DNA of 64,000 nucleotides, from contig JAJECN010000057.1 of assembly GCA_022821965.1 (NCBI GenBank), positions 124,001 through 188,000 on the forward strand, in the 5' to 3' direction. This DNA comes from Candidatus Poribacteria bacterium (lineage in GTDB: Bacteria > Poribacteria > WGA-4E > WGA-3G). How positions within the stretch are numbered: the stretch's first letter is position 1; each line of letters starts with the position of its first letter. This document shows, piece after piece, positions 1 to 64,000 of the stretch. A program made the position numbers and the translations under genes. Under the pieces are notes generated by a model. The model saw only the letters and a list, made by a program, of their open reading frames with translations. It ran no database searches and was not told the origin of the DNA.

Positions 1-496
1 GCGCTCCTGCAATATGGTTGATAACAATGCGCATCTCCGGTGTATGTTCAACCAGTGTCGGCAACGTTGATAACATTCCGGGGTTAATCAGCAGATCCAA
101 AGTAAGTTCTTTCGCTGCGAGTTTCTCAATATTCGATAAGAACGTGCTGTCACCAATCGCTTGTAGATGTCCGCCACCGAGGCGTATCCCGCGGAAGAGT
201 GGATTTGCAGAAAACCTGTTCAAGTTATCCTCGAAGTCTGGGTCGTCGGGTTCTAAGTGTCCAACGAATCCGACAATGAAAGGTTCATCTGCAGCAAGGT
301 CGAGGATCCACTGGTTATCTTCGAGCCATTTGCTTGCCTCAACAACGACGGTGCCTGTTGCGCCTTCGGGGACTGCGAGCGTTTTGTAATCGTCTGGCAT
401 GACGCGTCGGTAAAGTACATCGTCATCCGGATTGGGCCACGGCACCCCTTCAGGTCGTGTTGGATCGTAGAAATGTGTATGTGTATCAATAATCAT
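1..496 (-). CDS. Amidohydrolase family protein (amidohydrolase-2 type), 3' end beyond window
   Basis: Reading the minus strand from an ATG at 496 gives an open frame running off the left edge (165 codons seen). The N-terminus MIIDTHTHFYDP carries the HxH metal-binding signature (His6, His8) of TIM-barrel amidohydrolases, followed by stretches typical of the family (FIVGFVGHLEP, FRGIRLGG, INHIAGA). Such enzymes hydrolyse lactones or C-N/C-O bonds of small molecules in the cytoplasm; the substrate cannot be told. A purine-rich CGCAAGGA ribosome site lies upstream within a repeated leader seen before other genes here. The metal ligands nearer the C-terminus are outside the window. Confidence 0.8.
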   Translation of the reverse strand, partial: MIIDTHTHFYDPTRPEGVPWPNPDDDVLYRRVMPDDYKTLAVPEGATGTVVVEASKWLEDNQWILDLAADEPFIVGFVGHLEPDDPDFEDNLNRFSANPLFRGIRLGGGHLQAIGDSTFLSNIEKLAAKELTLDLLINPGMLSTLPTLVEHTPEMRIVINHIAGA

Positions 497-503
497 TTTT
501 TAA

Positions 504-672
504 TTTTTCCTTGCGGAGGAACAACGGTCGTTGTGGTTTTAACGTGCCTTTTTTAGATCCGCCTGCGCCGTTGTTGCAGGCTCACGTTTTTGATGCTATA
601 AAGAATGTGAAGTGCTACTTATTTTACTTTTTCCTTGCGGAGGAACAATGGGCGTTAGGACTTTAACGTGCG
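504..672. repeat. Direct repeat of a ~47-bp segment flanking the TPR gene start
   Basis: The segments at about 504-553 and 626-672 are near copies: both contain TTTTTCCTTGCGGAGGAACA followed by a diverged CGTT...TTTAACGTGC stretch. The second copy supplies the ribosome site (GGAGG) and start codon of the TPR lipoprotein on the + strand. The first, read on the - strand, supplies the ribosome site of the amidohydrolase. No gene was found in 497-647. Confidence 0.6.
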
Positions 673-1472
673 TTCCTTTTATCCTAATAGGGCTCTTAAC
701 CTATTTACTGTCGGGATGTAATCCGTCTGATCAGGCGCAGCAACAGAAGCGGGAACTTCAACGTGATCTCCTAAAACTCAGGATGGGGCAGGCACTGAAT
801 CCGACAGATGCAGAGGGACATATTCAACTCGGCAACGTCTATCGTGAGTTGGGTGAATATGAGAAAGCGATAGAATCTTTTCAAAACGCTATCGCGCTTG
901 ATGACGAACATCCGCACGCCTATAACAACCTCGGTTTGGTGTATACCGATACCCGCATGTTTGCGCTTGCGATAGAAATGTTCCTCGCTGCACTTGAGTT
1001 GTCTCCCGGAAATCCTGCCTTCTCCAACAATCTCGGCTATGTTTACGACATGACAGATCAGTTTGAGGAGGCACTCGCTGCCTTTCAAAGTGCCATTGAA
1101 ACAGAACCGACCTTTGTTGATGCCTATTACAACCTCGCAAATGCCTATCTCCATCGCGAAATGTATCAGGATGCTATTAAGAGTTATGAGGCAGGACTCG
1201 AAATAGAAGAGGGCGATGCTGATGTCTATTTTAACCTCGGACTCGCTTACGAGGAGAACGAGGAATTTCTTTCCGCTATCCAATCCTACGAAAAGGGTTT
1301 ATCTCTTGATGATAGCGACGCGGAGGCTTACTATCGTCTCGCACAGGCGTATGAAAAAAATGGCGATCCACTTATGATGCGTCGTTATTTAGAGGTGTTT
1401 TTGGAGCGGGCAAAGGGTCTCCCCTACCTCGAAGAACAGATCCGCACTGCTGAGCAGATGGTTGATAAGTAG
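648..1472 (+). CDS. TPR-repeat lipoprotein
   Basis: A 274-residue protein starting at the ATG at 648, which has GGAGG 5 bases upstream; an earlier in-frame start at 612 lacks a ribosome site. The N-terminus is a signal peptide ending in a lipobox (LLSGC), so it is probably lipid-anchored. About six tetratricopeptide repeats follow (residues ~45-255), with the usual pattern (AYNNLGLVY, FSNNLGYVY, DAYYNLANAY, DVYFNLGLAY, EAYYRLAQAY). TPR arrays scaffold protein-protein contacts; the partner is unknown. The gene is convergent with, and overlaps by ~100 bp, the methyltransferase at 1372-2793. Confidence 0.85.
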   Translation: MGVRTLTCVPFILIGLLTYLLSGCNPSDQAQQQKRELQRDLLKLRMGQALNPTDAEGHIQLGNVYRELGEYEKAIESFQNAIALDDEHPHAYNNLGLVYTDTRMFALAIEMFLAALELSPGNPAFSNNLGYVYDMTDQFEEALAAFQSAIETEPTFVDAYYNLANAYLHREMYQDAIKSYEAGLEIEEGDADVYFNLGLAYEENEEFLSAIQSYEKGLSLDDSDAEAYYRLAQAYEKNGDPLMMRRYLEVFLERAKGLPYLEEQIRTAEQMVDK

Positions 1473-2793
1473 CATCCCTCCTTAAAATCAGCAAAAATTC
1501 CGACTTCATTCCATCCGGGTTCTTATTCTTCCGCGCACCAAAAAGTTTCCGCGTTTTAATCCTATCCTCATAGACTTTCTCAAACGTCCATCCATGTTCC
1601 GTGAAGTACTCCGCCAATATTCGCCATAGTTCAACCGTTATGCCGTCAATCCGTGGGTTGCCGACAAAGATGCAAGCGGCTGCATTCGGTTTCAATTGAT
1701 TCATCGAATTTTCAAGGGCATTGATTGTATGACAGAAATAGGAATCAAGCCGTTTGTGGAGGTCGTCCCGGGTGAGTCTGTCTCTGACCCTGTCCAATGT
1801 TTCGGTCTGAATTACTCGGTCCGCCTTCCGATACGGAATTTCAAGCCGTGATAACTCTTGAATTTCTTCCTCGGTGTGCCCTAACCAAAACAGGTCCATC
1901 TTCGTAGAGCGGATATACTCTTGCGCTTGGAGGTAGGGCGGTGATGTGATTAGCGCGTCACATTCTCGTGGTACAGTGGCATAAGATGAATCAACACCTC
2001 CCTGCCAGTGTATTTCTGGGGCTACCTCGTTTTGATGTTGCTGCGTGTGCATCACGAAGTCGTTAAGGCTCTTTAATGTTTTCAGGGAGAGGCTGTAAAG
2101 CATCTCGTCTAACTGTTCTTGCCAATTTTCCTTGAGCAGTTCCTTTATTGCCTTCAACTTACGCTTGGATCTGGCAAGTTTCGGTGTTCTGTCTTCTGTA
2201 TAGGAGAAACGTTTGTTCACCTTTAGCAGTGCTGATTTGATAATAGCGGAATAGACTCCACCGTCCGTGTTATTAATAAAACCCCAGTAACGTGATAGCA
2301 CCTCTAAAATTTCAGGGGCGTACCAGTAGGTAACATTCGACCAAGCAGGTGTGAATTGGTGGTGACTCTTTTGCATGCCGTCTAACAGTTTACACAAATC
2401 TGCTTCATTCAACCTGTCTTTCCCACTGTAAATTTTCAGTGGTATGATATGGTTTAAAAGTAGGTTGAGATCGAGTAGGACGGCGTTGCGTTTACACAGA
2501 TATGCCTCGACACCCACCGTTCCTGACCCTGCAAACGGATCGACAATCCAATCCGCTTCCTGTGTATAGGTGTTAATGGCGTAGCGGACGATTTGTGGAA
2601 TGAATTTCGCAGGATATGCGAAAATGGCGTGTGTCAGGTAGCCGGTGTCGTCGATTTCAGGGACGAGTTCTCGGAACGAAACCAACTCTACCCCGTCAGA
2701 TATCGTCTCCTCTTTTGAGGTTTCAAATTCGGTATCTATGGGGAAAAGCGTGGATTGTTCTTCCAAGTTTGGGTCTTTCATGTGCAAACGCAT
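1372..2793 (-). CDS. DNA methyltransferase (N4-cytosine/N6-adenine type)
   Basis: About 473 residues. Two hallmark motifs of amino-methyltransferases are visible: DPFAGSGT (SAM-binding motif I, ~residue 86) and SPPY (catalytic motif IV, ~residue 285). The order motif I then IV with ~200 residues between suggests a target-recognition segment between them. SPPY rather than DPPY/NPPY is commoner in N4-cytosine enzymes (family knowledge). A partner nuclease is not seen nearby, so it is likely an orphan methylase. The start is uncertain: ATG at 2793 (weak ribosome site), TTG at 2796 or ATG at 2781. It begins a few bases after the cytochrome b stop, so it may be co-transcribed. Its 3' end overlaps the TPR gene on the other strand. 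Confidence 0.8.
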   Translation of the reverse strand: MRLHMKDPNLEEQSTLFPIDTEFETSKEETISDGVELVSFRELVPEIDDTGYLTHAIFAYPAKFIPQIVRYAINTYTQEADWIVDPFAGSGTVGVEAYLCKRNAVLLDLNLLLNHIIPLKIYSGKDRLNEADLCKLLDGMQKSHHQFTPAWSNVTYWYAPEILEVLSRYWGFINNTDGGVYSAIIKSALLKVNKRFSYTEDRTPKLARSKRKLKAIKELLKENWQEQLDEMLYSLSLKTLKSLNDFVMHTQQHQNEVAPEIHWQGGVDSSYATVPRECDALITSPPYLQAQEYIRSTKMDLFWLGHTEEEIQELSRLEIPYRKADRVIQTETLDRVRDRLTRDDLHKRLDSYFCHTINALENSMNQLKPNAAACIFVGNPRIDGITVELWRILAEYFTEHGWTFEKVYEDRIKTRKLFGARKNKNPDGMKSEFLLILRRDATYQPSAQQCGSVLRGRGDPLPAPKTPLNNDAS

Positions 2794-2800
2794 CAAAAGG

Positions 2801-4045
2801 TTATTGCGATTCTTGTTTCACTTCTCTCGCGCCTTCAATTTCTTCCTCTGTCAGTTGGAAGTCAAACACCTCCGCCCCTCCTTCTGTTCCCTCAATTTCT
2901 TCTTCCGTCAACTGAAAGTCAAAGACTTCTTCCGCTTCCTCAACCGCTTCCGTAAGCAGAGTATTTTCGGTTTCCGCTGTGGGTTGTGGTGCTTCTTGTG
3001 TTTCAAGTTTTGGTGAACTTGCACCGAGGATTGTCAGTCCAACAATCGCCGCAACAGAAACACTCGTGACTGTCAATGCGATCGGGCGTTTCCAGAGGAC
3101 AGCGCGCTCGCTTCTGTCTAAGAAGGGAAGGAGGAGCAGTAGCACCATACCGACCGTCGGAATTACAAATGTTCCAATGATTTCGAGGGGACCTTGGAAA
3201 TACTTCAGCAATTGGAATAGGAATAGGAAATACCATTCGGGGCGCGGGTCGTAATCAGCGTTTGTCGGATCGGCGACATCTTCAAGTGGCACGGGAACGA
3301 ATAGAGCGACGCATGCTAATACCACGAAGAGAATGAACATTCCGACAACGTCTTCAAAGACCTGATGCGGATAGAAGGGTTTCCCCATTTTCATATCTTC
3401 TGGCGTGTTCTGGGGTGTGCCTGATGAGCCGTAATATCGGACGAAGAAGAGGTGCACGCCGACCAAACCGAAGGCTAACCACGGCAACCAGATCGTGTGG
3501 AGCGCGTAAAACCTTGATAGCGTTACCGCGCCGATCTCTGTTCCACCGCGCATCACTTTCGCCACAAAGTCACCGAGTACAGGGGCAGTGCTGGCGATTT
3601 CGACACCGACGACCGTTGCCCAATATGCTTTCTCGTCCCATGGGAGTAGGTAGCCGGTGAACCCAAAACCGAGTACGACTAATAGCAGAAGTACACCGAA
3701 TATCCATGTCAATTCACGCGGAGCCTTGTATGAACCGTAAAGGACAACACGGAGCAGATGCAGAAAGACGATGATGACCATCGCGCTTGCACCCCAATGA
3801 TGCAAGCCGCGCACGAACGCGCCGAACGGAACCTCTTCGCTGATGTAAGTTACCGCGTTATGGGCATGCTCCGGCGAAGGCGAGTAGTATAACGCCAGAA
3901 ACGCGCCTGTAGCCGCCTGAAGCAGAAGCAGAAACATTGCCAAGCTGCCGAGTGAGAAGAGCAGGTTAATGTGTTTCGGTAAAGGTTTGCGTAAATGCTC
4001 GGAGAACTCCGTTAGCGGGAGACGTTCACTGAGAAATTGCCTCAT
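2801..4045 (-). CDS. Cytochrome b subunit of a bc/b6f-type quinol oxidoreductase
   Basis: 414 residues, multi-spanning. Heme-ligand histidines sit in two helices: H-x13-H (HHWGASAMVIIVFLH) and H-x14-H (HTIWLPWLAFGLVGVH); 14-residue spacing in the second pair is the b6-type pattern. The quinol-site motif PEWY is present (RPEWYFL). It transfers electrons from quinol with the Rieske protein encoded directly upstream: the Rieske TAG and this ATG abut, indicating translational coupling. No cytochrome c1/f gene is seen. The C-terminal ~60 residues form an acidic cytoplasmic or periplasmic tail containing a duplicated 14-residue peptide. Confidence 0.93.
   Translation of the reverse strand: MRQFLSERLPLTEFSEHLRKPLPKHINLLFSLGSLAMFLLLLQAATGAFLALYYSPSPEHAHNAVTYISEEVPFGAFVRGLHHWGASAMVIIVFLHLLRVVLYGSYKAPRELTWIFGVLLLLVVLGFGFTGYLLPWDEKAYWATVVGVEIASTAPVLGDFVAKVMRGGTEIGAVTLSRFYALHTIWLPWLAFGLVGVHLFFVRYYGSSGTPQNTPEDMKMGKPFYPHQVFEDVVGMFILFVVLACVALFVPVPLEDVADPTNADYDPRPEWYFLFLFQLLKYFQGPLEIIGTFVIPTVGMVLLLLLPFLDRSERAVLWKRPIALTVTSVSVAAIVGLTILGASSPKLETQEAPQPTAETENTLLTEAVEEAEEVFDFQLTEEEIEGTEGGAEVFDFQLTEEEIEGAREVKQESQ
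2831..2929 (-). repeat. In-frame tandem duplication in the cytochrome b tail
   Basis: Two copies of the 14-residue peptide EVFDFQLTEEEIEG are encoded at 2888-2929 and 2831-2872, 57 bp apart. The peptides are identical but codons differ at several third positions, so the duplication is not brand new and the peptide seems to be conserved. Confidence 0.85.
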
Positions 4046-4516
4046 CTACGTCTCCTTCACGTATAAAATGCCTGCTTCAACTTTAGTTTCGAGTTTCTGC
4101 AAGGGGTCCGGCGGCGGACCAGCGACAACTGCTCCGTTCTTATCAAATATGGCACCGTGACACGGACAGAGAAAGGATTCCTGTTTTTCATCCCATCGGA
4201 CGAGGCAACCGAGATGTGAACAGGTTCGCGAAAAGACGCTCCACTCTCCGTTACCAGCATCGGTTACGTAGACGGAGCGTTTCTTCGTTGCTTTGACCCA
4301 ACCGTCTTTTGCAGTGAAGGTATAGTCTACCTTTTTAAAACGGCTGTTTTTGAGCCGACCGGCAAGCCCCAAATCAACCCATTTCGACTCCCCTTTTTTG
4401 AAAGCAGGCGAAATCGCAAAGCCGATGAGAGGAATACCGGCAGCAAGGCTCAGCACTCCCCCGATAAAGGCGGTTGCAATTTCCAGAAATGAGCGTCGGT
4501 TTCCCTGTTTCTCCAT
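4046..4516 (-). CDS. Rieske iron-sulfur protein
   Basis: 156 residues from the ATG at 4516, which follows AAGGAG at good spacing; upstream in-frame ATGs lack this. A twin-arginine-like N-terminus (NRRSFLEIA) precedes one membrane helix, then the soluble domain carries the two cluster-binding boxes CSHLGC and CPCHG, and a GPPPDPL proline loop. It holds the [2Fe-2S] cluster and passes electrons from quinol bound at cytochrome b. It is the first gene of a two-gene operon with cytochrome b. Confidence 0.93.
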   Translation of the reverse strand: MEKQGNRRSFLEIATAFIGGVLSLAAGIPLIGFAISPAFKKGESKWVDLGLAGRLKNSRFKKVDYTFTAKDGWVKATKKRSVYVTDAGNGEWSVFSRTCSHLGCLVRWDEKQESFLCPCHGAIFDKNGAVVAGPPPDPLQKLETKVEAGILYVKET

Positions 4517-4588
4517 CCGTTTCTCCTTTTGATTAAACATCTCGGATGTGTTGCGAGTTCCATTTGCACACGCCAAAGCAAGGATAGT

Positions 4589-4660
4589 AGCACAAACTTT
4601 GCGTATGTGGCACATCTGGCGCAAACTTTCCAGTTTGCGCTACATTTATCAAACTCACGT
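4589..4660. repeat. Palindromic intergenic repeat (copy of the 28.7/48.9 kb family)
   Basis: Contains GTAGCACAAACTTT and the palindrome GCGCAAACTTTCCAGTTTGCGC, then TTATCAAACTCACGTTA. The same parts occur at 28700-28782 and 48917-48978. It lies between the Rieske gene start and the 3' end of the Gfo/Idh gene and could act as a transcript-end hairpin. Confidence 0.55.
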
Positions 4661-5736
4661 TACTTCGCTTTTTTAGGCTTTTTCCACGTTTGCCCTTCAA
4701 AGGGTCTACGCAGGTCGTATTTGCCTTCGACTAAGACGGGGAGCGTGCCGTCGTTAACCATGAGTTCAAGGGGTAACTCTTTCGTTTCCATTGGCATGGT
4801 GACGACATTTTTGATGCGCAACGATTCATAGATAGCCATCATGATTTCAAGCGTGTAGCGTGCTTGAACACCACTGCCGCGATGGTCAGAAATGTCGCCT
4901 TCGATCCACTCGATGAGTTCATCGTACTGGTTCTTCGTTTGCGGAGGTGGCGTAATGGTTTGCCAACCCTTCGCGTCCCCGTTTTGGAGCTGAAGGCCAT
5001 CAGGTCCGTTACGAATTTGTCCCTCTGTTCCAGCGATTCTGGGGTGGGCGACTGATGGTTCCGGCAGATCGCCTTCGTAGATACCGCGTGCGCCGCCTTC
5101 AAAACAGACTAAGCCCATACAGAGGTCCTCACAGATCGTGCGGCGTTCCCACCGATCGCTCTCCCGGGAGGTCTGTCCGATAACCCACAGTGTCTCAGGA
5201 TCAGACAGAATGAAGCGCCAACCATCGATGGCGTGTGTACCTGTGTTCAGCAATCCAGCGTGCCTTTTGGCACTGTGGTGAACAGTTGTCGGTTCACCAA
5301 TCGCTCCGGCAGCGACGAGTCTGCGGGTTTCTATATTTGCGGGCGCGAATCTGCCTTGGTGTCCGATGACGAGTTTAACATCGTTCTCTTCACAGGCAGC
5401 AATCATAGCGTCAGCTTGTCCGAGTGAAGCTGCCATCGGCTTCTCACCGATAATGCCTTTTACCCCTGCTTTCGCTGCCGCGACCGTGGCTTCCGCCCTT
5501 GGTCCCTGCCATGTTGTAACACTGACGATGTCCAAATCCTCTTTTGCTAACATTTCGTCCACATCGGTGTAGACAGCGGATACATCGTACTCGTCTGTGA
5601 TGCGGTGTGTTGCCTCTTCGTAGATGTCCATTACTGCCACGACTTGTGCCCTGGGATGTGCGGTCCATGCTCTGGTGTGGGACCTGCCCATTCCGCCGCA
5701 GCCAATGATTCCGACGCGGTATGTCTGGTTTGCCAT
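4660..5736 (-). CDS. Gfo/Idh/MocA family oxidoreductase
   Basis: 358 residues from the ATG at 5736 (AAGGAGACG upstream). The N-terminal Rossmann fold has GIIGCGGMGRSH (NAD(P) binding) and the family EKP motif (GEKPMA) with the catalytic-region lysine. The C-terminal half is the usual alpha/beta dimerisation and substrate domain (HAIDGWRF, YEGDLPEP). Members oxidise or reduce cyclic polyols and sugars. Divergent from the enolase-superfamily gene at 5919, with a shared promoter region, suggesting a joint role in sugar-acid breakdown. Confidence 0.88.
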   Translation of the reverse strand: MANQTYRVGIIGCGGMGRSHTRAWTAHPRAQVVAVMDIYEEATHRITDEYDVSAVYTDVDEMLAKEDLDIVSVTTWQGPRAEATVAAAKAGVKGIIGEKPMAASLGQADAMIAACEENDVKLVIGHQGRFAPANIETRRLVAAGAIGEPTTVHHSAKRHAGLLNTGTHAIDGWRFILSDPETLWVIGQTSRESDRWERRTICEDLCMGLVCFEGGARGIYEGDLPEPSVAHPRIAGTEGQIRNGPDGLQLQNGDAKGWQTITPPPQTKNQYDELIEWIEGDISDHRGSGVQARYTLEIMMAIYESLRIKNVVTMPMETKELPLELMVNDGTLPVLVEGKYDLRRPFEGQTWKKPKKAK

Positions 5737-5837
5737 CTGTTTCGTCTCCTTATCTTGACGTAGTTTGCAAGCCAATTGTTTGAAACCATGTTGAACTATT
5801 CTATCACTCCCTTGCGGTTTTTGTCAAATCCTTTCGC

Positions 5838-5869
5838 TTGACAAACCTTTGGAAACGTTGCAAACTATA
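5838..5869 (+). promoter_or_regulatory. Candidate promoter with LacI-type operator between divergent sugar genes
   Basis: TTGACA at 5838-5843 resembles a -35 box, and an ACTATA stretch at 5864-5869 could be the -10 (spacing is a little long). Between them lies an imperfect palindrome TTGGAAAC|GTTGCAAA centred on CG (5849-5864, 6 of 8 positions symmetric), like LacI/GalR-family operators. No LacI gene is in the window. Judged from pattern only. Confidence 0.35.
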
Positions 5870-5918
5870 GAGAGCAGTATAGATTTGTAGACTACACCGA
5901 AAGAGAGGATGTTATCAG

Positions 5919-7016
5919 ATGGCAGACTATGAAGATAAAGGTTCGCAGATTCGAGTGACAAACCTTGAGGCTTTTCCGATGGGTGTGAAAGCCTACGTCA
6001 AGATTGAAACGAACATGGGTGTTACGGGTTGGGGTGAGATCAATAATATGGAGACAACTGTCACCTGTGCCTTGGCGCGTTCGTTGTCGGAAATGATTAT
6101 TGGTGAGAACCCGACGCGTATTGAACATCACTGGCAACGCTTGTTCCGCGCACATCGCAACATCCGAGGTGGTGGGTTGATGGTGCATACGATCTCCGCG
6201 ATTGATATGGCGTTGTGGGATATTGCTGGGAAACTCTGGGGGGTGCCGGTCTATCGCCTACTTGGGGGTCCCTGCCGCGATAAAATTTGGAAGTATCCGA
6301 GTCCGAAAGCGATTAAAACGGGACCGGGAGGTTCTAAGTCGTTCGCTGGTACTCCCGATGAGATCGCGGATCTCGTTCAGCGAGTGAAAGATGCGCGGGA
6401 AAAGGTCGGTTCCGACGGTGCTGTTATGTATGATGCGCATAGCTGCTTGCCACCGCCTATCGTCAAACAGTTCGCGGGTTACTTACAGCCCGATGACCTC
6501 CTTTTCTTAGAGGAAGCGTGGGTTCCGGGCAATATCGAAGTGATGCGGAAAATCCGGGAATCCGTTCCTGTGCCGTTGGCGACAGGTGAACGCGACCGCA
6601 CAATATGGGAGGTTCGCGAAATTCTTGAGGCGCAGGTGATTGACATCCTTCAACCCGATGTTGGACACGGTGGGGGCATTACACAGGTCAAAAAAGTTGC
6701 AGCACTTGCGGAGGCACATCACGTCCCGATCGCACCGCACTGCACGATGTCCTACCTCGGTCTCACTGCGAGTTTTCACTTGTCCGCTGCTGTGCCGTTC
6801 TTTCTTATCCACGAAGGCTATGAGAACGTCCTACCAGACGGTGTTGCTCGCAAGAGGTGGGAGATGGATGAAGAGGGTTATGTGTCGCTTCCTGAAGGAC
6901 CTGGTTTAGGGGTCGAAGTGGATGAGGCAAAGGTTATTGAAGTTGGGCAAGAGGCGGGTAGACGTTTCACCTGGCCCAACAGTCGATTGGCAGATGGCTC
7001 CATCGCCGATTATTAG
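5919..7016 (+). CDS. Mandelate racemase/muconate-lactonizing (enolase superfamily) enzyme
   Basis: 365 residues with the two-domain fold: an N-terminal cap and a C-terminal barrel. Visible metal-ligand candidates are Asp172 (YDAHS), Glu198 (FLEEA) and Glu224 (TGERD); His174 and His274 (APHC) fit the acid/base positions seen in sugar-acid dehydratases such as galactonate dehydratase. It probably dehydrates a sugar acid; the exact substrate is unknown. Start at 5919 with GAGAGG upstream. Divergent from the Gfo/Idh gene. Confidence 0.88.
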   Translation: MADYEDKGSQIRVTNLEAFPMGVKAYVKIETNMGVTGWGEINNMETTVTCALARSLSEMIIGENPTRIEHHWQRLFRAHRNIRGGGLMVHTISAIDMALWDIAGKLWGVPVYRLLGGPCRDKIWKYPSPKAIKTGPGGSKSFAGTPDEIADLVQRVKDAREKVGSDGAVMYDAHSCLPPPIVKQFAGYLQPDDLLFLEEAWVPGNIEVMRKIRESVPVPLATGERDRTIWEVREILEAQVIDILQPDVGHGGGITQVKKVAALAEAHHVPIAPHCTMSYLGLTASFHLSAAVPFFLIHEGYENVLPDGVARKRWEMDEEGYVSLPEGPGLGVEVDEAKVIEVGQEAGRRFTWPNSRLADGSIADY

Positions 7017-7038
7017 AGTCGTTATTACAACAATTGTA

Positions 7039-7059
7039 GGCGCGCTGTGTAAGCGCGCC
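7039..7059 (+). terminator. Perfect 8-bp hairpin after the enolase-superfamily gene
   Basis: GGCGCGCT, 5-nt loop, AGCGCGCC, starting 22 bases after the stop. It is followed by a T-rich stretch only ~20 bases later, so it may be a weak terminator or a repeat-family palindrome. Confidence 0.45.
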
Positions 7060-7103
7060 ATCTGCTTTATATACCTCCATTTTTCCTAAGAACAAAAAAT
7101 TTT

Positions 7104-7151
7104 GCATAAAAATGCATTTTATGCAACCTTACCCCCGTTAAAATACGACAT
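7104..7151 (+). promoter_or_regulatory. ECF-type promoter (TGCAACC-17-CGACAT) with overlapping palindrome
   Basis: TGCAACC at 7122-7128 and CGACAT at 7146-7151 are 17 bases apart and end 33 bases before the GTG start of the sigma-fusion gene. The AAC core in -35 and CGWC-like -10 are typical of ECF sigma promoters. A near-identical arrangement precedes the gene at 11676 and, on the - strand, lies upstream of the ATPase gene (34547-34576). A 21-bp imperfect palindrome GCATAAAA-ATGCAT-TTTATGC (7104-7124) overlaps the -35. Autoregulation by the encoded sigma factor is inferred. Confidence 0.55.
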
Positions 7152-7184
7152 AGCGTCACAAGGCAATTTACTCGGAGGGTACTT

Positions 7185-10100
7185 GTGAAAAACGAAGATG
7201 TCGATCTGATTCAACGCATCTTATCGGGTGATGAAAGTGCGTTCACTGCGCTGGTCGAAAAACACCGGAAGTGGATTCATTCGCTCGCGTGGCGTGAGAT
7301 CGGTGATTTCCACGCCGCACAGGAGATTACACAGGACACCTTCATCCAGGCTTTTAAATCGCTTCCAAGCTTGAGAGACCCCAATCGTTTTTCAGGATGG
7401 TTACATGTAATAGCGAAGCGGCAGTGTATTGAATGGCTGCGGCGGAAGCCGATGACGATGCAGTCACTGGATGCGATGCCGAATGCCGAATTAGAGCGGT
7501 TGTCCTATGCGCGATATCTTGACGAAGAACAGGCGCAAGCATCAAGGGATGGATTGCGTGAAGTCGTGGAACGTCTCCTCCAAAAACTGCCTGTTCCTGA
7601 ACGTTCTGTGATGGTCTTGCACTATTACAAAGGTTTGACCTGTGAAGAAGTAAGCGCGCTTTTAGATGTATCGCTAAATACGGTAAAAAGTCGGTTGTAT
7701 CGCGCTCGAAAACGATTGGAAACGGAGGAATCAATGATTCGCGAAACCTTAGACACAAATATTTTAAAAAACGAACCGCGCCGCGTTGACTTTCAAGCGA
7801 CTGCCGCGACGGAAACCGGAAAACATTTAGCAGAAGGTGGTTTCAATTTCAACCGGACCGATAAAGTTTTCACATCGTCTGGATTCCATACGAGAGGACG
7901 TGGGGATGGGGATCCGTCGCCGATGTACATGTTGCTGCACTATTTTAACCACGGTGGGATTGACATCTTTAGATTTCCTTTGGTGGTCGGGAGTTCTTGG
8001 GAGCAGGAGGGTGCTTGGAAATCACAGGCAACGGCAACCTTAGCGGGATATGAAACGGTAAGTGTCTCCGCTGGTACTTTCTCGGCGTGCCTGAAACATG
8101 AAACTGTTTTTAGGCACGCTGACGTTGAGATCGTTGAGAATGCCGATGCTGCATTGCGAGACGCTCTTGTAAACGGGAGGCGTTATCTGTGGTTCGCGAA
8201 GGGCGTTGGACTCGTGAAGATGCGCTATGAGCACTCGAATGGTGTTATCACGGAAGCCGAATTGCTTAAGTATGAAATTCCTATTCAGTCGGAGGCACCC
8301 CACGCAGTGACTGGGTCGGATGACCCCCGAGACGAGGGATTTCTCCCCGCACAGATAGGCACACAGTGGGCATACAAATGGCATAACACCTATCGCGACG
8401 AAGCCGTTATTGAGGAGTGGCACGTCATCCGGAATTTCCGGCGGTTAGAAAATCTTGAGAACCCGATGGCACTTGCATCGGCGAGGTATGAAGTCAAAAT
8501 TGACTCTGATGAACCGCGTGTCGCTACTGTCGAATGTGTGCTAACGCCGAAAGCAACCCGTGATGCAAAAGGCGATCAAAAGCCGTTGTTGTTATCCATG
8601 AGTCGTTTTGGAACTGAATGGCTCTACGATGGATATGGTCGTTATCTACGAGACTTGACAGTTACCGATGCGAATGGGAACGCTCTGGTCGTGGAGGAGA
8701 TTGATAAAACGCAGTGGGCAGTTGAAACACGCGATGCCTCATCAGTGACGCTGCGTTACAAAGTGTTGCTAAATCATGATGAACGGGAGTGGCATTGGGG
8801 TAGAGATGAAGCCCCTTATGCTCAAGACGATTGTGTCTTCTGGCCCGGATATGCGCTGTTTATTGTCGGTGAAGTAGACGATATTGAACTGTGTGTGAAT
8901 GTGCCGGATAATTGGTCGGTCTCAACGCCTTGGGAACGGATTGAACCGAATAAACATCGTTTCGTTTGCAAAGACCAGAATGACCTTATGTACGCGTATC
9001 TTGTACTCGGCGAACATACTGAACGTCTGGTAGAAACTGAGGCGGAAACTAAGATTGTGCTTGCTCTCGGTGGACACCTTAAAGGAGGTATGAATGAAAT
9101 AGAGCAAACTGTTGCGTCCCTTCTCCGTATGTATTCAGGGATTTTCGGTGGTGCTCCAAAAGACCAACTCCTATTTGTCGCGAACCCTTATGGCAAAGAA
9201 GGATACAGGAGCGGTGGTGCCTCCCGGCGTAGTATCAGTATGTTGATAGGTGAGACCTTAGATGAAGCCAACAGAGGTTTTTGGCTACCGCCGATAGCGC
9301 GCTTGGTTTGCTATCTCTGGAATGGAAGTTATATTGATATCCGAGAGGGAACAAGTGCCATCAGTTTTAAGGAACAGGAATACTGGTTTTGTGCCGGTTT
9401 CACCCAATACTATTCAGAGATCGCCTCTGTCCGCCTTGGGCTTATTTCTGAAACCGATTTTTTCAGAAATCTTGAACGAACGTGGGAGGCGTATTTATCT
9501 CGGCAGGGCGAGCTTTCTATCCACGAGGCAGGGGAAGACAAATCCGCCAACCGCGAGCTCGTCTATGACGGTGGTAGTCTGGTTGCTGCAGCTTTGGACT
9601 TGCAGATTCGTTCATACACGAAAAATCGGCGTAGCTTAGACGATGTGATGAAACAGATGTATCGGAAGTTTGGTCTCACCGGTGTTCCTTATACAATGAA
9701 CGATATCATCAGAATTGTGAGTCGAATGACGGGTGAGGATTTTAAACCGTTTTTCCGCAAATATGTGACCGGGACAGAACAATTGCCCTTAGAGGAATAC
9801 TTCAAAGACGCGGGTGTGGATGCTGAGATAAAATTTGGTGAAAGACTGCCGCGTTTAGGTTATATCGTGCATGAAATGCTGGGTATTGGTGGAATTGGGG
9901 GACCTCCAGGCGGGGGTATATTCATCGACAATTCACTGCAGTATCAAAACGACGACCAACTGATAGGCATCAACGGCATGCCGGTGGAAACCTTTGACGA
10001 CATCAGAAAAATTGCCAAGGATTGGAAAACCGGTGATGTCGTGGAACTGACCCTTGTAAGAGAGGGTGAGGAAATTATCCTACCCGTCACATTAGGAGGA

Positions 10101-10220
10101 GACGCGTCTAAGAAGCCGCCGTTGGAGGCGGATACTATTGATGTTACCGTCACGAAAAGCGCGGAGAGCACGGACTTCCAACGCGCCGTCTGGTTGGGAA
10201 TGTTAGGCGATAGTCGATGA
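7185..10220 (+). CDS. ECF sigma factor fused to TapB-like domain, inactive M61-type peptidase and PDZ domain
   Basis: 1011 residues from a GTG at 7185 (GGAGGG upstream). Residues 1-185 are a complete ECF sigma-70 (region 2 EITQDTFIQAFKSL; region 4 ending NTVKSRLYRARKRLE). Residues ~205-420 match the middle of the secreted protein at 11676 (shared RYLWFAKGVGLVKMRYEH). Residues ~560-900 resemble M61 glycyl aminopeptidases: LWNG at ~712, GFTQYY at ~736, SLDDVMKQMYRKFG. The zinc site is lost: the HExxH position reads ARLVC and EGFT reads AGFT. Residues ~910-975 are a PDZ domain (LIGINGMPVETFDDI). No membrane helix is evident, so it is probably a cytoplasmic sensor-regulator. Inferred: the dead peptidase/PDZ part binds a peptide or protein and gates sigma activity. 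Confidence 0.8.
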   Translation: MKNEDVDLIQRILSGDESAFTALVEKHRKWIHSLAWREIGDFHAAQEITQDTFIQAFKSLPSLRDPNRFSGWLHVIAKRQCIEWLRRKPMTMQSLDAMPNAELERLSYARYLDEEQAQASRDGLREVVERLLQKLPVPERSVMVLHYYKGLTCEEVSALLDVSLNTVKSRLYRARKRLETEESMIRETLDTNILKNEPRRVDFQATAATETGKHLAEGGFNFNRTDKVFTSSGFHTRGRGDGDPSPMYMLLHYFNHGGIDIFRFPLVVGSSWEQEGAWKSQATATLAGYETVSVSAGTFSACLKHETVFRHADVEIVENADAALRDALVNGRRYLWFAKGVGLVKMRYEHSNGVITEAELLKYEIPIQSEAPHAVTGSDDPRDEGFLPAQIGTQWAYKWHNTYRDEAVIEEWHVIRNFRRLENLENPMALASARYEVKIDSDEPRVATVECVLTPKATRDAKGDQKPLLLSMSRFGTEWLYDGYGRYLRDLTVTDANGNALVVEEIDKTQWAVETRDASSVTLRYKVLLNHDEREWHWGRDEAPYAQDDCVFWPGYALFIVGEVDDIELCVNVPDNWSVSTPWERIEPNKHRFVCKDQNDLMYAYLVLGEHTERLVETEAETKIVLALGGHLKGGMNEIEQTVASLLRMYSGIFGGAPKDQLLFVANPYGKEGYRSGGASRRSISMLIGETLDEANRGFWLPPIARLVCYLWNGSYIDIREGTSAISFKEQEYWFCAGFTQYYSEIASVRLGLISETDFFRNLERTWEAYLSRQGELSIHEAGEDKSANRELVYDGGSLVAAALDLQIRSYTKNRRSLDDVMKQMYRKFGLTGVPYTMNDIIRIVSRMTGEDFKPFFRKYVTGTEQLPLEEYFKDAGVDAEIKFGERLPRLGYIVHEMLGIGGIGGPPGGGIFIDNSLQYQNDDQLIGINGMPVETFDDIRKIAKDWKTGDVVELTLVREGEEIILPVTLGGDASKKPPLEADTIDVTVTKSAESTDFQRAVWLGMLGDSR

Positions 10221-10225
10221 TTTTG

Positions 10226-10444
10226 TTATGGAATGGCTCGGATCAAGGCGAGTTCTAAAAAAGCGATTGCTTGTTCCCGAGAGACCGAAGGAAACCCTTC
10301 AAGAAAATAGTCAAGACTCTCTCCTGCTTTGAGATGATCAATAAGTGCCTTTATAGGAACACGGGTGCCTGCAAACACCGGTGTCCCCCCGTGAATCTCA
10401 GGATCTTGATTTATCACGTGCTCGGGTTTCATTTTGAGGATCAT
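10226..10444 (-). CDS. DUF433 family small protein (orphan antitoxin-like)
   Basis: About 72 residues with the DUF433 pattern: INQDPEIHGGTPVFAGTRV, then LDYFLEGFPSVSREQA and a helix. DUF433 proteins often pair with PIN-like toxins, but no toxin gene adjoins it. The start is unclear: ATG 10444 has GGAGG only 2 bases away, ATG 10432 is 14 bases away, and TTG 10453 is also possible. It lies between the sigma-fusion gene and a remnant of a second copy of that gene's 3' end. Confidence 0.75.
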   Translation of the reverse strand: MILKMKPEHVINQDPEIHGGTPVFAGTRVPIKALIDHLKAGESLDYFLEGFPSVSREQAIAFLELALIRAIP

Positions 10445-10527
10445 AACCTCCAATAACTTTTATATTTGATTGGCTATAAGTATATCACATTTCAAACCTT
10501 ATATCAACGGAAAATGTGTTTTTATTC

Positions 10528-10599
10528 ATTACGAAAAGTGCAGATAGCACAGGCTTCCAACTCTCCATTTTGGCTGGTGTTTTAGGCAGTGGCCGGTGA
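10528..10599 (+). pseudogene. Remnant of a second copy of the sigma-M61-PDZ gene 3' end
   Basis: 24 codons reading ITKSADSTGFQ...LGSGR-stop align with the last codons of the 7185 gene (VTKSAESTDFQ...LGDSR-stop), including the stop codon position. There is no upstream open frame. This is a fossil of a lost tandem duplicate. Confidence 0.75.
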
Positions 10600-10630
10600 T
10601 TTTTTAGATGGAAAATAGGAGGAATCTATT

Positions 10631-11524
10631 GTGTTGAAAAGATTTCCCTTTAAAGGGGTAGTATACAGGCAAATCTGTATTGTCAGTTTGCTAATCATTT
10701 TCGGGGTTAACGCGATGCCAGTAGCCGAGGAATCGGTGAACGACTATTTTCCACGGATGTCCGGAAGTTTCTGGGTTTACGCGGATCAGGACGGGAACGA
10801 ACTGACACGCCGTGCTATCCATAAAGAGAAGATTGAAGATGAGATGTATCACACCTTCAGTTATGAACCGACCTTGGAAGATTGGACAGATTACGAGCAT
10901 TACATTCAGCCCAATTTTTACCAAATCCGTAAGGACGGAATCGCGTTCTTTGTCGGTGATGAAGTTGAGAAAGCGTTTGAGGCGAGACTCCGCAGAGATA
11001 TGGACGCGGATATCAAAGAACAGCAAGGTATCTCAACAACTGATGGTGCCAGTGCCGATTTCAGTTATGAGATTGAGGTCGAAGTGGAAGACGATTTCTA
11101 TCTTCTCCCAACCCCTATCGTTTTTGATAAAGAGTGGACGGCAATGCGGATCAGTGGATCCATAACGCTCAAGCTGAAAATGCAAAGTCCTGGTTTTCAG
11201 ATTCCGGGCGGCGATCAGGTTAATGCTATTCCTATTGATTTGGTCGAAAAAGGGAAGGTGACAGCCAAAGAAACCGTAAAGACCCTCGCGGGGACATTTG
11301 GAGACTGTTTGAAAATTGAGTATTGGTATACAGAGGCAACAAAAAAAGAGGACGCGACAAAGCCGACTTCTTCAGATACGTCTGGTATAGAATTAACAAC
11401 GCTCTGGTTGGCACCTAAGGTCGGAATCGTGAAATTTGTCCGTAAATCCGCTGATTCAAAAGTGGAAAAGAGTCTTGAACTAACGCACTACGAAATTAAG
11501 TCCACTGATTTGGAGAGCAAATAA
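10631..11524 (+). CDS. Secreted TapB/DUF3108-like protein (copy 1)
   Basis: 297 residues from a GTG at 10631 (AGGAGGA upstream) with a signal peptide. It begins the mature part with YFPRMSGSFWVY and ends with a domain marked by AGTFGDCLKIEY, TTLWLAPKVGIVKF and a final LELTHYEIK. Paralogs are at 21737-22603 and 45919-46800, plus a broken copy at 22675. The AGTF...LW.A..VG.VK pattern is also in the sigma fusion (7185) and the 11676 protein. The fold is probably a beta-barrel of the TapB/DUF3108 type, function unknown. In this window copies sit beside ABC-2 permease pairs. Confidence 0.75.
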   Translation: MLKRFPFKGVVYRQICIVSLLIIFGVNAMPVAEESVNDYFPRMSGSFWVYADQDGNELTRRAIHKEKIEDEMYHTFSYEPTLEDWTDYEHYIQPNFYQIRKDGIAFFVGDEVEKAFEARLRRDMDADIKEQQGISTTDGASADFSYEIEVEVEDDFYLLPTPIVFDKEWTAMRISGSITLKLKMQSPGFQIPGGDQVNAIPIDLVEKGKVTAKETVKTLAGTFGDCLKIEYWYTEATKKEDATKPTSSDTSGIELTTLWLAPKVGIVKFVRKSADSKVEKSLELTHYEIKSTDLESK

Positions 11525-11531
11525 ACACCAC

Positions 11532-11580
11532 AAATGAGAAAGGTTGCCGAAAGATGCGTTTTATGCAACCTTTCTCATTT
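11532..11580 (+). terminator. Perfect 16-bp inverted repeat, transcript-end hairpin overlapping a promoter
   Basis: AAATGAGAAAGGTTGC (11532-11547) and GCAACCTTTCTCATTT (11565-11580) are exact reverse complements around a 17-base loop, 7 bases after a stop codon. The right arm contains most of the TGCAACC -35 box of the next gene. It may end transcription of the TapB gene and also modulate the downstream promoter. Confidence 0.6.
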
Positions 11581-11592
11581 AAAACGCGACAT
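11564..11592 (+). promoter_or_regulatory. ECF-type promoter (TGCAACC-16-CGACAT)
   Basis: TGCAACC at 11564-11570 and CGACAT at 11587-11592, then AATATCATAAGG. Compare CGACAT...CGTCACAAGG before 7185. Two copies of the same bipartite motif before genes that share the TapB-like domain argue for co-regulation. Confidence 0.5.
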
Positions 11593-11675
11593 AATATCAT
11601 AAGGGAATCTACTTTTTCTGAAGTTATCTCTTGAGATTCCATCGGTTTTCAAGGGAAGTTAGGAGAAAACAACAA

Positions 11676-14657
11676 ATGACAAGCAGTTTCTTTGTTTTGG
11701 TAGTGTTAATAGTCCTTTTGGGCAGTGCATCAAGTGCTGTTTGGGCGCAGCGAGATGTTGATCTTGTTCACATTGAAGACACCGAAAACCTGGATCTTTC
11801 AAAGGGGTTCGCTGCGCGTGTATCAGCAAACCCTGCAGCGGGATTTTCTTTCCCGTATTATCTGTTTGTTCCACAAGATATGGATTCCAGCAAACCCGTT
11901 CACCTGCTGGTAGAACCGTGTAATACCGGAACAACCAGTGACGATTTTGAACGCCACGATAGCAAGGCAAAGTCCCTGGCGTTAAAAAGGTCCTCGCACG
12001 CTAACAAAATCGCACGCAGGTTAGGAGTTCCACTACTGGTGCCTGTTTTTCCGCGTCCAGGTGAAGCGCGGTGGCGAATCTATACGCACTCCTTGGATAG
12101 AGACACCTTGTTGCTTAAAGAGGGAGACCTGAGAAGAATAGACGAGCAACTCATCAAAATGATAGCGCACGCGCAACAACTTCTGAAGCACAATAACGTA
12201 AAAATAAATGAGCAGGTTTTCATGAACGGATTTTCGGCTTCTGGGACGTTTACGAATCGGTTTGCGATTTTGCACCCGAAGGTTGTCCGAGCCGTCGCGG
12301 CGGGTGGGGTCAACTGCATTCCGACCTTTCCAACGGATCAATGGAACGGAACCCCAATGCGTTATCCAGTTGGAATTGCGGACGTGAAAGAGATCGCCGG
12401 TATTGACTTTGACGAAGCGACATATAAACGTATCTCCCAATACATTTATATGGGTGCGTTGGATAACAATGACACGGTTCCGTATCGAGATGCTTACGAT
12501 GAGGTAGATGCTGAGTTGGTCAAAAGCCTCATCGGCGCGAAAATGATGCCTGATCGGTGGGAGATGAGTCAGTCGATATACAAGGCACTTGGAATTCCCG
12601 CGCAATTTGTTACTTATGAGAATACCCGGCATGAAATCAGGCGGGAGATGATTGATGATGTCGTCGCGTTTTTCGAGGCGAATTCGGGGACCGATATAGT
12701 TGAAATTAACCCCTATCAATATTCAGGTGAACGCACCATCGTTCTGAGTGCCAACGCTGCTACGGAAAGCGGAGAACATTTGGCGGATGGCACTGTTACG
12801 CTCAGGGAAACCGATACGACTTTGACATCTGCAAGTTATCAAACTCGTGGAATGGGTAAAGGTGACCCATCGCCGAGGTACATGTTGATACGTTATCTTG
12901 TGCACCATCCAACAGACCTATTTAGGTTTCCCTTGGTTGTCGGAGATACTTGGACAGAGGAAGGGGATTGGGATTCACAAATCGAGACAACCTTAGAGGC
13001 CCATGAAGCGGTAGAAGCCTCCGCAGACGTTTTCACGATATGTCTGAAGCATAAAACCGTCTTCACAGGTGCTGATGCCGGTTCTGAGCTCAAGAGTTCA
13101 CTTGTGAACGGCACCCGTTATTTGTGGTTCGCCAAAGGGGTCGGACTCGTGAAGATGCGCTATGAACATGCCAACGGCGTTGTAACGGAGGCAGAGCTGC
13201 TTGAATACAATGTTCCAGCCAAAGGAGAACAATACCTTCCCTTACAGGTTGGCAACACGTGGACATATAGATGGCAAAACAGCTACCGTGACGAGGCGGT
13301 TATTGAGAAGTGTCAAGTTGTCGAACATGCTGATTTGGCGCAACAAAGGACAATACCTCCAAAAGTAGTGAGGACCATTCCCGACGTGTCTAAAAAAGTT
13401 TCTACGGATCTAAAGGAAATACGAGTCGTCTTCAGCCAGAGGATGCAGGGAATGGATATCGGGTTTGCTGGGGTTCCACTCGGTGATGTCCAGTGGGAAG
13501 ATGACAATACAACCCTCGTTATTTCGTTCAATCAACGCCTATCACCTTCAAAAATTTACCGGCTTATATTGGGACGCAATGAAGGTTACAGAAACATGGC
13601 AGGAGTGTTGCTGGAAGAGTATATCCTAACATTTACGACGGAAGGTCCCGATCCAGTCACGCCTACTTTTGTGGATATGACACCTATCCATGTAACAGGT
13701 ATTGAAGAGCTGGATCTCTCGAATGAATTGCTTTATCGCATTTCAGCCGACCTCACAGAAGGATTTGCTTTTCCGTATTATCTGTTCATTCCACAAGGAA
13801 TGGATTCCAATAAACCCATTCATCTACTGATAGAGCCGTGCAACACCGGAACACTTAGTGACAATTTTGAAATCCACGATAGGAATACGAAAGGATTAGC
13901 AGAGGCTTCTCATGCGACTGAACTCGCAAGAAAACTGGAAGTCCCATTGCTTGTGCCTGTTTTTCCGAGACCCGGCGGCGATCGGATGCATATCTACACG
14001 CATGCTTTAGATAGAGATACCCTCCTGATTGAAGAGGGTGGACTTAGGCGGATCGACTTGCAACTCATCAAAATGATAGCCCATGCACAGCAACTTCTGC
14101 GACACAATGACATGAAGGTAAATGAGCAGGTTTTCATGAACGGATTTTCGGCTTCGGGGACATTTACGAATCGGTTTGCGATTTTACACCCGACGGTGGT
14201 CCGTGCGGTCGCGACGGGTGGTATCAACTGCATTCCGACCTTTCCAATGGATCGCTGGAATGATACCATAATGCGCTATCCCATCGGAATTGCAGACGTG
14301 AAAGAGATCGCTGGTCTTGAATTTGACGAGACAGCATATAAGAAGGTGTCCCAGTATATTTACATGGGCGCGCTTGACGATAATGACACCGTTCCCTTCC
14401 GAGATGCTTATGATGAGGTGGATGCCGAATTAGTCAAAAGTCTTATTGGCGCGAAAATGATGCCGGATCGATGGGACTTAAGCCAATCAATATACAAAAC
14501 GCTTGGGATTCCTGCCCAATTTGTTACCTATGAGGATACTGGGCATGAAATAAAAAGTGAAATGATTGATGATATTGTCGCCTTTTTTGAGGCGAACGCT
14601 GGGGATAAAATTGTTGAAATCGTTCCACATCAATATCCATTGGAGGAGAAAAAATGA
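11676..14657 (+). CDS. Secreted protein with two alpha/beta-hydrolase domains separated by TapB-like and Ig-like domains
   Basis: 993 residues from the ATG at 11676 (AGGAG upstream) with signal peptide ending in AVWAQ. Domain order: hydrolase 1 (~25-345), TapB-like (~350-530, AKGVGLVKMRYEH), Ig-like Big_5-type (~560-665), hydrolase 2 (~670-985). Each hydrolase has a nucleophile-elbow-like GFSASG (Ser187 and Ser825), an acidic candidate in MGALD and a late HEI histidine, so both may be active esterase/peptidase-like enzymes. The two hydrolase halves are clearly duplicates. It lies downstream of the sigma fusion that shares its TapB-like domain. It overlaps the next gene by ATGA. Confidence 0.8.
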   Translation: MTSSFFVLVVLIVLLGSASSAVWAQRDVDLVHIEDTENLDLSKGFAARVSANPAAGFSFPYYLFVPQDMDSSKPVHLLVEPCNTGTTSDDFERHDSKAKSLALKRSSHANKIARRLGVPLLVPVFPRPGEARWRIYTHSLDRDTLLLKEGDLRRIDEQLIKMIAHAQQLLKHNNVKINEQVFMNGFSASGTFTNRFAILHPKVVRAVAAGGVNCIPTFPTDQWNGTPMRYPVGIADVKEIAGIDFDEATYKRISQYIYMGALDNNDTVPYRDAYDEVDAELVKSLIGAKMMPDRWEMSQSIYKALGIPAQFVTYENTRHEIRREMIDDVVAFFEANSGTDIVEINPYQYSGERTIVLSANAATESGEHLADGTVTLRETDTTLTSASYQTRGMGKGDPSPRYMLIRYLVHHPTDLFRFPLVVGDTWTEEGDWDSQIETTLEAHEAVEASADVFTICLKHKTVFTGADAGSELKSSLVNGTRYLWFAKGVGLVKMRYEHANGVVTEAELLEYNVPAKGEQYLPLQVGNTWTYRWQNSYRDEAVIEKCQVVEHADLAQQRTIPPKVVRTIPDVSKKVSTDLKEIRVVFSQRMQGMDIGFAGVPLGDVQWEDDNTTLVISFNQRLSPSKIYRLILGRNEGYRNMAGVLLEEYILTFTTEGPDPVTPTFVDMTPIHVTGIEELDLSNELLYRISADLTEGFAFPYYLFIPQGMDSNKPIHLLIEPCNTGTLSDNFEIHDRNTKGLAEASHATELARKLEVPLLVPVFPRPGGDRMHIYTHALDRDTLLIEEGGLRRIDLQLIKMIAHAQQLLRHNDMKVNEQVFMNGFSASGTFTNRFAILHPTVVRAVATGGINCIPTFPMDRWNDTIMRYPIGIADVKEIAGLEFDETAYKKVSQYIYMGALDDNDTVPFRDAYDEVDAELVKSLIGAKMMPDRWDLSQSIYKTLGIPAQFVTYEDTGHEIKSEMIDDIVAFFEANAGDKIVEIVPHQYPLEEKK

Positions 14658-15457
14658 AACGGATACTATTTCCTTTGGTGCTTGTGCTGTTGGCAGTGAA
14701 CTTCGTCTCTGCTGGACTGGATGAGGACCTCGTTGTCTATTTTACCTTTGACAATGTGAAGGGTAAGAAGATTCTGGATGCCTCTGGCAACGATCTTGAT
14801 GCCGAAGTCGTTGCAAATGTGGATTTTATCAAAGGCAAATATGGAGATGCGCTTCATATTGCCGCTGAACCGGAAGGTGATGATTGCGTCCATATTCCTT
14901 CGGGTGGTCTGCTAAAAATTGAAGACGAGATAACGATGATGGCTTGGGTATATAATGAGGATTGGGACAAGAATTCAGGAACGTGGTTTGACAAAGGTAG
15001 CCATGCTGTACGTGAGGAGAAGAAGGGCTATGGGATGGGACTTTTCAATGATGTTGGGGCATTCAAGGGTCCAAATATCGGAATGCGTTTAGGCGGAATC
15101 CAAAGTGTATGGAGTTTCACCACTTCGGGGCCAATGGTCGATAAAAGGTGGCATCACATTGCTGGTACCTATGATGGTGAGACTACGAAAATCTACCTGG
15201 ATGGTAAAATCCGCTCCAAAGTTGACGCGGTATTTGAATTCAGCGGGACCAATGACGTGGACCTTCGCATCGGATGTGCCAAGAACCATCCACAGTATAC
15301 CCTCAAAAACGGTTTGATTGATGAAGCTGGTATTTGGGGACGCGCCCTCACCGAAGCAGAGGTTGTGGAAGCGATGAAAGGTTTTCTCGCGATTTCACCC
15401 AAAGATAAGGTTGCTACCACTTGGGGTGATATTAAGCGAAGGGCAGTTGCTGACTAA
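14654..15457 (+). CDS. Secreted LamG-domain protein (copy 1)
   Basis: 267 residues with signal peptide (ending VSAG) and a concanavalin-A-like jelly roll: YFTFDNVKGKKILDASGND, KRWHHIAGTYDG, TKIYLDGK, IDEAGIWGRALTEAEV. Such domains bind glycans or proteins outside the cell. The last residues SPKDKVATTWGDIKRR form a tail shared with the next gene and, more loosely, with 55832 and 58275. It starts inside the stop of the upstream gene (ATGA), so it is translationally coupled to it. Confidence 0.85.
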   Translation: MKRILFPLVLVLLAVNFVSAGLDEDLVVYFTFDNVKGKKILDASGNDLDAEVVANVDFIKGKYGDALHIAAEPEGDDCVHIPSGGLLKIEDEITMMAWVYNEDWDKNSGTWFDKGSHAVREEKKGYGMGLFNDVGAFKGPNIGMRLGGIQSVWSFTTSGPMVDKRWHHIAGTYDGETTKIYLDGKIRSKVDAVFEFSGTNDVDLRIGCAKNHPQYTLKNGLIDEAGIWGRALTEAEVVEAMKGFLAISPKDKVATTWGDIKRRAVAD

Positions 15458-15489
15458 TTGGATTTTGAAATCTTTCGGAGGAAATATCA

Positions 15490-16308
15490 ATGAGATGGAT
15501 AGTATTTCTTTTTATCGCTGGGCTATTATTCACAACAAGCCAAGCGATTGCCAGACTGGACCGTGATCTTGTCGCTTATTTTACCTTTGACAACTTAAAA
15601 GGCAAGAAGATTCTTGATGCCTCCGGTAACGATCTCGATGCCGAAGTCGTTGCAAATGTGGATTTTATCAAAGGCAAATATGGGAATGCGATTCATATTG
15701 CTGCTGAACTGGAAGATGATGATTGCGTCCATGTTCCTGCGGACGATCTGCTAAAAATTGAGGGTGAGATAACGATGATGGCTTGGATGTATCATGAAGA
15801 TTGGAACACAGCTTCGGGATATTTGTTTACTAACGGAGATAATATCGACTTGGCTAAGAAGGAAAAGACCTATAGCCTGGGACTATTCCCTGATCTTATA
15901 CCGGTAGACTTGGAGGGGCCAGATATCCAAGTAGTCTTGGGCACATTCAACACCTCATGGACCTTCGTAACCTGGGGAGCTCTAATAAATAAAAGATGGC
16001 ATCACATCGCTGCGGTTTACGATGGACGTACCGCGAGAATCTATCTGGATGGCAAGATTCTTTCTGACAACAAGGAGAAATTTGAATTCAACGGTGTTAA
16101 TGACTTCAGCCTTCAGATTGGATGTGCCAAACACCACCCAAGGTATACTTTCAAGAACGGTGCGATTGACGAAGTCGGATTATGGCGACGCGGTCTGACT
16201 CAAATTGAAATCGAAGAGGCAATGAGAGGCGTTTTCGCGGTGTCACCTAAAGACAAGGTTGCCACCACTTGGAGTGATATTAAGCGACGGGCAATCGTTT
16301 ATGAATAG
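15490..16308 (+). CDS. Secreted LamG-domain protein (copy 2)
   Basis: 272 residues; a tandem duplicate of the preceding gene, with long identical stretches (ILDASGNDLDAEVVANVDF) but a diverged central part. Signal peptide followed by the jelly roll and the same KVATTWSDIKRR tail. GGAGG lies 8 bases before the ATG. Probable operon with 11676 and 14654. Confidence 0.85.
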   Translation: MRWIVFLFIAGLLFTTSQAIARLDRDLVAYFTFDNLKGKKILDASGNDLDAEVVANVDFIKGKYGNAIHIAAELEDDDCVHVPADDLLKIEGEITMMAWMYHEDWNTASGYLFTNGDNIDLAKKEKTYSLGLFPDLIPVDLEGPDIQVVLGTFNTSWTFVTWGALINKRWHHIAAVYDGRTARIYLDGKILSDNKEKFEFNGVNDFSLQIGCAKHHPRYTFKNGAIDEVGLWRRGLTQIEIEEAMRGVFAVSPKDKVATTWSDIKRRAIVYE

Positions 16309-16715
16309 GTATCAGTTCCTCGAGATATAGTCAGTCGCAATTATGTTAGTAGAGAAAAATCAATACTATAGTAACGCGAGTTCGATAATAAAAATCCAAG
16401 TCCAGATGTAGGTTGGGTTGAGCGGTAAAAGACATAGATTTATCTTGATTGATATGGAAGATTCTGATTTTGATGACTCTATCCATAGAAATAGGTATAG
16501 CGAAACCCAACAAACCAATCGCTTTGGGAATAAAAAAGCGTTGGGTTTCACTCGGACTTTGGTAATGTCAGGTTTCTCAATGAACTTGAAGGTCATCTTT
16601 TGTGTGAGATTTTCGTGGGTTCCCGTTCAACCCAACCTACGTGTTTATACCAGACCCATGTTAGGGTACAGATAAAAAACTAATACAAAAAATCTTTCAA
16701 AAGGAGACAATAATC
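16309..16715. other. Intergenic region dominated by a MITE-like repeat
   Basis: Apart from the element at 16408-16640 no gene is evident. AAGGAGAC just before 16716 is the ribosome site of the lectin gene. Confidence 0.6.
16408..16640. repeat. MITE-like element, 233 bp, terminal inverted repeats
   Basis: Ends are GTAGGTTGGGTTGAGCGG and CGTTCAACCCAACCTAC (inverted). Internally the motif GTTGGGTTTC and its complement GAAACCCAAC recur as a second inverted pair. A homologous element of about the same length occupies 28393-28624, and one end is found at 21645-21673. It encodes no transposase. Confidence 0.6.
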
Positions 16716-17957
16716 ATGAGGTTTCAAAACTTCAGACACCCGCTTGTGGCTTTCATTGGGATTTTGGCATTTTTACTTGTTGCCCCATTGTCCAGCATTG
16801 CTGAGGAGGAAGCGAGCACCCTTTCCGGACGCGTTGTTGATATGGAGGGGAATCCTGTTTCGGATCTCACGTTGGGGGTTCAACCGATTGACATTATTGA
16901 TGGTGAAATGTGGCAGATACCTACACCGATGGAACAATCTCGGACCAATTCAATCGGTAGCTTCCGCATCGGCAGCATCGTTCCGGGGCACGCGAAATTG
17001 GTGGTGGTTCCAAAATCAGGAACCTTTGAACCGGATACGGAAATTCGTTCCATTGACATTGGAGGCTTAAGTTTCTTGCCAATTGACAGACCAAATTTCC
17101 AAGTATCGCACGAGCAGCGTCTTAGATTCGTCGCTACTTTTGAAGTCGAACCGAAGAAAGTGTCAGATGTAGGTGGCATCCCGCTTTATATCAAGTCAGG
17201 GGCGGATATCAAAGACATAACAGTAACCGTGAGACCTCGAATGCGCATCCGCTGTCGCGTCCTTTTGGCGGATGGTACACCCTTAGCCGACGCTACCGTA
17301 AAACTTCACCTACGCTATCGAAGTTTAGATGATGTGATGAGTGGGAATTTCAGCAGGAGTCCAACCTATACAGATTCGGATGGCTACTTTGTGATGTATG
17401 TGAATTTGCCAGCGTTTTGCACAGTGTCTGTGGAATATCAAGGGGACACAGCAACAGCGGAGACGTTTAAGATCGCAGAGGGGCAACGCCGTCATGATTT
17501 GGTTTTCCGGTTGAGCGAGGCTTCAGTTCCGCCTGTCCCGACGATGCCGATGCCGAACCCAATGGAAGCGTGGGTCGTGAATCCTGCTAATGGGCACGCC
17601 TATAAAAAGATTCGGTGTAAGCGTTGGGAGGATGCTCGCGCTACGGCGACTGCTGAAGGCGCGCATTTGGTGTCGATTAACGACGAAGCGGAGCAGAAAT
17701 GGCTTGTGGAAACATTCGGGGAGGAACCGTTTTTAATCGGGCTGACTCGTCTGGCAAATCAAACCGAATGGCAGTGGACAAGTGGTGAATCGGTTACGTA
17801 CACGAATTGGGCACTTCAGGAATTGGCAACGTATCGGGATGCACTCGTGTTTGTGGATATGATAAATGGAAAATGGCATATCGGGACACCTGAAAGTTTA
17901 CAGCGTATCGGCATTGCACTCCTCGAAAAAGAGGAGAGCAACTCCGATAAACCGTGA
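16716..17957 (+). CDS. Secreted protein with carboxypeptidase-regulatory-like domains and C-type lectin domain
   Basis: 413 residues with signal peptide. Residues ~33-75 (LSGRVVDMEGNPVSDLTL) and ~175-270 are CarboxypepD_reg-like beta-sandwiches. Residues ~285-405 form a C-type-lectin-like domain: GHAYKKIRCKRWEDARATA, AHLVSINDEAEQKWL, FLIGLTR, WQWTSGE. It probably binds carbohydrate or matrix at the cell surface. It sits just upstream of a permease pair (18076, 19694) and may be its cargo or partner (inference). Confidence 0.8.
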   Translation: MRFQNFRHPLVAFIGILAFLLVAPLSSIAEEEASTLSGRVVDMEGNPVSDLTLGVQPIDIIDGEMWQIPTPMEQSRTNSIGSFRIGSIVPGHAKLVVVPKSGTFEPDTEIRSIDIGGLSFLPIDRPNFQVSHEQRLRFVATFEVEPKKVSDVGGIPLYIKSGADIKDITVTVRPRMRIRCRVLLADGTPLADATVKLHLRYRSLDDVMSGNFSRSPTYTDSDGYFVMYVNLPAFCTVSVEYQGDTATAETFKIAEGQRRHDLVFRLSEASVPPVPTMPMPNPMEAWVVNPANGHAYKKIRCKRWEDARATATAEGAHLVSINDEAEQKWLVETFGEEPFLIGLTRLANQTEWQWTSGESVTYTNWALQELATYRDALVFVDMINGKWHIGTPESLQRIGIALLEKEESNSDKP

Positions 17958-17960
17958 ATG

Positions 17961-17995
17961 GTTATCAGTTATCGGTTATCGGTTATCAGTTAAGA
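17961..17995. repeat. Degenerate heptamer repeats (GGTTATC/AGTTATC)
   Basis: Five consecutive 7-bp units of the GGTTATC/AGTTATC type. Similar arrays are at 19601-19683, 36748-36775, 36880-36900 and 62318-62400, always between genes. Confidence 0.7.
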
Positions 17996-18075
17996 GATTT
18001 TATTGTATAGAACTTACGCAGATAGGCGATAATTAACTGACGATTGGTAACCTATAACTATTCAGAGGTAAGTTT

Positions 18076-19599
18076 ATGGCTATGCTTTGGCTTGTTATCC
18101 AACGAGAATTTGTTTCAAACGTGTTGACCTCCCGATTCATGATTGGGTTCATCGTGTGCGTGCTTTCAACAGCCGTCGCCGTTTTCGTTCAGGTAGACGA
18201 TTACGAGAAGCGTTTGTCGGGGTACAATACTGCTGTCCGGGAAGCGGAGATGGAAGCGCGGGAATGGGATCTCTATGTTGACATCAAACCGCAAGCGCAC
18301 CGAAAACCGAATCCTCTGAGTATCTTTAATGTCGGAACGGAGAATGACGGTGCCAATACGGTCACTGTTGAGTTGGGTAAGCCTATCTTTGAATTCACTT
18401 CCACAATTTGGGGGGCACCGACGCAGAAACGAGGCTCAGACAACCCCTTCCTCGCAATGTTCCTTTCCATTGATGTGGTTTTCATCTTCAAAATCGTGCT
18501 CAGCGCGTTAGCGGTTTTGTTTGCTTACAATACCATTTCGGGAGAAAGAGAAGACGGTACGTTGAAGCTTGTGTTGTCCAATTCGATACCGAGAGATACA
18601 GTTGTTTTGGGAAAATATCTCGGCGGAATGCTGTCGCTGTTCCCGATTGTTCTGGTGAGTTTAATCGTGGCACTGTTGATCGCCGTCTCTTCTCCAGTTA
18701 CCGGCTTTGATGGGAACGATATTGCCCACATCGTCCTGATATTCGGTGTTTCATTGTTGTACGTGTCAACGTGGTATCTTCTGGGATTGCTCCTGTCAGT
18801 TTGGACAAAGGAAACCGCAACGACGCTAATCCTTTCCATGTTTATCTGGGTGGTTCTGACAAGCGTTCATGCAAATGTTGTAACGTTTACAGTGGATAAA
18901 TTATCGCCCTATCAGTCGCAACCTGAAGGCGCATTTCTCCAACCTGCCTTCGATGTCTGGGACGAGTACAAAAGGGAACGGGATGCCTACTTCAAGCAGA
19001 GAGGCTACGACGATTTGCGAGCGTCAATTACTTGGGAACCTGAGACGAGTTCAACGGGGTTAGGCTCGAGTTCCTATACTGGAGGTTATTTCAGACTAAG
19101 GCGTTATAGCGTTACAAGTGTTGACAAGGCAGATACCTCCATCTTTCAAGAACTTTTAGGGTATCAAGAGCGGCTTCGGAGTGAATATGCGGGTAAAGCG
19201 GAGGAAATTCTTAACAAACCTGCGGAGGAACGAGAGCGAGCTGCAAAGCTTTCAGACGCGCTCTCCCGTATCTCGTTCGCAGATGTATATCACTTCGCTG
19301 TTGGTGCCATAGCAGGAACCGATAGACAGAGTTATAACGGTTTTATTGAGGATGCCAGAGCCTATAAACGTGAAATTGTTGAATATCTGAAGGATAAAGA
19401 AGCGTTTTCTTCGCGGGCGTGGTTCTCCACGGATAAGGGGACTGCAGATTTGGCAGATCTACCTGTTTTTAGATATAAAAAGCTCTCCCTCTCAGAAAGT
19501 TTCGCACGTGCGTCAATGGATATTTTGATTTTATTGGCGTGGAATATCGTTTTATTCATGGTGGCTTATGTGTCTTTCCTGCGATATGATATGAGTTAG
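18076..19599 (+). CDS. ABC-2 type transporter permease, type A (copy 1)
   Basis: 507 residues. One N-terminal membrane helix (~20-40), then an extracytoplasmic segment with HRKPNPLSIFNVG, a core of four or five helices after GEREDGTLKLVLSNSIPRD (the cytoplasmic coupling region of ABC-2 permeases), a second large soluble segment (~280-465) and a last helix. It needs an ATPase partner; none is encoded beside it, the only one in the window being at 33546. Forms a pair with the type B gene at 19694. Close paralog: 25324. Confidence 0.88.
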   Translation: MAMLWLVIQREFVSNVLTSRFMIGFIVCVLSTAVAVFVQVDDYEKRLSGYNTAVREAEMEAREWDLYVDIKPQAHRKPNPLSIFNVGTENDGANTVTVELGKPIFEFTSTIWGAPTQKRGSDNPFLAMFLSIDVVFIFKIVLSALAVLFAYNTISGEREDGTLKLVLSNSIPRDTVVLGKYLGGMLSLFPIVLVSLIVALLIAVSSPVTGFDGNDIAHIVLIFGVSLLYVSTWYLLGLLLSVWTKETATTLILSMFIWVVLTSVHANVVTFTVDKLSPYQSQPEGAFLQPAFDVWDEYKRERDAYFKQRGYDDLRASITWEPETSSTGLGSSSYTGGYFRLRRYSVTSVDKADTSIFQELLGYQERLRSEYAGKAEEILNKPAEERERAAKLSDALSRISFADVYHFAVGAIAGTDRQSYNGFIEDARAYKREIVEYLKDKEAFSSRAWFSTDKGTADLADLPVFRYKKLSLSESFARASMDILILLAWNIVLFMVAYVSFLRYDMS

Positions 19600-19600
19600 A

Positions 19601-19683
19601 AATGGTTGTCGGTTGTCAGTCGTCGGTTGTCAGGAAAATGGCTGGCTACTATCTTGCTGACTGCTGACTGCTGATTGCTGGGG
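19601..19683. repeat. Degenerate heptamer repeats between paired permeases
   Basis: Units such as GGTTGTC, AGTCGTC and GACTGCT repeated over ~80 bp (e.g. TGACTGCTGACTGCTGATTG). It fills the gap between permeases A and B; the equivalent gap in the second pair (26863-26875) has none, so the array was inserted or lost. Confidence 0.7.
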
Positions 19684-19693
19684 ACTATTAAAA

Positions 19694-21139
19694 ATGATTT
19701 TGCACATTGCAAAAAAAGAAATTCATCACAACCTCACGACACTCCGGTTTGCGTTGATGATAATCCTGCTGCCTGTTTTGTTTGTGGCGAATGCGCTGAT
19801 ATATAGCCTCGGCGATGGTGGTTATACGGCGCGGATTAATTCCTATAACGAACAGATGAGACAAAATAGGAAGCATATTACAGAACAAGCAAACATAAGT
19901 TTAGCGGAGTTAGCACTAAGAGGACCTGGAGATATCCCGAAACGTCCCAGCCGTCTAATATTCTGTGCCGGTGGCGTTAATGAAGTCGTATCGCGTTCTA
20001 TTAAGTTGAGAAGTGATGGAAGTATTAGTCGAAGTAGCGGTGTTGAGGATGAGGATTACGCGTGGCGACATCCATTGAGTTTGGAATATAAGGTCGTAAG
20101 CTCTGGCAGCAATTCAACGGGACGTGCCAAGATTAACTGGGTTTTTATCGGTGTCCTCATGAGTTTCTTTACGATCTTGTTCACATTTGATGCTATCGCT
20201 GGGGAACGGGCGCGCGGTACGCTAAGCCTCATAATGTCGAACACGGTCTCGCGCGGGCAAGTATTGTTAGGGAAATATCTCGGTGCATTTGTAACAGTCT
20301 TTCTACCACTTGTTATGGGTATTCTCGTAAACCTCTTAGTCGTTCTCCTCATTGGGGGTATTCCATTTGACGGAAGTGATTGGCTGTGCATTTTGGGGAT
20401 GGTTGGATTATTTGCATTGCTCGTTTCTATTTTTATTTTTCTCGGGCTTTTTTTCTCAAGTCGCGTCTCAAATGCCATTACAAGTTTAGTGTGGCTCTTA
20501 CTCACTTGGGTTTTTTTAGCATTTGTGTTTCCGAGTCTGCTCGGGATCTTTGTCGGTAATCTGAATCCGATTCCATCTGTTGATGAGATTTCCATGCGGA
20601 GACGTGCACAATTGGAGCAAATCGAGGACCAATGGCAACGGGAGCCGGAAAAGAAGTTAAGAAAATCACCTGCCATCGAAAGACCAGCCGTGGCGCGCCT
20701 CTGGGCGACATACTTCACCGAAATCAGCGACACAGAGACCCAGATCGCCGATGGACACATCGACCAGCAACTTCAACAGGTGCAACTCGCTCGAGATCTC
20801 ACCCAAATCTCTCCGATAGCGACTTTTCAATATGCGATGGAGGGACTTGCGAACACGAGCATCGTCGGTTATATGGATTTTGTGAAACAGGCGCGCCGTT
20901 ATCGTCAGACGTTTATAGATTTCATTAAAACGGAAGATCGGAGTAATCCGGAGAGTCTCCATATCTATCCTGTGAAAGAGGGATTATCGCAGAAGCCGGT
21001 GGATCCGGACGCTGTGCCGGTCTTTGAGGAGCGGATTTCATATCGGAGTGTGTTATCGCAAGTCGGTCTGCTGGTGCTGTTTAATCTGCTGTTCTTTATT
21101 GTCGCACAGGTCTCTTTTCTGATGAGCGAGATTAAGTGA
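19694..21139 (+). CDS. ABC-2 type transporter permease, type B (copy 1)
   Basis: 481 residues. N-terminal helix, extracytoplasmic part with PGDIPKRPSRL, then helices following GERARGTLSLIMSNTVSR (coupling region). C-terminal segment GLSQKPVDPDAVPVFEERI precedes the last helix (QVGLLVLFNLLFFIVAQVSF). Together with type A it would form a heterodimeric exporter channel. Paralogs: 26876 (very close), 35167 and 47221. Confidence 0.88.
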   Translation: MILHIAKKEIHHNLTTLRFALMIILLPVLFVANALIYSLGDGGYTARINSYNEQMRQNRKHITEQANISLAELALRGPGDIPKRPSRLIFCAGGVNEVVSRSIKLRSDGSISRSSGVEDEDYAWRHPLSLEYKVVSSGSNSTGRAKINWVFIGVLMSFFTILFTFDAIAGERARGTLSLIMSNTVSRGQVLLGKYLGAFVTVFLPLVMGILVNLLVVLLIGGIPFDGSDWLCILGMVGLFALLVSIFIFLGLFFSSRVSNAITSLVWLLLTWVFLAFVFPSLLGIFVGNLNPIPSVDEISMRRRAQLEQIEDQWQREPEKKLRKSPAIERPAVARLWATYFTEISDTETQIADGHIDQQLQQVQLARDLTQISPIATFQYAMEGLANTSIVGYMDFVKQARRYRQTFIDFIKTEDRSNPESLHIYPVKEGLSQKPVDPDAVPVFEERISYRSVLSQVGLLVLFNLLFFIVAQVSFLMSEIK

Positions 21140-21736
21140 TGATGCCTACCCATTTGCGTCGGTCGTGTTCGCCGTTGCATGGAGTTGTAAGTATTTCATT
21201 GATTAATTTCTGAACGTGCGATAAATCGCACTACTACAAGCAGCCCTGTTTGTAGTAGGAAACCCATTCATGGTCTCCCGTCAATTGCCGAATTATTTTT
21301 TACACTTCATCAAATCGTACCTACCATATTCAGTTCTATCTATCAACTGGGGTTCCTTTACTCTATTCAATTTGTGTAAGTCCTATTTGAATCAAGTTGA
21401 TAGTGAAAGAAAAATCTCTCCTTCTAACTGAAAATTACCCGAATAATGCTGTCCAAACCCCTCTGAAAATTTAAAATTAAAATAAAATGCAACTTTTTTG
21501 AAACTCGTTTGTAGTAACGACAACCTCAAAATGCGCGGTGGGAATTGAAGCAATTCATTTCAGGCAGCATGCTTGAAAATCGCTTCTACCTATAAGTTAG
21601 TGTTCTGTCCCCTCTAAGCTGATAGATTAGATTGGCAGAGGACGTTGGGTTTCACTGCGTTCAACCCAACCTACAACTTCTCAAAATAATCCTGACAAAA
21701 CATTAGTTAAAAAACGAAAAATTCGAGGAATCTATC
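21140..21736. other. Intergenic region, ~600 bp, repeats and leader
   Basis: Holds a small palindrome TGCGATAAATCGCA (21217-21230), a 98-bp leader-like repeat (21466-21563), and one end of the MITE family (21645-21673). No open frame with coding character was seen. Confidence 0.6.
21466..21563 (+). repeat. 98-bp repeat shared with the region upstream of the ABC ATPase
   Basis: Near-identical, in opposite orientation, to 34615-34714. Shared core includes AACTTTTTTGAAACTCGTTT and GACAACCTCAAAATGCGCGG (one mismatch in the other copy). In both places it lies on the same strand as, and upstream of, the next gene (TapB at 21737; ATPase at 34280), as expected of a shared regulatory leader. Confidence 0.7.
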
Positions 21737-22603
21737 ATGTTGAAAAGATTTCGTGTCATTTTTAGTTTGTTGTTCATTTTGGGTTTTAGTGCAACGCTGG
21801 TGGGGAAAGAAAGGGCTGATACCTATTTTCCACACACGCTCGGAAGTTACTGGGTTTATGAAGACAAAGACGGAAGCGAATTAACACGTCGTGTCATTGA
21901 GAATAAAGATATCGACGGAGAGACGTATCACGCCTTCAGTTATGAGCCGACCTTTGAAGATTGGGCGGATTATGACTATCATATCCACCCGCATCTCTAT
22001 CAAGTTGGTGAAGAGCGGATTACGTTCTGGGCCGGTGATAATGTAGAGAAAGCGGTCAAGGCGCGTCTTACCAAAGAGGTAGAAACCTTCGGCAAAATAC
22101 TTGAGAAGAATTTCGATCTCCTCTACGACATTGAGGTAGAGGCACAAGACCGGTTTTATGTGCTTCCAACGTCTGTTACCTTCAACGAAAAGTGGGACAC
22201 GGCACAGATAAAAGCCAAAGTCACGATGACACCTGATCCGCCGCAAGATCCTGAGGAAACGATATGTGAGTTCACTATTGTTGAAACAGGCAAGGTCTTA
22301 GGGACGGAAAACGTTGAGACCCCCGCTGGCACCTTTGAAGACTGTTTGAAAATTGAGTATCGGACAGCAACAGAGGTCGCAATATTGATGTCCCGCGCGA
22401 GTGGGGAATCGCATCCGCCTGATGAAGAGGAATCGAATCCGCCCGGTGAATCCATTACGACGCTGTGGGTAGCACCCAACGCCGGAATTGTCAAGTTTCA
22501 CCAAAAAGCTGGGGATATCCTTCTGACAGTTATAACTCACTCGCAAGTTAAGGCTTCAACCACGGTTAAAACCCTTGAATTAAAGCGGTATGAAGTCAAA
22601 TAG
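21737..22603 (+). CDS. Secreted TapB/DUF3108-like protein (copy 2)
   Basis: 288 residues with signal peptide (MLKRFRVIFSLLFILGF). Pattern as in copy 1: YFPHTLGSYWVYEDKDG, RLTKEVETF, LPTSVTFNEKW, AGTFEDCLKIEYR, TTLWVAPNAGIVKF, final LELKRYEVK. Upstream of the TonB receptor and second permease pair. Function unknown; the fold is probably a lipid- or ligand-binding beta-barrel. Confidence 0.75.
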   Translation: MLKRFRVIFSLLFILGFSATLVGKERADTYFPHTLGSYWVYEDKDGSELTRRVIENKDIDGETYHAFSYEPTFEDWADYDYHIHPHLYQVGEERITFWAGDNVEKAVKARLTKEVETFGKILEKNFDLLYDIEVEAQDRFYVLPTSVTFNEKWDTAQIKAKVTMTPDPPQDPEETICEFTIVETGKVLGTENVETPAGTFEDCLKIEYRTATEVAILMSRASGESHPPDEEESNPPGESITTLWVAPNAGIVKFHQKAGDILLTVITHSQVKASTTVKTLELKRYEVK

Positions 22604-22674
22604 ACTGACTTCTCAGATGAATAAATACTTTTCCCGCCTTGAAGCTGAGAAACGAGAAATTGGAGAAACCTATC

Positions 22675-22790
22675 ATGTTGAAAAGATTTCGCGTCGTTTT
22701 GAGTCTATTGTTCATTTTTGGCTTCGGTGCGACGCTGCTCCGTAAAGAAAAGACAGACACTTATTTCCCACACGCTCGGAGGTTAAAACG
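22675..22790 (+). pseudogene. 5' remnant of another TapB-like gene
   Basis: Starts MLKRFRVVLSLLFIFGFGA, matching copy 2, and reaches TDTYFPHA, where two bases of the CACACA run are missing, shifting the frame. Homology ends about ten bases later at CTCGGAGGTTA. The TonB gene begins right after it and appears to use the remnant's GGAGG as its ribosome site. Confidence 0.75.
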
Positions 22791-22795
22791 CCTGA

Positions 22796-25228
22796 ATGAA
22801 ACCACAATTCCTTATAATTTTACTTGCGTTCATCACCATGCCACTCTCTACCTTAGCCCAAACCGGCGATATTCAAGGCACCATCTATCAGCGAAGCACA
22901 GGGAAAGCCCTCGTAGATGCTGATGTTCATATCCTTGAAACCGGTCAACACCAAAAAACCGATGAAAATGGTACCTTCCACTTCACGGGGCTCGCCGAAG
23001 GTACATATACCTTTGTTGTAACATACCCTGTGGAAGCGGCACCCACAAAAGTGTCGGTAGACATCAGTAGCGGCGATACCACTGAGGTCAAAATACACCT
23101 CGGTGTAGCTTTTAAACTCGAAACAGTCGTGGTAGAAGGGAAACGCCTTCCACCGACAGTGAGTCGTAAGGAGATTCGGGGCAGTGAACTCCTTCGTATC
23201 CCCGGTTCTGCGAACGATGCCCTCAAAGGATTGACGACGCTCCCGAGCATCGGCATTCCAAACGATTACTTCGGGTCCCTCTACATCCGTGGAAGTGAAC
23301 CGGGATCTAACCTTTATTATCTCGATCGAACGCCTCTCGGCTACCCTTTCCATTGGGGCGGCTTGTTGTCAACCATCAGTTCAGAAACGATTGAGACAAT
23401 TGACATCTACGCCGGGGGTTACAGTGCCAAATTCGGACTGGATTCGCAAGCTGTGATTGACATCCATGCCCGTGACAGCATTAAGGAGCGATTGAATGGG
23501 AAATTTAACTTGAATATCCTCTATTCCGAAGGACTCCTCGAAGCCCGAATCGGTGACAAGGGATATATCTCTGCCTCTGGACGGCGCAGCTACTTAGACC
23601 TCATCGCTGGCCCGATTCTTGAGGCACAGACAGGACAAAAGCAGCAGTTTCCGTATTTTTCGGATTATCAGCTTAAATTTGCTCACTCACTGGGGGCAAA
23701 CCATCATCTCACCCTCAACGTCTTCGCTGCAACCGATCATTTTAAAATTGTCGAAGATAGCGGTGAATTTACCATTGGAGATGAAACAGGGGTTCAGGCG
23801 GTTGTAGGTGGGCTCACTTCTGTCCTTTTCAAAAATGGTTTTGATGGACAAGGTATCCATCTCCGTTCGGGCTTCACCGAGAGTCTCACCTCACACCTGT
23901 CCCTGACTCGTTCTCTCAATTTCCTCACTATCGCGGCTGAAATCCCTTTCGATGAACAGGTTTCTCTGAACCGCGAAGGCGAATGGGTACTCGATTCTGT
24001 CGATTATGGCCACTACGATGTAAAGATTACCGTGCCGGTCTATACGCTCCGTGAGGATGTATCCTATCGGTTAACGCCGCAGTTTCAATTTGAACCGGGT
24101 TTCCTCTTCTCGTTCAGTCCCGCCAACAGTTTTGAGGATGGCAGATTTCCTGAATACGAAACAGGTGATGAAGATGTAACGAGGGTTACCCCAATTATTG
24201 AAGATGGAGAGGTCATCGGAGAGGAGACGCGGATTGGACCGGAAAAGCGGTTAACGGGCGTGGAAGAGATACACGATGAATTTGGACACGATTTTTATCG
24301 TGCTGAAGGGTATCTACAGGGCCGTTATGATCCACTTTCATTTCTGTCGATAGCACTCGGCGTTCGATTGGATTATCTGAATGTAACTGATCAGGCCTCT
24401 ATTCAGCCACGGGGGAGTGTGAGTTTCAAACTGCCGGGCGGTTCTAATCTCCGTTTCGCGTATGGACATTATGAACAGAGCCCACAACCGTCTCATCTGT
24501 TAGCGGAAAACGGTAACCGAGCGTTGACATCGAGCCTCACGCGGCACTATATCATGGAATTAGAGCATGAATTCTCATCGCGGACCGAACTCAAACTTGC
24601 CACTTATTACAAGGATTCACAGAAGCTGGTAACACCGGATGAGGTCTCGAACTATCTCAATCAAGGGGCGGCATACGTTGGGGGTGCGGAGGTATTTCTA
24701 CGGCATCGGATCCCAGATAAGTTCTTCGGTTGGATTTCGTATGCGTATACGCATGCTGAACGCCGCGAGAATCCAAACGCTGTCTATCAACCTTACCTCT
24801 TTGATAATACCCGCATCGTCAGTGTGGTCGCCAGTTATAACTTTACACCGAATTTTGAGATCGGTGCGAAGTGGCAGTATCTCAGCGGCACCTCCGAAGT
24901 CCCTATCAGTTCTATCGTTCTCATCCAAGACCCCGTAACGCGTGGATTGAACCCGCTTTTGGCGAGTGCCGACGAGCAATTAAGCACCGAGCTGACACCG
25001 TATCATAAATTGGATTTTCGGGTGAGTTACAAATGGAAACTCTGGGGAGTGCATGTGGGTGTATTTCTTGATATTCTGAATGTATACAATCGTAAGAATA
25101 CGATACAGTTCATTTTTGAGGAGGCAACCCTTGATGTTCAAGGTCAGGAAGTCGGCATTGAACGTGAAGTCTTTGATGCCCCACAATTTCCTCGGATAAT
25201 TTATTTTGGATTGACGCTTGAATTTTGA
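22796..25228 (+). CDS. TonB-dependent outer-membrane receptor
   Basis: 810 residues with signal peptide (ending TLAQ). Residues ~22-100 are a CarboxypepD_reg-like domain (IQGTIYQRSTGKALVDADV), ~115-235 the plug (LTTLPSIGIPNDYFGSLYIRG, IDIYAGGYSAKFGLDSQAV), then a long beta-barrel ending in an aromatic residue (YFGLTLEF), as outer-membrane proteins do. It imports a ligand using TonB energy. A TonB box is not obvious. Its ribosome site GGAGG is inherited from the preceding pseudogene. Located directly before permease pair 2, suggesting an envelope transport module. Confidence 0.9.
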   Translation: MKPQFLIILLAFITMPLSTLAQTGDIQGTIYQRSTGKALVDADVHILETGQHQKTDENGTFHFTGLAEGTYTFVVTYPVEAAPTKVSVDISSGDTTEVKIHLGVAFKLETVVVEGKRLPPTVSRKEIRGSELLRIPGSANDALKGLTTLPSIGIPNDYFGSLYIRGSEPGSNLYYLDRTPLGYPFHWGGLLSTISSETIETIDIYAGGYSAKFGLDSQAVIDIHARDSIKERLNGKFNLNILYSEGLLEARIGDKGYISASGRRSYLDLIAGPILEAQTGQKQQFPYFSDYQLKFAHSLGANHHLTLNVFAATDHFKIVEDSGEFTIGDETGVQAVVGGLTSVLFKNGFDGQGIHLRSGFTESLTSHLSLTRSLNFLTIAAEIPFDEQVSLNREGEWVLDSVDYGHYDVKITVPVYTLREDVSYRLTPQFQFEPGFLFSFSPANSFEDGRFPEYETGDEDVTRVTPIIEDGEVIGEETRIGPEKRLTGVEEIHDEFGHDFYRAEGYLQGRYDPLSFLSIALGVRLDYLNVTDQASIQPRGSVSFKLPGGSNLRFAYGHYEQSPQPSHLLAENGNRALTSSLTRHYIMELEHEFSSRTELKLATYYKDSQKLVTPDEVSNYLNQGAAYVGGAEVFLRHRIPDKFFGWISYAYTHAERRENPNAVYQPYLFDNTRIVSVVASYNFTPNFEIGAKWQYLSGTSEVPISSIVLIQDPVTRGLNPLLASADEQLSTELTPYHKLDFRVSYKWKLWGVHVGVFLDILNVYNRKNTIQFIFEEATLDVQGQEVGIEREVFDAPQFPRIIYFGLTLEF

Positions 25229-25323
25229 GGACAAACTCTGGAGATGAATGGGAGAAAACAAAAAATGACAAGCATATTATGGCGCGACGGAGCGTGCCTA
25301 CTACTATGGAATGAGGTGAGTTT

Positions 25324-26862
25324 ATGCATACGCTTTGGCTTGTTATCCAACGAGAATTCGTTTCAAATGTGCTAACATCCCGATTTATGATTGGGTTTAT
25401 CGTGTGTCTGCTTTCAACAGCTGTCGCCGTTTTCGTCCAGGTGGATGATCACGAAAAGCGTTTAGTGGGATATAACACGGCTATCCGGGAATCCCAAGCA
25501 GAAGCAAAGAATTGGAAACTCTACACCGATATTAGTGCAAAGGTGCACAGAAAACCAAATCCGCTCGGCATTTTTAACATCGGGATGGAAACCTCTGGTG
25601 TAAATACGGTCGTTGTTGAGCCTGACAAGCCGATTTGGAGACGGGATAGCAGTTCCCCCGGTTGGGGCGAAACGACTCGGAAGATAGGAGCGGACAACCC
25701 TTTTCTCGCAATGTTTCTCTCCGTTGATGTGGTTTTCATCTTCAAGATTGTACTCAGTGCGTTGGCGGTTCTGTTTGCTTACAACACAATTTCAGGTGAG
25801 AGAGAGGATGGCACCCTGAAGCTCGTGTTGTCCAATTCAATACCGAGAGACACGGTGGTTTTGGGGAAATACCTCGGCGGTATGTTGTCGCTGTTCCCTA
25901 TTGTTGTGGTGAGTTTGATTGTGGCACTGTTGCTTGCACTCTCTTCACCTGACATTGCCTTTAATGGAAACGACATTGCACACGTTGTCCTGATATTCGC
26001 CGTTTCGCTGTTGTACGTGTCAACGTGGTATCTTTTAGGACTGCTCTTATCTGTTTGGACGAAGGAAGCAACGACGACATTAATTCTTTCGATGTTTCTT
26101 TGGGTGATCCTGACAAGTGTTCATGCGAACGTGGCGACATTTGCGGTGACGAAATTTTCGCCACATAAACCGGACTCGGAGGAGAAAGTTTTTCAACAGA
26201 CGATTCAACTCTGGAACGATTTCAGAAAAGAACGCGACGATTACCTGAAAAAGAGGGGGTACGATAGTCCAACGGAGACGGTCTCTTGGCACCGCGATGA
26301 AAAAGGTAGAAGTGGTGGGTCTGCTGGCACTTTCTCTATGTCTGCCCAGTGGTTTCTGACAGAGAGTTATCAGATCAGAAACCTGAAGGGTACTGATGTG
26401 TCTGTTCTCCAAGAATTTTTAAGTTATCAGGAACCACTTCGGATTGTGTATACGGATAGGGCGGAAGAAATTCTCAGAAAACCTGCGGACGACCGAGAGC
26501 GGAACGCGAAGTTCGCAGATTTTCTCTCCCGTATTTCCTTCGCAGATGTGTACCGCTTTGCTGTTGGGGCAATATCAGGGACTGACAGGCAGAGTTATAA
26601 TGACTTTCTTGAGAGTTCCAGGACCCATAAGCGTGAGATTGTTGAATATTTGAAAGATAAAAAAGCATTTTCTACGCGCGCCTGGTTTTCCGATGAACAA
26701 GGTGCAGCGGATTTGGCGGATCTGCCGGTTTATCGATATCAGCGGTTCTCCCTCTCCGAAAGTTTCTCACGCGCTTCTGTGGATATTCTGATCTTGTTAG
26801 CATGGAATATTGTTCTGTTTATGTTGGCTTATGTGTCTTTTCTGAGATATGAGATGAGTTAA
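25324..26862 (+). CDS. ABC-2 type transporter permease, type A (copy 2)
   Basis: 512 residues; close paralog of 18076, sharing the N-terminus (LWLVIQREFVSNVLTSRF), HRKPNPLGIFNIG, and the GEREDGTLKLVLSNSIPRD coupling region. The central soluble part (~300-370) is the most diverged, as expected if it recognises a different cargo. GAGGTGAG precedes the ATG. Followed after 13 bases by type B. Confidence 0.88.
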   Translation: MHTLWLVIQREFVSNVLTSRFMIGFIVCLLSTAVAVFVQVDDHEKRLVGYNTAIRESQAEAKNWKLYTDISAKVHRKPNPLGIFNIGMETSGVNTVVVEPDKPIWRRDSSSPGWGETTRKIGADNPFLAMFLSVDVVFIFKIVLSALAVLFAYNTISGEREDGTLKLVLSNSIPRDTVVLGKYLGGMLSLFPIVVVSLIVALLLALSSPDIAFNGNDIAHVVLIFAVSLLYVSTWYLLGLLLSVWTKEATTTLILSMFLWVILTSVHANVATFAVTKFSPHKPDSEEKVFQQTIQLWNDFRKERDDYLKKRGYDSPTETVSWHRDEKGRSGGSAGTFSMSAQWFLTESYQIRNLKGTDVSVLQEFLSYQEPLRIVYTDRAEEILRKPADDRERNAKFADFLSRISFADVYRFAVGAISGTDRQSYNDFLESSRTHKREIVEYLKDKKAFSTRAWFSDEQGAADLADLPVYRYQRFSLSESFSRASVDILILLAWNIVLFMLAYVSFLRYEMS

Positions 26863-26875
26863 AAAGGAGAAACAG

Positions 26876-28360
26876 ATGATTTTGCACATTGCGAAGAAAG
26901 AGATTCATTACAATCTCACGACGCTCCGGTTCGCTTTGATGGTAATTCTGCTACCCGTTCTGATGATAGCGAACGCGTTGATATACGGTTATGGTGATGA
27001 TGGATACATAACACAGGTCAATGCTTACAATAAGCAAGTAGAAAAAAAGTTATCTCATGTTGAAACGTATGCCGCTCAGGGTTTAGGGGAGTTGGCTGTG
27101 ATAGGCCCCGGGGATATGCCGAAACGTCCGAGTCCTCTGAAATTCTCCGCTAATGGGACTGATGAAGTGATACCGCGTTATGTCATCATGCAGGAGTACG
27201 GCACTGCCAGTCGCAGTGCTAAGGCTGGTAAATTTGAAGCTTATGCATGGAAGGGACCCTGGACGTTAAGGTATCCGTTGAATAGTTTTGATGAAGGGAG
27301 TGCAACCCATCGTATCAAAATAGACTGGGTTTTCATCGGTGTGCTGATGAGTTTTTTCGCCATCTTATTCACTTTCGATGCCGTCGCTGGGGAACGATCG
27401 AGCGGCACACTCAGTTTGATGATGTCTAACACGGTCTCGCGCAGCCAAGTATTGTTGGGAAAGTCCATCGGCGCGTTTCTGACGCTCATGGTGCCACTCG
27501 TAATTGGCATCCTGATGAATCTATTAGTTATCCAACTTTCTGGGAGTCTTTCCTTTGATTCGGGAACCTCTCTCAGAATTCTGGGGATGGTCGGACTTTT
27601 TGGGCTGCTCATTTCTGCTTTTATTTTCGTCGGTTTGTTTTTTTCAAGTCGCGTCTCAAACGCTATTACAAGTTTAGTATGGCTCTTACTCACTTGGGTT
27701 TTCCTCGCCTTTGTCTTTCCAAACCTCCTCGGGATCTTTGTCGGTAACCTAAATCCAATTCCGTCGGTTGACGAGGTCTCATTATCAAGAGAAGCACAAT
27801 TGAATCAAATTATGGATCAATTTCAGCCTTGGGGCGCGTACGGGCCTTGGGGCGGGTCCGGTGAAACATCGAGTAAGTTGAACCAAGCACCCTCCACCGA
27901 AAATCCATCAGCGACGCGACAGTGGGCAACATACTTTACAGCGCAGAAAGGAATAGAAACAAAAAGTCTTGATGAACACATTGATAAGCAATTTAGGCAG
28001 GTGCAGCTCGCCCGTGACCTTACCCAGGTTTCTCCGATAGCGACTTTCCAGTATGCGATGGAAGGGCTTGCGAATACGGGTATCGTCAGTTATATGAATT
28101 TTGTGAAACAGGCGCGCCGCTATCGTCAGACGTTTATAGACTTCATCAAAACGGAGGATCGGAACGATCCGGAGAGTCTCCATATCTATCCTGTGAAAGA
28201 GGGATTATCGCAGAAGCCTGTGGATCCGGACGCTGTGCCGGTCTTTGAGGAGCGTGTTTCTTATCGGAGTGTGTTATCGCAAGTCGGGTTGCTGGTGCTG
28301 TTTAATCTGTTGTTTTTTATTGTCGCACAGGTCTCTTTTCTGATGAGTGAAATAAAATAA
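26876..28360 (+). CDS. ABC-2 type transporter permease, type B (copy 2)
   Basis: 494 residues; close paralog of 19694 with the same C-terminal block (GLSQKPVDPDAVPVFEERV). It carries a glycine/tryptophan-rich insertion (WGAYGPWGGSG, ~320) in the soluble segment. AAGGAGA lies before the ATG. Last gene of the + strand block; the next genes are convergent. Confidence 0.88.
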   Translation: MILHIAKKEIHYNLTTLRFALMVILLPVLMIANALIYGYGDDGYITQVNAYNKQVEKKLSHVETYAAQGLGELAVIGPGDMPKRPSPLKFSANGTDEVIPRYVIMQEYGTASRSAKAGKFEAYAWKGPWTLRYPLNSFDEGSATHRIKIDWVFIGVLMSFFAILFTFDAVAGERSSGTLSLMMSNTVSRSQVLLGKSIGAFLTLMVPLVIGILMNLLVIQLSGSLSFDSGTSLRILGMVGLFGLLISAFIFVGLFFSSRVSNAITSLVWLLLTWVFLAFVFPNLLGIFVGNLNPIPSVDEVSLSREAQLNQIMDQFQPWGAYGPWGGSGETSSKLNQAPSTENPSATRQWATYFTAQKGIETKSLDEHIDKQFRQVQLARDLTQVSPIATFQYAMEGLANTGIVSYMNFVKQARRYRQTFIDFIKTEDRNDPESLHIYPVKEGLSQKPVDPDAVPVFEERVSYRSVLSQVGLLVLFNLLFFIVAQVSFLMSEIK

Positions 28361-28392
28361 CGTGAGTTTTAAAATAAAAATTGAAGCCTCCC

Positions 28393-28624
28393 GTAGGTTG
28401 GATTGAACGGAGATCTACCAAAAATCGCACACAGCACATAGTTTTCAAGACAACAGAGAAACCTGAAATCACCCAAAACCGAGTGAAACCCAACGCACTG
28501 TGATACCGACACGATTTGGGATGTTGGGTTTCGCTACATCTATCTACCTGAACGGTTCATTCAAGAAGGGAACGCTGCGTATAGCGAAAATGAACTTGTG
28601 GCTTTACCGCTCAACCCAACCTAC
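28393..28624. repeat. MITE-like element, second copy
   Basis: Ends GTAGGTTGGATTGAACGG and CCGCTCAACCCAACCTAC are inverted repeats matching 16408-16640; interior contains GAAACCCAACGC and GTTGGGTTTCGC. It separates the two convergent gene blocks. Confidence 0.6.
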
Positions 28625-28629
28625 AATAA

Positions 28630-28782
28630 CGCCAGTTTGGTAATAAATAATTTCAGTTCAATAAGAGATATTTTCTCCGAAGTCCCACCTTGCAACCCTT
28701 GTAGCACAAACTTTTGAGTTTGTGTGCTATGGGCGCAAACTGGAAAGTTTGCGCTACAATATGCTCTTTTATCAAACTCACG
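28630..28782. repeat. ~130-150 bp palindrome-rich repeat (copy of 48846-48978)
   Basis: Shares TTCAGTTCAATAAGAGATAT, TTTTCTCCGAAG, GTAGCACAAACTTT...GTTTGTGTGCTA and CGCAAACTGGAAAGTTTGCG with 48846-48978. Ends in TCAAACTCACGTT, whose inverse AACGTGAGTTT stands at 28360-28370. The double hairpins could end transcripts from both sides. Confidence 0.65.
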
Positions 28783-28787
28783 TTGTA

Positions 28788-29408
28788 CTATGTGAGGGAT
28801 TCGTTTTGAAGGTAAGGACGCAGTATATTTTGAAGTTTTTGGCGGGCATGGTGCAGGGTTGTTTTAACAGTGCTCTCCGACTTGTTCATGCGTAAGGCAA
28901 TTTGCTTTATCGGGAGTTCGTGAAAGTAACGCAAACGAAACACTTGACGTTGGCGAGGTGGCAATTGCTGCACTGCTCTGCGGATAGTGTGTCCAAGTTC
29001 CTCCTTCTCAAGGATTTGACAAGGCGATGGCTGCGTGTGAATCATCGGGAGGACATCGTCTGGATTTTGGGGTAATGCTTCGTAGGCGAGAATAATTTGC
29101 TTCTTTTGTTTGCGTTTGCGGAGGAAGTCAATACTGCAATTGACAGCGATTTTGTAAAGCCAAGTGTAGAATACAGATTGTCCCTTAAATTTTGGCAGTG
29201 CTTGCCATGCCTTGAGGAACACCTCTTGGCAGAGGTCTTTGGCTGTCTCACGGTCATGAACCTGACGGTAAATCAGATTATAGATTTTCTGCTGATATTT
29301 GCGCACAAGTGGGTTGAACGCATCAGCATCACCATTCAGGACACGCGTGACAAGTTCCTGCTCATCAAAATGGTTGAGTTCAGTGTGTATTGTTGAAGGA
29401 CCTCTCAT
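28788..29408 (-). CDS. ECF RNA polymerase sigma factor
   Basis: 206 residues from ATG 29408 (GGAG upstream); a longer frame to 29504 would overlap the TolC gene. Region 2 is clear (DRETAKDLCQEVFLKAWQAL, FYTWLYKIAVNCSIDFLR) and region 4 too (LPPRQRQVFRLRYFHELPI, STVKTTLHHARQKL). Unlike the other two sigma factors here, it has no C-terminal extension. It is the last gene after ATPase, NEW3 protein and TolC. No anti-sigma gene is next to it. Confidence 0.9.
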   Translation of the reverse strand: MRGPSTIHTELNHFDEQELVTRVLNGDADAFNPLVRKYQQKIYNLIYRQVHDRETAKDLCQEVFLKAWQALPKFKGQSVFYTWLYKIAVNCSIDFLRKRKQKKQIILAYEALPQNPDDVLPMIHTQPSPCQILEKEELGHTIRRAVQQLPPRQRQVFRLRYFHELPIKQIALRMNKSESTVKTTLHHARQKLQNILRPYLQNESLT

Positions 29409-29427
29409 GTTTTCTCCATGTGGTATC

Positions 29428-30825
29428 TTATTCGATCCATTGCATTGTTTCTCGGAGTTTTTCCTTCGCCTCCGCGTAGTTTCGGCGTGCTTGATAAAAC
29501 ACACGTTGCGCCTCTGTAAATTGTGCTTGTGATTGGAACGCGTCGTTAAAGGTCAGACCTTGATAGCCCGGTATAGGTATATCAAACGTGACTTCATCAA
29601 GCACGCGCTCTATTGTCCGTAGTTGTTGTTGACGGATACTCAATCTTTTCTCCTCGATCTCCATCCGTTCCTTTGCATTCGCCACGGCGCGGTAGTCGCG
29701 TCTCACAGCGACCCGAATCAGTTTCGTTTTTTCAGTGTATTCCAATTGGATCCGCTCGAGTTCGGCGAGTTCTACAGAGCGAAGGTTCGCAGTCTTTTTC
29801 CCATCGTATAGCGGGATATTGAGGTTGAAGCGGACTTCCCATCCGTCTTGTGTACGAGGGTTCGTCTCAAAAGTACTCGACACATCTCGTTCTCGATCCA
29901 ATATCACTGGATCATAGAGTGCTTTCGCGTCCCAGGTCCGGTTCTGTTGATGTTGTTCCAACAGTAGGTGGAGATCTTTATAGCGGGCTTCAGCAGAGAG
30001 TTCGGGAAATCGGTTCCATAGTGTCTCTGCAACGAGGCGTTCTTGTCGGACAATATCACCGCGTAAGTCGCGCAAGTCAAGACTGTTCACGAGTGCAAAT
30101 TCAACAGCGTCATTGAGTGTTATCTCATCATCAGGCAGGGATTGTGAAAGAGCAACTTGTGCCAATGGATCGAGTCCAGTGAGTCTAATGAGTTCAGCGG
30201 TATCTACATCGAACCGTCGCTGAAGTTCGTTAAGTGCGAGCTGCTGTTCCGAAAGTTCAAGTTCGGTATTGAGACGACTGAGGAAGCGGATCCGTTTTTC
30301 TTCATGCTTGCCTATCGTGCCTCTTAATTTCTCCTTCAGTTCAACCTCAATCGCACGGCGTTGTTCAATTTCCTCCTGTGTTAAGATGATATTGTGCCAA
30401 AGATTCCGAACAGCGTGGACGCTCTCCTTTTTTGCACGTTCGTAGTCAATCTCTGCTTTACGGACTTCTTCTTGTGCAGTATCAAGTGCTTCAGGGATTT
30501 CACCGAATTGGACGAGAAGCATGCTCATCTGTGCACGAGTGAGATAGTCTCTTTCATCGATATCGCCATTTTTTTGACGTTGATATTCGCTGGTGACACC
30601 GACCTGTGGTAGGTAAATGGCTTTGGACACACGGAGGTTCGCCTTGGCACGTTCTACCACCTTTTCTGCTTTTCTCACTGTCTCGTTGTTTTGTAAAGCG
30701 AGTTCTATTGCGCGTGCTGGCTGGAGCGAGATCAGCTGTTGTGCTGAGACAACACCGACGATGGAAAAAAGTAGCCAGACTGTAAGTGCCGTCAACCTTT
30801 TGTTTATTCTAATTTTTTTAATCAT
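29428..30825 (-). CDS. TolC-family outer-membrane efflux protein
   Basis: 465 residues with signal peptide (ending VVSAQQ). Long helical repeats typical of TolC: ALQNNETVRKAEKVVERAKA, YLPQVGVTSEY, later FNLNIPLYDGKKTANLRS and a second helical hairpin. It forms an outer-membrane/periplasmic tunnel. Adjacent genes encode an ABC ATPase and a coiled-coil/Ig membrane protein, suggesting a tripartite exporter. Ribosome site weak (GAGTTAGG). Confidence 0.88.
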   Translation of the reverse strand: MIKKIRINKRLTALTVWLLFSIVGVVSAQQLISLQPARAIELALQNNETVRKAEKVVERAKANLRVSKAIYLPQVGVTSEYQRQKNGDIDERDYLTRAQMSMLLVQFGEIPEALDTAQEEVRKAEIDYERAKKESVHAVRNLWHNIILTQEEIEQRRAIEVELKEKLRGTIGKHEEKRIRFLSRLNTELELSEQQLALNELQRRFDVDTAELIRLTGLDPLAQVALSQSLPDDEITLNDAVEFALVNSLDLRDLRGDIVRQERLVAETLWNRFPELSAEARYKDLHLLLEQHQQNRTWDAKALYDPVILDRERDVSSTFETNPRTQDGWEVRFNLNIPLYDGKKTANLRSVELAELERIQLEYTEKTKLIRVAVRRDYRAVANAKERMEIEEKRLSIRQQQLRTIERVLDEVTFDIPIPGYQGLTFNDAFQSQAQFTEAQRVFYQARRNYAEAKEKLRETMQWIE

Positions 30826-31217
30826 GCCTAACTCTTATTGTGTTTTGGGTGGTGTGATTAATTTGAAAATTTCGTTTTTGTAGGGGCGAGGTTACATCGC
30901 CCCATAGGTGTCAATTTAGTGATTTTCACGGTATTTTGTAGAAATGTTTCTACAAATGCCGCCCCTACGGGGCTTGGGTTTTCTGGCCACATGCTGCTAT
31001 AAACATATCGTCCCTACGGGACTAAAGAGGGTTTCTGGCGTGTCCAAGATTTATGGCTAAAACCCGGCGCAGTTGGAAACAGTGCCTACCGGACCTGGGA
31101 CCACAACGGTTATTTGCTCTAAAATTGACAGTTATGGTGCGGTTGCAATCGCACCTACCGGGTCTGGGGCGAATTAGGATTACCGAAAACCCCGCCAGCG
31201 GAGAAGAACGTTGAAAA
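30826..31217. other. Intergenic region with composite repeat
   Basis: No gene. The 3' part (in coding sense) is filled by the ~200-bp composite repeat at 30950-31165; the rest holds a shorter hairpin-like stretch (AGGGGCGAGGTTACATCGCCCC, 30881-30903). Confidence 0.6.
30950..31165. repeat. Composite ~200-bp intergenic repeat, copy 1
   Basis: Ordered blocks: CGCCCCTACGGGGCTTGGGT, CGTCCCTACGGGACT, then CTACCGGACCTGG and TATTTGCTCTAAAATTGACA, then GGTTGCAATCGCACCTACCGG. The same blocks in the same order and orientation occur at 44455-44690 and 46950-47165, each between a gene's 3' end and the next start on the - strand. Several blocks are palindromes. Confidence 0.65.
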
Positions 31218-33524
31218 TTAACGTCGGCTAATGCGGATTGTGACGATAACAATGGCAATCATAAGGAGTATCAATGCACCAAACAGTAGTGTTGTCACTG
31301 ACATTTGCGTCTTTGACTCGACTTGTACCGTGATCGACCGATCGCGTGCCTCAAACTTCCGGTTATCTACGGTGACTTCTGCGTTCAACTTCGCTTGGTA
31401 TTCACCGACCCCGATATCCGCAGGTGGACTCAGCGTCAGTTGTATTTCTGTCTCCTCGTTCCGTTCGAGTGAAGTGATGACTTCTGGAGTAACAGTGTAT
31501 TTCCAATCGGTATTCACATCAACGATCATACGAATATCGACGAGATCTCGGGTACCGATGTTCTTTAGCGTCGCTGTCATGTTGACCTCTTCGCCGATTT
31601 TGATCGTCTGGAACGCATTCGGTACGAACACTTCAATCTCCGGCACACCCTTTGGAATGAGTTCAAATCGCTCAACGCCGCCTTGTATAGTCGCAATCTG
31701 GTCAGCGGGTAGGTCCAACCGATTGTTGACACCGCCGAGTTCATTGGCTTCAGCCTCGTCAAGCACAGCGACGTAGAACTCAAGGGTGCTGTCGAGATAG
31801 GAGGCATCCAATTCTTCTGGCAGATAGACAATCAACGACAGATTCCGCTTCGACTGCTCCTGCGTAAATTTCACCTGGGACTGCCGCGATTTCGTCTCTG
31901 GGTCCTGGAATTCAAAGTTGAGGCGGTTGAGTAGGTTAATGACACGCAATTGGAAAGTATTTTCGGTTTCCGCCAACCGGTCGAGCGTCAAATCATAAGT
32001 GATGCTGCTCCCCAAGTTGCCTTCCTGCGAGAATCGCAGCGAACTGACATTGACCACATCTAAGGCGGACTCTTTTTGCAGATAGATCAGCCGCGTCTCT
32101 GGCATATCAAGTTCGGGGTAGTTCAACGATACCTTCAGACTCTCAACATCTTTCTGGAGTTGGAACGTCAATTCCACGGTTTCATTGTAACCGAGGACTG
32201 GAATTTTTTCCTCGTAAGGTTTGACGATGTTCGTGTCATCGGTGACATCGAGTAAGGAGACATAAATCGAGCGAATCTCATTCGCTGCTGCAATCTCTTC
32301 AGGGGTCGCATTGATCGACATCGCTTCAGTTGTAGATGTATTCTTTAATTGAAGCGTTACCATCATCTGATTGTCGACGCGAAATTTCTTCGCACTCAGG
32401 ATAGAGATATGGCGCGTGTCCTCCTCAAGGTGGATTTTATACGGGATTATCTGTTCAAGGTATGTGAGACTAATGATGACGCTGTCCACATTCCGCCTTA
32501 GTTCAAAATCGAGCGTCTTCTCTTCACCGTCTTTCAGTGTCGGAATACGGTGTTCATAAGGGAAACCGATGATAGCGGCGGTGTCGTCTTTGATAGAGAC
32601 GTAGATGTTATTAATTTCTTGTGCTGTGGTGGTGTCTATTTCCTCTGTTTCGTTACTTAATGCGCCATAAGTGAGAACGACTTCCAGCCGTCGGCGGTCA
32701 CCCTCTTTATAACGCCGCGCGGACACGACAGAGATATACGGATCCTCCTGTTTGAGGTGGATGTTTTTCTTTTCCTCACGCCCCGAGTACTTCAACTCTA
32801 CGACGACGTCTCGTATGTTCTCTTTGATGAGTTCAAATTCCAAAGTGACAGATTCATCCTCCTTGAGTGCCTCAATGCGTTGTTCGTAAGGTTCGGTGAT
32901 AATCGCCCCACCTGAGCCATAACTTCCTTCCTCTCTAATGGTGACGAAGATGTCATCAATCTGTGCGCTAAGGATAATATCTTCTCCGACGACTTCCGAA
33001 CTTTCAACGAGTTTGACAGGAGATGAGCTATTCCGTAGGGTAATTGAGAACCGCTCTCTGCCATCGTCAGATTCATAGAGGCGTGTCGCTTCAACGCTGA
33101 TGTGCCATTCATCTTGTAGGGACTCGAGTTCTACCCGTTGCAGCTCCAGCTTTGCCTGTTCATAGTCAGAGACAGCCTTTTCGTAATCTTCTTTGGCGGT
33201 ATTCACTTCAGCGACGGTGACAATGTTATTTTCCTCCATCATCATCGCCTCGAGTTTTTCGACCTCAATCTTCTTTTTTCCCATCAGCCTTTTTGCTGAT
33301 TCCATCTTCTGACGCTCGATTTCGATCTTGATATGACGATCCTGTTCATCTCTGGTTCTCGTACGCTCGCCATTAGGCGGTGCGGATTCTTCCGTCTCCG
33401 CTTCCAGTTGAACGGGCATTGATAGCCCTATCGCGCCGATGAAAACCAGCAAGCACGTCAAAAATTGGAAGATTGGAAGTTGGTCCATGCTTCCATCTTT
33501 CCGCTTTTCCTTCCATCTTTCCAT
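31218..33524 (-). CDS. Membrane-anchored coiled-coil/Ig-repeat protein with NEW3-type domain
   Basis: 768 residues from ATG 33524 (AAGGGTG upstream). Signal peptide; charged coiled coil (~50-125, MESAKRLMGKKKIEVEKLEA); three tandem Ig-like repeats marked by PYEQRIEALKEDES, PYEHRIPTLKDGEE and PYEEKIPVLGYNET; a later NEW3/CARDB-type domain (IEVFVPNAFQTIKIGEEV, ~610-710); one C-terminal membrane helix (TTLLFGALILLMIAIVIVTI) and a short basic tail. 21 bases after the ATPase gene and before TolC, so it is likely the periplasmic adaptor or cargo-handling subunit of this exporter (inference). Confidence 0.8.
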   Translation of the reverse strand: MERWKEKRKDGSMDQLPIFQFLTCLLVFIGAIGLSMPVQLEAETEESAPPNGERTRTRDEQDRHIKIEIERQKMESAKRLMGKKKIEVEKLEAMMMEENNIVTVAEVNTAKEDYEKAVSDYEQAKLELQRVELESLQDEWHISVEATRLYESDDGRERFSITLRNSSSPVKLVESSEVVGEDIILSAQIDDIFVTIREEGSYGSGGAIITEPYEQRIEALKEDESVTLEFELIKENIRDVVVELKYSGREEKKNIHLKQEDPYISVVSARRYKEGDRRRLEVVLTYGALSNETEEIDTTTAQEINNIYVSIKDDTAAIIGFPYEHRIPTLKDGEEKTLDFELRRNVDSVIISLTYLEQIIPYKIHLEEDTRHISILSAKKFRVDNQMMVTLQLKNTSTTEAMSINATPEEIAAANEIRSIYVSLLDVTDDTNIVKPYEEKIPVLGYNETVELTFQLQKDVESLKVSLNYPELDMPETRLIYLQKESALDVVNVSSLRFSQEGNLGSSITYDLTLDRLAETENTFQLRVINLLNRLNFEFQDPETKSRQSQVKFTQEQSKRNLSLIVYLPEELDASYLDSTLEFYVAVLDEAEANELGGVNNRLDLPADQIATIQGGVERFELIPKGVPEIEVFVPNAFQTIKIGEEVNMTATLKNIGTRDLVDIRMIVDVNTDWKYTVTPEVITSLERNEETEIQLTLSPPADIGVGEYQAKLNAEVTVDNRKFEARDRSITVQVESKTQMSVTTLLFGALILLMIAIVIVTIRISRR

Positions 33525-33545
33525 ATTGTTTCACCCTTCTGCCTT

Positions 33546-34280
33546 TCACTCGGTTTCATCTTCCTCAGGTTCGTATCCGGCAACGTAATGCAGATACAGT
33601 GCCTCGAGGTCCTCTTCTTGAATCTCCTCGCGCGTCAATTCTCGCTCAAGGTTGCCTTGCACGAGAATGCCAATCCTGTCGGCGATCTCCTTTGCACGGA
33701 AGATGTCGTGTGTGGACATGAAAATGGCTTTGCCTTCCTCTTTTAGTTCACGGAGCAGATTCAGAAAATCGGCACCGCCCTTGGGATCGAGTCCCGAAGT
33801 CGGTTCGTCGAGCAGGACGGCTTGTGCGTTTTTCATAATCGCGATGGCGATACCTAAGCGTTGACGCATTCCTTTGGAGAAGGTCTTGACGCGCCGGGTG
33901 AAGGCTTCCTCGGGTAATCCGACGCGTCCGAGAGTCGCATCGAGTTCATCGTTTGACACCTTCTTCCGCCCACCAAGTTTCGCGAAAAAGGAGAGGTTTT
34001 GTCGTGCTGTAAAGTTGCGATAGAGTTCCACGTTCTCGGAGACGTAGGCGAGATGCTTCTTTGCTTCGAGTGGGAACTTGGGGATCTCAATGTCGCCGAT
34101 CAGGGCAGTGCCACTCGTCGGTTCGATGAAGTTCAGCAACATAGAGATAGTCGTGCTTTTCCCGGCACCGTTCGCACCGAGGACGACATAGATTTCGCCG
34201 TCGTCCACTTTCAAGTTCAATTCGTTGACGGCTAACACGCTTTCATTGTAAACTTTCGTGAGGTCACGGGTTTCTAACAT
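33546..34280 (-). CDS. ABC transporter ATPase, the only one in the window
   Basis: 244 residues from ATG 34280 (GGAGGAGA upstream). Walker A GANGAGKST (35-43), signature FSKGMRQRLG, Walker B AVLLDEPTSGLD and the H-loop STHD are all intact, so it should hydrolyse ATP. Sequence type is that of ATPases serving ABC-2 permeases. First gene of an operon with the NEW3 protein, TolC and an ECF sigma factor; a type A/type B permease pair lies upstream (35167-38383). The ten permeases in this window have no other ATPase here. Confidence 0.93.
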   Translation of the reverse strand: MLETRDLTKVYNESVLAVNELNLKVDDGEIYVVLGANGAGKSTTISMLLNFIEPTSGTALIGDIEIPKFPLEAKKHLAYVSENVELYRNFTARQNLSFFAKLGGRKKVSNDELDATLGRVGLPEEAFTRRVKTFSKGMRQRLGIAIAIMKNAQAVLLDEPTSGLDPKGGADFLNLLRELKEEGKAIFMSTHDIFRAKEIADRIGILVQGNLERELTREEIQEEDLEALYLHYVAGYEPEEDETE

Positions 34281-34546
34281 CGGGTTTCTCCTCCAGTTGA
34301 TTTTCTTCTGTGTATATGATACCAAAAGTCTAAGACATTTTCAAACAAGACTTACTGGTTTAACAGGGCTATTTAGTTTTCGGTTTTCTCGCTGGTATTA
34401 ACCCCCTAAATCCCCCTTATCAGGGGACTTGACACGTTTTTTCTGGAAAACTGAATGACCCTAACTGGTTTAACCTAAGAGACGTTGTATTCCTTCATTC
34501 TATTTTTCAAGTTTAGCCACGAAACAATATTTTGGCTTATGTTATA

Positions 34547-34576
34547 GTGACGCGTTTTAAAGGTCAAAAGGTTGCA
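34547..34576 (-). promoter_or_regulatory. ECF-type promoter motif (TGCAACC-17-CGTCAC), minus strand
   Basis: On the - strand TGCAACC (34576-34570) is followed after 17 bases by CGTCAC (34552-34547) and TATAACATAAG. Spacing equals that of the 7122-7151 site. It points toward the ATPase gene, 267 bases away; repeats occupy much of the gap. Confidence 0.45.
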
Positions 34577-34614
34577 TTATTTTCAAAAAAATCGTGAAAA
34601 ATCTGAATTTTAAT

Positions 34615-34714
34615 CTGAAATGAATTGTTTCAATCCCCTCCGCGCATTTTGAGGTTGTTGTTACTACAAACGAGTTTCAAAAAAGTTGTGTTTTATTTTA
34701 ATTTTAAATTTTTT
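34615..34714 (-). repeat. 100-bp leader-like repeat, inverse copy of 21466-21563
   Basis: Read on the - strand it contains AACTTTTTTGAAACTCGTTT and CAACCTCAAAATGCGCGG, as at 21466-21563, with few differences. It lies upstream of the ECF-type motif and ATPase gene. Confidence 0.7.
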
Positions 34715-34810
34715 GAAAATTGAGGGTTTTGTTTATTAGAGACCCTTCACAGAGAAAAAGATAGTAATAATTTTACCTATACACCAACACAAGGACGGGG
34801 TTCCTATGGG

Positions 34811-34842
34811 AAATCCGCAGAAATACCCAAGCGAAAACACCT
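34811..34842. repeat. Mini-insert (GCAGAAAYACCC..GCRAAAAC type), copy 1
   Basis: AAATCCGCAGAAATACCCAA then GCGAAAACACC. Related copies at 44431-44453, 44645-44665, 50668-50692 and 59211-59248. Confidence 0.5.
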
Positions 34843-35166
34843 CTTTCCGTGAAGTGGTGTATGATCCCCTTTTATAATTAAGGATATGGGTTTGGGACGA
34901 AAAGGGTGCATAAAACGAAAAAATACTATAATAATCTGAAATGTGCAAAACCTGTTAGTAGCAACTTGGGGTATAATAAACCTGAAAATATATGAACACA
35001 CAAGATTTGGTGCTTCCGCAGTATAATTACACACTATTTCCTCAGAGAAGTTCCGAGCAGGAGGATACAGGCTCTTCATTAGGGTTATTTGCCTTTGGGA
35101 ATAATCTGTTGATGCCTATTAGCTGTTGATAAGACAAAGCAACTTCCACAAGGCAGATGTGGAGGT

Positions 35167-36726
35167 TCACACATCTGAACGGATGAAGACGAGGAAGGCA
35201 CCTGAAAGAAACACACCGAGCAATAAAACGAGGAGTAGCATATCCACTATTGCTGCATTGAAGGTATCACTAAAAGTGATCTTGTCCTCAAAGCGTGGAA
35301 GTGCCTGCGGTGAAATCGGCTTTTTAGACATTCCGTCAGGGACTCCGATGATATGGAGGCTTTCTGTATCGGCGCGATCGGTTTCAGTGATGAAGTTTCG
35401 GAACTGTCTGATATGAATATCCACACCGTCAAGGAATTGCAAATGCCGGTTCAACCCGGTGCCAGTCATTGATTCAAGGGCGTATTGGACAATCGCTGCC
35501 GGTGAGAATCGGGTCACCATCCTTGCACGCTGTACCTGCGCGAGTTGTGCGCTTAAATGCTCGCGGTTCAGCCGTTCTCGAACCTCAACATCTCTATTGA
35601 CGAGCTCAGCTCTAATGCGCAATTCCTCCGGACCTGCCTTTTGGGATGCCAATTGTGCCATCGCTAATCTGAGTTGTTCCTCGTTCTCTTTTGCCAATTT
35701 TTTTGCCTCTTCAGGTGCGGTTTTCCAAAGTTCTTCGATTTCATTGAGAAGATTGGCTGCTGGTGACCGCGTCTCCCGTTTGTTTCTCATTCGCTCGTCA
35801 AAATCTTCGTTAATCTGATCAAGCGCGCTCCTTTTTGCCATTTCTCGTTGATGAGCGGTCTGGACGGGTGACATCCATTTTGTGGCAAGCGTGCCGAGGG
35901 TAGAAGGCATAAAGACAACGAGTGCCACCCAGATAATCAATAGCGAAACGAGGCTGATTCGGCTATCGCGCGTGCTGGCGGAGACCATCAACCCTACTGC
36001 GATGAAGATACTGGCATAGCCTGAAGCAATCAGCATGATCATTCCCAAGCGTCCCCAGTCCGCCGCCTCAAGTTGTGTCCAACTATCTAAAGAAACCACT
36101 GATAGATTCAACAGTACCGCGAAATAGAACGGGATGAGAACGGTTATCAGGGTGCCTAAGAACTTTCCGACTAACAACGCGGGACGAGAGATTGGGTTCG
36201 CGAGACATAACCGAAGCGTTCCCTTTTCTCTTTCGCCAGAGAGGGCATCAAACGTAAACAAAAGTGGGATGAAAGAGAGCAGGTAGGTGATGATAAATAC
36301 CCAGTCTATCTTTGTTGCTTTCGGACGAAGGTCCCGCGCATTCAGGTTGGCGGTGGGATAGTCCAATGACCAGACGCTTTTTACCTGTCCGCTGTATCCC
36401 GCAGTTCTACTCCAAGATCCCCAACTTGTTGTTCCGCGATTTGGTAGAAAGGCATCTCCACCGTCTGCAATGAAAGTCAGGGCGGATGGCTGTTTGTAAA
36501 GTCTACCGGGTCCCTCTTTCAGCAGTTCATAGAGTTCTGTCGCTGACTGCAATTTGTTTTGGTCGGCGGTGATATTCTCAGAGTACCTTCGGACTTTGTC
36601 TGGGTGGCTCTGAAGATGCACCACGGCGTTCGTTACCATGAGTGCCACCAGAATAAGGGTGGTTAAGGCGAAGCGGAGACTGTTGAGATGGTCAAAGAAT
36701 TCTCTTTGAATGATGTGTCTGATCAT
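35167..36726 (-). CDS. ABC-2 type transporter permease, type B (copy 3)
   Basis: 519 residues. Starts MIRHIIQREFFDHLNSLRFA, has the type B block GPGRLYKQPSALTFIADGGD, coupling region GEREKGTLRLCLANPISR, and a large Glu/Arg-rich helical soluble part (~320-440). Last helices end FLSGAFLVFIRSDV. GGAGAAAA precedes the ATG. Close paralog: 47221. Pairs with type A at 36908 and lies upstream of the ATPase operon. Confidence 0.88.
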   Translation of the reverse strand: MIRHIIQREFFDHLNSLRFALTTLILVALMVTNAVVHLQSHPDKVRRYSENITADQNKLQSATELYELLKEGPGRLYKQPSALTFIADGGDAFLPNRGTTSWGSWSRTAGYSGQVKSVWSLDYPTANLNARDLRPKATKIDWVFIITYLLSFIPLLFTFDALSGEREKGTLRLCLANPISRPALLVGKFLGTLITVLIPFYFAVLLNLSVVSLDSWTQLEAADWGRLGMIMLIASGYASIFIAVGLMVSASTRDSRISLVSLLIIWVALVVFMPSTLGTLATKWMSPVQTAHQREMAKRSALDQINEDFDERMRNKRETRSPAANLLNEIEELWKTAPEEAKKLAKENEEQLRLAMAQLASQKAGPEELRIRAELVNRDVEVRERLNREHLSAQLAQVQRARMVTRFSPAAIVQYALESMTGTGLNRHLQFLDGVDIHIRQFRNFITETDRADTESLHIIGVPDGMSKKPISPQALPRFEDKITFSDTFNAAIVDMLLLVLLLGVFLSGAFLVFIRSDV

Positions 36727-36747
36727 CGTATTTTCTCCATTTTTTTT

Positions 36748-36905
36748 ATAGTTGTCGGTTTTCAGTTTTCAGTTAAGAGCCTGTTTGTAACAATCGTTCC
36801 TAACTTGTACCATTTCTGAAAATAAATATTTCATCGTCAATTTTTTGAAGAACTGAGTCCACGGTGGCATAGGAAACCAACAACTGACAACCTATAACTG
36901 CTAAC
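36748..36905. repeat. Heptamer arrays and a shared short segment between permeases
   Basis: TTGTCGGTTTTCAGTTTTCAG near 36752 and ACAACTGACAACCTATAACT near 36885 are heptamer-type arrays. Between them ACCATTTCTGAAAATAAATA (36819-36838) recurs nearly unchanged at 45753, upstream of the DUF4097 gene. Confidence 0.5.
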
Positions 36906-36907
36906 CA

Positions 36908-38383
36908 TTACACTTCAACTTTGATAAAAATCAGAAATGTCAGTATAAATAGGATCAGATTCATGAGGAAAAGGAGTGACACATCCGGTAGGGCGCGTTG
37001 TGCGTTTTCCCAGACATCTGCCCGCTCAAAGCGAAACTGGGGCAAATCCCACCAATCTACGGTGCCTTGGTCAGAAGCGAACCATTGCCGACTGGCAAAC
37101 GCGTCTTTATCGTGGAAATAGTCAATCAGCATCTGGCGGTATCCTTGGGTGGCACGACTAAAGTCTAACATGCCATCTAAATCGGTGCCTGCCCAGGCGG
37201 AGGTTGCAAAGGTATAGAGGCTCGCAGGACTGAATTTCATCAACCGTTTATCCCATGTTGCTTGCCGGATGTCTGTCCGCGCCAAGCGTTGTTCGCGTAT
37301 TAACGCAGCTTTTTCTGCCAGGCGGATGTGCGTCGCACCGATGAATGCCTGATAGTTTTGGAAATGTGGGACGGACGGCTCCGAATCCGCGTCCACTTTG
37401 GTCATATTAAACCCGTGCCTTCTGCCACTACGAGAGCTCGACCCTGAATATCCTATGTTAAACCTTGGAGGTTCCCCGTCAAGGGGGCTGTTTGCTAAAA
37501 ATCGCTGTTCTTCTCGGTCTGCTTCTTCCCAAATCTGTTCAATCTGTTGACTTGCGGACTGTCGTTCAGCACGCATATCGCTCACGGGGTTGATGGCGAA
37601 CCGACTCCAGTTCGGATAAACAAGTACCAAACCAACCCATAAGAACATACAGAGCATCAAGGAAGTAGCCGTGCGGCGGGTTGTTGTGGAGATTAATAAC
37701 CCGATGAGGTAGAAAACGGATAAGTAGACAATTGTCGTCCAGACTATCCCACCAATTCGGAGGAAATCCGACCCGTTGAGTTGAATCGAACTCGCGAGGG
37801 AGCACAAAATCAGCACCATCAGCAGGCTCATGAGTACAGGCAGCAGCAAGCATATCATGGCAGCGATGTATTTCGCGAACAGAATGGACCCGCGCCGCAC
37901 TGGGTGTGAGATAACCAGTCTCAAGGTACCGCTTTCCCAATCACCAGCAATCGCATCGTAAGCGAAGAGTAAAGCGAGTAGACTTAGGACAACTTGAAAG
38001 ATGGATACCAAATCAATCTGAGAAAAGAGATTTAGATATGGATTCCCCAAATTTCGCGCGGAGATACTTGAGATCATCGGCACGTCTCCGTGATAAATTT
38101 CGACGGTGGTTCCCAACCGCTTGTCCAACCCCGCACTAAAGAGACTTAGGGGGTTCGGAGGGCGTTCAACAAAGAGTTCCAACCTCGAATAGGTTTCCGC
38201 TTTTACTGCTTTCTCGCGATGAACTTTCTCTTGCTGGCTATAGTTCGCGACTCGGTTTTCGTGCTCATCAATCAGCACAACGGTATTGGCGACGACAAGC
38301 AGAAGCGTAATCACGACCGCGACGAAGAATCGCGCGCTCATCAGATGCGTCAGGAGTTCTTGGCGTATCAGTGTGCGTAACAT
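36908..38383 (-). CDS. ABC-2 type transporter permease, type A (copy 3)
   Basis: 491 residues. Helix 1 (ARFFVAVVITLLLVVANTVV), then RPPNPLSLFSAGLDKRLG as in other type A members, coupling region GDWESGTLRLVISHPVRRG, core helices, a soluble loop with an SGSSSRSGRRHG stretch, and a C-terminal helix. GAGGTT precedes the ATG. Close paralog: 49041. It starts 39 bases after the selenoprotein stop, so it could be in the same transcript as the selenoproteins. Confidence 0.88.
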   Translation of the reverse strand: MLRTLIRQELLTHLMSARFFVAVVITLLLVVANTVVLIDEHENRVANYSQQEKVHREKAVKAETYSRLELFVERPPNPLSLFSAGLDKRLGTTVEIYHGDVPMISSISARNLGNPYLNLFSQIDLVSIFQVVLSLLALLFAYDAIAGDWESGTLRLVISHPVRRGSILFAKYIAAMICLLLPVLMSLLMVLILCSLASSIQLNGSDFLRIGGIVWTTIVYLSVFYLIGLLISTTTRRTATSLMLCMFLWVGLVLVYPNWSRFAINPVSDMRAERQSASQQIEQIWEEADREEQRFLANSPLDGEPPRFNIGYSGSSSRSGRRHGFNMTKVDADSEPSVPHFQNYQAFIGATHIRLAEKAALIREQRLARTDIRQATWDKRLMKFSPASLYTFATSAWAGTDLDGMLDFSRATQGYRQMLIDYFHDKDAFASRQWFASDQGTVDWWDLPQFRFERADVWENAQRALPDVSLLFLMNLILFILTFLIFIKVEV

Positions 38384-38422
38384 GTTTTAACCTCAATTTA
38401 TAGTGGATCTTAGAATTGCGGA

Positions 38423-40096
38423 TTACCGAATGGAGATTCGTGCGCGAAAAGCATTGATACTTCCTGTCTCATCAACCCAACCACCGGTAGCTCTCAATTG
38501 AAAAACCTGTCCCTTTTCAAACCGATATGTGATTGTTCCTGTTTCGCCGGGTTGAATCCCCCACGCATGTGCAAGCGCGTCTTTGGATGTTCCTTCTGTA
38601 GAGGGTTCACTATTATCATCGAAAAGATCAAACGAACCTATTGGAGCCGTCCTGCCGATTTGAATATCAATGGTTAACACGCCACCGTTTTCAAACGCGG
38701 TCGCATCAATTTTTACAACAGTGTAATCTTGAGAGCCTGTTTCAGGTATCCGAAAAGTGTCTAATACCTCTATTGAAGGCTGCACAGGGTCAAGCACAAC
38801 GTTCAGACTGCTTGATAGAGCGACAGGGTCTTTCTCACCTAATCCGGGACGTTTTCCTTCTAATGATTCTACAAGGAACAACTGATAGTGTGCTGCCCTC
38901 GTGTGCCACTCGTACCGGGAGAGTTCATTGACGGGTTGCCTTCCCATAAGTTCAAGATCGGGCGAGATAATCAAACAATCTACAGGTGAGTGCCTCTTCC
39001 ACGCCCGAACGATTGTTTGGGTCAAAGGACGCATTTCGTCAATACCTTTTGCATCGCGCAAACGTTTCATATCGGTATTGAGCACCCATGTGTTGACAAA
39101 ATTTTCATTCAAGAATTTGATGTTCCCATCGTCAGAGAGAGCAACTGCCCTCAAATTTTTGCCGCTCCCTCAGCATGCTTCGTCATCAAGCGGACCATTT
39201 GTTGAAACAACATGAATCGGTTTCTGTTGTGTCTGTGCCATTTCCAATGCTTCGTTTACCGATACCCAATTGATTTGTTGTGATTTATAGAAACGCAGCG
39301 TCAGGACACGTTTGGTTTCTGCTAAGGTTATTGCTTCAGAAAACTTGGTGTCTTGAATTATATTTTCCGTACCCGTATGGAGTTCGATTTGTGGACAAAA
39401 GCCGATATCCGCACCAAAGGAGGGACCGGCACCATGATAGCGGTTGACATCAAAATTGATTGTGCCTTTGGGAACGTACATCTGGAAGAAGGCAACTTTC
39501 CTTTCTGTCCGGTTGATAACAAGATTCCCAGTAAATTGTGAGGGGGTGAACCAGCCGTTCTCTAACTTAAACTCGGCATGAATGCGGAATACGATGTCCG
39601 CAAATTCAGCATTGTAAGCACGCAGGCACGCCCACATTCCGCGCGAATCTCCCGAATTAAGGTGCATATCCAGATTGGGATTCGGATGAAGTTGTCTCAA
39701 CAGTGCCAGTAACCCATCTTGTCCGATCTGCCAGACTTCGCCGACAGAAACGCTGTTTCCTTTTTTTGTAGGATTTTCGTCGGGAAATCTCTTCAATTCC
39801 TGCAGAGACGGTTTTTCTCTTCCTTTCTGCAGGCGTGCTTCAGTCGGGAGAAACGCCTGAAACACCGAGGTAGGATGATGCTTTTCAGGTTCGGCGACTC
39901 GTAGATTCGCCAGTGCATCCCACGTCAGATGAAAGTTGTCTTGGGTGTACTCGATTGGAGCAATGAAACCCTTAATCAACACTTTGGCGTTGTTGTCAAG
40001 CGTGAGTGCAATTCTGTTGGGAGTAGGTGCCTCATCCGCGAATCCGTATTGCAAAGACAGGAGGAACATCAGACAGCCAATACCTAATACTTTCAT
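38423..40096 (-). CDS. Selenoprotein N-like protein (Sec309), with C-terminal accessory domain (copy 2)
   Basis: Reads through one in-frame TGA (39170-39172) as selenocysteine: 557 residues from ATG 40096 (GAGGG upstream), signal peptide first. Around the TGA the sequence is PLDDEAC-U-GSGKNLRAVAL, then FLNENFVNTW, matching the SCUG redox site and following ISTW region of vertebrate selenoprotein N. Upstream FRIHAEFKLE, FTPSQFTG and PQIEL also fit that family. A hairpin follows the TGA. Residues ~450-557 are an extra beta-domain (DYTVVKIDATAF...INAFRARISIR) shared with 40145 and 41906. Likely a thioredoxin-fold oxidoreductase outside the cytoplasm. The EF-hand of the animal protein is not seen. 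Confidence 0.85.
39137..39172 (-). promoter_or_regulatory. Bacterial SECIS-like hairpin after UGA (copy 2)
   Basis: After the UGA (39172-39170) come 17 bases, then stem GAGGGC (39152-39147), loop AGUU, stem GCUCUC (39142-39137); one G-U pair. The other copy has GAGGAC-AGGU-GUCCUC at the same distance: stem position 5 changes G-C to A-U on both sides, and position 4 changes G-U to G-C. Loop position ~24 bases after UGA suits SelB binding. Confidence 0.75.
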
Positions 40097-40144
40097 GTTG
40101 AAACCCTCGGACAAAATTGAGAAGAGAGTGTATCTGTTGGCGGG

Positions 40145-41467
40145 TTATCGAATGGAAATTCGTGCGTGAAAAGCATTGATGCTCCCTTTCTCACTGAACC
40201 AATCGCCAGTAGCACCCAATTGAAAGACTTGTCCTTGATCGAATCGATAGGTGATTATCCCTGTTCCACCGGGCGGAATTCCCCATTCATGCGCGATTCT
40301 CTTGTTGGGTACGCCTTCTGTCGGCAGCTCGCTGGTCCCATTGAACAGATCGAATGAACCCGCTGCTTTGCCGCTACCGACTCGGAGGTCAATGGTTAAC
40401 ATGCCTCCATCTTCAAACGCGGTCGCATCAATTTTTACAACGGTATAATCCTGATGTCCTCTCTCTGGTGTTCGGAAAAAGTCTAATATTTCTGTTTGAA
40501 TCCGTTGGACTTCTTCTATTTCTGCTTTTGTCTCTTGCGTTTGCGCACCTATTATTCGGAGGTTGTCTACTTGTGGATTGGATCTACTATTTTTACCCGA
40601 CATGTCCATTTTACCCAGTTGTGTCCTCGCAGCAGGTTTCGCCTTGATGATGGGTTTCGCTGTTGCCTCCACAATGTCAACCTTTATAGCAGATACTGCT
40701 TCCAGACTATAGGGTTGCTGGAAACGGGATAGATATTTATTGCTTATTCCGAGAGTGAGTGTCGCCAAAATAGCGACTGACGCGGCTATCGCCCATGGCA
40801 CTATGGGTTTGCCATTTGTAGGAGGAACAGGTTTGATGCGGTTAGCTTCTCGTATAATGTTCTCAGTTAAATTGCTGGGCAATTGTACACTACTGAGCAC
40901 TTCACTCACCAAAAGTTCTTCGCCACGTGCCTTTAAACGCTTTCGCGCACGGCTAAGCCGACTCTTAATTGTGTTCGCCGATACCCCCAAAAATTTGCTA
41001 ATATCCTTCACTTTCATTTCGCCAAGATAGTGAAGCGTCACCACCGTACGTTCGCTCTCGGGCAGTCTTTCCAGAAGTCTTTTGACGATTTTATGCCGTT
41101 GTTCCGTCGTTTCCAGGTCAAATTGTTCCGATACATGATGTGTATAAGAGGCTTCTTCTATTTCTTCGACAGGTGTGTCCTCGAGTGATTGCACCATGTA
41201 TTTGTTCCTTTGAATCCAGTTAATGCAAAGTCGATCTACGATAACATAAAGCCATCCAGCAAACTGATTGGGATTTTTTAGTGTTGAGAGGCTTCTATAT
41301 ACTCGGAGGAAAGCATCTTGTGTAATTTCTTCGGCAAGATGAAAGTCCCCAAGTTTGCGCCACGCGAGCGCGTGAACGCTCTTCTGATGTTTTCGGACTA
41401 ATGCGCTGAATGCCTCTTCGTCCCCTGATAAAATTTTATGAATCAGTTGAACATCGTTTTCTTCCAT
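40145..41467 (-). CDS. Membrane-anchored ECF sigma factor with selenoprotein accessory domain
   Basis: 440 residues (AAGGAAG before ATG 41467). Residues 1-185 are an ECF sigma (HLAEEITQDAFLRVYRSL; ANTIKSRLSRARKRLK) of the same subfamily as the 7185 sigma part. One membrane helix at ~222-242 (VPWAIAASVAILATLTLGIS), then a linker, then ~328-440 a domain homologous to the C-termini of both selenoproteins (DYTVVKIDATAFEDGG ... GSINAFHARISIR). The domain is thus outside the cytoplasm. Encoded between the two selenoprotein genes. Inferred: the outer domain senses the same ligand or partner as the selenoproteins and controls release or activity of the sigma part. Confidence 0.85.
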   Translation of the reverse strand: MEENDVQLIHKILSGDEEAFSALVRKHQKSVHALAWRKLGDFHLAEEITQDAFLRVYRSLSTLKNPNQFAGWLYVIVDRLCINWIQRNKYMVQSLEDTPVEEIEEASYTHHVSEQFDLETTEQRHKIVKRLLERLPESERTVVTLHYLGEMKVKDISKFLGVSANTIKSRLSRARKRLKARGEELLVSEVLSSVQLPSNLTENIIREANRIKPVPPTNGKPIVPWAIAASVAILATLTLGISNKYLSRFQQPYSLEAVSAIKVDIVEATAKPIIKAKPAARTQLGKMDMSGKNSRSNPQVDNLRIIGAQTQETKAEIEEVQRIQTEILDFFRTPERGHQDYTVVKIDATAFEDGGMLTIDLRVGSGKAAGSFDLFNGTSELPTEGVPNKRIAHEWGIPPGGTGIITYRFDQGQVFQLGATGDWFSEKGSINAFHARISIR

Positions 41468-41480
41468 TGGAATGCTTCCT

Positions 41481-41909
41481 TTATGTTTTCCGTTTTTCTA
41501 CTTGTTCAAGTTGAGGGTTGTGAAATTTTCCCAGTCGCCACTCTCTATAAACGAGGAAACCACCAAGCAAACATAAGCAGCTGTATAGCAAGGATTTTAC
41601 CATGGCAACCCTTGTTAGGAAATCTCCGATATTCATATTCTGTACTCTCTCGCCTGCTATTTCACTCGTTAGCCATTGATCCATATATAAACCAAGAACT
41701 TGTTCAAAAATCGAATTAAAGATTCCACTGGTAAGGAGGATCGCGCTAATGAGTATCAACCCCTTTGACCTCGTCCGAAAACATAAAACCACCAGCAGCA
41801 CTGCAAGTGCCAACCATACAATGAGCGTCAGACCGTAAAGAACACTATTAAACATCGTCAGAGCCTCCCAAATGGCGAGTTTAGTTGTCATCCTATCTTC
41901 GTTAATCAC
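41481..41909 (-). CDS. Small integral membrane protein
   Basis: 142 residues (GTG 41909, overlapping the selenoprotein stop as GTGA; ATG 41891 is an alternative). About three membrane helices: VLYGLTLIVWLALAVLLVVL, LILISAILLTSGIFNSIF and LLYSCLCLLGGFLV. No family recognised. Position between selenoprotein 1 and the sigma factor, with translational overlap, suggests it works with them, perhaps as a membrane partner. Confidence 0.75.
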   Translation of the reverse strand: MINEDRMTTKLAIWEALTMFNSVLYGLTLIVWLALAVLLVVLCFRTRSKGLILISAILLTSGIFNSIFEQVLGLYMDQWLTSEIAGERVQNMNIGDFLTRVAMVKSLLYSCLCLLGGFLVYREWRLGKFHNPQLEQVEKRKT

Positions 41910-43900
41910 TTGGCATCATAAATGAGCCAGATACCTTCGACTTTTCGCATCTTAACTAATACCTCCAGGGGATGTGATCCAGGTACTTTCAATCGGAAGT
42001 GGAATTCATCACCTACATATTCGCTGGTCACAACCTCCATCTGACTCAACATTTGACGTATCTGAGGACGTATATCTTCTGGCATCTCCTCAAAATCACT
42101 TTCAAATTTTTCTCTGGCATCTCCTGTCAGCATTGAGCGTAGTGTCTCTGTGTCAAGATCTTTAAATGCTTTCACGTAAGTATTCATTGCATCTTCCGCG
42201 GATTGCCCCGGGCGCGCTGCTGACACTTTTCTCGGCTCCGGTTCCTGATTCGGTTCGACAGAGATTTTTGCCCAAAAAGCGTTGACCTGCCCTTTCTCAC
42301 TCGCCCAATTGCCGGTTGCCCCCAACTTAAAGAGCTGCCCTCGGTCAAAAAGGTGAACGATTTGTCCGCTCATGCCCGGCTCAATTTCCCGCGCGGAAGC
42401 CATCGCATTATCAGGCATACCTGTTGTGGGAAGTTCCGTGTCCGCGGCGAACAGGTCAAACGACCCCGGCACTTCGCCATTGCCCACCCAGATATCAATG
42501 GTGAGTTTACCACCGTTTTCAAACGGTGTGGTGTCAATCTCAACGGTTGTGTAATCCTGATTGCCATTGCCGGGCGCGCGAAAAATGTTCAGGATCTCCA
42601 TTGAGGTTCGGTGAGCATTGAGTGCGACGTGTCGAGTACTACCCTGTCCGGGGTTTTTCCCCTTCTTAAGTGCCGCCAAAGCATCCTTTAGAAATGTCTC
42701 GTACTTTTTCTCGTCAATACGGGAATCGCCCGGTTTTCGATAGGGTAAGTGACTTATCAACTCTAACTCGGGTGAGAGTATAAAAGTGTTTACCGAGCGA
42801 CCTATCTTGTGTTGTGCCACAGCCTCTTCAAGTGTTGTAGAGATCGTGGTTGCCAATCTACTTACTGGTTCACCCTTCTTCCCGCTCTGAAATTCAGGAA
42901 GATCCCCTAAAAGAACGAATACATTGACAAATTGTTCGTTGAGAAGTCCTATAATTTTTGAATTGGAGAGGACACCTGTCCTCAAATTTTTGCCGCTCGC
43001 TCAGCACGATTCATCGTCAAATACACCCCATGTCAGAAGCAGATGAATTGGGCGATCCTTCGCTTGTGCTTGTGCCACAGCCTCTTCAATCGGGAACCTC
43101 TCAATCTCGGCAGACTTGTAGAAGGCAGCTGCGAACATCGCTTTCGTCTCTTCTTTTGTAATGGTCGTCTCCCAGATAATATCACTCTGGTCATCTGCGT
43201 TCTGCCCGATCAGTTCCATGCGTGGGACGAAAACCATATCTGCTCCGTTAAAGGCGTTGATGTCAACATTGGTATTGCGAGGGGGGAGATAGAGCCAAAA
43301 CTCTCGAATTGTCCCACTGTTCCGATTCAGTACCAATCGTCCGGTAAATTGCGCTGGCGTAAAATAAGCAGGTGCATCCTTATCCAACAGGAATTCCGCA
43401 TGAACTCTGAAGACAATTTCTGCATAACCGGACGACAGTGCCCGTAGACACGCAAATCCACCGTCCGACTCCATACCACTTACGGCAATACGACGATTAT
43501 TTGCGTCAGTATACCAGGCACCCGGATTTATATGCATTTCAGCGGTTGCCCCGAGGTGAAACTGCTGAAGAAAGGGGACAACCTTGTTAACGTCAAGTTC
43601 CCATAGGTCTCCCACGGTAACATCTCCGTTGGGGAAAAAGGCTGTGAAAGCGTCTGCCTCATATTCCTGACTCGGATGCGCCGGTGAAAGGTTGTTGAAG
43701 ATGGCTGCATTTTCCGGTGAATAATTGGGCAGATCCAGTGCTGAATCTGCAATAGGTTCCCAATAGGCACTCACTTGTAATGTTGCTTTCTCATCTAATG
43801 TATTCTCGATGTTTATCTTATCAGCGGCACTTTGAAGGCTTAAGTTCAACCCCAAAACCGATATTGCTAACACTGAGACAATCAACCAATTCCTTTTCAT
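41906..43900 (-). CDS. Selenoprotein N-like protein (Sec300), with accessory and NTF2-like domains (copy 1)
   Basis: Reads through TGA at 43001-43003 as selenocysteine: 664 residues from ATG 43900 (AAGGAG upstream), signal peptide ending LQSAA. Site: VFDDESC-U-ASGKNLRTGVL then LLNEQFVNVF. Upstream FRVHAEFLLD and YFTPAQFTGRLVLNR fit selenoprotein N. After the thioredoxin-like part come the accessory beta-domain (DYTTVEIDTTPFENGG ... VNAFWAKISV) and a last ~100-residue domain (SAEDAMNTYVKAFKDLD) resembling DUF4878/NTF2-like folds. First gene of the operon; paralog of 38423. GTGA overlap with the next gene. Confidence 0.85.
42968..43003 (-). promoter_or_regulatory. Bacterial SECIS-like hairpin after UGA (copy 1)
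   Basis: UGA (43003-43001), 17 bases (one mismatch to copy 2), perfect stem GAGGAC (42983-42978), loop AGGU, GUCCUC (42973-42968). A compact stem with a G-containing loop at this distance is the form known for bacterial selenocysteine insertion elements. Confidence 0.8.
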
Positions 43901-44430
43901 TGTTAACTCCTTAGTTTGATTTATCGTGAATTATGAATATAAATGGAGATTTCAAGGTAAATAGACATAGCACTCCGCTGGAGTGTGGTCGCGCGGAGAC
44001 CATGAATGCTATAGACATGTTGCTCCGCTGGAGCAAAGAGACCGATTTTTTCATCCTCCCATTTTCGATGCCTTGAGTGTGTTTATATGTCCATTTAGGT
44101 TAGGGGGTTTCCTCACGCCAGAGGCTTAATATGTCTATAGAGGTTTGGAATAATAAACCGTCTTCGGTTAATTTAACCTTTATCTCACCCCTTTATAATT
44201 AAAGACCCAGCTTTGGGTAAAAAGGTTGCATAATGTCAAAAAATGGGAAAAATTTAATTTTATAGTGAATCCCTAATTACCTATATCCCTGTACAATGGC
44301 GAGGTTTCATGAGGCTTAAAAAATTAATTCGGTATTTATCGGCGAAGTCCGGTGCGGTTGGGAAACCGGACCATAGGTGTCAATTTAGGGAGTTTTCGCG
44401 GTATTTCGTCGCAGCTCTTCTACAGATGCT

Positions 44431-44453
44431 GCAGAAACACCCAAGCAAAAACC
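44431..44453. repeat. Mini-insert, copy 2
   Basis: GCAGAAACACCCAAGCAAAA placed between TCTACAGATGCT and CCCCTACGGGGC. The uninterrupted version of this repeat at 30948-30976 reads TTCTACAAATGCCGCCCCTA, i.e. an empty site. Confidence 0.5.
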
Positions 44454-44454
44454 C

Positions 44455-44690
44455 CCTACGGGGCTTAGGGCTGTGAGGTCCCGTTTTTCTACAGAGATAC
44501 CATCCCTACGGGATTCAAGAGGTTGTTGAAATCTTCAAGGTTTCTGTGTAAAACTCGGTTCGGTTAGGAAACCGAACCTACCGGCCTGGGGACTGAGACG
44601 GTTATTTGCTCTAAAATTGACAGTTATGGTGTGGTTGCAAACCGTAAAAAAACACCCCAGCAAAGCCCTACCGGACCTGGGGGCATCGAC
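44455..44690. repeat. Composite ~200-bp intergenic repeat, copy 2
   Basis: Same block order as 30950-31165: CCTACGGGGCTTAGGG, CATCCCTACGGGATTCAAGA, CGGTTCGGTTAGGAAACCG (hairpin), TATTTGCTCTAAAATTGACA, GGTTGCAAACCG. Interrupted by a mini-insert at 44645-44665. Confidence 0.65.
44645..44665. repeat. Mini-insert, copy 3
   Basis: TAAAAAAACACCCCAGCAAAG splits the block that in copy 1 (31140-31160) runs GGTTGCAATCGCACCTACCG without interruption. Confidence 0.5.
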
Positions 44691-44753
44691 GGAATGGCGA
44701 GGTTATAAACCTCGCCAACGGTGGTGAGGGTTTCCTCTACTGAAAAAATTGGT

Positions 44754-45632
44754 CTACTTTCTTTTCACATGGATTTCACCAGCGGCGGAACGCAATTTCA
44801 GTAATGGTCCCCCACCGTTAACTGTTCCCTTTAGCCTACTGCTTCCGATATCATCTTGCCATTGGATTGGAAAGTCGCTTGAGATGATTCCTTGCGTTTG
44901 GGCATCTACGTCAACGGCAATATCGGGAGAGAGCATGGCATCTATCCTCCCACTTCCCGATGTGTACAATGTCCAAGGGTATTGCGGTTGCGTCGTCATT
45001 TCCGCTTGAATATCGCCCCTGGCAGCTGTGAGATCAACGTCACCTTGACACCCTTTGAGGGTTATGGCTCCATGCGTACCCGTTTTTCCCAGCACATCGC
45101 CCTGGATTTCGCCGAGATATAGATTGCCATCTAAAGCCTCGGCTCTCACAGTACCGTCAATATTTCCGACATGAATATCTCCACGAGATACAGTTTTAAG
45201 TGTGACATTATACTGACGCGGTATCGTCACTTGAACTTCAATCGTCAACCGCTTCAGCTCTTCCCGCCACTGTTCGCGCCCTTGTGTGAATCGTCCTTCA
45301 ATTTGGACATCCGAGTCGTCGGATTCAGTGGTGATCTCAAAATCCTTCAGCAACGCATCAATCTGTTTACCAGACTTCGCTTGCTGTATTCCCCTCGATT
45401 TCCATTTTTTTCTGGTGGTGATATTAATATGATGTTGATCTTCTGTGGTTTCTATCTTAATCGTACCGAATTCTATATCAACTGTTAAATGTCCGGTAGG
45501 ATTGACGTGGTAACCTTTTCGGTGCGTATGTGAGACTTCGAGCGCGCTTCCTACGAATAGCGTCAGGATAACCAATGATAGAAATAGGAGAGGAAAGACT
45601 ACGAAAGCGACGAACTTATTAAGCTTTGTCAT
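44754..45632 (-). CDS. DUF4097-type putative adhesin / beta-solenoid protein
   Basis: 292 residues (GGAGCTTCC-type ribosome site before ATG 45632). N-terminal membrane anchor (FVVFPLLFLSLVILTLFVG), then short beta-repeats built on G-D/G-N turns: GDIHVGNIDGTVRAEALDGN, LYLGEIQGDV, ITLKGCQGDV, LTAARGDI, as in DUF4097 proteins. Probably envelope-exposed. Function unknown. Downstream of the A-B-TapB unit at 45919-50528. Confidence 0.75.
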   Translation of the reverse strand: MTKLNKFVAFVVFPLLFLSLVILTLFVGSALEVSHTHRKGYHVNPTGHLTVDIEFGTIKIETTEDQHHINITTRKKWKSRGIQQAKSGKQIDALLKDFEITTESDDSDVQIEGRFTQGREQWREELKRLTIEVQVTIPRQYNVTLKTVSRGDIHVGNIDGTVRAEALDGNLYLGEIQGDVLGKTGTHGAITLKGCQGDVDLTAARGDIQAEMTTQPQYPWTLYTSGSGRIDAMLSPDIAVDVDAQTQGIISSDFPIQWQDDIGSSRLKGTVNGGGPLLKLRSAAGEIHVKRK

Positions 45633-45748
45633 CGGAAGCTCCTTTTATCACTCTTCCTATCAAATCCGTATGTTTTAGTTTGGGCGATGTAGACAGGCGT
45701 TGGAGTCTCCAATCAAAAAGATTTGACATTGGAGACTCCAACGTGGTG

Positions 45749-45867
45749 TAATACCATTTCTAAAAATAAATATCGCATGGACGACTTTTCTGAACGGATG
45801 CACGGTAGTACAAACTAATAGTGTATATTACATGCATATTGAAAAGTATTCAATTGGAAATGGTATT
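45749..45867. repeat. ~120-bp segment bounded by inverted repeats
   Basis: AATACCATTTC at the left and GAAATGGTATT at the right. The left part (ACCATTTCTAAAAATAAATA) is shared with 36819-36838. Lies in the 286-bp gap before the DUF4097 gene. Confidence 0.5.
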
Positions 45868-45918
45868 ATATATGTAACTTGCTGGATAGGATCGTTCCGT
45901 CTGACACTCGCCAGGCTC

Positions 45919-46800
45919 CTAATCAGCGGATTTGACTTCATACTTCTTTAATTTTAGGTTTAATTCAGGGGGTCTGACCGTAGGCAAAGCTCCAACTTCA
46001 GGAGGCATAGTCGTAGAAATAGTTTTCAGAAAAATATCCTCAGCCTTTTGATGAAACTTGACAATCCCGATATTGGGTGCCACCCACAGCGTTGTAACGG
46101 ATTCGCCGGGCGGATCTGATCCGGTTTCCGGTGAAGGCACTGCTGCTACCTCTGTTTCTGTTCGGTATTCAATTTTCAAACAGTCTTCAAAAGTGCCAGC
46201 GGGTGTCTCAACATTTTCCGTGCCCACCACAGTCCCTGTTTCGACAATAGTGAATTCGAGCGTGATTTCTGGAGGATCTTGCGGCGGAACAGGTGTCAGC
46301 TTGATTTTGGCTTTTATCTGCGTTGCCTTCCACTTTTCGTTGAGGGTGACAGGCATCGGCAGCGCGTAGAACGGGTCTTGTGCCTCTATCTCAATGTTAT
46401 AGAGCATAATAAACGGTGCCCCCATTTTCTGCAATAATTTCAGAAAAGCCTCCATCTCTTTGGTAAGGTGTGCTTTGAGGGCTTTCTCTGCCTCATCACC
46501 GACCCAGAACGTGACCTTCTCCTCACCGATCCGGTAGAAATTGGGATGGATGTGATAGTCGTAATTTGCCGAATCCTCTAACGCCGGTTCATAATTGAAA
46601 GCGTGATACATTTCCCCGGCAATCTCTTTGCCCTCAACGACACGACGCGTTAATTCGTTTCCATCTTGGTCTTCGTAAACCCAGTAACTTCCGAGTGTCT
46701 GTGGAAAATATTGGGTAGTTTCTGCTGCATCGCCCATCAGCACTGCACTGAGCCCAAGGACGAGTAAAAGTGTAACGAAGGTGCGAAATCTTTTCAACAT
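45919..46800 (-). CDS. Secreted TapB/DUF3108-like protein (copy 3)
   Basis: 293 residues with signal peptide (MLKRFRTFVTLLLVLGLSA). YFPQTLGSYWVYEDQDG, LPMPVTLNEKW, AGTFEDCLKIEYR, TTLWVAPNIGIVKF and LKLKKYEVK match copies 1 and 2. GAGAGGAA precedes ATG 46800. Placed directly downstream of a permease A-B pair, the same association as for copy 2 on the + strand. Confidence 0.75.
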   Translation of the reverse strand: MLKRFRTFVTLLLVLGLSAVLMGDAAETTQYFPQTLGSYWVYEDQDGNELTRRVVEGKEIAGEMYHAFNYEPALEDSANYDYHIHPNFYRIGEEKVTFWVGDEAEKALKAHLTKEMEAFLKLLQKMGAPFIMLYNIEIEAQDPFYALPMPVTLNEKWKATQIKAKIKLTPVPPQDPPEITLEFTIVETGTVVGTENVETPAGTFEDCLKIEYRTETEVAAVPSPETGSDPPGESVTTLWVAPNIGIVKFHQKAEDIFLKTISTTMPPEVGALPTVRPPELNLKLKKYEVKSAD

Positions 46801-47220
46801 GATAGGTTCCTCTCTATTCGTAAAAATGATTTGTGATAACGATCCTCAATGAAAAGTTTCGCTATCTTTTATTAGTGATACTACGGTTTGGACAATTTTC
46901 ACAGTTTTCTATAATTTCTACTAAAGTTTGGACAATTTTTACGCAATAAACATGCCGCCCCTACGGGGCTTAGCAGCGCGGGGGATGCCGTTTCTATAGA
47001 CATACCGCCCCTACGGGGCTTGGGTCTGTGAGGTACCGTTTTTCTATAGAGATACCATCCCTATGGGATTCAAGAGGTTTTTGAAGTCTTCAAGGTTTCC
47101 GTGTAAAATCCGGTTCGGTTAGGAAACCAAACCTACCGGACCTTGGGACCAGAGGTATTCTTTCTAAATTGATGGTTATGGGTGTTCTCCTTTCATACTT
47201 TCGGTGTAAGACATCGGTGT
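46801..47220. other. Intergenic region with composite repeat
   Basis: Contains TTTGGACAATTTT twice (46896-46908 and 46928-46940; also seen at 60684 and 62962) and the composite repeat at 46950-47165. No gene seen. Confidence 0.55.
46950..47165. repeat. Composite ~200-bp intergenic repeat, copy 3
   Basis: CCGCCCCTACGGGGCTT occurs twice (near 46955 and 47006), then CATCCCTATGGGATTCAAGA, CGGTTCGGTTAGGAAACC and CTACCGGACCTTGGGACC, in the same order as copies 1 and 2. Confidence 0.65.
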
Positions 47221-48747
47221 TTATACTTCTGAACGGACGAAAATAAGGAATGCCCCTGAAATAAATACCCCGAGTAGTAAAACGAGTAACAGCAGGTCCA
47301 AAGTTGCGGTGTTGAATGTATCGCTAAAAGTAATCTTGTCCTCAAATTTCGGGATCGCCTCACTCGCAACTGGTTTTTGAGACATGCCCTTGGAGACACC
47401 GATGAGATGGAGACTTTGGATGTCTGCTCTATCGGTTTCGACGATGAATTGTCTAAATTGTTTTGTGTGCTGATGCACATGTTCTAAGTATTGCAAGTGC
47501 CGATTAAAACCGGTGCCTGCCATTGATTCGAGGGCGTATTGGACGATCGCTGCTGGTGAAAGCCGGGTTACTGTCCTTGCGCGCTGCACCTGCGCGACTT
47601 GTGCATCCAAACGCTCGCGATTAAGACGTTCTCGGATTTCTACATCTTCCTTAATGAGTTCAGCTTTGAGTGCCAATTCTTCGTCGCCTTCTGCCTCCCA
47701 TGCCGTTCTAAACTTTTCTGCTTGAGCCATGGCAGCTTCAGGATCCGTTTCATAAAGTTTCTGAAGTTCACTTAGACTTGGAAGATTAGCGTTCTTTTTT
47801 TCTTTAATGGCTCTCATTCGGTCGCCATAGTCGTCACTAATCTGATCAAGGGCTGCTTTTCTGGCATCACGAAATTGATCCATTGTTTGGACGGGTGGCA
47901 TCCACTTTGTGGAGAGGGTACCGAGGGTGGATGGCATAAAAATCACGGTACCTACCCAAATCAACAAAAGCACAACAAGGCTCACCCGAGGCTCTCGCGT
48001 GCCAGCAGAAACCATCAACCCCAATCCAACAAAGATACCGGCGTAGCTTGCAGCAATCAGCAGGATCAACCCTAAACGTCCCCAGTCGGCTGCACTCAGT
48101 TGTGTCCAGTTATCAACGGAGATCACTGCCAAATTCAGCAGCACTGCGAAAACGAATGGAATGAGGACGGTTATTAGGGTCCCTAAGAATTTACCGATTA
48201 ACAGGACAGAACGCGAAATCGGATTCGCGAGACACAATCGCAACGTCCCTTGTTCTCGCTCGCCGGAGAGCGCATCAAACGTGAAGAGGAGCGGAATGAA
48301 CGAGAGCAGATAGGTAATAATAAATACCCAATCTATCTTTGTTGCATAAGGACTGAGATCTGTCGCATCCGGGTTCACGGTGCCGTATTTCAACCACCAA
48401 TTGCTTTTGACCTCACCGCCCTGACCGCTTTTGGACCAGGTCTCCCCGTTTGATGTGTTTTTTGGTAAATAGGCATCCCCGCCGTCTGCGATGAAGGAGA
48501 GCGAAGAGGGACGTTTGTTGAGGTCACCGGGACCCTTTCGCGCCAGAGAATACAACTCCGTTCGGGATTTCAACTCGTTAGCGGATTGGGTAACCTTCTC
48601 GGAATAGTTACGGACCCGCTTTGGATGCGTCCGAAGATGCACTACAGCGTTGGTAACCATTAAGGCGGAAAGTATCACAACCGTTAGAATAAAACGCAGG
48701 CTATTGAGGTGGTCGAAGAGTTCTCGTTTGATAATATGCCAAATCAT
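47221..48747 (-). CDS. ABC-2 type transporter permease, type B (copy 4)
   Basis: 508 residues; close paralog of 35167 (LFDHLNSLRFILTVVILSAL; KGPGDLNKRPSSLSFIADGG; coupling region GEREQGTLRLCLANPISRS). Its start is preceded by the CCGCAAGGAACATTAAAAAC leader seen before other genes. Soluble part rich in charged helices (~325-430). Pairs with type A at 49041. Confidence 0.88.
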   Translation of the reverse strand: MIWHIIKRELFDHLNSLRFILTVVILSALMVTNAVVHLRTHPKRVRNYSEKVTQSANELKSRTELYSLARKGPGDLNKRPSSLSFIADGGDAYLPKNTSNGETWSKSGQGGEVKSNWWLKYGTVNPDATDLSPYATKIDWVFIITYLLSFIPLLFTFDALSGEREQGTLRLCLANPISRSVLLIGKFLGTLITVLIPFVFAVLLNLAVISVDNWTQLSAADWGRLGLILLIAASYAGIFVGLGLMVSAGTREPRVSLVVLLLIWVGTVIFMPSTLGTLSTKWMPPVQTMDQFRDARKAALDQISDDYGDRMRAIKEKKNANLPSLSELQKLYETDPEAAMAQAEKFRTAWEAEGDEELALKAELIKEDVEIRERLNRERLDAQVAQVQRARTVTRLSPAAIVQYALESMAGTGFNRHLQYLEHVHQHTKQFRQFIVETDRADIQSLHLIGVSKGMSQKPVASEAIPKFEDKITFSDTFNTATLDLLLLVLLLGVFISGAFLIFVRSEV

Positions 48748-48845
48748 GTTTTTAATGTTCCTTGCGGTTCGGTCAGGGCAGCTGTGGAAGGAACGCTTCC
48801 CTCCGTATACCCAGCCCGCCCGTTGGTTGGGCTTACGGTCTCTAA

Positions 48846-48978
48846 CACCAGTTTGATAGTAAATAATCTCAGTTCAATAAGAGATATTTTCTCCGAAGGT
48901 CCACCTTGCCCCCCTTGTAGCACAAACTTTCGAGTTTGTGTGCTATGGGCGCAAACTGGAAAGTTTGCGCTACAATAC
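48846..48978. repeat. ~130-bp palindrome-rich repeat (copy of 28630-28782)
   Basis: Carries CTCAGTTCAATAAGAGATAT, TTTTCTCCGAAG, GTAGCACAAACTTT and CGCAAACTGGAAAGTTTGCG in the same order. Lies between permeases A and B of the pair. Confidence 0.65.
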
Positions 48979-49040
48979 GTGTAGCGGACACAATAAGAAA
49001 ACACGTTCACTTGAATACTTTGCTTGTACGTAATCAACAT

Positions 49041-50528
49041 TTAGACTTCGATTTTAGTGAAAATCAGAAATGTCGCCGTGAACAGAACCAGATTAATTAA
49101 TAGGAGTAAAAACAATTCGGGCAGTGCTCGCGTTGCGTTTTCCCAAACATCTGTTCGATCAAAACGGAACTGTGGCAAATCCCACCAATCTACTGCACCT
49201 TTGTCAGAGGCGAACCATTGCCGACTGCCGAACGCATCTTTATCGTGGAAATAATCAATGACCGTACGCCGGTAACCCTGAGCGGCTTGGACAAAATCAA
49301 ACATGCCTTCCAGATCGGTGCCTGCCCACGCGGAAGTTGCAAATGTATACAAACTTGCCGGACTGAGTTTCATGAGACGTTCATGCCATATTGACTCTCG
49401 GAGAGAGATGCTATCTAAAGTCTGTTTTCGGACTAAAGCGATCTGTTCGGCTGAACGGATGTACAACGCGCCCATAGTGGCATGATACTTTTGAACATGT
49501 GGCACTATCGGTTCTGAGCGATTTCCGAGTTTCATATTCATTCCATACCGTCTGCTGACATGCCCCCCTGACGAGAAACTTTCATTTGACTGAACATCCA
49601 GATTAAATTTTCGAGGTTTACCTTCAAGCGGACTATTCGCTAAGAACGCGCGTTCTTCTCTGTCAACTTCCTCCCAAATCTGTTCAATCTGTTGATTCGC
49701 CGATGAATGTATTGCGCGCGTATCACCCACCGGGGTAATGGTAAATCGGCTCCAATTTGGATAGACGAGTACCAAAGCTACCCACAGAAACATACAGAGC
49801 ATCAACGATGTGGCAGTGCGCCGCGTTGTCGCGGAAATCAACAGTCCTATCAGGTAAAAAGCAGACAAATAGATAGTTGTTGTCAGAACTATTCCGCCGA
49901 TCCGAAGAAAATCTTCCCCATCCAGTTGAATGGAGCCTGTAGAGGATAACAGAATCAGTACCATCAGCAGACTCATCAGAACGGGGAGCAGCAAACATGC
50001 CATTGCCCCGATATATTTGGCAAATAGAATAGAACCGCGTCGCACTGGATGGGAGATAACCAAGCGTAAAGTGCCACTTTCCCAATCTCCCGCGATCGCA
50101 TCGTAAGCGAAAAGCAGTGCCATCAGACTCAAAACGACTTGAAAAATGAGGACGAGATCGATCTTTGAAAAGAGGTTGAGGAACGTGTTATCGAGGCTTC
50201 GCGCCGAACCATCCGAAATCATCGGGACGCGACCGTAGTAAATGTCAAAGGTACTGCCAAGCCGCTTATCCAATCCAGCACTAAAGAGACTTAAGGGGTT
50301 CGGCGGACGTTCAACAGACAGATTAAGCATTGAATAGGTTTTGGCTTCCTGCGCTTTCTGACGATGCGTATTTTCTTGCTGGCTATATTTCATCAAGCGA
50401 CGCTCGTAATCTTCAAGAAGTACAACGGCATTGGCGACGACGAGCAGAAGCGTAATGATAACGGCAGCAAGAAACCGCGCACTCATCAGATGGCTCAGAA
50501 GCTCTTGGCGGATAAGGTTTCGTAACAT
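49041..50528 (-). CDS. ABC-2 type transporter permease, type A (copy 4)
   Basis: 495 residues; close paralog of 36908 (SARFLAAVIITLLLVVANAV; RPPNPLSLFSAGLDKRLG; GDWESGTLRLVISHPVRRG). The most divergent part is the soluble loop (~285-350). AAGGAGG precedes the ATG. Pairs with 47221. Confidence 0.88.
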   Translation of the reverse strand: MLRNLIRQELLSHLMSARFLAAVIITLLLVVANAVVLLEDYERRLMKYSQQENTHRQKAQEAKTYSMLNLSVERPPNPLSLFSAGLDKRLGSTFDIYYGRVPMISDGSARSLDNTFLNLFSKIDLVLIFQVVLSLMALLFAYDAIAGDWESGTLRLVISHPVRRGSILFAKYIGAMACLLLPVLMSLLMVLILLSSTGSIQLDGEDFLRIGGIVLTTTIYLSAFYLIGLLISATTRRTATSLMLCMFLWVALVLVYPNWSRFTITPVGDTRAIHSSANQQIEQIWEEVDREERAFLANSPLEGKPRKFNLDVQSNESFSSGGHVSRRYGMNMKLGNRSEPIVPHVQKYHATMGALYIRSAEQIALVRKQTLDSISLRESIWHERLMKLSPASLYTFATSAWAGTDLEGMFDFVQAAQGYRRTVIDYFHDKDAFGSRQWFASDKGAVDWWDLPQFRFDRTDVWENATRALPELFLLLLINLVLFTATFLIFTKIEV

Positions 50529-50807
50529 AATGCCTCCTTAAAAACCTGTGATTTGTTTATTAGAGGCATGTGGAATAAAAAAGGATAGTAAAAACTGCGC
50601 GGGATAGTGAAATGGGGGAAATTTTACTAATAGCCTGTGCAGATGGTGTGGTTAGGAATGCAGGTCGCGGGAAACACCCCAGCAAAAACACCCCCCTTTA
50701 TCCCCCCTTATCAGGGGGGCAGGTGAGTACACCGCAAAACCGCCCCTACTGGGGTTGGGAGTCCAAAATTGGGCGAAAAAACGGAAAACTAAATAGTCCT
50801 ATTTCCT
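50529..50807. other. Intergenic region with G/C-run hairpin and mini-insert
   Basis: ATCCCCCCTTATCAGGGGGG (50700-50719) forms a hairpin; GGGAAACACCCCAGCAAAAA (50670-50689) is mini-insert copy 4. A hairpin of this kind is also at ~34412. No gene. Confidence 0.55.
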
Positions 50808-51569
50808 CTATAGCGGTGGGTACGGGGACTTCTTCCGCATGTTCCGGTTTGGTTGCTGAGGTGGTGGTGTCGGTTTTTGGAAACGTTCTAAAGCCTCTTG
50901 GGCACGTCTGAGTTGTTTTGTGGCGTGCTCAATCTGTTTTGTGGCGTGTTCAACTTGTTTCGGATTGGGTTGTTTTGTGGCGTGCGCAATGCGTTCTTTG
51001 GCACTCTCAATTCGTTTCTTGGCGCGCTCGATTTGTTTCTTGTGGTCCTCAACCCGTTTGGCTACCAGTTTATCAATATAAGCGACTTTATAGGTGTTCT
51101 GATCATCCATTAAAGGCATGCTAAGAAACCCGATTTTCCGTAAATCTGGGTTATCCTCCAAAAATGCCAAAGTATGTCGCTTTGATAGGTAGATCCTGTA
51201 ATCGTCGAAATCCTCTATAGTGATACCTCTCTGCAAAAGCATCTGGAGCCACTCTACTCGTGAGTGTCTTGCGTCTATTTCACCGCTAATTGCAAGCTCG
51301 CTACTATAAACAACACCCCCGTCACAGAGTGCTATCACCTTCGCCTTTGAATACTTTTGGTTGTACACCGCATCAAAGGCGTTCATCAACCCCTTCACGG
51401 TTTGCGACCCTTCATACTTTTCAGGAGTGGTATCTGGTGCTGGGTGCCTGGCTTCTATTGATTCTATGAAGATATTAACTGTTTGCGAGTTTGCTTGGAA
51501 GCCAAAAAAAGTAGTGAACCCAAGGACTATCAAAATTGCGCTCCTTTTCACAACATTTCTACGTTTCAT
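50808..51569 (-). CDS. Secreted protein of unknown family, YPPL tail (copy 1)
   Basis: 253 residues with signal peptide (ending QANSQ). Conserved with 53161 in SQTVKGLMNAFDAVYNQKYS, ARHSRVEWLQMLLQRGITIE, RHTLAFLEDNPDLRK and the tail SPYPPL. Residues ~180-230 are a coiled coil with repeated HATKQ/RAKK units. AAGGAG lies 10 bases before the ATG. Follows permease type C copy 1; the pair C + this protein is tandemly duplicated. Function unknown; probably the cargo or partner of the adjacent permease. Confidence 0.75.
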   Translation of the reverse strand: MKRRNVVKRSAILIVLGFTTFFGFQANSQTVNIFIESIEARHPAPDTTPEKYEGSQTVKGLMNAFDAVYNQKYSKAKVIALCDGGVVYSSELAISGEIDARHSRVEWLQMLLQRGITIEDFDDYRIYLSKRHTLAFLEDNPDLRKIGFLSMPLMDDQNTYKVAYIDKLVAKRVEDHKKQIERAKKRIESAKERIAHATKQPNPKQVEHATKQIEHATKQLRRAQEALERFQKPTPPPQQPNRNMRKKSPYPPL

Positions 51570-51652
51570 TTCATTGTATCTCCTTCATTGCTGGTAGGTA
51601 CGGTGTCTCGGTTTGTAGGGTCGGCGTTCACGTCATCAGTACTTTACCTCTA

Positions 51653-51683
51653 ATTATACACGCTCTGCCCAAAAAAGTTGCAA
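51653..51683 (-). promoter_or_regulatory. Candidate promoter before YPPL protein copy 1
   Basis: On the - strand TTGCAA (51683-51678), 19 bases, TATAAT (51658-51653). The same sequence pattern with equal spacing is upstream of copy 2, and the leader downstream of it (GTGTCTCGGTTTGTA on the + strand) is also conserved. Confidence 0.5.
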
Positions 51684-51722
51684 AAAACAATAAATCTAAC
51701 CAGTATGCCGACCAGTGTTGCG

Positions 51723-53132
51723 TCAAATATCCGACCTGAAGAATTTCAGAAAGGCGACGGTTGTCAACACAACCGCTAAGAAACAGAGCAGCAGTAAATC
51801 TACCGCAGAGTGCCGGAGCATTTCTGATAAAGGGGTTTCTGTCATGTCTGGTGGTGGGGCAATTTTCTTCGATTCTGCTTTACCAGATACGAATCGCGCC
51901 ATCGTTGCGAAGTCATCGTCCGTAATTTCACTGAAATACTCTTCTTCAAGCTGAACATAGTAGCGGGTACCCGCTTGAAAGTAGGTGTTTCTTTTTATTT
52001 TTCCTGTCTGTGCCAGATTCATGGCGAGATAAATTAAGGAAGATGTGGGAGTGATTCGAGAAAGGGTTTCTCCAGCCGATTCTTGCCGCTTTTTTTCACG
52101 CTGGTATTCTCGGTCAACTTTGTCGACTTGCTCCTGAAACTTCTGTCTATATTCGGCATCAATCGGTTCCCTGAGTTCCTTGATTTTTGGGAGAGCCTCG
52201 TTGAGGCTAAAGGAAGTCCCTAAAGTTTCTGTTATTTTTTTGCCAAGCACTTGTTCCTTTTCTGCATTAAGGTTATTGCGAATCGCGGTTTTTTCCATGT
52301 GGACGCTCTGAATCGCACGTGTCGGAGCAATAAGTTTAGCGGTGAGAAACCCGACGCGTGGGGCAATCAGCACGGCAAGCACCCAGACGGTAAAAGCGAC
52401 GATGAGTGCCGTTTTCGAGTTGTCTAAATATGTAGAAATTACCGTCCCTATTGCAAAAAATACACCAATGTAGAGCAACGAGACTAAGGTCAAACTGAGC
52501 ACGCGTAGGAAGATGTCAGATTCACCTAAAGGAAACCCTTGTGAGACAAGCAGGAGTAAACCTAACAGAAATGCCACCAAGAAAGGGACAACAAACACGA
52601 TGTACCCACCAATTAGCTTACTCCATAAAAACAAATCTCGTGGGAGTGCATTTGCCAGCGTTATCCGCAGCGTTCCTGCCTCTCTTTCACCCGCGACGGC
52701 ATCAAACGTAAACAGGAGTGCAAGCAGGCTGAAGACAGTGCTGACGACAAACAGAAAATCGAGGTTTCCCAAAGCGGAGGAGAGCGGTGCTTCCGCAAGT
52801 GACGTTGAACCCTGTTTTACACCGTTGCGTGTCATTCCAAGGTAACTGGGAAGCGATTCCTCTAAACCTTTCGCGAACACGCTTAAAGGTGTCGGTTCGA
52901 GAAAAAGTTTGGAAACTTCCAGGTCCGGGGCTGGGGAATCTGGCGGTTTCTCCTCGGTTTCTGCGCCTGAGAGTTTGATGGACTCTTGATAATTGACTTG
53001 GTTTTGAAGGTAATTGCGGTAATTAATGTGTAGGGTGAGCGGCACAAGCAGAAGACACATCACGAGGAGCGCGACGAACCGGACACTGAGGATATGATGC
53101 ATCATCTCTTTTTGAATTAACGTTGTTAACAT
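51723..53132 (-). CDS. ABC-2 type transporter permease, type C (copy 1)
   Basis: 469 residues, complete. N-terminus MLTTLIQKEMMHHILSVRF, helix 1, EPTPLSVFAKGLEESLPSY (matching the PNPLSxF of type A), coupling region GEREAGTLRITLANALPRD, core helices, soluble part (~295-420), last helix LLLLCFLAVVLTTVAFLKFF ending RSDI. A distinct permease subfamily that occurs singly rather than as an A-B pair and could form homodimers or a heterodimer with copy 2. Confidence 0.87.
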   Translation of the reverse strand: MLTTLIQKEMMHHILSVRFVALLVMCLLLVPLTLHINYRNYLQNQVNYQESIKLSGAETEEKPPDSPAPDLEVSKLFLEPTPLSVFAKGLEESLPSYLGMTRNGVKQGSTSLAEAPLSSALGNLDFLFVVSTVFSLLALLFTFDAVAGEREAGTLRITLANALPRDLFLWSKLIGGYIVFVVPFLVAFLLGLLLLVSQGFPLGESDIFLRVLSLTLVSLLYIGVFFAIGTVISTYLDNSKTALIVAFTVWVLAVLIAPRVGFLTAKLIAPTRAIQSVHMEKTAIRNNLNAEKEQVLGKKITETLGTSFSLNEALPKIKELREPIDAEYRQKFQEQVDKVDREYQREKKRQESAGETLSRITPTSSLIYLAMNLAQTGKIKRNTYFQAGTRYYVQLEEEYFSEITDDDFATMARFVSGKAESKKIAPPPDMTETPLSEMLRHSAVDLLLLCFLAVVLTTVAFLKFFRSDI

Positions 53133-53160
53133 TTAGCGCGCTCCTTATGCAGTGGACATG

Positions 53161-54120
53161 CTACAGAGGCGGATAGCGAGAGGTCCTTTTCATGTCCTGC
53201 TTTGGCTTGTTAGGCGATGGCTTCGGGGTTTCGGTCTGTTCCAGAATTTTCTTGATGTGTTCCAACACCTCTTTGACCTGTTCCACTGCGACCCATCTGT
53301 TTTGACGTTCCAAATCTTCTACTGTCTGTTCTAATTGGTGCACAAGGTGCCGTAGGGGTGAAAGCGTCATCTCTTCAAGATCGCTGTGAAGCTGCGGAAT
53401 CTGTGGAATTGTTGGAACGTTAGGTGCTTTTGAGATACTACTTTCGGCAGCTTCCATCCGTTTTGCAGTAGCTGCTGCTGGGATTTTCCAGTTCCGAGTA
53501 TAGTATCTTACAAACCTATCAATATAATCAGCTTTGTAGGTTTCCCATACATCTATCGCTGGAATACCGTGAACTTCGGTTTTCCAGAGATGCGGACTAT
53601 CCTCCAAGAATGCCAACTGATGCCGATGTGCCATACAGAAAAAATAATCGATAAGACTTTCTATGGTGATGCCTCTCTCCAAAAGCAGTTGAAGCCATGC
53701 TGTTCGGGGGTATCGTGCATCTATTTCAGTACCCTTAAACGAGCTGGAGATACCTTTCTTTGAAAGCAGTTTTGACCACTTATCGATCCCCATTATTTCG
53801 TCCGGTTTAATTTCAGTGATACTCGCTTTTGAGAATACGGTCGCTATGGTACGTGAGTGCTTGCGGTCATAGGCTTCATCAAAAGTGTCCATCAGTGCTT
53901 GTACGGTTTGTGGACCTGTGTATTCTTTAGAACCGTAAGAGATTCCGTCATTGAATTCCGTCCGCACCAATGCCTTCTGTGAGGGGTCCCACTTATCTCC
54001 TGCGGGGACCCATGTTATTGAGCGTTCAAATACTATCGGGGCCGCCTGCAGCGCGAAAAGAGGAAAGATACTCAAAACTATCAAAAGTGCAACTATTGAC
54101 ACAATATTTTTACGTTTCAT
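53161..54120 (-). CDS. Secreted protein of unknown family, YPPL tail (copy 2)
   Basis: 319 residues with signal peptide (ending LQAAP). Shares with 50808: GPQTVQALMDTFDEAYDRKHS, ARYPRTAWLQLLLERGITIE, HQLAFLEDSPHLWK and SRYPPL at the end. The C-terminal third is helical (VHQLEQTVEDLERQ, EVLEHIKKILEQTE). Ends 28 bases before the start of permease C copy 1, so likely co-transcribed with it. Confidence 0.75.
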   Translation of the reverse strand: MKRKNIVSIVALLIVLSIFPLFALQAAPIVFERSITWVPAGDKWDPSQKALVRTEFNDGISYGSKEYTGPQTVQALMDTFDEAYDRKHSRTIATVFSKASITEIKPDEIMGIDKWSKLLSKKGISSSFKGTEIDARYPRTAWLQLLLERGITIESLIDYFFCMAHRHQLAFLEDSPHLWKTEVHGIPAIDVWETYKADYIDRFVRYYTRNWKIPAAATAKRMEAAESSISKAPNVPTIPQIPQLHSDLEEMTLSPLRHLVHQLEQTVEDLERQNRWVAVEQVKEVLEHIKKILEQTETPKPSPNKPKQDMKRTSRYPPL

Positions 54121-54199
54121 TTCATCGCATCTCCTTCATTCTATCGGTGCCAGTGTCTCGGTTTGTAAGGTTGGCTTTCACATCAACACGTTACCTTTG

Positions 54200-54230
54200 A
54201 TTATACACTCTCTGTTCAGAAAAGTTGCAA
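54200..54230 (-). promoter_or_regulatory. Candidate promoter before YPPL protein copy 2
   Basis: TTGCAA (54230-54225), 19 bases, TATAAT (54205-54200) on the - strand, the same as the copy at 51653-51683. Preservation in the duplicate supports a functional promoter. Confidence 0.5.
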
Positions 54231-54308
54231 AAAAGCGACATATCTAAGAAATTCCGCAAATATCAAGGGCGATTTGGCTGTCAGTGGCATGTTTGATAAT
54301 TTGTTGCA

Positions 54309-54395
54309 TCAGATATCTAACCGGAAGAATTTCAGGAACGCTACGGTTGTCAACACGACTGCAAAGAAGCAGAGCAGCAGCACATCCACGGCTGA
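54309..54395 (-). pseudogene. Stranded last helix of permease C copy 2, downstream of an in-frame TAA
   Basis: After the TAA (54398-54396) the same frame stays open to a TGA at 54309-54311 and reads SAVDVLLLCFFAVVLTTVAF then LKFFRLDI, matching the C-terminus of copy 1 almost exactly. Copy 1 has CAC (His) where copy 2 has TAA. Confidence 0.85.
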
Positions 54396-55724
54396 TTAGC
54401 GAAGCGTTTCTCCTAAGTTTGTGGTTTCCAAAGGTGGCGGTTGTGTAATTTTGACAATATCAGTCGCTGGGTTCCACATTCTTACGGAAGCGTGATCTAC
54501 AATTTTACTGAACAGGTCCGTATGGAGCTCATTATAGTAACGCTCACCCGCTTGAAAGTAATTGCTCCTTTTTCGCTTCCCTGTCTGGGTTAAGTTCGTA
54601 GTGAGATAGATGAGCGAAGATGTTGGGGTGATTCGGGAAAGTGTTTCCCCTACCTGTTCTTGTCGTTCGGTTTCACGTTTGTAATCCCGGTCAAGTTTGT
54701 CAGCGTGATCTTGAAATTTCTGTCTATATTCTTCTTCAAAGGGTTTCATGCGTTCATCAACTTTGTTCGCGGCTTCCCCAGCTATTATGCGTGTGCCCCG
54801 TTCATCTGCGGGCATCTCCATGACAATTTTCTTTTTTTGTTCTGAGAGTGCGGCATTGAAATCATCTCGAATAGCTTTCTTTTCCATATAGACGCTCTGT
54901 GAAGTCCGTGTTGGAGCGATAACTTTCGCTGTAAGGAATCCGATGCGTGGTGTAATTAGCACGGCGAACACCCAAAGGGTGAAAGCGACAATGAGTGCTG
55001 TTTTGGCACTGTCCAAGTAGGTGGAAATCACCGTTCCTATTGCAAAAAACACACCGATGTAGAGTAGTGAGGCGAGGGTTAGACTGAGAACTCGTGGGAA
55101 AATGTCTGACTCGCCGAGGGGAAAGCCTTGCCAGACAAGCAGGAGTAAGCCGAATAGAAACGACATCAGAAATGGAACAACAAACACAAGGTAGCCACCG
55201 ATTAACTTGCTCCACAAAAAGAGATCGCGCGGCACAGCGTTTGATAGGGTAATCCGAATTGTACCTGCCTCCCGCTCCCCGGCAACTGCATCAAATGTGA
55301 ACAGAAGCGCGAGCAGACTGAAGACGGTACCTACCACAAATAGGAAGTCGAGATGTCCTAAAAGTTGAGAAAGAGGCGCAGAAAACGTGGATGGTGGTCC
55401 CTGTGTGATTCCATTACGCGTCATCCCAAAGTAGCTCGGGAGTGAATCGCCTAACCCCTTTGCGAAGACACTCAAAGGTGTCGGTTTAAGAAAGAGTTTG
55501 GAAACTTCAATCTCTGGTTCCAGTGGCATCTTCGGGTTTACTGTCTTTTCTTCGATGTTCGCCAGTTTAACCGCTTCTTGGTAATCCACCAAGTCTTGCT
55601 GATAGTTTCGGTAATTAATAGAAAGCGTGAGCGGAATAAGCAGGAGGCACATTAACAGGAGCGCGACAAATCGGACGCTCAAGATATGGTGCATCATCTC
55701 TTTCTGAATTAGTGTCGTTAACAT
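54396..55724 (-). CDS. ABC-2 type transporter permease, type C (copy 2), nonsense-truncated
   Basis: 442 residues; paralog of 51723 (MLTTLIQKEMMHHILSVRF; KPTPLSVFAKGLGDSLPSYF; GEREAGTIRITLSNAVPRD). It ends at a TAA just before the final membrane helix, whose coding sequence is still intact downstream. Either a recent inactivating mutation, an error in the sequence, or a shortened form made with occasional readthrough. Followed by YPPL copy 2. Confidence 0.8.
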   Translation of the reverse strand: MLTTLIQKEMMHHILSVRFVALLLMCLLLIPLTLSINYRNYQQDLVDYQEAVKLANIEEKTVNPKMPLEPEIEVSKLFLKPTPLSVFAKGLGDSLPSYFGMTRNGITQGPPSTFSAPLSQLLGHLDFLFVVGTVFSLLALLFTFDAVAGEREAGTIRITLSNAVPRDLFLWSKLIGGYLVFVVPFLMSFLFGLLLLVWQGFPLGESDIFPRVLSLTLASLLYIGVFFAIGTVISTYLDSAKTALIVAFTLWVFAVLITPRIGFLTAKVIAPTRTSQSVYMEKKAIRDDFNAALSEQKKKIVMEMPADERGTRIIAGEAANKVDERMKPFEEEYRQKFQDHADKLDRDYKRETERQEQVGETLSRITPTSSLIYLTTNLTQTGKRKRSNYFQAGERYYNELHTDLFSKIVDHASVRMWNPATDIVKITQPPPLETTNLGETLR

Positions 55725-55831
55725 TTAGGAGCCTCCTGATACGATGGAGAACCTATTGCTGTCCTACAAAGCGAGATAGCGGGACTTTTTCATTCTATTC
55801 CATTTCGGATCATCAGACACGGGTTCTGCCG

Positions 55832-56614
55832 TTATTGTTTGAGTTGTCCCCAGAACGTAGCAAGTTTTGCAGTCGGAGTGACAGCAAGATTTAGCGGCTC
55901 TCCACCTTCATAAATCAGTAAATCATCCACATAACCGCGAGCTGTCATTGCCCAAGCGAGGAAAAGAAACCATTTCGCACGAGGCTTGAGTGCGGCGTTC
56001 TGAAACGGAAGATCTTTTTTCGGTTGTGAAGTTAAAGCGGTTTTTCTGCTGTTCCCCATATAAAAATCAAACACGCTTTTCTCAAAATTGGAGACGATCC
56101 GAACGTAATTCCACGTATTAACGGGAAAATCGTCTATCTTTCGCCACGGATCTCCGTGATGGACATGGTAGCGGACGATGCCTGCTTGCCAGTCAACATA
56201 GGGGCCCCCAGCATTATTATCAAATGGTTCCTCGGCAGAATTGATGTTAATAGCAAAAGACTGTTTACCTCTCTCAATATAGACCCAAAATTCAACCGAA
56301 ATGATAGGTTTGTCAGTCTCTAATTTGTAAGACAACATGCGAAGTCTTCCCTGCTCCTTGAAGAAAATCGCAAGCGATTTTTTGCCGGTTTTGACGGGGT
56401 CAATAGATGCTTGAAATGTATCTTCTTTTTTACCTACGGCCTGGTCCTCAAATCCGGTTTGTTTGAGTATTTTCTGAGCTAACGTGGTTTCGACGCAAGT
56501 AAAACTTAAAGCAATAGTCGCGACCAAAATAAGGCGTGAAATGAAGCACCTTTGTGCTACGATAGCGATTCGCTTGGCATAGTGTTCTGCGCTAACAATC
56601 TTTGAAGCATTCAT
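55832..56614 (-). CDS. Secreted jelly-roll (LamG/polysaccharide-lyase-like) protein
   Basis: 260 residues from ATG 56614. Signal peptide (ending TTLAQ), then a concanavalin-like fold: LKQTGFEDQAVGKKEDTF, ISVEFWVYIERG, WNYVRIVSNFEKSVFDFYMG, GYVDDLLIYEGGE. The last residues AVTPTAKLATFWGQLKQ resemble the tails of the LamG proteins at 14654 and 15490. Probably surface-located; ligand unknown. Confidence 0.78.
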   Translation of the reverse strand: MNASKIVSAEHYAKRIAIVAQRCFISRLILVATIALSFTCVETTLAQKILKQTGFEDQAVGKKEDTFQASIDPVKTGKKSLAIFFKEQGRLRMLSYKLETDKPIISVEFWVYIERGKQSFAININSAEEPFDNNAGGPYVDWQAGIVRYHVHHGDPWRKIDDFPVNTWNYVRIVSNFEKSVFDFYMGNSRKTALTSQPKKDLPFQNAALKPRAKWFLFLAWAMTARGYVDDLLIYEGGEPLNLAVTPTAKLATFWGQLKQ

Positions 56615-56656
56615 ATATGATATGTCCTTTACGACCACACTTACAATTTTGGTTTG

Positions 56657-58255
56657 CTACTCTTTGGACGCAAGTAGATTCTTAATCTTCTGCGAAAGAG
56701 TTTGTGAATTGAAATCTATAAACACATCTTTGACAACCAGTTCCTCATCTAAAAGGAGCGTTATGAGTTCCGATTGTGGTTCGGACGCATCTTTATTGAG
56801 GAGTGACTGTATATTGAGGAACGTCCGCGTCTGGTCGTTTTTATCCATCCAGAGGGGTATCGAAAGTTGGTGCTTTTCTTTAAACGCCTCAATCGCTTTC
56901 GCGGAATCATCGGTGCTAATGCCAACCGCTTGTAGTTGGGTGGTGTCGTAGTTTGCAAGCAGCCTCTCTAACTGCTTTAACTTCGGTCCACAGGTGGTAG
57001 AATCTGTTGAAAAAAGGTTCACAAGGACAAGTTTACCGCGGAGTGTTTCTAACTTAACTGGTTTCCCTGAAAGGTTCGTCAGCGCGATGTCTGGCATCGG
57101 TTTCCCCAATAGTAGTGCCAATTCCTCTTGATCTATGGACGCGGGCAATACTGGTGCCAATTGCTTAAGCAGTGCTTTTCCCTCTGGTGACTCAAGAAAC
57201 GCCTCGCCGAGTTGTTCTTTGAGTTTCGCTTGTGGGTTGTCCGAGGGGTGGATTTGGAATTGAAAGATGTTTCTTTTTACGTTGTTATTACCACCTTTGA
57301 GAAGCTGCTCTTCTACCTGCTTCCTGACTTCTTCGGGTAAATCTGTCGGGAGTTGCGTTTGAGTGGAAATCACAGATATTGCTGTTTCATTATAAATTTT
57401 TCTCTGCGGTCCATTACGATAGATTTTTCCACTGACGCTTAGGTTGAGTAGATGGTGTTGGCAGCGCACTATAGGGAGCATATCGCCTTCTATTTCCAAC
57501 AGAAATTCCTGTCCTGTTTTCTGATCAGGTCGAAATTGATAAAGATAACTACACGGCAGCGTCGGGTCAGATCCGTCTTCAGTGAGAACCCCAGGGGTGC
57601 CTACTGTTGTATCTGCAGGGCAGAGTAGCACTTTTTCCTCCAGATATTGTGGAGCCAGTTCGGAGAGCCACTGTGGTTCTCCATCTGCCTCAGCGCGGTA
57701 GTTTTCGAGGGCGAGTTTTATCTGCCTTAAATTCTCTCTGCATCTCTCAATTCCTGTTGAATCGTCGGGATTCTGTTTTTCCGAAGGTGGGGCTAATTCA
57801 TAAGGATAGACATCTGCCAGAAGGAGACGGTTTAAACGAACCAATACTTCTCCGCTTTGTGGGTTTTGCGCCAGGAGTTCCTGCGTCTGTCCGCTGAGTT
57901 CGATATTCGCGAGATGTTGTGCTTCGTAGAGGGAGGGAACCTGGAGCAATCGGTTCAAATCGTCGAGGAGTGCTTTCTGAAGAGCCGGGGAAGGGTTACT
58001 TATACCATCATATTCGTCTAATAATCGCTGGGTCTTGGCAGAGAGTTGCGCAACTATAGGTTTGGATACTACGGCGCGTGTGTCTTGAAGTTTCACTGCC
58101 AAACTGCCGGGGTCTTTGAGATCTTTGAGGTGAAACAGAAATTGATTTTCATCTGCAAAAGTAACTGAGGTCAGGATCAATAGAATAGTAATCAGGAAGG
58201 TTGTGGTCGTGTACAGCCGGACGCGGGCCTTCAGTCGTAAGATTATTTTTGGCAT
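56657..58255 (-). CDS. Secreted TlpA/AhpC-like thioredoxin-fold protein with pseudopilin-like segment
   Basis: 532 residues from ATG 58255 (AAGGAG upstream). N-terminal membrane segment (TTTTFLITILLILTSVTFA). Residues ~175-245 (CRENLRQIKLALENYRAEAD, APQYLEEKVLLCPAD) resemble DUF1559/type II pseudopilin tails. Residues ~385-530 form a thioredoxin-like domain (MPDIALTNLSGKPVKLETLR; KLVLVNLFST). The active site reads TTCGPKLKQ: one Cys is kept but the second Cys of CxxC is Lys, so a peroxiredoxin-like or inactive role is likelier than disulfide exchange. Confidence 0.75.
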   Translation of the reverse strand: MPKIILRLKARVRLYTTTTFLITILLILTSVTFADENQFLFHLKDLKDPGSLAVKLQDTRAVVSKPIVAQLSAKTQRLLDEYDGISNPSPALQKALLDDLNRLLQVPSLYEAQHLANIELSGQTQELLAQNPQSGEVLVRLNRLLLADVYPYELAPPSEKQNPDDSTGIERCRENLRQIKLALENYRAEADGEPQWLSELAPQYLEEKVLLCPADTTVGTPGVLTEDGSDPTLPCSYLYQFRPDQKTGQEFLLEIEGDMLPIVRCQHHLLNLSVSGKIYRNGPQRKIYNETAISVISTQTQLPTDLPEEVRKQVEEQLLKGGNNNVKRNIFQFQIHPSDNPQAKLKEQLGEAFLESPEGKALLKQLAPVLPASIDQEELALLLGKPMPDIALTNLSGKPVKLETLRGKLVLVNLFSTDSTTCGPKLKQLERLLANYDTTQLQAVGISTDDSAKAIEAFKEKHQLSIPLWMDKNDQTRTFLNIQSLLNKDASEPQSELITLLLDEELVVKDVFIDFNSQTLSQKIKNLLASKE

Positions 58256-58274
58256 ATTCAAAATCTCCTTTTGT

Positions 58275-58985
58275 TTACAAGTTCTTCAAACTTACCCATG
58301 TCATCGCGAGTTTTTTTGTTGGTGTTACTGATAACCTACCCTTATTCGGGATAGTGTCGCCGGTGATGATAAAATTATCAAATTTCGCTATATAATTCGC
58401 GAGACCTAAACCCACCTTGCCCATGGGAAAATCCGGAGGATGTGCTACCTGTTCCAGCACTATTGAATTCAGGACTTGCTTTTCATTAATCCAGAGACTC
58501 AAGAGTTTTCCATGAACCCTTAGCTTCAGATGAGACCATTCCCCCACTTTTAACAATGGGGTGAGTTCACTTTTGAAGCGTACAAACATATTGCCCTCCA
58601 AATCACCTCCAAAGCAGGTTACCCTTGATCCTGCTTCGGGGAAGGGTAGGTCGCCAATTACACATACGACTCCCCAAATCCTATCAATCCGCGCTGCAAT
58701 CGCAATATTACCGCGCCCATGTTTCTCGAGAGGCTTAACATCAAATTCGATGTCGTAATCTTGCCATTCCTCATCACCAATTGTGAGCAAGTGGATCACA
58801 TCACCATCCTTAGCTATTGCTTGAAGTTCACCATCAAGGATGTTCCAAGAAGCGGGCGCGACACCCAGTATAGTAATTTCCTGCCACTCTTCCAGATTCC
58901 CACCATCGAAGGTCTCAACAAATGTTCCTGCACCCGCAGAGATGATGAAAAGAAAAATGCCTGATCCAATAATAACTGATTTCAT
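58275..58985 (-). CDS. Secreted DUF1080-like (3-keto-disaccharide hydrolase-type) jelly-roll protein
   Basis: 236 residues from ATG 58985 (AAGGA upstream). Signal peptide (IIGSGIFLFIISAGAG), then ETFDGGNLEEWQEI, DYDIEFDVKPLEKHGRGNIA, WSHLKLRVHGKLLSLWINEK and GLGLANYIAKFDNFII, as in DUF1080/LamG-like folds. Tail SVTPTKKLAMTWVSLKNL belongs to the KLATTW tail group. Ends 19 bases before the TlpA-like gene and is probably translated after 59 kb promoters with it... no promoter is identified. Function in glycan binding or breakdown is a guess. Confidence 0.72.
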   Translation of the reverse strand: MKSVIIGSGIFLFIISAGAGTFVETFDGGNLEEWQEITILGVAPASWNILDGELQAIAKDGDVIHLLTIGDEEWQDYDIEFDVKPLEKHGRGNIAIAARIDRIWGVVCVIGDLPFPEAGSRVTCFGGDLEGNMFVRFKSELTPLLKVGEWSHLKLRVHGKLLSLWINEKQVLNSIVLEQVAHPPDFPMGKVGLGLANYIAKFDNFIITGDTIPNKGRLSVTPTKKLAMTWVSLKNL

Positions 58986-59151
58986 ATTGATGTTCCTTAT
59001 TAACAGAGTTAATAATAACTTTTTACGTGGGCTGCTATAGTTCCTGCTCTGAGTTTTCGCAGCAAACATCGCTTTTCGGAATCGCGTTATTGGATTGCAC
59101 ACCCGCTTTCGAGAAAGGTTCCCGGAAAATATACAATTACTTGGACATCAC

Positions 59152-59325
59152 AGGGAGGCGAGGATAGAATCCTCGCCATCGGAAGTGGGTTTATAGGGAG
59201 GCGAGGATATTAGCGGAAATCCGCAGAAACACCCCAGCGAAAACACCTTCGCCAGCGGTGGGGTTTATAGGGAGGCGAGGATACAATCCTCGTCAGCGGA
59301 AGCGGAAGTGGGGAGTTTATAGGAA
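59152..59325. repeat. Three tandem GGGAGGCGAGGATA hairpin units
   Basis: Each unit has GCGAGGATA..ATCCTCGCC followed by ATCGGAAGTGGGTTTATAGG or variants, near 59153, 59196 and 59267. The middle unit is interrupted by a mini-insert (59211-59248). Confidence 0.65.
59211..59248. repeat. Mini-insert, copy 5
   Basis: AGCGGAAATCCGCAGAAACA then CCCCAGCGAAAACACC, inserted within a tandem hairpin unit whose neighbours lack it, so empty sites are on both sides. Confidence 0.5.
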
Positions 59326-59333
59326 ACCGTATT

Positions 59334-59744
59334 CTACGCGCCTAACAGTTCAGTTTTATATTCCTCAACGATTGCCTCTAAAACGGACGCGGGGATATCC
59401 TCCAATTGGGATGCTAACTCTTCTTCAACGTTGACCATCAGGCTGTGGTCGAAGGTCTCGCGTTCGGCGCATGGGTCGAGGTATTCGCCGTGTGCTTCCA
59501 ATAAGACCGCTAATTGCGCGGGGGTCAAACCTTCGGAGATACCGTGCAACCCCCATGCCGTGCCTTGATAACCTTTTTCATAATCGGTGCCGAGATGTTT
59601 CTGTAGGATTTCTTCTCTTTCGGTGCCTTGTGCACCGCTGTTTTCGAGTTCTTCTGCGGCAGCAATAGCACGCGGATCCAATTCAATTTGAAAGGCAGTT
59701 GATGCATCTGCCGCTGGGACAGGGTAAATTTTATAGATTTCCAT
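59334..59744 (-). CDS. Hypothetical acidic protein, 136 residues
   Basis: Starts at ATG 59744 with GGAGGACAAC upstream; the longer frame to 59768 lacks this. Sequence MEIYKIYPVPAADASTAFQI, very acidic C-terminal half (VEEELASQLEDIPASVLEAI). No signal peptide. No family recognised. A strong ribosome site and sensible composition support a real gene. Confidence 0.65.
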   Translation of the reverse strand: MEIYKIYPVPAADASTAFQIELDPRAIAAAEELENSGAQGTEREEILQKHLGTDYEKGYQGTAWGLHGISEGLTPAQLAVLLEAHGEYLDPCAERETFDHSLMVNVEEELASQLEDIPASVLEAIVEEYKTELLGA

Positions 59745-59856
59745 GTTGTCCTCCATTAATAATTGCAAAATATAAGGGCGGTCCAGAGAATAGGAGCCGC
59801 CCGATTTCTCTATACCATTATCCCGTGGCGAGGCACAGGGACCTCACCCTATAAAG

Positions 59857-60639
59857 TTAAACCACTGCTGAGAGTCCGCCGTCAATGTTGATCGCTGTTC
59901 CAGTGATAAACGATGCACAGTCAGAAACAAGGAAGGCGACGAGATTACCTACTTCACTCGGTTCACCGAGACGCCCAAGGGGGTGCTCCGCACCGCGTTC
60001 CTCCCAATATTCTTCAAGTGTTCCCGGCGAACCCGCGGCTTTCCACGCGCGTTCCCCCTGAGCACTTTTAATTGAGGTCAAGCAGACGGTGTTAACCAAG
60101 ATGTTGTGAGGTAAGAGTTCTTTGGAGAGTGCCTTCGTCAGGGCGATGCCAGCGGCACGACTTACGGAGGTCGGACAGGAACCCGCGCTGGGTTGTTTCC
60201 CACCCGGATGCGTGATGTTGATAATCCTACCGCTCCCATTGCTTTTCATGTGTGGAATCACCAACCGCGCACAACGAACCGCTCCCATCAGTTTGAGATC
60301 CAAGTCCTCGTACCATGCTTGGTCGTTCATGGTTTCAAAGTCCCCGCCTGCTGAACGACCTGCGTTATTGACTAAAATATCAATCTTTCCGAAATGGGTT
60401 GCGGTCTGTCCGATAAAGTTCTCTAACGTTGCTGGTATCGTTACGTCTGCAGGGATTGCGAGGACTTCGCCACCGGTTTGTGTGCGGATCTCTTCAGCCG
60501 CGTCCTCCAAGACCGTTTCGCGTCTCCCGCAAATTGCGACTTTCGCACCCTCTTCACATAAACGGCGCGCGATACCTTTACCGATTCCCTCGCTCCCACC
60601 AGTAATGACTGCAACTTTTCCAGTCAATCCGAGTTCCAT
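59857..60639 (-). CDS. SDR-family oxidoreductase with altered active site
   Basis: 260 residues (AAGGAGG before ATG). Classical short-chain dehydrogenase fold: TGGSEGIGKGIA cofactor loop (~13-24), LVNNAG (~90), final INIDGG. The usual catalytic YxxxK is replaced by T157-SVS-R161 (context GSCPTSVSRAAGIALTKAL), so ordinary SDR proton transfer is doubtful; some SDR groups with this change exist as I recall. Cytoplasmic. Substrate unknown. Lies just downstream of nnr. Confidence 0.85.
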   Translation of the reverse strand: MELGLTGKVAVITGGSEGIGKGIARRLCEEGAKVAICGRRETVLEDAAEEIRTQTGGEVLAIPADVTIPATLENFIGQTATHFGKIDILVNNAGRSAGGDFETMNDQAWYEDLDLKLMGAVRCARLVIPHMKSNGSGRIINITHPGGKQPSAGSCPTSVSRAAGIALTKALSKELLPHNILVNTVCLTSIKSAQGERAWKAAGSPGTLEEYWEERGAEHPLGRLGEPSEVGNLVAFLVSDCASFITGTAINIDGGLSAVV

Positions 60640-60677
60640 AATTCCTCCTTGTGTTTTTAATGTTCCTTGCGGTTCGT

Positions 60678-62249
60678 TTACTGAACTTTGGACAATTTTT
60701 CAAAGGAAGCGATTGCTTGTGGCACTGCTTTTAGGACATCGCTTGCGATGAGTCCATGCATCCCTAACGCTTCAGCGGCAAGGTCTCCGGCTAATCCGTG
60801 TAGATAGACACCGAGTGCGGCTGCTCTTTTGCTTGCAATTCCTTGCGCTATCAACCCGGCGATGACACCTGTCAGGACATCGCCCATGCCCCCTGTTGCC
60901 ATGCCGGGATTGCCGGTGGAATTGATCCACACCTCCCCATTTGCGTCCGCGCTAACGGTAGGTGCCCCTTTAAATACAAGCGTTAAACTGTGTTCGCTTG
61001 CAAACTGCTGGGCGGTGTGGATCCTGTCCTTTTCTAATGTAGATACTGAGGCATCCGTTAACCGTGCCATCTCACCGGGATGTGGTGTGAGTACCGTCTC
61101 TCTGTCGAGTAATGAGAGGATGTTTCTATCTTGCGCGAGGGCGTTCAGTCCGTCCGCATCGATGACCATCCGTAAGCCGAGTTCCTGCTCCCGATTCTCG
61201 CGTATCAATTGATGAACAAATAAGACTGTTTCTGGATGTTGTGAAAGTCCGGGCCCAATTGCGAGAACAGATTTCGTTTTTTCGGCAAATTCGAGGATGG
61301 CTGAAGTCGCAGATACTGTTAGACTCCCCGCTTCCGTTTCTGGCAGCGGCAAGGTCATCACCTCCGGCAGAAGACCTTCTAAGATTGGGTTGAGATGTTT
61401 CGGTGTGGCGAGTGTTACCAATCCAGCCCCGGCACGTAAGGCAGCTTCGCTTGCGAGGGCGGCAGCACCTGTCATGCCTGTCGAGCCAGCGACGACAAGG
61501 ACGCGCCCATAACTTCCTTTGTGGGAGGCAGCAGGACGTGGCGGTACCCATTGTGATGCCTGTGTTGCTGTTGTCCAGTGGACCTTAATATTTTGTGCGT
61601 CTACAACCTGCTCTGGGAAGCCGATGTCAACCACTTCCAATTTGCCAGTGAGTTCAGCACCCGGATGCATCAGCAGTCCTCTTTTAGGCAAGCCTATCGT
61701 TACTGTTCGATCTGCCTGTACGCAAGTGCCTAATGGTTGTCCCGTATCCGCGTCCAAACCGGAGGGTAAATCAACAGAAAGAATAGGTGTAGGAAGGTGA
61801 TTGATAGCGTTGATTACAGCGACAATTGGATCACGCACGGCACCACGCAATCCTGTGCCAAAAATAGCATCTACCAAAAGTTCGCAACTCGCTATGCGAT
61901 TCAAAGAAGTTTCCCGATCCGTCAGGATTTCTTCAATTTGTAACCCCAGATTTTTTGCAATTTGGAGATTGATATGTGCCTCTCCTGTAAAACTTTCTTG
62001 CGGAGAGACCAGGAAGAGGTGCACATCACGTCCGATATGTGCGAGTTGGCGTGCGATAACAATTCCATCGCCACCGTTATTGCCTTTACCGGTAAGGATA
62101 CCAATCCGTTGGCACGTTGGATAATGCTGTTCAATCGCGCGGACGATGGCGTTCCCGGCAGTTTCCATAAGAACGATACCGGGAATGCCGATACCTTCAA
62201 TAGTGTCCTGATCTATCTGACGCATCTCCGCCGCGGTCACGACTTTCAT
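60678..62249 (-). CDS. nnr: Bifunctional NAD(P)HX epimerase / ADP-dependent NAD(P)HX dehydratase
   Basis: 523 residues. N-terminal YjeF_N epimerase domain (residues ~1-215) with TGKGNNGGDG; C-terminal kinase-like dehydratase domain (~235-515) with KGSYGRVLVVAGS and NPGMATGGMGDVLTG. It repairs hydrated NADH/NADPH in the cytoplasm. Start preceded by CGCAAGGA. Full length compared with the bacterial fused family. Confidence 0.95.
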   Translation of the reverse strand: MKVVTAAEMRQIDQDTIEGIGIPGIVLMETAGNAIVRAIEQHYPTCQRIGILTGKGNNGGDGIVIARQLAHIGRDVHLFLVSPQESFTGEAHINLQIAKNLGLQIEEILTDRETSLNRIASCELLVDAIFGTGLRGAVRDPIVAVINAINHLPTPILSVDLPSGLDADTGQPLGTCVQADRTVTIGLPKRGLLMHPGAELTGKLEVVDIGFPEQVVDAQNIKVHWTTATQASQWVPPRPAASHKGSYGRVLVVAGSTGMTGAAALASEAALRAGAGLVTLATPKHLNPILEGLLPEVMTLPLPETEAGSLTVSATSAILEFAEKTKSVLAIGPGLSQHPETVLFVHQLIRENREQELGLRMVIDADGLNALAQDRNILSLLDRETVLTPHPGEMARLTDASVSTLEKDRIHTAQQFASEHSLTLVFKGAPTVSADANGEVWINSTGNPGMATGGMGDVLTGVIAGLIAQGIASKRAAALGVYLHGLAGDLAAEALGMHGLIASDVLKAVPQAIASFEKLSKVQ

Positions 62250-62317
62250 GTTTTTTATCCTTGCGCCGAGCGGGAAACATGTCAGTAGTTGGTTCGCTCT
62301 GCTGCGCTTGCTTTCGG

Positions 62318-62402
62318 TTTTCAGTCATGCGTCGTGGCGTGGAAAACGTTTCTGACTGCTACATGATTAACTGACTACCGACCACCGATAACCGATAGCC
62401 AT
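62318..62402. repeat. Heptamer-type repeats
   Basis: GGTTTTCAGTCATGCGTCG, then CTGACTGCTACATGATTAAC, then ACCGACCACCGATAACCGAT: degenerate 7-bp units as at 17961 and 19601. Fills the gap between nnr and the hypothetical gene. Confidence 0.55.
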
Positions 62403-62405
62403 TTT

Positions 62406-62813
62406 TCAGGCAGTATCGCCCTGCAGTTTGTCAGCGAGCACTAACAAATGTGCTTCCATCTGTTGGGCTGCTTGTTCTAAGCTCCCTTGTTCTATCTGTA
62501 CCTCTTGAACCTTTTCGTCTTGATGGGTCTGGAGACAGAAGTTTAGATTTGTACGGAGATCGAACAGGCTCTGCTGAATGTGATCTTGAAATGAGCCTTC
62601 TGGGTACATCCACCTTCTGCCGCGTGTCTGCCGTAAATTAAAGTGACAATGTCCGTTATCGCCACCGAAACAGTCGAAGCGCATAATTTCATCGTCATGG
62701 ACGTATAAAGAAGCCGCAGGACCGCGTCCACCAGCGTCGTCGCGCCAGTATGCTTGTAGCCGAACATTATCTTGAACCGGATATTCAATTAGGTCGTGTT
62801 TTTCGTTCGCCAT
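62406..62813 (-). CDS. Hypothetical protein, 135 residues
   Basis: Strong ribosome site AAGGAGGT 7 bases before ATG 62813. Sequence features: AYWRDDAGGRGPAASLYVHD, FDCFGGDNGHCHFNLRQTRG, helical C-terminus. No signal peptide. It resembles small DUF proteins of uncultured bacteria but I cannot name the family; the Asp/His/Cys-rich middle might bind metal (speculative). Confidence 0.72.
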   Translation of the reverse strand: MANEKHDLIEYPVQDNVRLQAYWRDDAGGRGPAASLYVHDDEIMRFDCFGGDNGHCHFNLRQTRGRRWMYPEGSFQDHIQQSLFDLRTNLNFCLQTHQDEKVQEVQIEQGSLEQAAQQMEAHLLVLADKLQGDTA

Positions 62814-63192
62814 CTGTAGTACCTCCTTGGGTATTTCTGCGTGGTTAAAAGAACCGCGCCTACAGTACGGGTTAAAACAAATACATCTTGACTACCAACC
62901 AAACTTGCGGTAAAGTATAGCATCATTAAATACATGAGTCAACATCTAAATTATAGTAAACTTTGGACAATTTTAAGGACGATACACATTTCGCCCCTCT
63001 GGGGAAACCTGTGCCATGGGGGTCCGGTATTTCTATAAACATTTCGCCCCGCTGGAGCTGCGCTTTGGTGTATCCGAGTTTATTTTTCTACGAGTTGGGT
63101 TTGTGTGAGAAACTTTCAGAAAACCCAGAAATGTTTGCGAACCAGGCATGAACGCAACAGAAATTGTCCAAACTGTGGAAAAAGATTAAAAG
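62814..63192. other. Intergenic region with a MITE-like segment
   Basis: Mostly the inverted-repeat-bounded segment 62958-63174. No gene seen; the ribosome site of the sulfatase is weak (AAAAAGATTAAAAG). Confidence 0.55.
62958..63174. repeat. ~217-bp segment with inverted ends TTTGGACAATTT
   Basis: AAACTTTGGACAATTTT at the left and GAAATTGTCCAAACT at the right are inverted. Interior has ACATTTCGCCCC twice. The end motif recurs at 46896, 46928 and 60684. Confidence 0.5.
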
Positions 63193-64000
63193 ATGAGCAA
63201 TAAACCGCATGTGCTTCTAATTACAACGGATCATTTGCCAAATTCTCTATTGGGGGTTAGTGGGCATCCCACTATTCAAACGCCAACCTTAGATGCGCTT
63301 GCACGTAGCGGGACGCGCTTCACACGTGGCTACAGTGAGTGTCCAGTGTGTGCTCCGGCGCGAAAGACATTAATGACGGGTAGAGCACCGCGTTTCGACG
63401 AGAGTTTAAGTTTAGACGGTCTTCCGACACTTGCTCAAACATTTCGGGAGGCTGGTTATCAGGCTTATGCTGCTGGCAAGTTACATGTCTATCCCCAACG
63501 CAGTCGCATCGGATTTGACGATGTGATGTTAGCAGAAGAAGGTCGGATTCAGGATGGTTCGATAGATGACTACGAGTTGTTCCTTGGCGATAGAGGTTAT
63601 GCTGGTCAACAGTTCGCACATGGCATGTCCAATAATGACTATCTTAACAGACCGTGGCACCTTCCTGAGGACTGTCACCAGACAAACTGGACCACACAAC
63701 AGATGGTACGGATGATTAAAAGGCGGGACCCGACCCGTCCTGGATTTTGGTATCTTTCCTATTGTCATCCACATCCACCCTTGGCTCCACTTCAGTGTTA
63801 TTTGGATATGTACCGCGATATTAATGTAGATATGCCTTATTGTGGTGAATGGGCACAGGATACAGAAAAGTTGCCATTCACGCTAAAATTGATACAAGGA
63901 AAATACGCACATTTTACGGAGGATTTGATTCGATCGGCGCGCCAAGCGTTTTATGCGCTTTGCACACACATCGACCATCAGCTTCGTGTGGTTATCGGTA
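63193..64000 (+). CDS. Sulfatase (type I), 3' end beyond window
   Basis: 269 codons seen from ATG 63193. N-terminus PHVLLITTDHLPNSLLG gives the first metal-binding aspartate; CAPARKTLMTGRAPR contains the C-x-P-x-R signature whose Cys becomes formylglycine; AGKLHVYP and YLSYCHPHPPLAP fit the family. Cleaves sulfate esters, probably from sulfated glycans or other extracellular polymers. No signal peptide is obvious, so it may be cytoplasmic. Confidence 0.9.
   Translation, partial: MSNKPHVLLITTDHLPNSLLGVSGHPTIQTPTLDALARSGTRFTRGYSECPVCAPARKTLMTGRAPRFDESLSLDGLPTLAQTFREAGYQAYAAGKLHVYPQRSRIGFDDVMLAEEGRIQDGSIDDYELFLGDRGYAGQQFAHGMSNNDYLNRPWHLPEDCHQTNWTTQQMVRMIKRRDPTRPGFWYLSYCHPHPPLAPLQCYLDMYRDINVDMPYCGEWAQDTEKLPFTLKLIQGKYAHFTEDLIRSARQAFYALCTHIDHQLRVVIG

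Follow-up and report, generated by a model that had tools for sequence, protein, structure and literature searches.

Two genes of a sponge-type Poribacteria bacterium, both lying in the 64,000-nucleotide stretch of DNA analyzed here (hereinafter the window), contain an in-frame UGA followed by a short hairpin. We posit, with a confidence of roughly 95%, that the two hairpins are the apical portions of coding-region bacterial SECIS elements (bSECIS), and that SelB-driven selenocysteine (Sec) insertion at the UGA yields an exported protein of the selenoprotein N family. We infer from the sequences that, once the ribosome arrives at the UGA, SelB-GTP with Sec-tRNA(UCA) would bind the hairpin loop via its C-terminal winged-helix domains and deliver selenocysteine, with termination by release factors being avoided. 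Translation would then give the complete protein, exported and with a thioredoxin fold, whose active site pairs Cys with Sec in a motif of the SCUG or ACUG type.

The UGA sites and the selenocysteine-decoding apparatus

Treating the UGA as sense fuses ORFs 43001–43900 and 41906–42985 (copy 1) and ORFs 39170–40114 and 38423–39154 (copy 2), each pair into a single protein of the length given in Table 1; the two proteins share 38% identity in the family alignment. The coordinates that the initial annotation had assigned to the hairpins, along with their 6-bp stems, 4-nt loops and 17-nt spacing after the UGA, proved exact in both copies, as did the two differences that it had noted between the stems, namely G-C/A-U at +22/+29 and G-U/G-C at +21/+30. 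Mechanical ORF calling splits both genes, which would suit a UGA that truly terminates translation, with what follows it being either a pseudogene or a distinct gene translated by re-initiation. However, conserved reading continues across the UGA in 175 sites of the family, and the codons on either side of it form one predicted thioredoxin-fold domain, making a genuine stop extremely improbable.

Table 1. Window positions of the two selenoprotein-N-like genes, their predicted recoding elements and adjoining features
Feature	Position	Strand	Remarks
In-frame UGA, copy 1	43001..43003	-	Predicted Sec300; motif DDESCUASGK
Predicted bSECIS apical hairpin, copy 1	42968..42983	-	GAGGAC-AGGU-GUCCUC; +18 to +33 after UGA
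5′ stem strand, copy 1	42983-42978	-	GAGGAC
Loop, copy 1	42977-42974	-	AGGU
3′ stem strand, copy 1	42973-42968	-	GUCCUC
Whole predicted recoding element, copy 1	42965..43003	-	UGA to +36; limits from codon-constraint profile
Selenoprotein-N-like gene, copy 1	41906..43900	-	664 aa with UGA read through; UGA stop at end; comprises a hydrophobic segment at the N-terminus, a SELENON-like region that includes the thioredoxin fold (residues ~246-416), a beta-sandwich and one further domain at the C-terminus
C-terminal ~95 aa of copy 1	41909-42220	-	Residues ~560-664
In-frame UGA, copy 2	39170..39172	-	Predicted selenocysteine; motif DDEACUGSGK
Predicted bSECIS apical hairpin, copy 2	39137..39152	-	GAGGGC-AGUU-GCUCUC
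5′ stem strand, copy 2	39152-39147	-	GAGGGC
Loop, copy 2	39146-39143	-	AGUU
3′ stem strand, copy 2	39142-39137	-	GCUCUC
Whole predicted recoding element, copy 2	39134..39172	-	UGA to +36; limits from codon-constraint profile
Selenoprotein-N-like gene, copy 2	38423..40096	-	557 aa with UGA read through; ATG start at 40096
ECF sigma factor	40145-41467	-	Between the two selenoprotein genes
142-aa protein	41481-41909	-	Directly after copy 1
ABC-2 type permease	36908-38383	-	After copy 2

The window occupies positions 124001–188000 of contig C42 in the host genome, a 5.7 Mb assembly. This genome codes for the entire Sec-decoding set, selA, selB, selC and selD, all above curated cut-offs, with the scores of selA and selD lying far above them. 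The tRNA-Sec, identified by ARAGORN, has a UCA anticodon and adjoins selB, whose product contains wing_2 and wing_3 domains; these are the domains that touch the SECIS loop in the bacterial system. UGA also serves as the ordinary stop of 7 of the 20 long ORFs in the window and of 48 of the 147 family genes; hence, the code is not reassigned. This count speaks against the proposal that UGA is reassigned genome-wide, or is read through by a near-cognate tRNA with the hairpin merely stimulating the event. Hairpins placed after a stop can indeed promote recoding elsewhere, as with the SRE of animal SELENON (PMC8704476), but in this family the UGA always falls within the Cys-Sec motif and the full sel machinery is present, so that we regard such decoding as very unlikely. 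selA and selB are known to be enriched in sponge symbionts (PMC5649159). The selD gene itself (G000:C15:4585-5508; L130/L167) has an in-frame TGA, in the context VKCAGUASKLAPGEL, with a possible GCUC-CGGGU-GAGC hairpin after it, and apparently codes for a selenoprotein too.

The published model of the bacterial SECIS describes a stem of 4–16 bp and an apical loop of 3–9 nt, with a G in the first two loop positions that is usually followed by G or U, 16–37 nt between UGA and loop, and a minimum free energy of ≤-7.5 kcal/mol (PMC13188914). Across the 175 sites, the hairpin lies 3′ of the in-frame Sec UGA within the coding region, has a stem of 6–7 bp and a loop of 4 nt (6 nt in the variants with Glu at codon +10), and places 23 or 24 nt between UGA and loop. 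The loops, with G in the corresponding positions, are AGGU (101 sites), AGUU (47), GGUC (19), AGGUGA (4), ACGU (2), AGGC (1) and AGUUGA (1), the two ACGU variants adopting a shifted register with the loop CGUG. The minimum free energy over +1 to +45 is ≤-7.5 kcal/mol in 174 of the 175; for copies 1 and 2 it is -11.3 and -11.7, the latter value coming from a competing fold, and the 22-nt hairpins alone reach -9.5 and -8.6, respectively. Thus, the SECIS-like reading offered by the initial annotation agrees with the published model and with a complete bacterial selenocysteine machinery in the genome. Judged by its sequence features, the hairpin is almost certainly a real bacterial SECIS element, and one of an already known kind. 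Scans of Rfam at gathering and permissive thresholds gave no match to a SECIS family.

Like the E. coli fdhF element (..GGUUGC-AGGUCU-GCACC, found in 5388 out of 5426 E. coli genomes), the Poribacteria element consists of an in-frame UGA and then, within the coding sequence, a short stem capped by a small G-first loop, and the hexamer GCAGGU across the stem-loop boundary is common to fdhF and the commonest Poribacteria loop and stem end. The two differ in that the fdhF loop starts 17 nt after the UGA and has 6 nt, as against 23–24 nt and 4 nt in Poribacteria, where the stem is an uninterrupted 6–7 bp without a conserved lower stem enclosing the UGA. Animal SELENON, an apparently homologous gene, likewise has an SRE hairpin shortly 3′ of its Sec UGA (PMC12839072, PMC8704476); however, the SRE is accessory to a eukaryotic 3′UTR SECIS, whereas the Poribacteria hairpin is the only element found.

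Conservation, covariation and codon choice in the hairpin

The sample comprises 175 distinct in-frame UGA sites of one family in Poribacteria, drawn from 85 genomes of the phylum, 73 named loci and divergent genera; all named records with family relatives are from Poribacteria. The context TGC-TGA-G, with sense reading on both sides, is found at all 175. In 171 of them the stem is fully paired (6/6) in one or the other of two registers, and none has fewer than 5 pairs. The loss of the stem in further homologs had been named as the observation that would undo the SECIS-like reading; instead, the stem is maintained over the 175 sites. A bSECIS-type stem of at least 6 bp follows 174 of these Sec sites, but only 2 of 48 cases where TGA acts as the ordinary terminal stop in these genes. 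When searched with a covariance model of the element, the host genome gives its 11 UGA family sites, and no other hit scores better than E=0.02.

The two registers track the residue at codon +10. With Val or Ala (151 sites), 6/6 pairs form in 148 and 5/6 in three. With Pro (19 sites), the original register is broken and the stem is moved two bases on the 3′ side, with 6/6 pairs in 17 and a seventh pair in all, and four of the five variants with Glu also use the stem moved by two bases; the slid stem keeps 6–7 bp in both the Pro and the Glu variants. Additionally, a C-G pair replaces the G-C at the stem base in two FRAGPLC variants, and two LRARVL variants fold in the shifted register too. Three family members with an intact hairpin have GGA, GGA and TCA for the Sec TGA (L093:3922, L163:1086 and L164:1269, respectively), which are single-base changes to Gly (two) or Ser (one), not Cys. 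Either the hairpin can outlive the UGA following a recent loss of Sec, or these variants are assembly errors. Cys homologs were sought in the phylum as a control without the hairpin, and none was found, with only the two Gly and one Ser variants turning up.

A 6-bp hairpin is not rare by itself: a stem of at least 6 bp arises within the allowed range in 22% of synonymous shuffles, and dinucleotide shuffles of the two 22-nt hairpins fold equally well in 6/200 and 2/200 cases. The hairpin rises above chance because it is conserved across the family. RNAalifold, run on 45 divergent representatives, returns exactly the 6-bp stem unaided, and 99.6% of the pairs in these representatives are formed as compared to 97.6% in shuffles (0/500 as high) and 48–77% with a slid partner, although three of the six pairs are invariant among them and hence silent on covariation. 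Permuting synonymous codons within column and amino acid gives a mean of 833.9 pairs (sd 1.7, maximum 840; 2000 permutations) against the 849 of 852 observed; the same permutation on 41 representatives gives 241.6 expected against 245 of 246.

The initial annotation had taken the two base-pair differences between the copies as covariation and as direct evidence for RNA structure. On two sequences this was too strong, but with the family alignment the covariation is convincing, at one of the two pairs. This pair, +21/+30, is formed in 41 of 41 representatives (37.6, sd 0.7, under synonymous permutation) and ranks first or second among ~2,000 pairs of third positions. By mutual information over all columns it ranks only 9th–20th, probably as a result of amino-acid coevolution dominating that measure. 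On a tree inferred with the hairpin left out, parsimony has A-U arising seven times at +21/+30, three times directly from G-C and four times from G-U. The other pair, +22/+29, is mostly G-U across the family and lacks strong coupling. Accordingly, the best structural evidence is the +21/+30 pair, the shift of stem register and the codon-constraint profile, rather than the pair at +22/+29.

In the codon-constraint profile, codon choice deviates strongly from background over codons -1 to +12 but hardly at +13 and +14. The deviation is greatest at Arg+7 (3.65 bits), which is AGG/AGA in all 175 sites against a background of 13%, and at Leu+11 (2.56 bits), which is CTC in 170 of 175 against 14%. 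For +1 to +36, the folding energy relative to synonymous shuffles averages z = -2.35; windows off the hairpin range from -0.2 to +0.4. These data bear on the notion that the stem is an incidental by-product of a conserved protein sequence, with the LRAGVL peptide happening to have self-complementary codons. The LRxxxL peptide is in fact conserved, and the above-mentioned 22% of synonymous encodings yield such a stem somewhere in the allowed range; yet the near-fixed codons at Arg+7 and Leu+11, a constraint that is strongest in the stem and ceases beyond it, the covariation of synonymous third positions and the amino-acid changes that come with a stem-keeping register shift together render a by-product barely credible.

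Since this constraint extends to the codons of the spacer, the RNA that functions is probably everything from the UGA to +36 and not the stem alone. The constraint at spacer codons +1 to +5 would also suit an element with a longer stem, in which GAGGGAGCGGC around the UGA pairs with GUUGCUCUCUC in the manner of a full-length SECIS enclosing the UGA, and copy 2 does have its energy minimum in this fold (-16.2 kcal/mol). Against it, only 77.8% of its cells are paired across the representatives, the same as in shuffles, and compensatory changes are absent; the A at +4 is paired in only 8 of 41; and copy 1 adopts the apical stem instead. We therefore consider the longer stem distinctly unlikely to be the real element. 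The longer fold of copy 2 including the UGA was itself rejected, as it is not conserved across the family, and we infer that a translating ribosome would cover this region on reaching the UGA. In isolation, copy 2 and some other sites have competing minimum-energy folds, and the mean pair probability of the apical stem in a -30 to +60 context exceeds 0.5 in only 93 of 151 sites.

A selenoprotein N-like family in Poribacteria

The apical hairpin, read as a bSECIS, belongs to a family with 11 UGA-containing copies in the host genome and matches in 69 of the 85 phylum genomes, not all of which cover the Sec region. Its invariant residues cluster at DExCUxxG..LR. An AlphaFold2 model of the Sec domain (pLDDT 89) predicts a thioredoxin fold at residues ~246–416 with the Cys-Sec pair inside, and the best solved-structure matches of this model in Foldseek are the thioredoxin-fold entries 3ira, 7tkv, 2lst and 2ju5. 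These matches, along with a weak PF03190 match in one member, indicate a likeness to DsbH/DUF255-type proteins, from which the family differs in that the sequence identity is 16–18% and the matches are without SELENON-like flanks of the Sec motif.

The flanks of the Sec motif strongly resemble what we take to be the sequence of human SELENON, a reference that does not come from a database record: the match has ~33% identity over ~220 residues (E ~1e-36), and the blocks presumably common to both are DD(E/Q)SCUGSG(K/R)xLR, FRIHAEF and FxPAQFTG. The active-site motif of SELENON is SCUG (PMC12839072), as in the bacterial family, and the spacing of the human Sec462 and Arg466 (PMC8967691) corresponds to that of the Sec and the Lys/Arg at +4 in the bacterial proteins. 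The latter differ from animal SELENON in having an N-terminal hydrophobic segment resembling a signal peptide, added beta-sandwich and other C-terminal domains, and a coding-region bSECIS in place of the 3′UTR SECIS plus SRE. Pfam detected no EF-hand (calcium-binding) match in 32 members; given this, and a SELENON reference that is not a database record, we call these proteins selenoprotein-N homologs and not SELENON orthologs.

Searches of the two window proteins against Pfam and NCBIfam gave nothing meaningful, a sequence search of the PDB found no relative, and no SELENON entry in the PDB, Pfam or NCBIfam matched the family. The full-length model yielded partial matches only, mostly beta-sandwich or weak, against the PDB and viral folds, and there was no match in the plasmid collection. 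These proteins likely function as exported thiol-disulfide reductases.

Several observations concern the domain architectures and gene-neighborhoods of the family. Two members are fused to an AhpC/TSA-type redoxin domain, one on contig C60 of the host genome (L016:1501-3516; C-terminal to the Sec domain) and its relative L143. The C-terminal ~95 residues of copy 1 match many Poribacteria proteins lacking the Sec domain and apparently constitute a mobile domain. The ECF sigma factor encoded between the two selenoprotein genes matches Pfam regions 2 and 4 and has a TM-like segment; an extension at its C-terminus shares 55% identity with the selenoprotein beta-sandwich domain (residues 429–549 of copy 1). 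This protein looks like a membrane-tethered factor with a sensor domain common to its selenoprotein neighbors. The 142-aa protein directly after copy 1 has no assigned function, and an ABC-2 type permease is encoded after copy 2.

Significance of the family

The host protein family is of more interest than the bSECIS element itself. The notion that this Sec-only family of Poribacteria, or its ancestor, gave rise to animal SELENON, with the SRE descending from a bacterial SECIS, strikes us as unlikely. A literature search found no work on Poribacteria selenoproteins or bacterial selenoprotein N; subscription papers lay mostly outside its reach, and a prior description may exist there. The loss of SELENON causes a human muscle disease (myopathy). 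As of a 2020 study, no solved SELENON structure existed (PMC7474598), and soluble bacterial relatives would offer practical subjects for structural and redox work. For the window, the Sec reading favored here means that the split gene calls represent two selenoproteins, and the whole family is probably mis-annotated as truncated ORFs. Because changes in the protein are accompanied by shifts in the register of the stem, the family also constitutes an unusual natural data set for the rules of the bSECIS.
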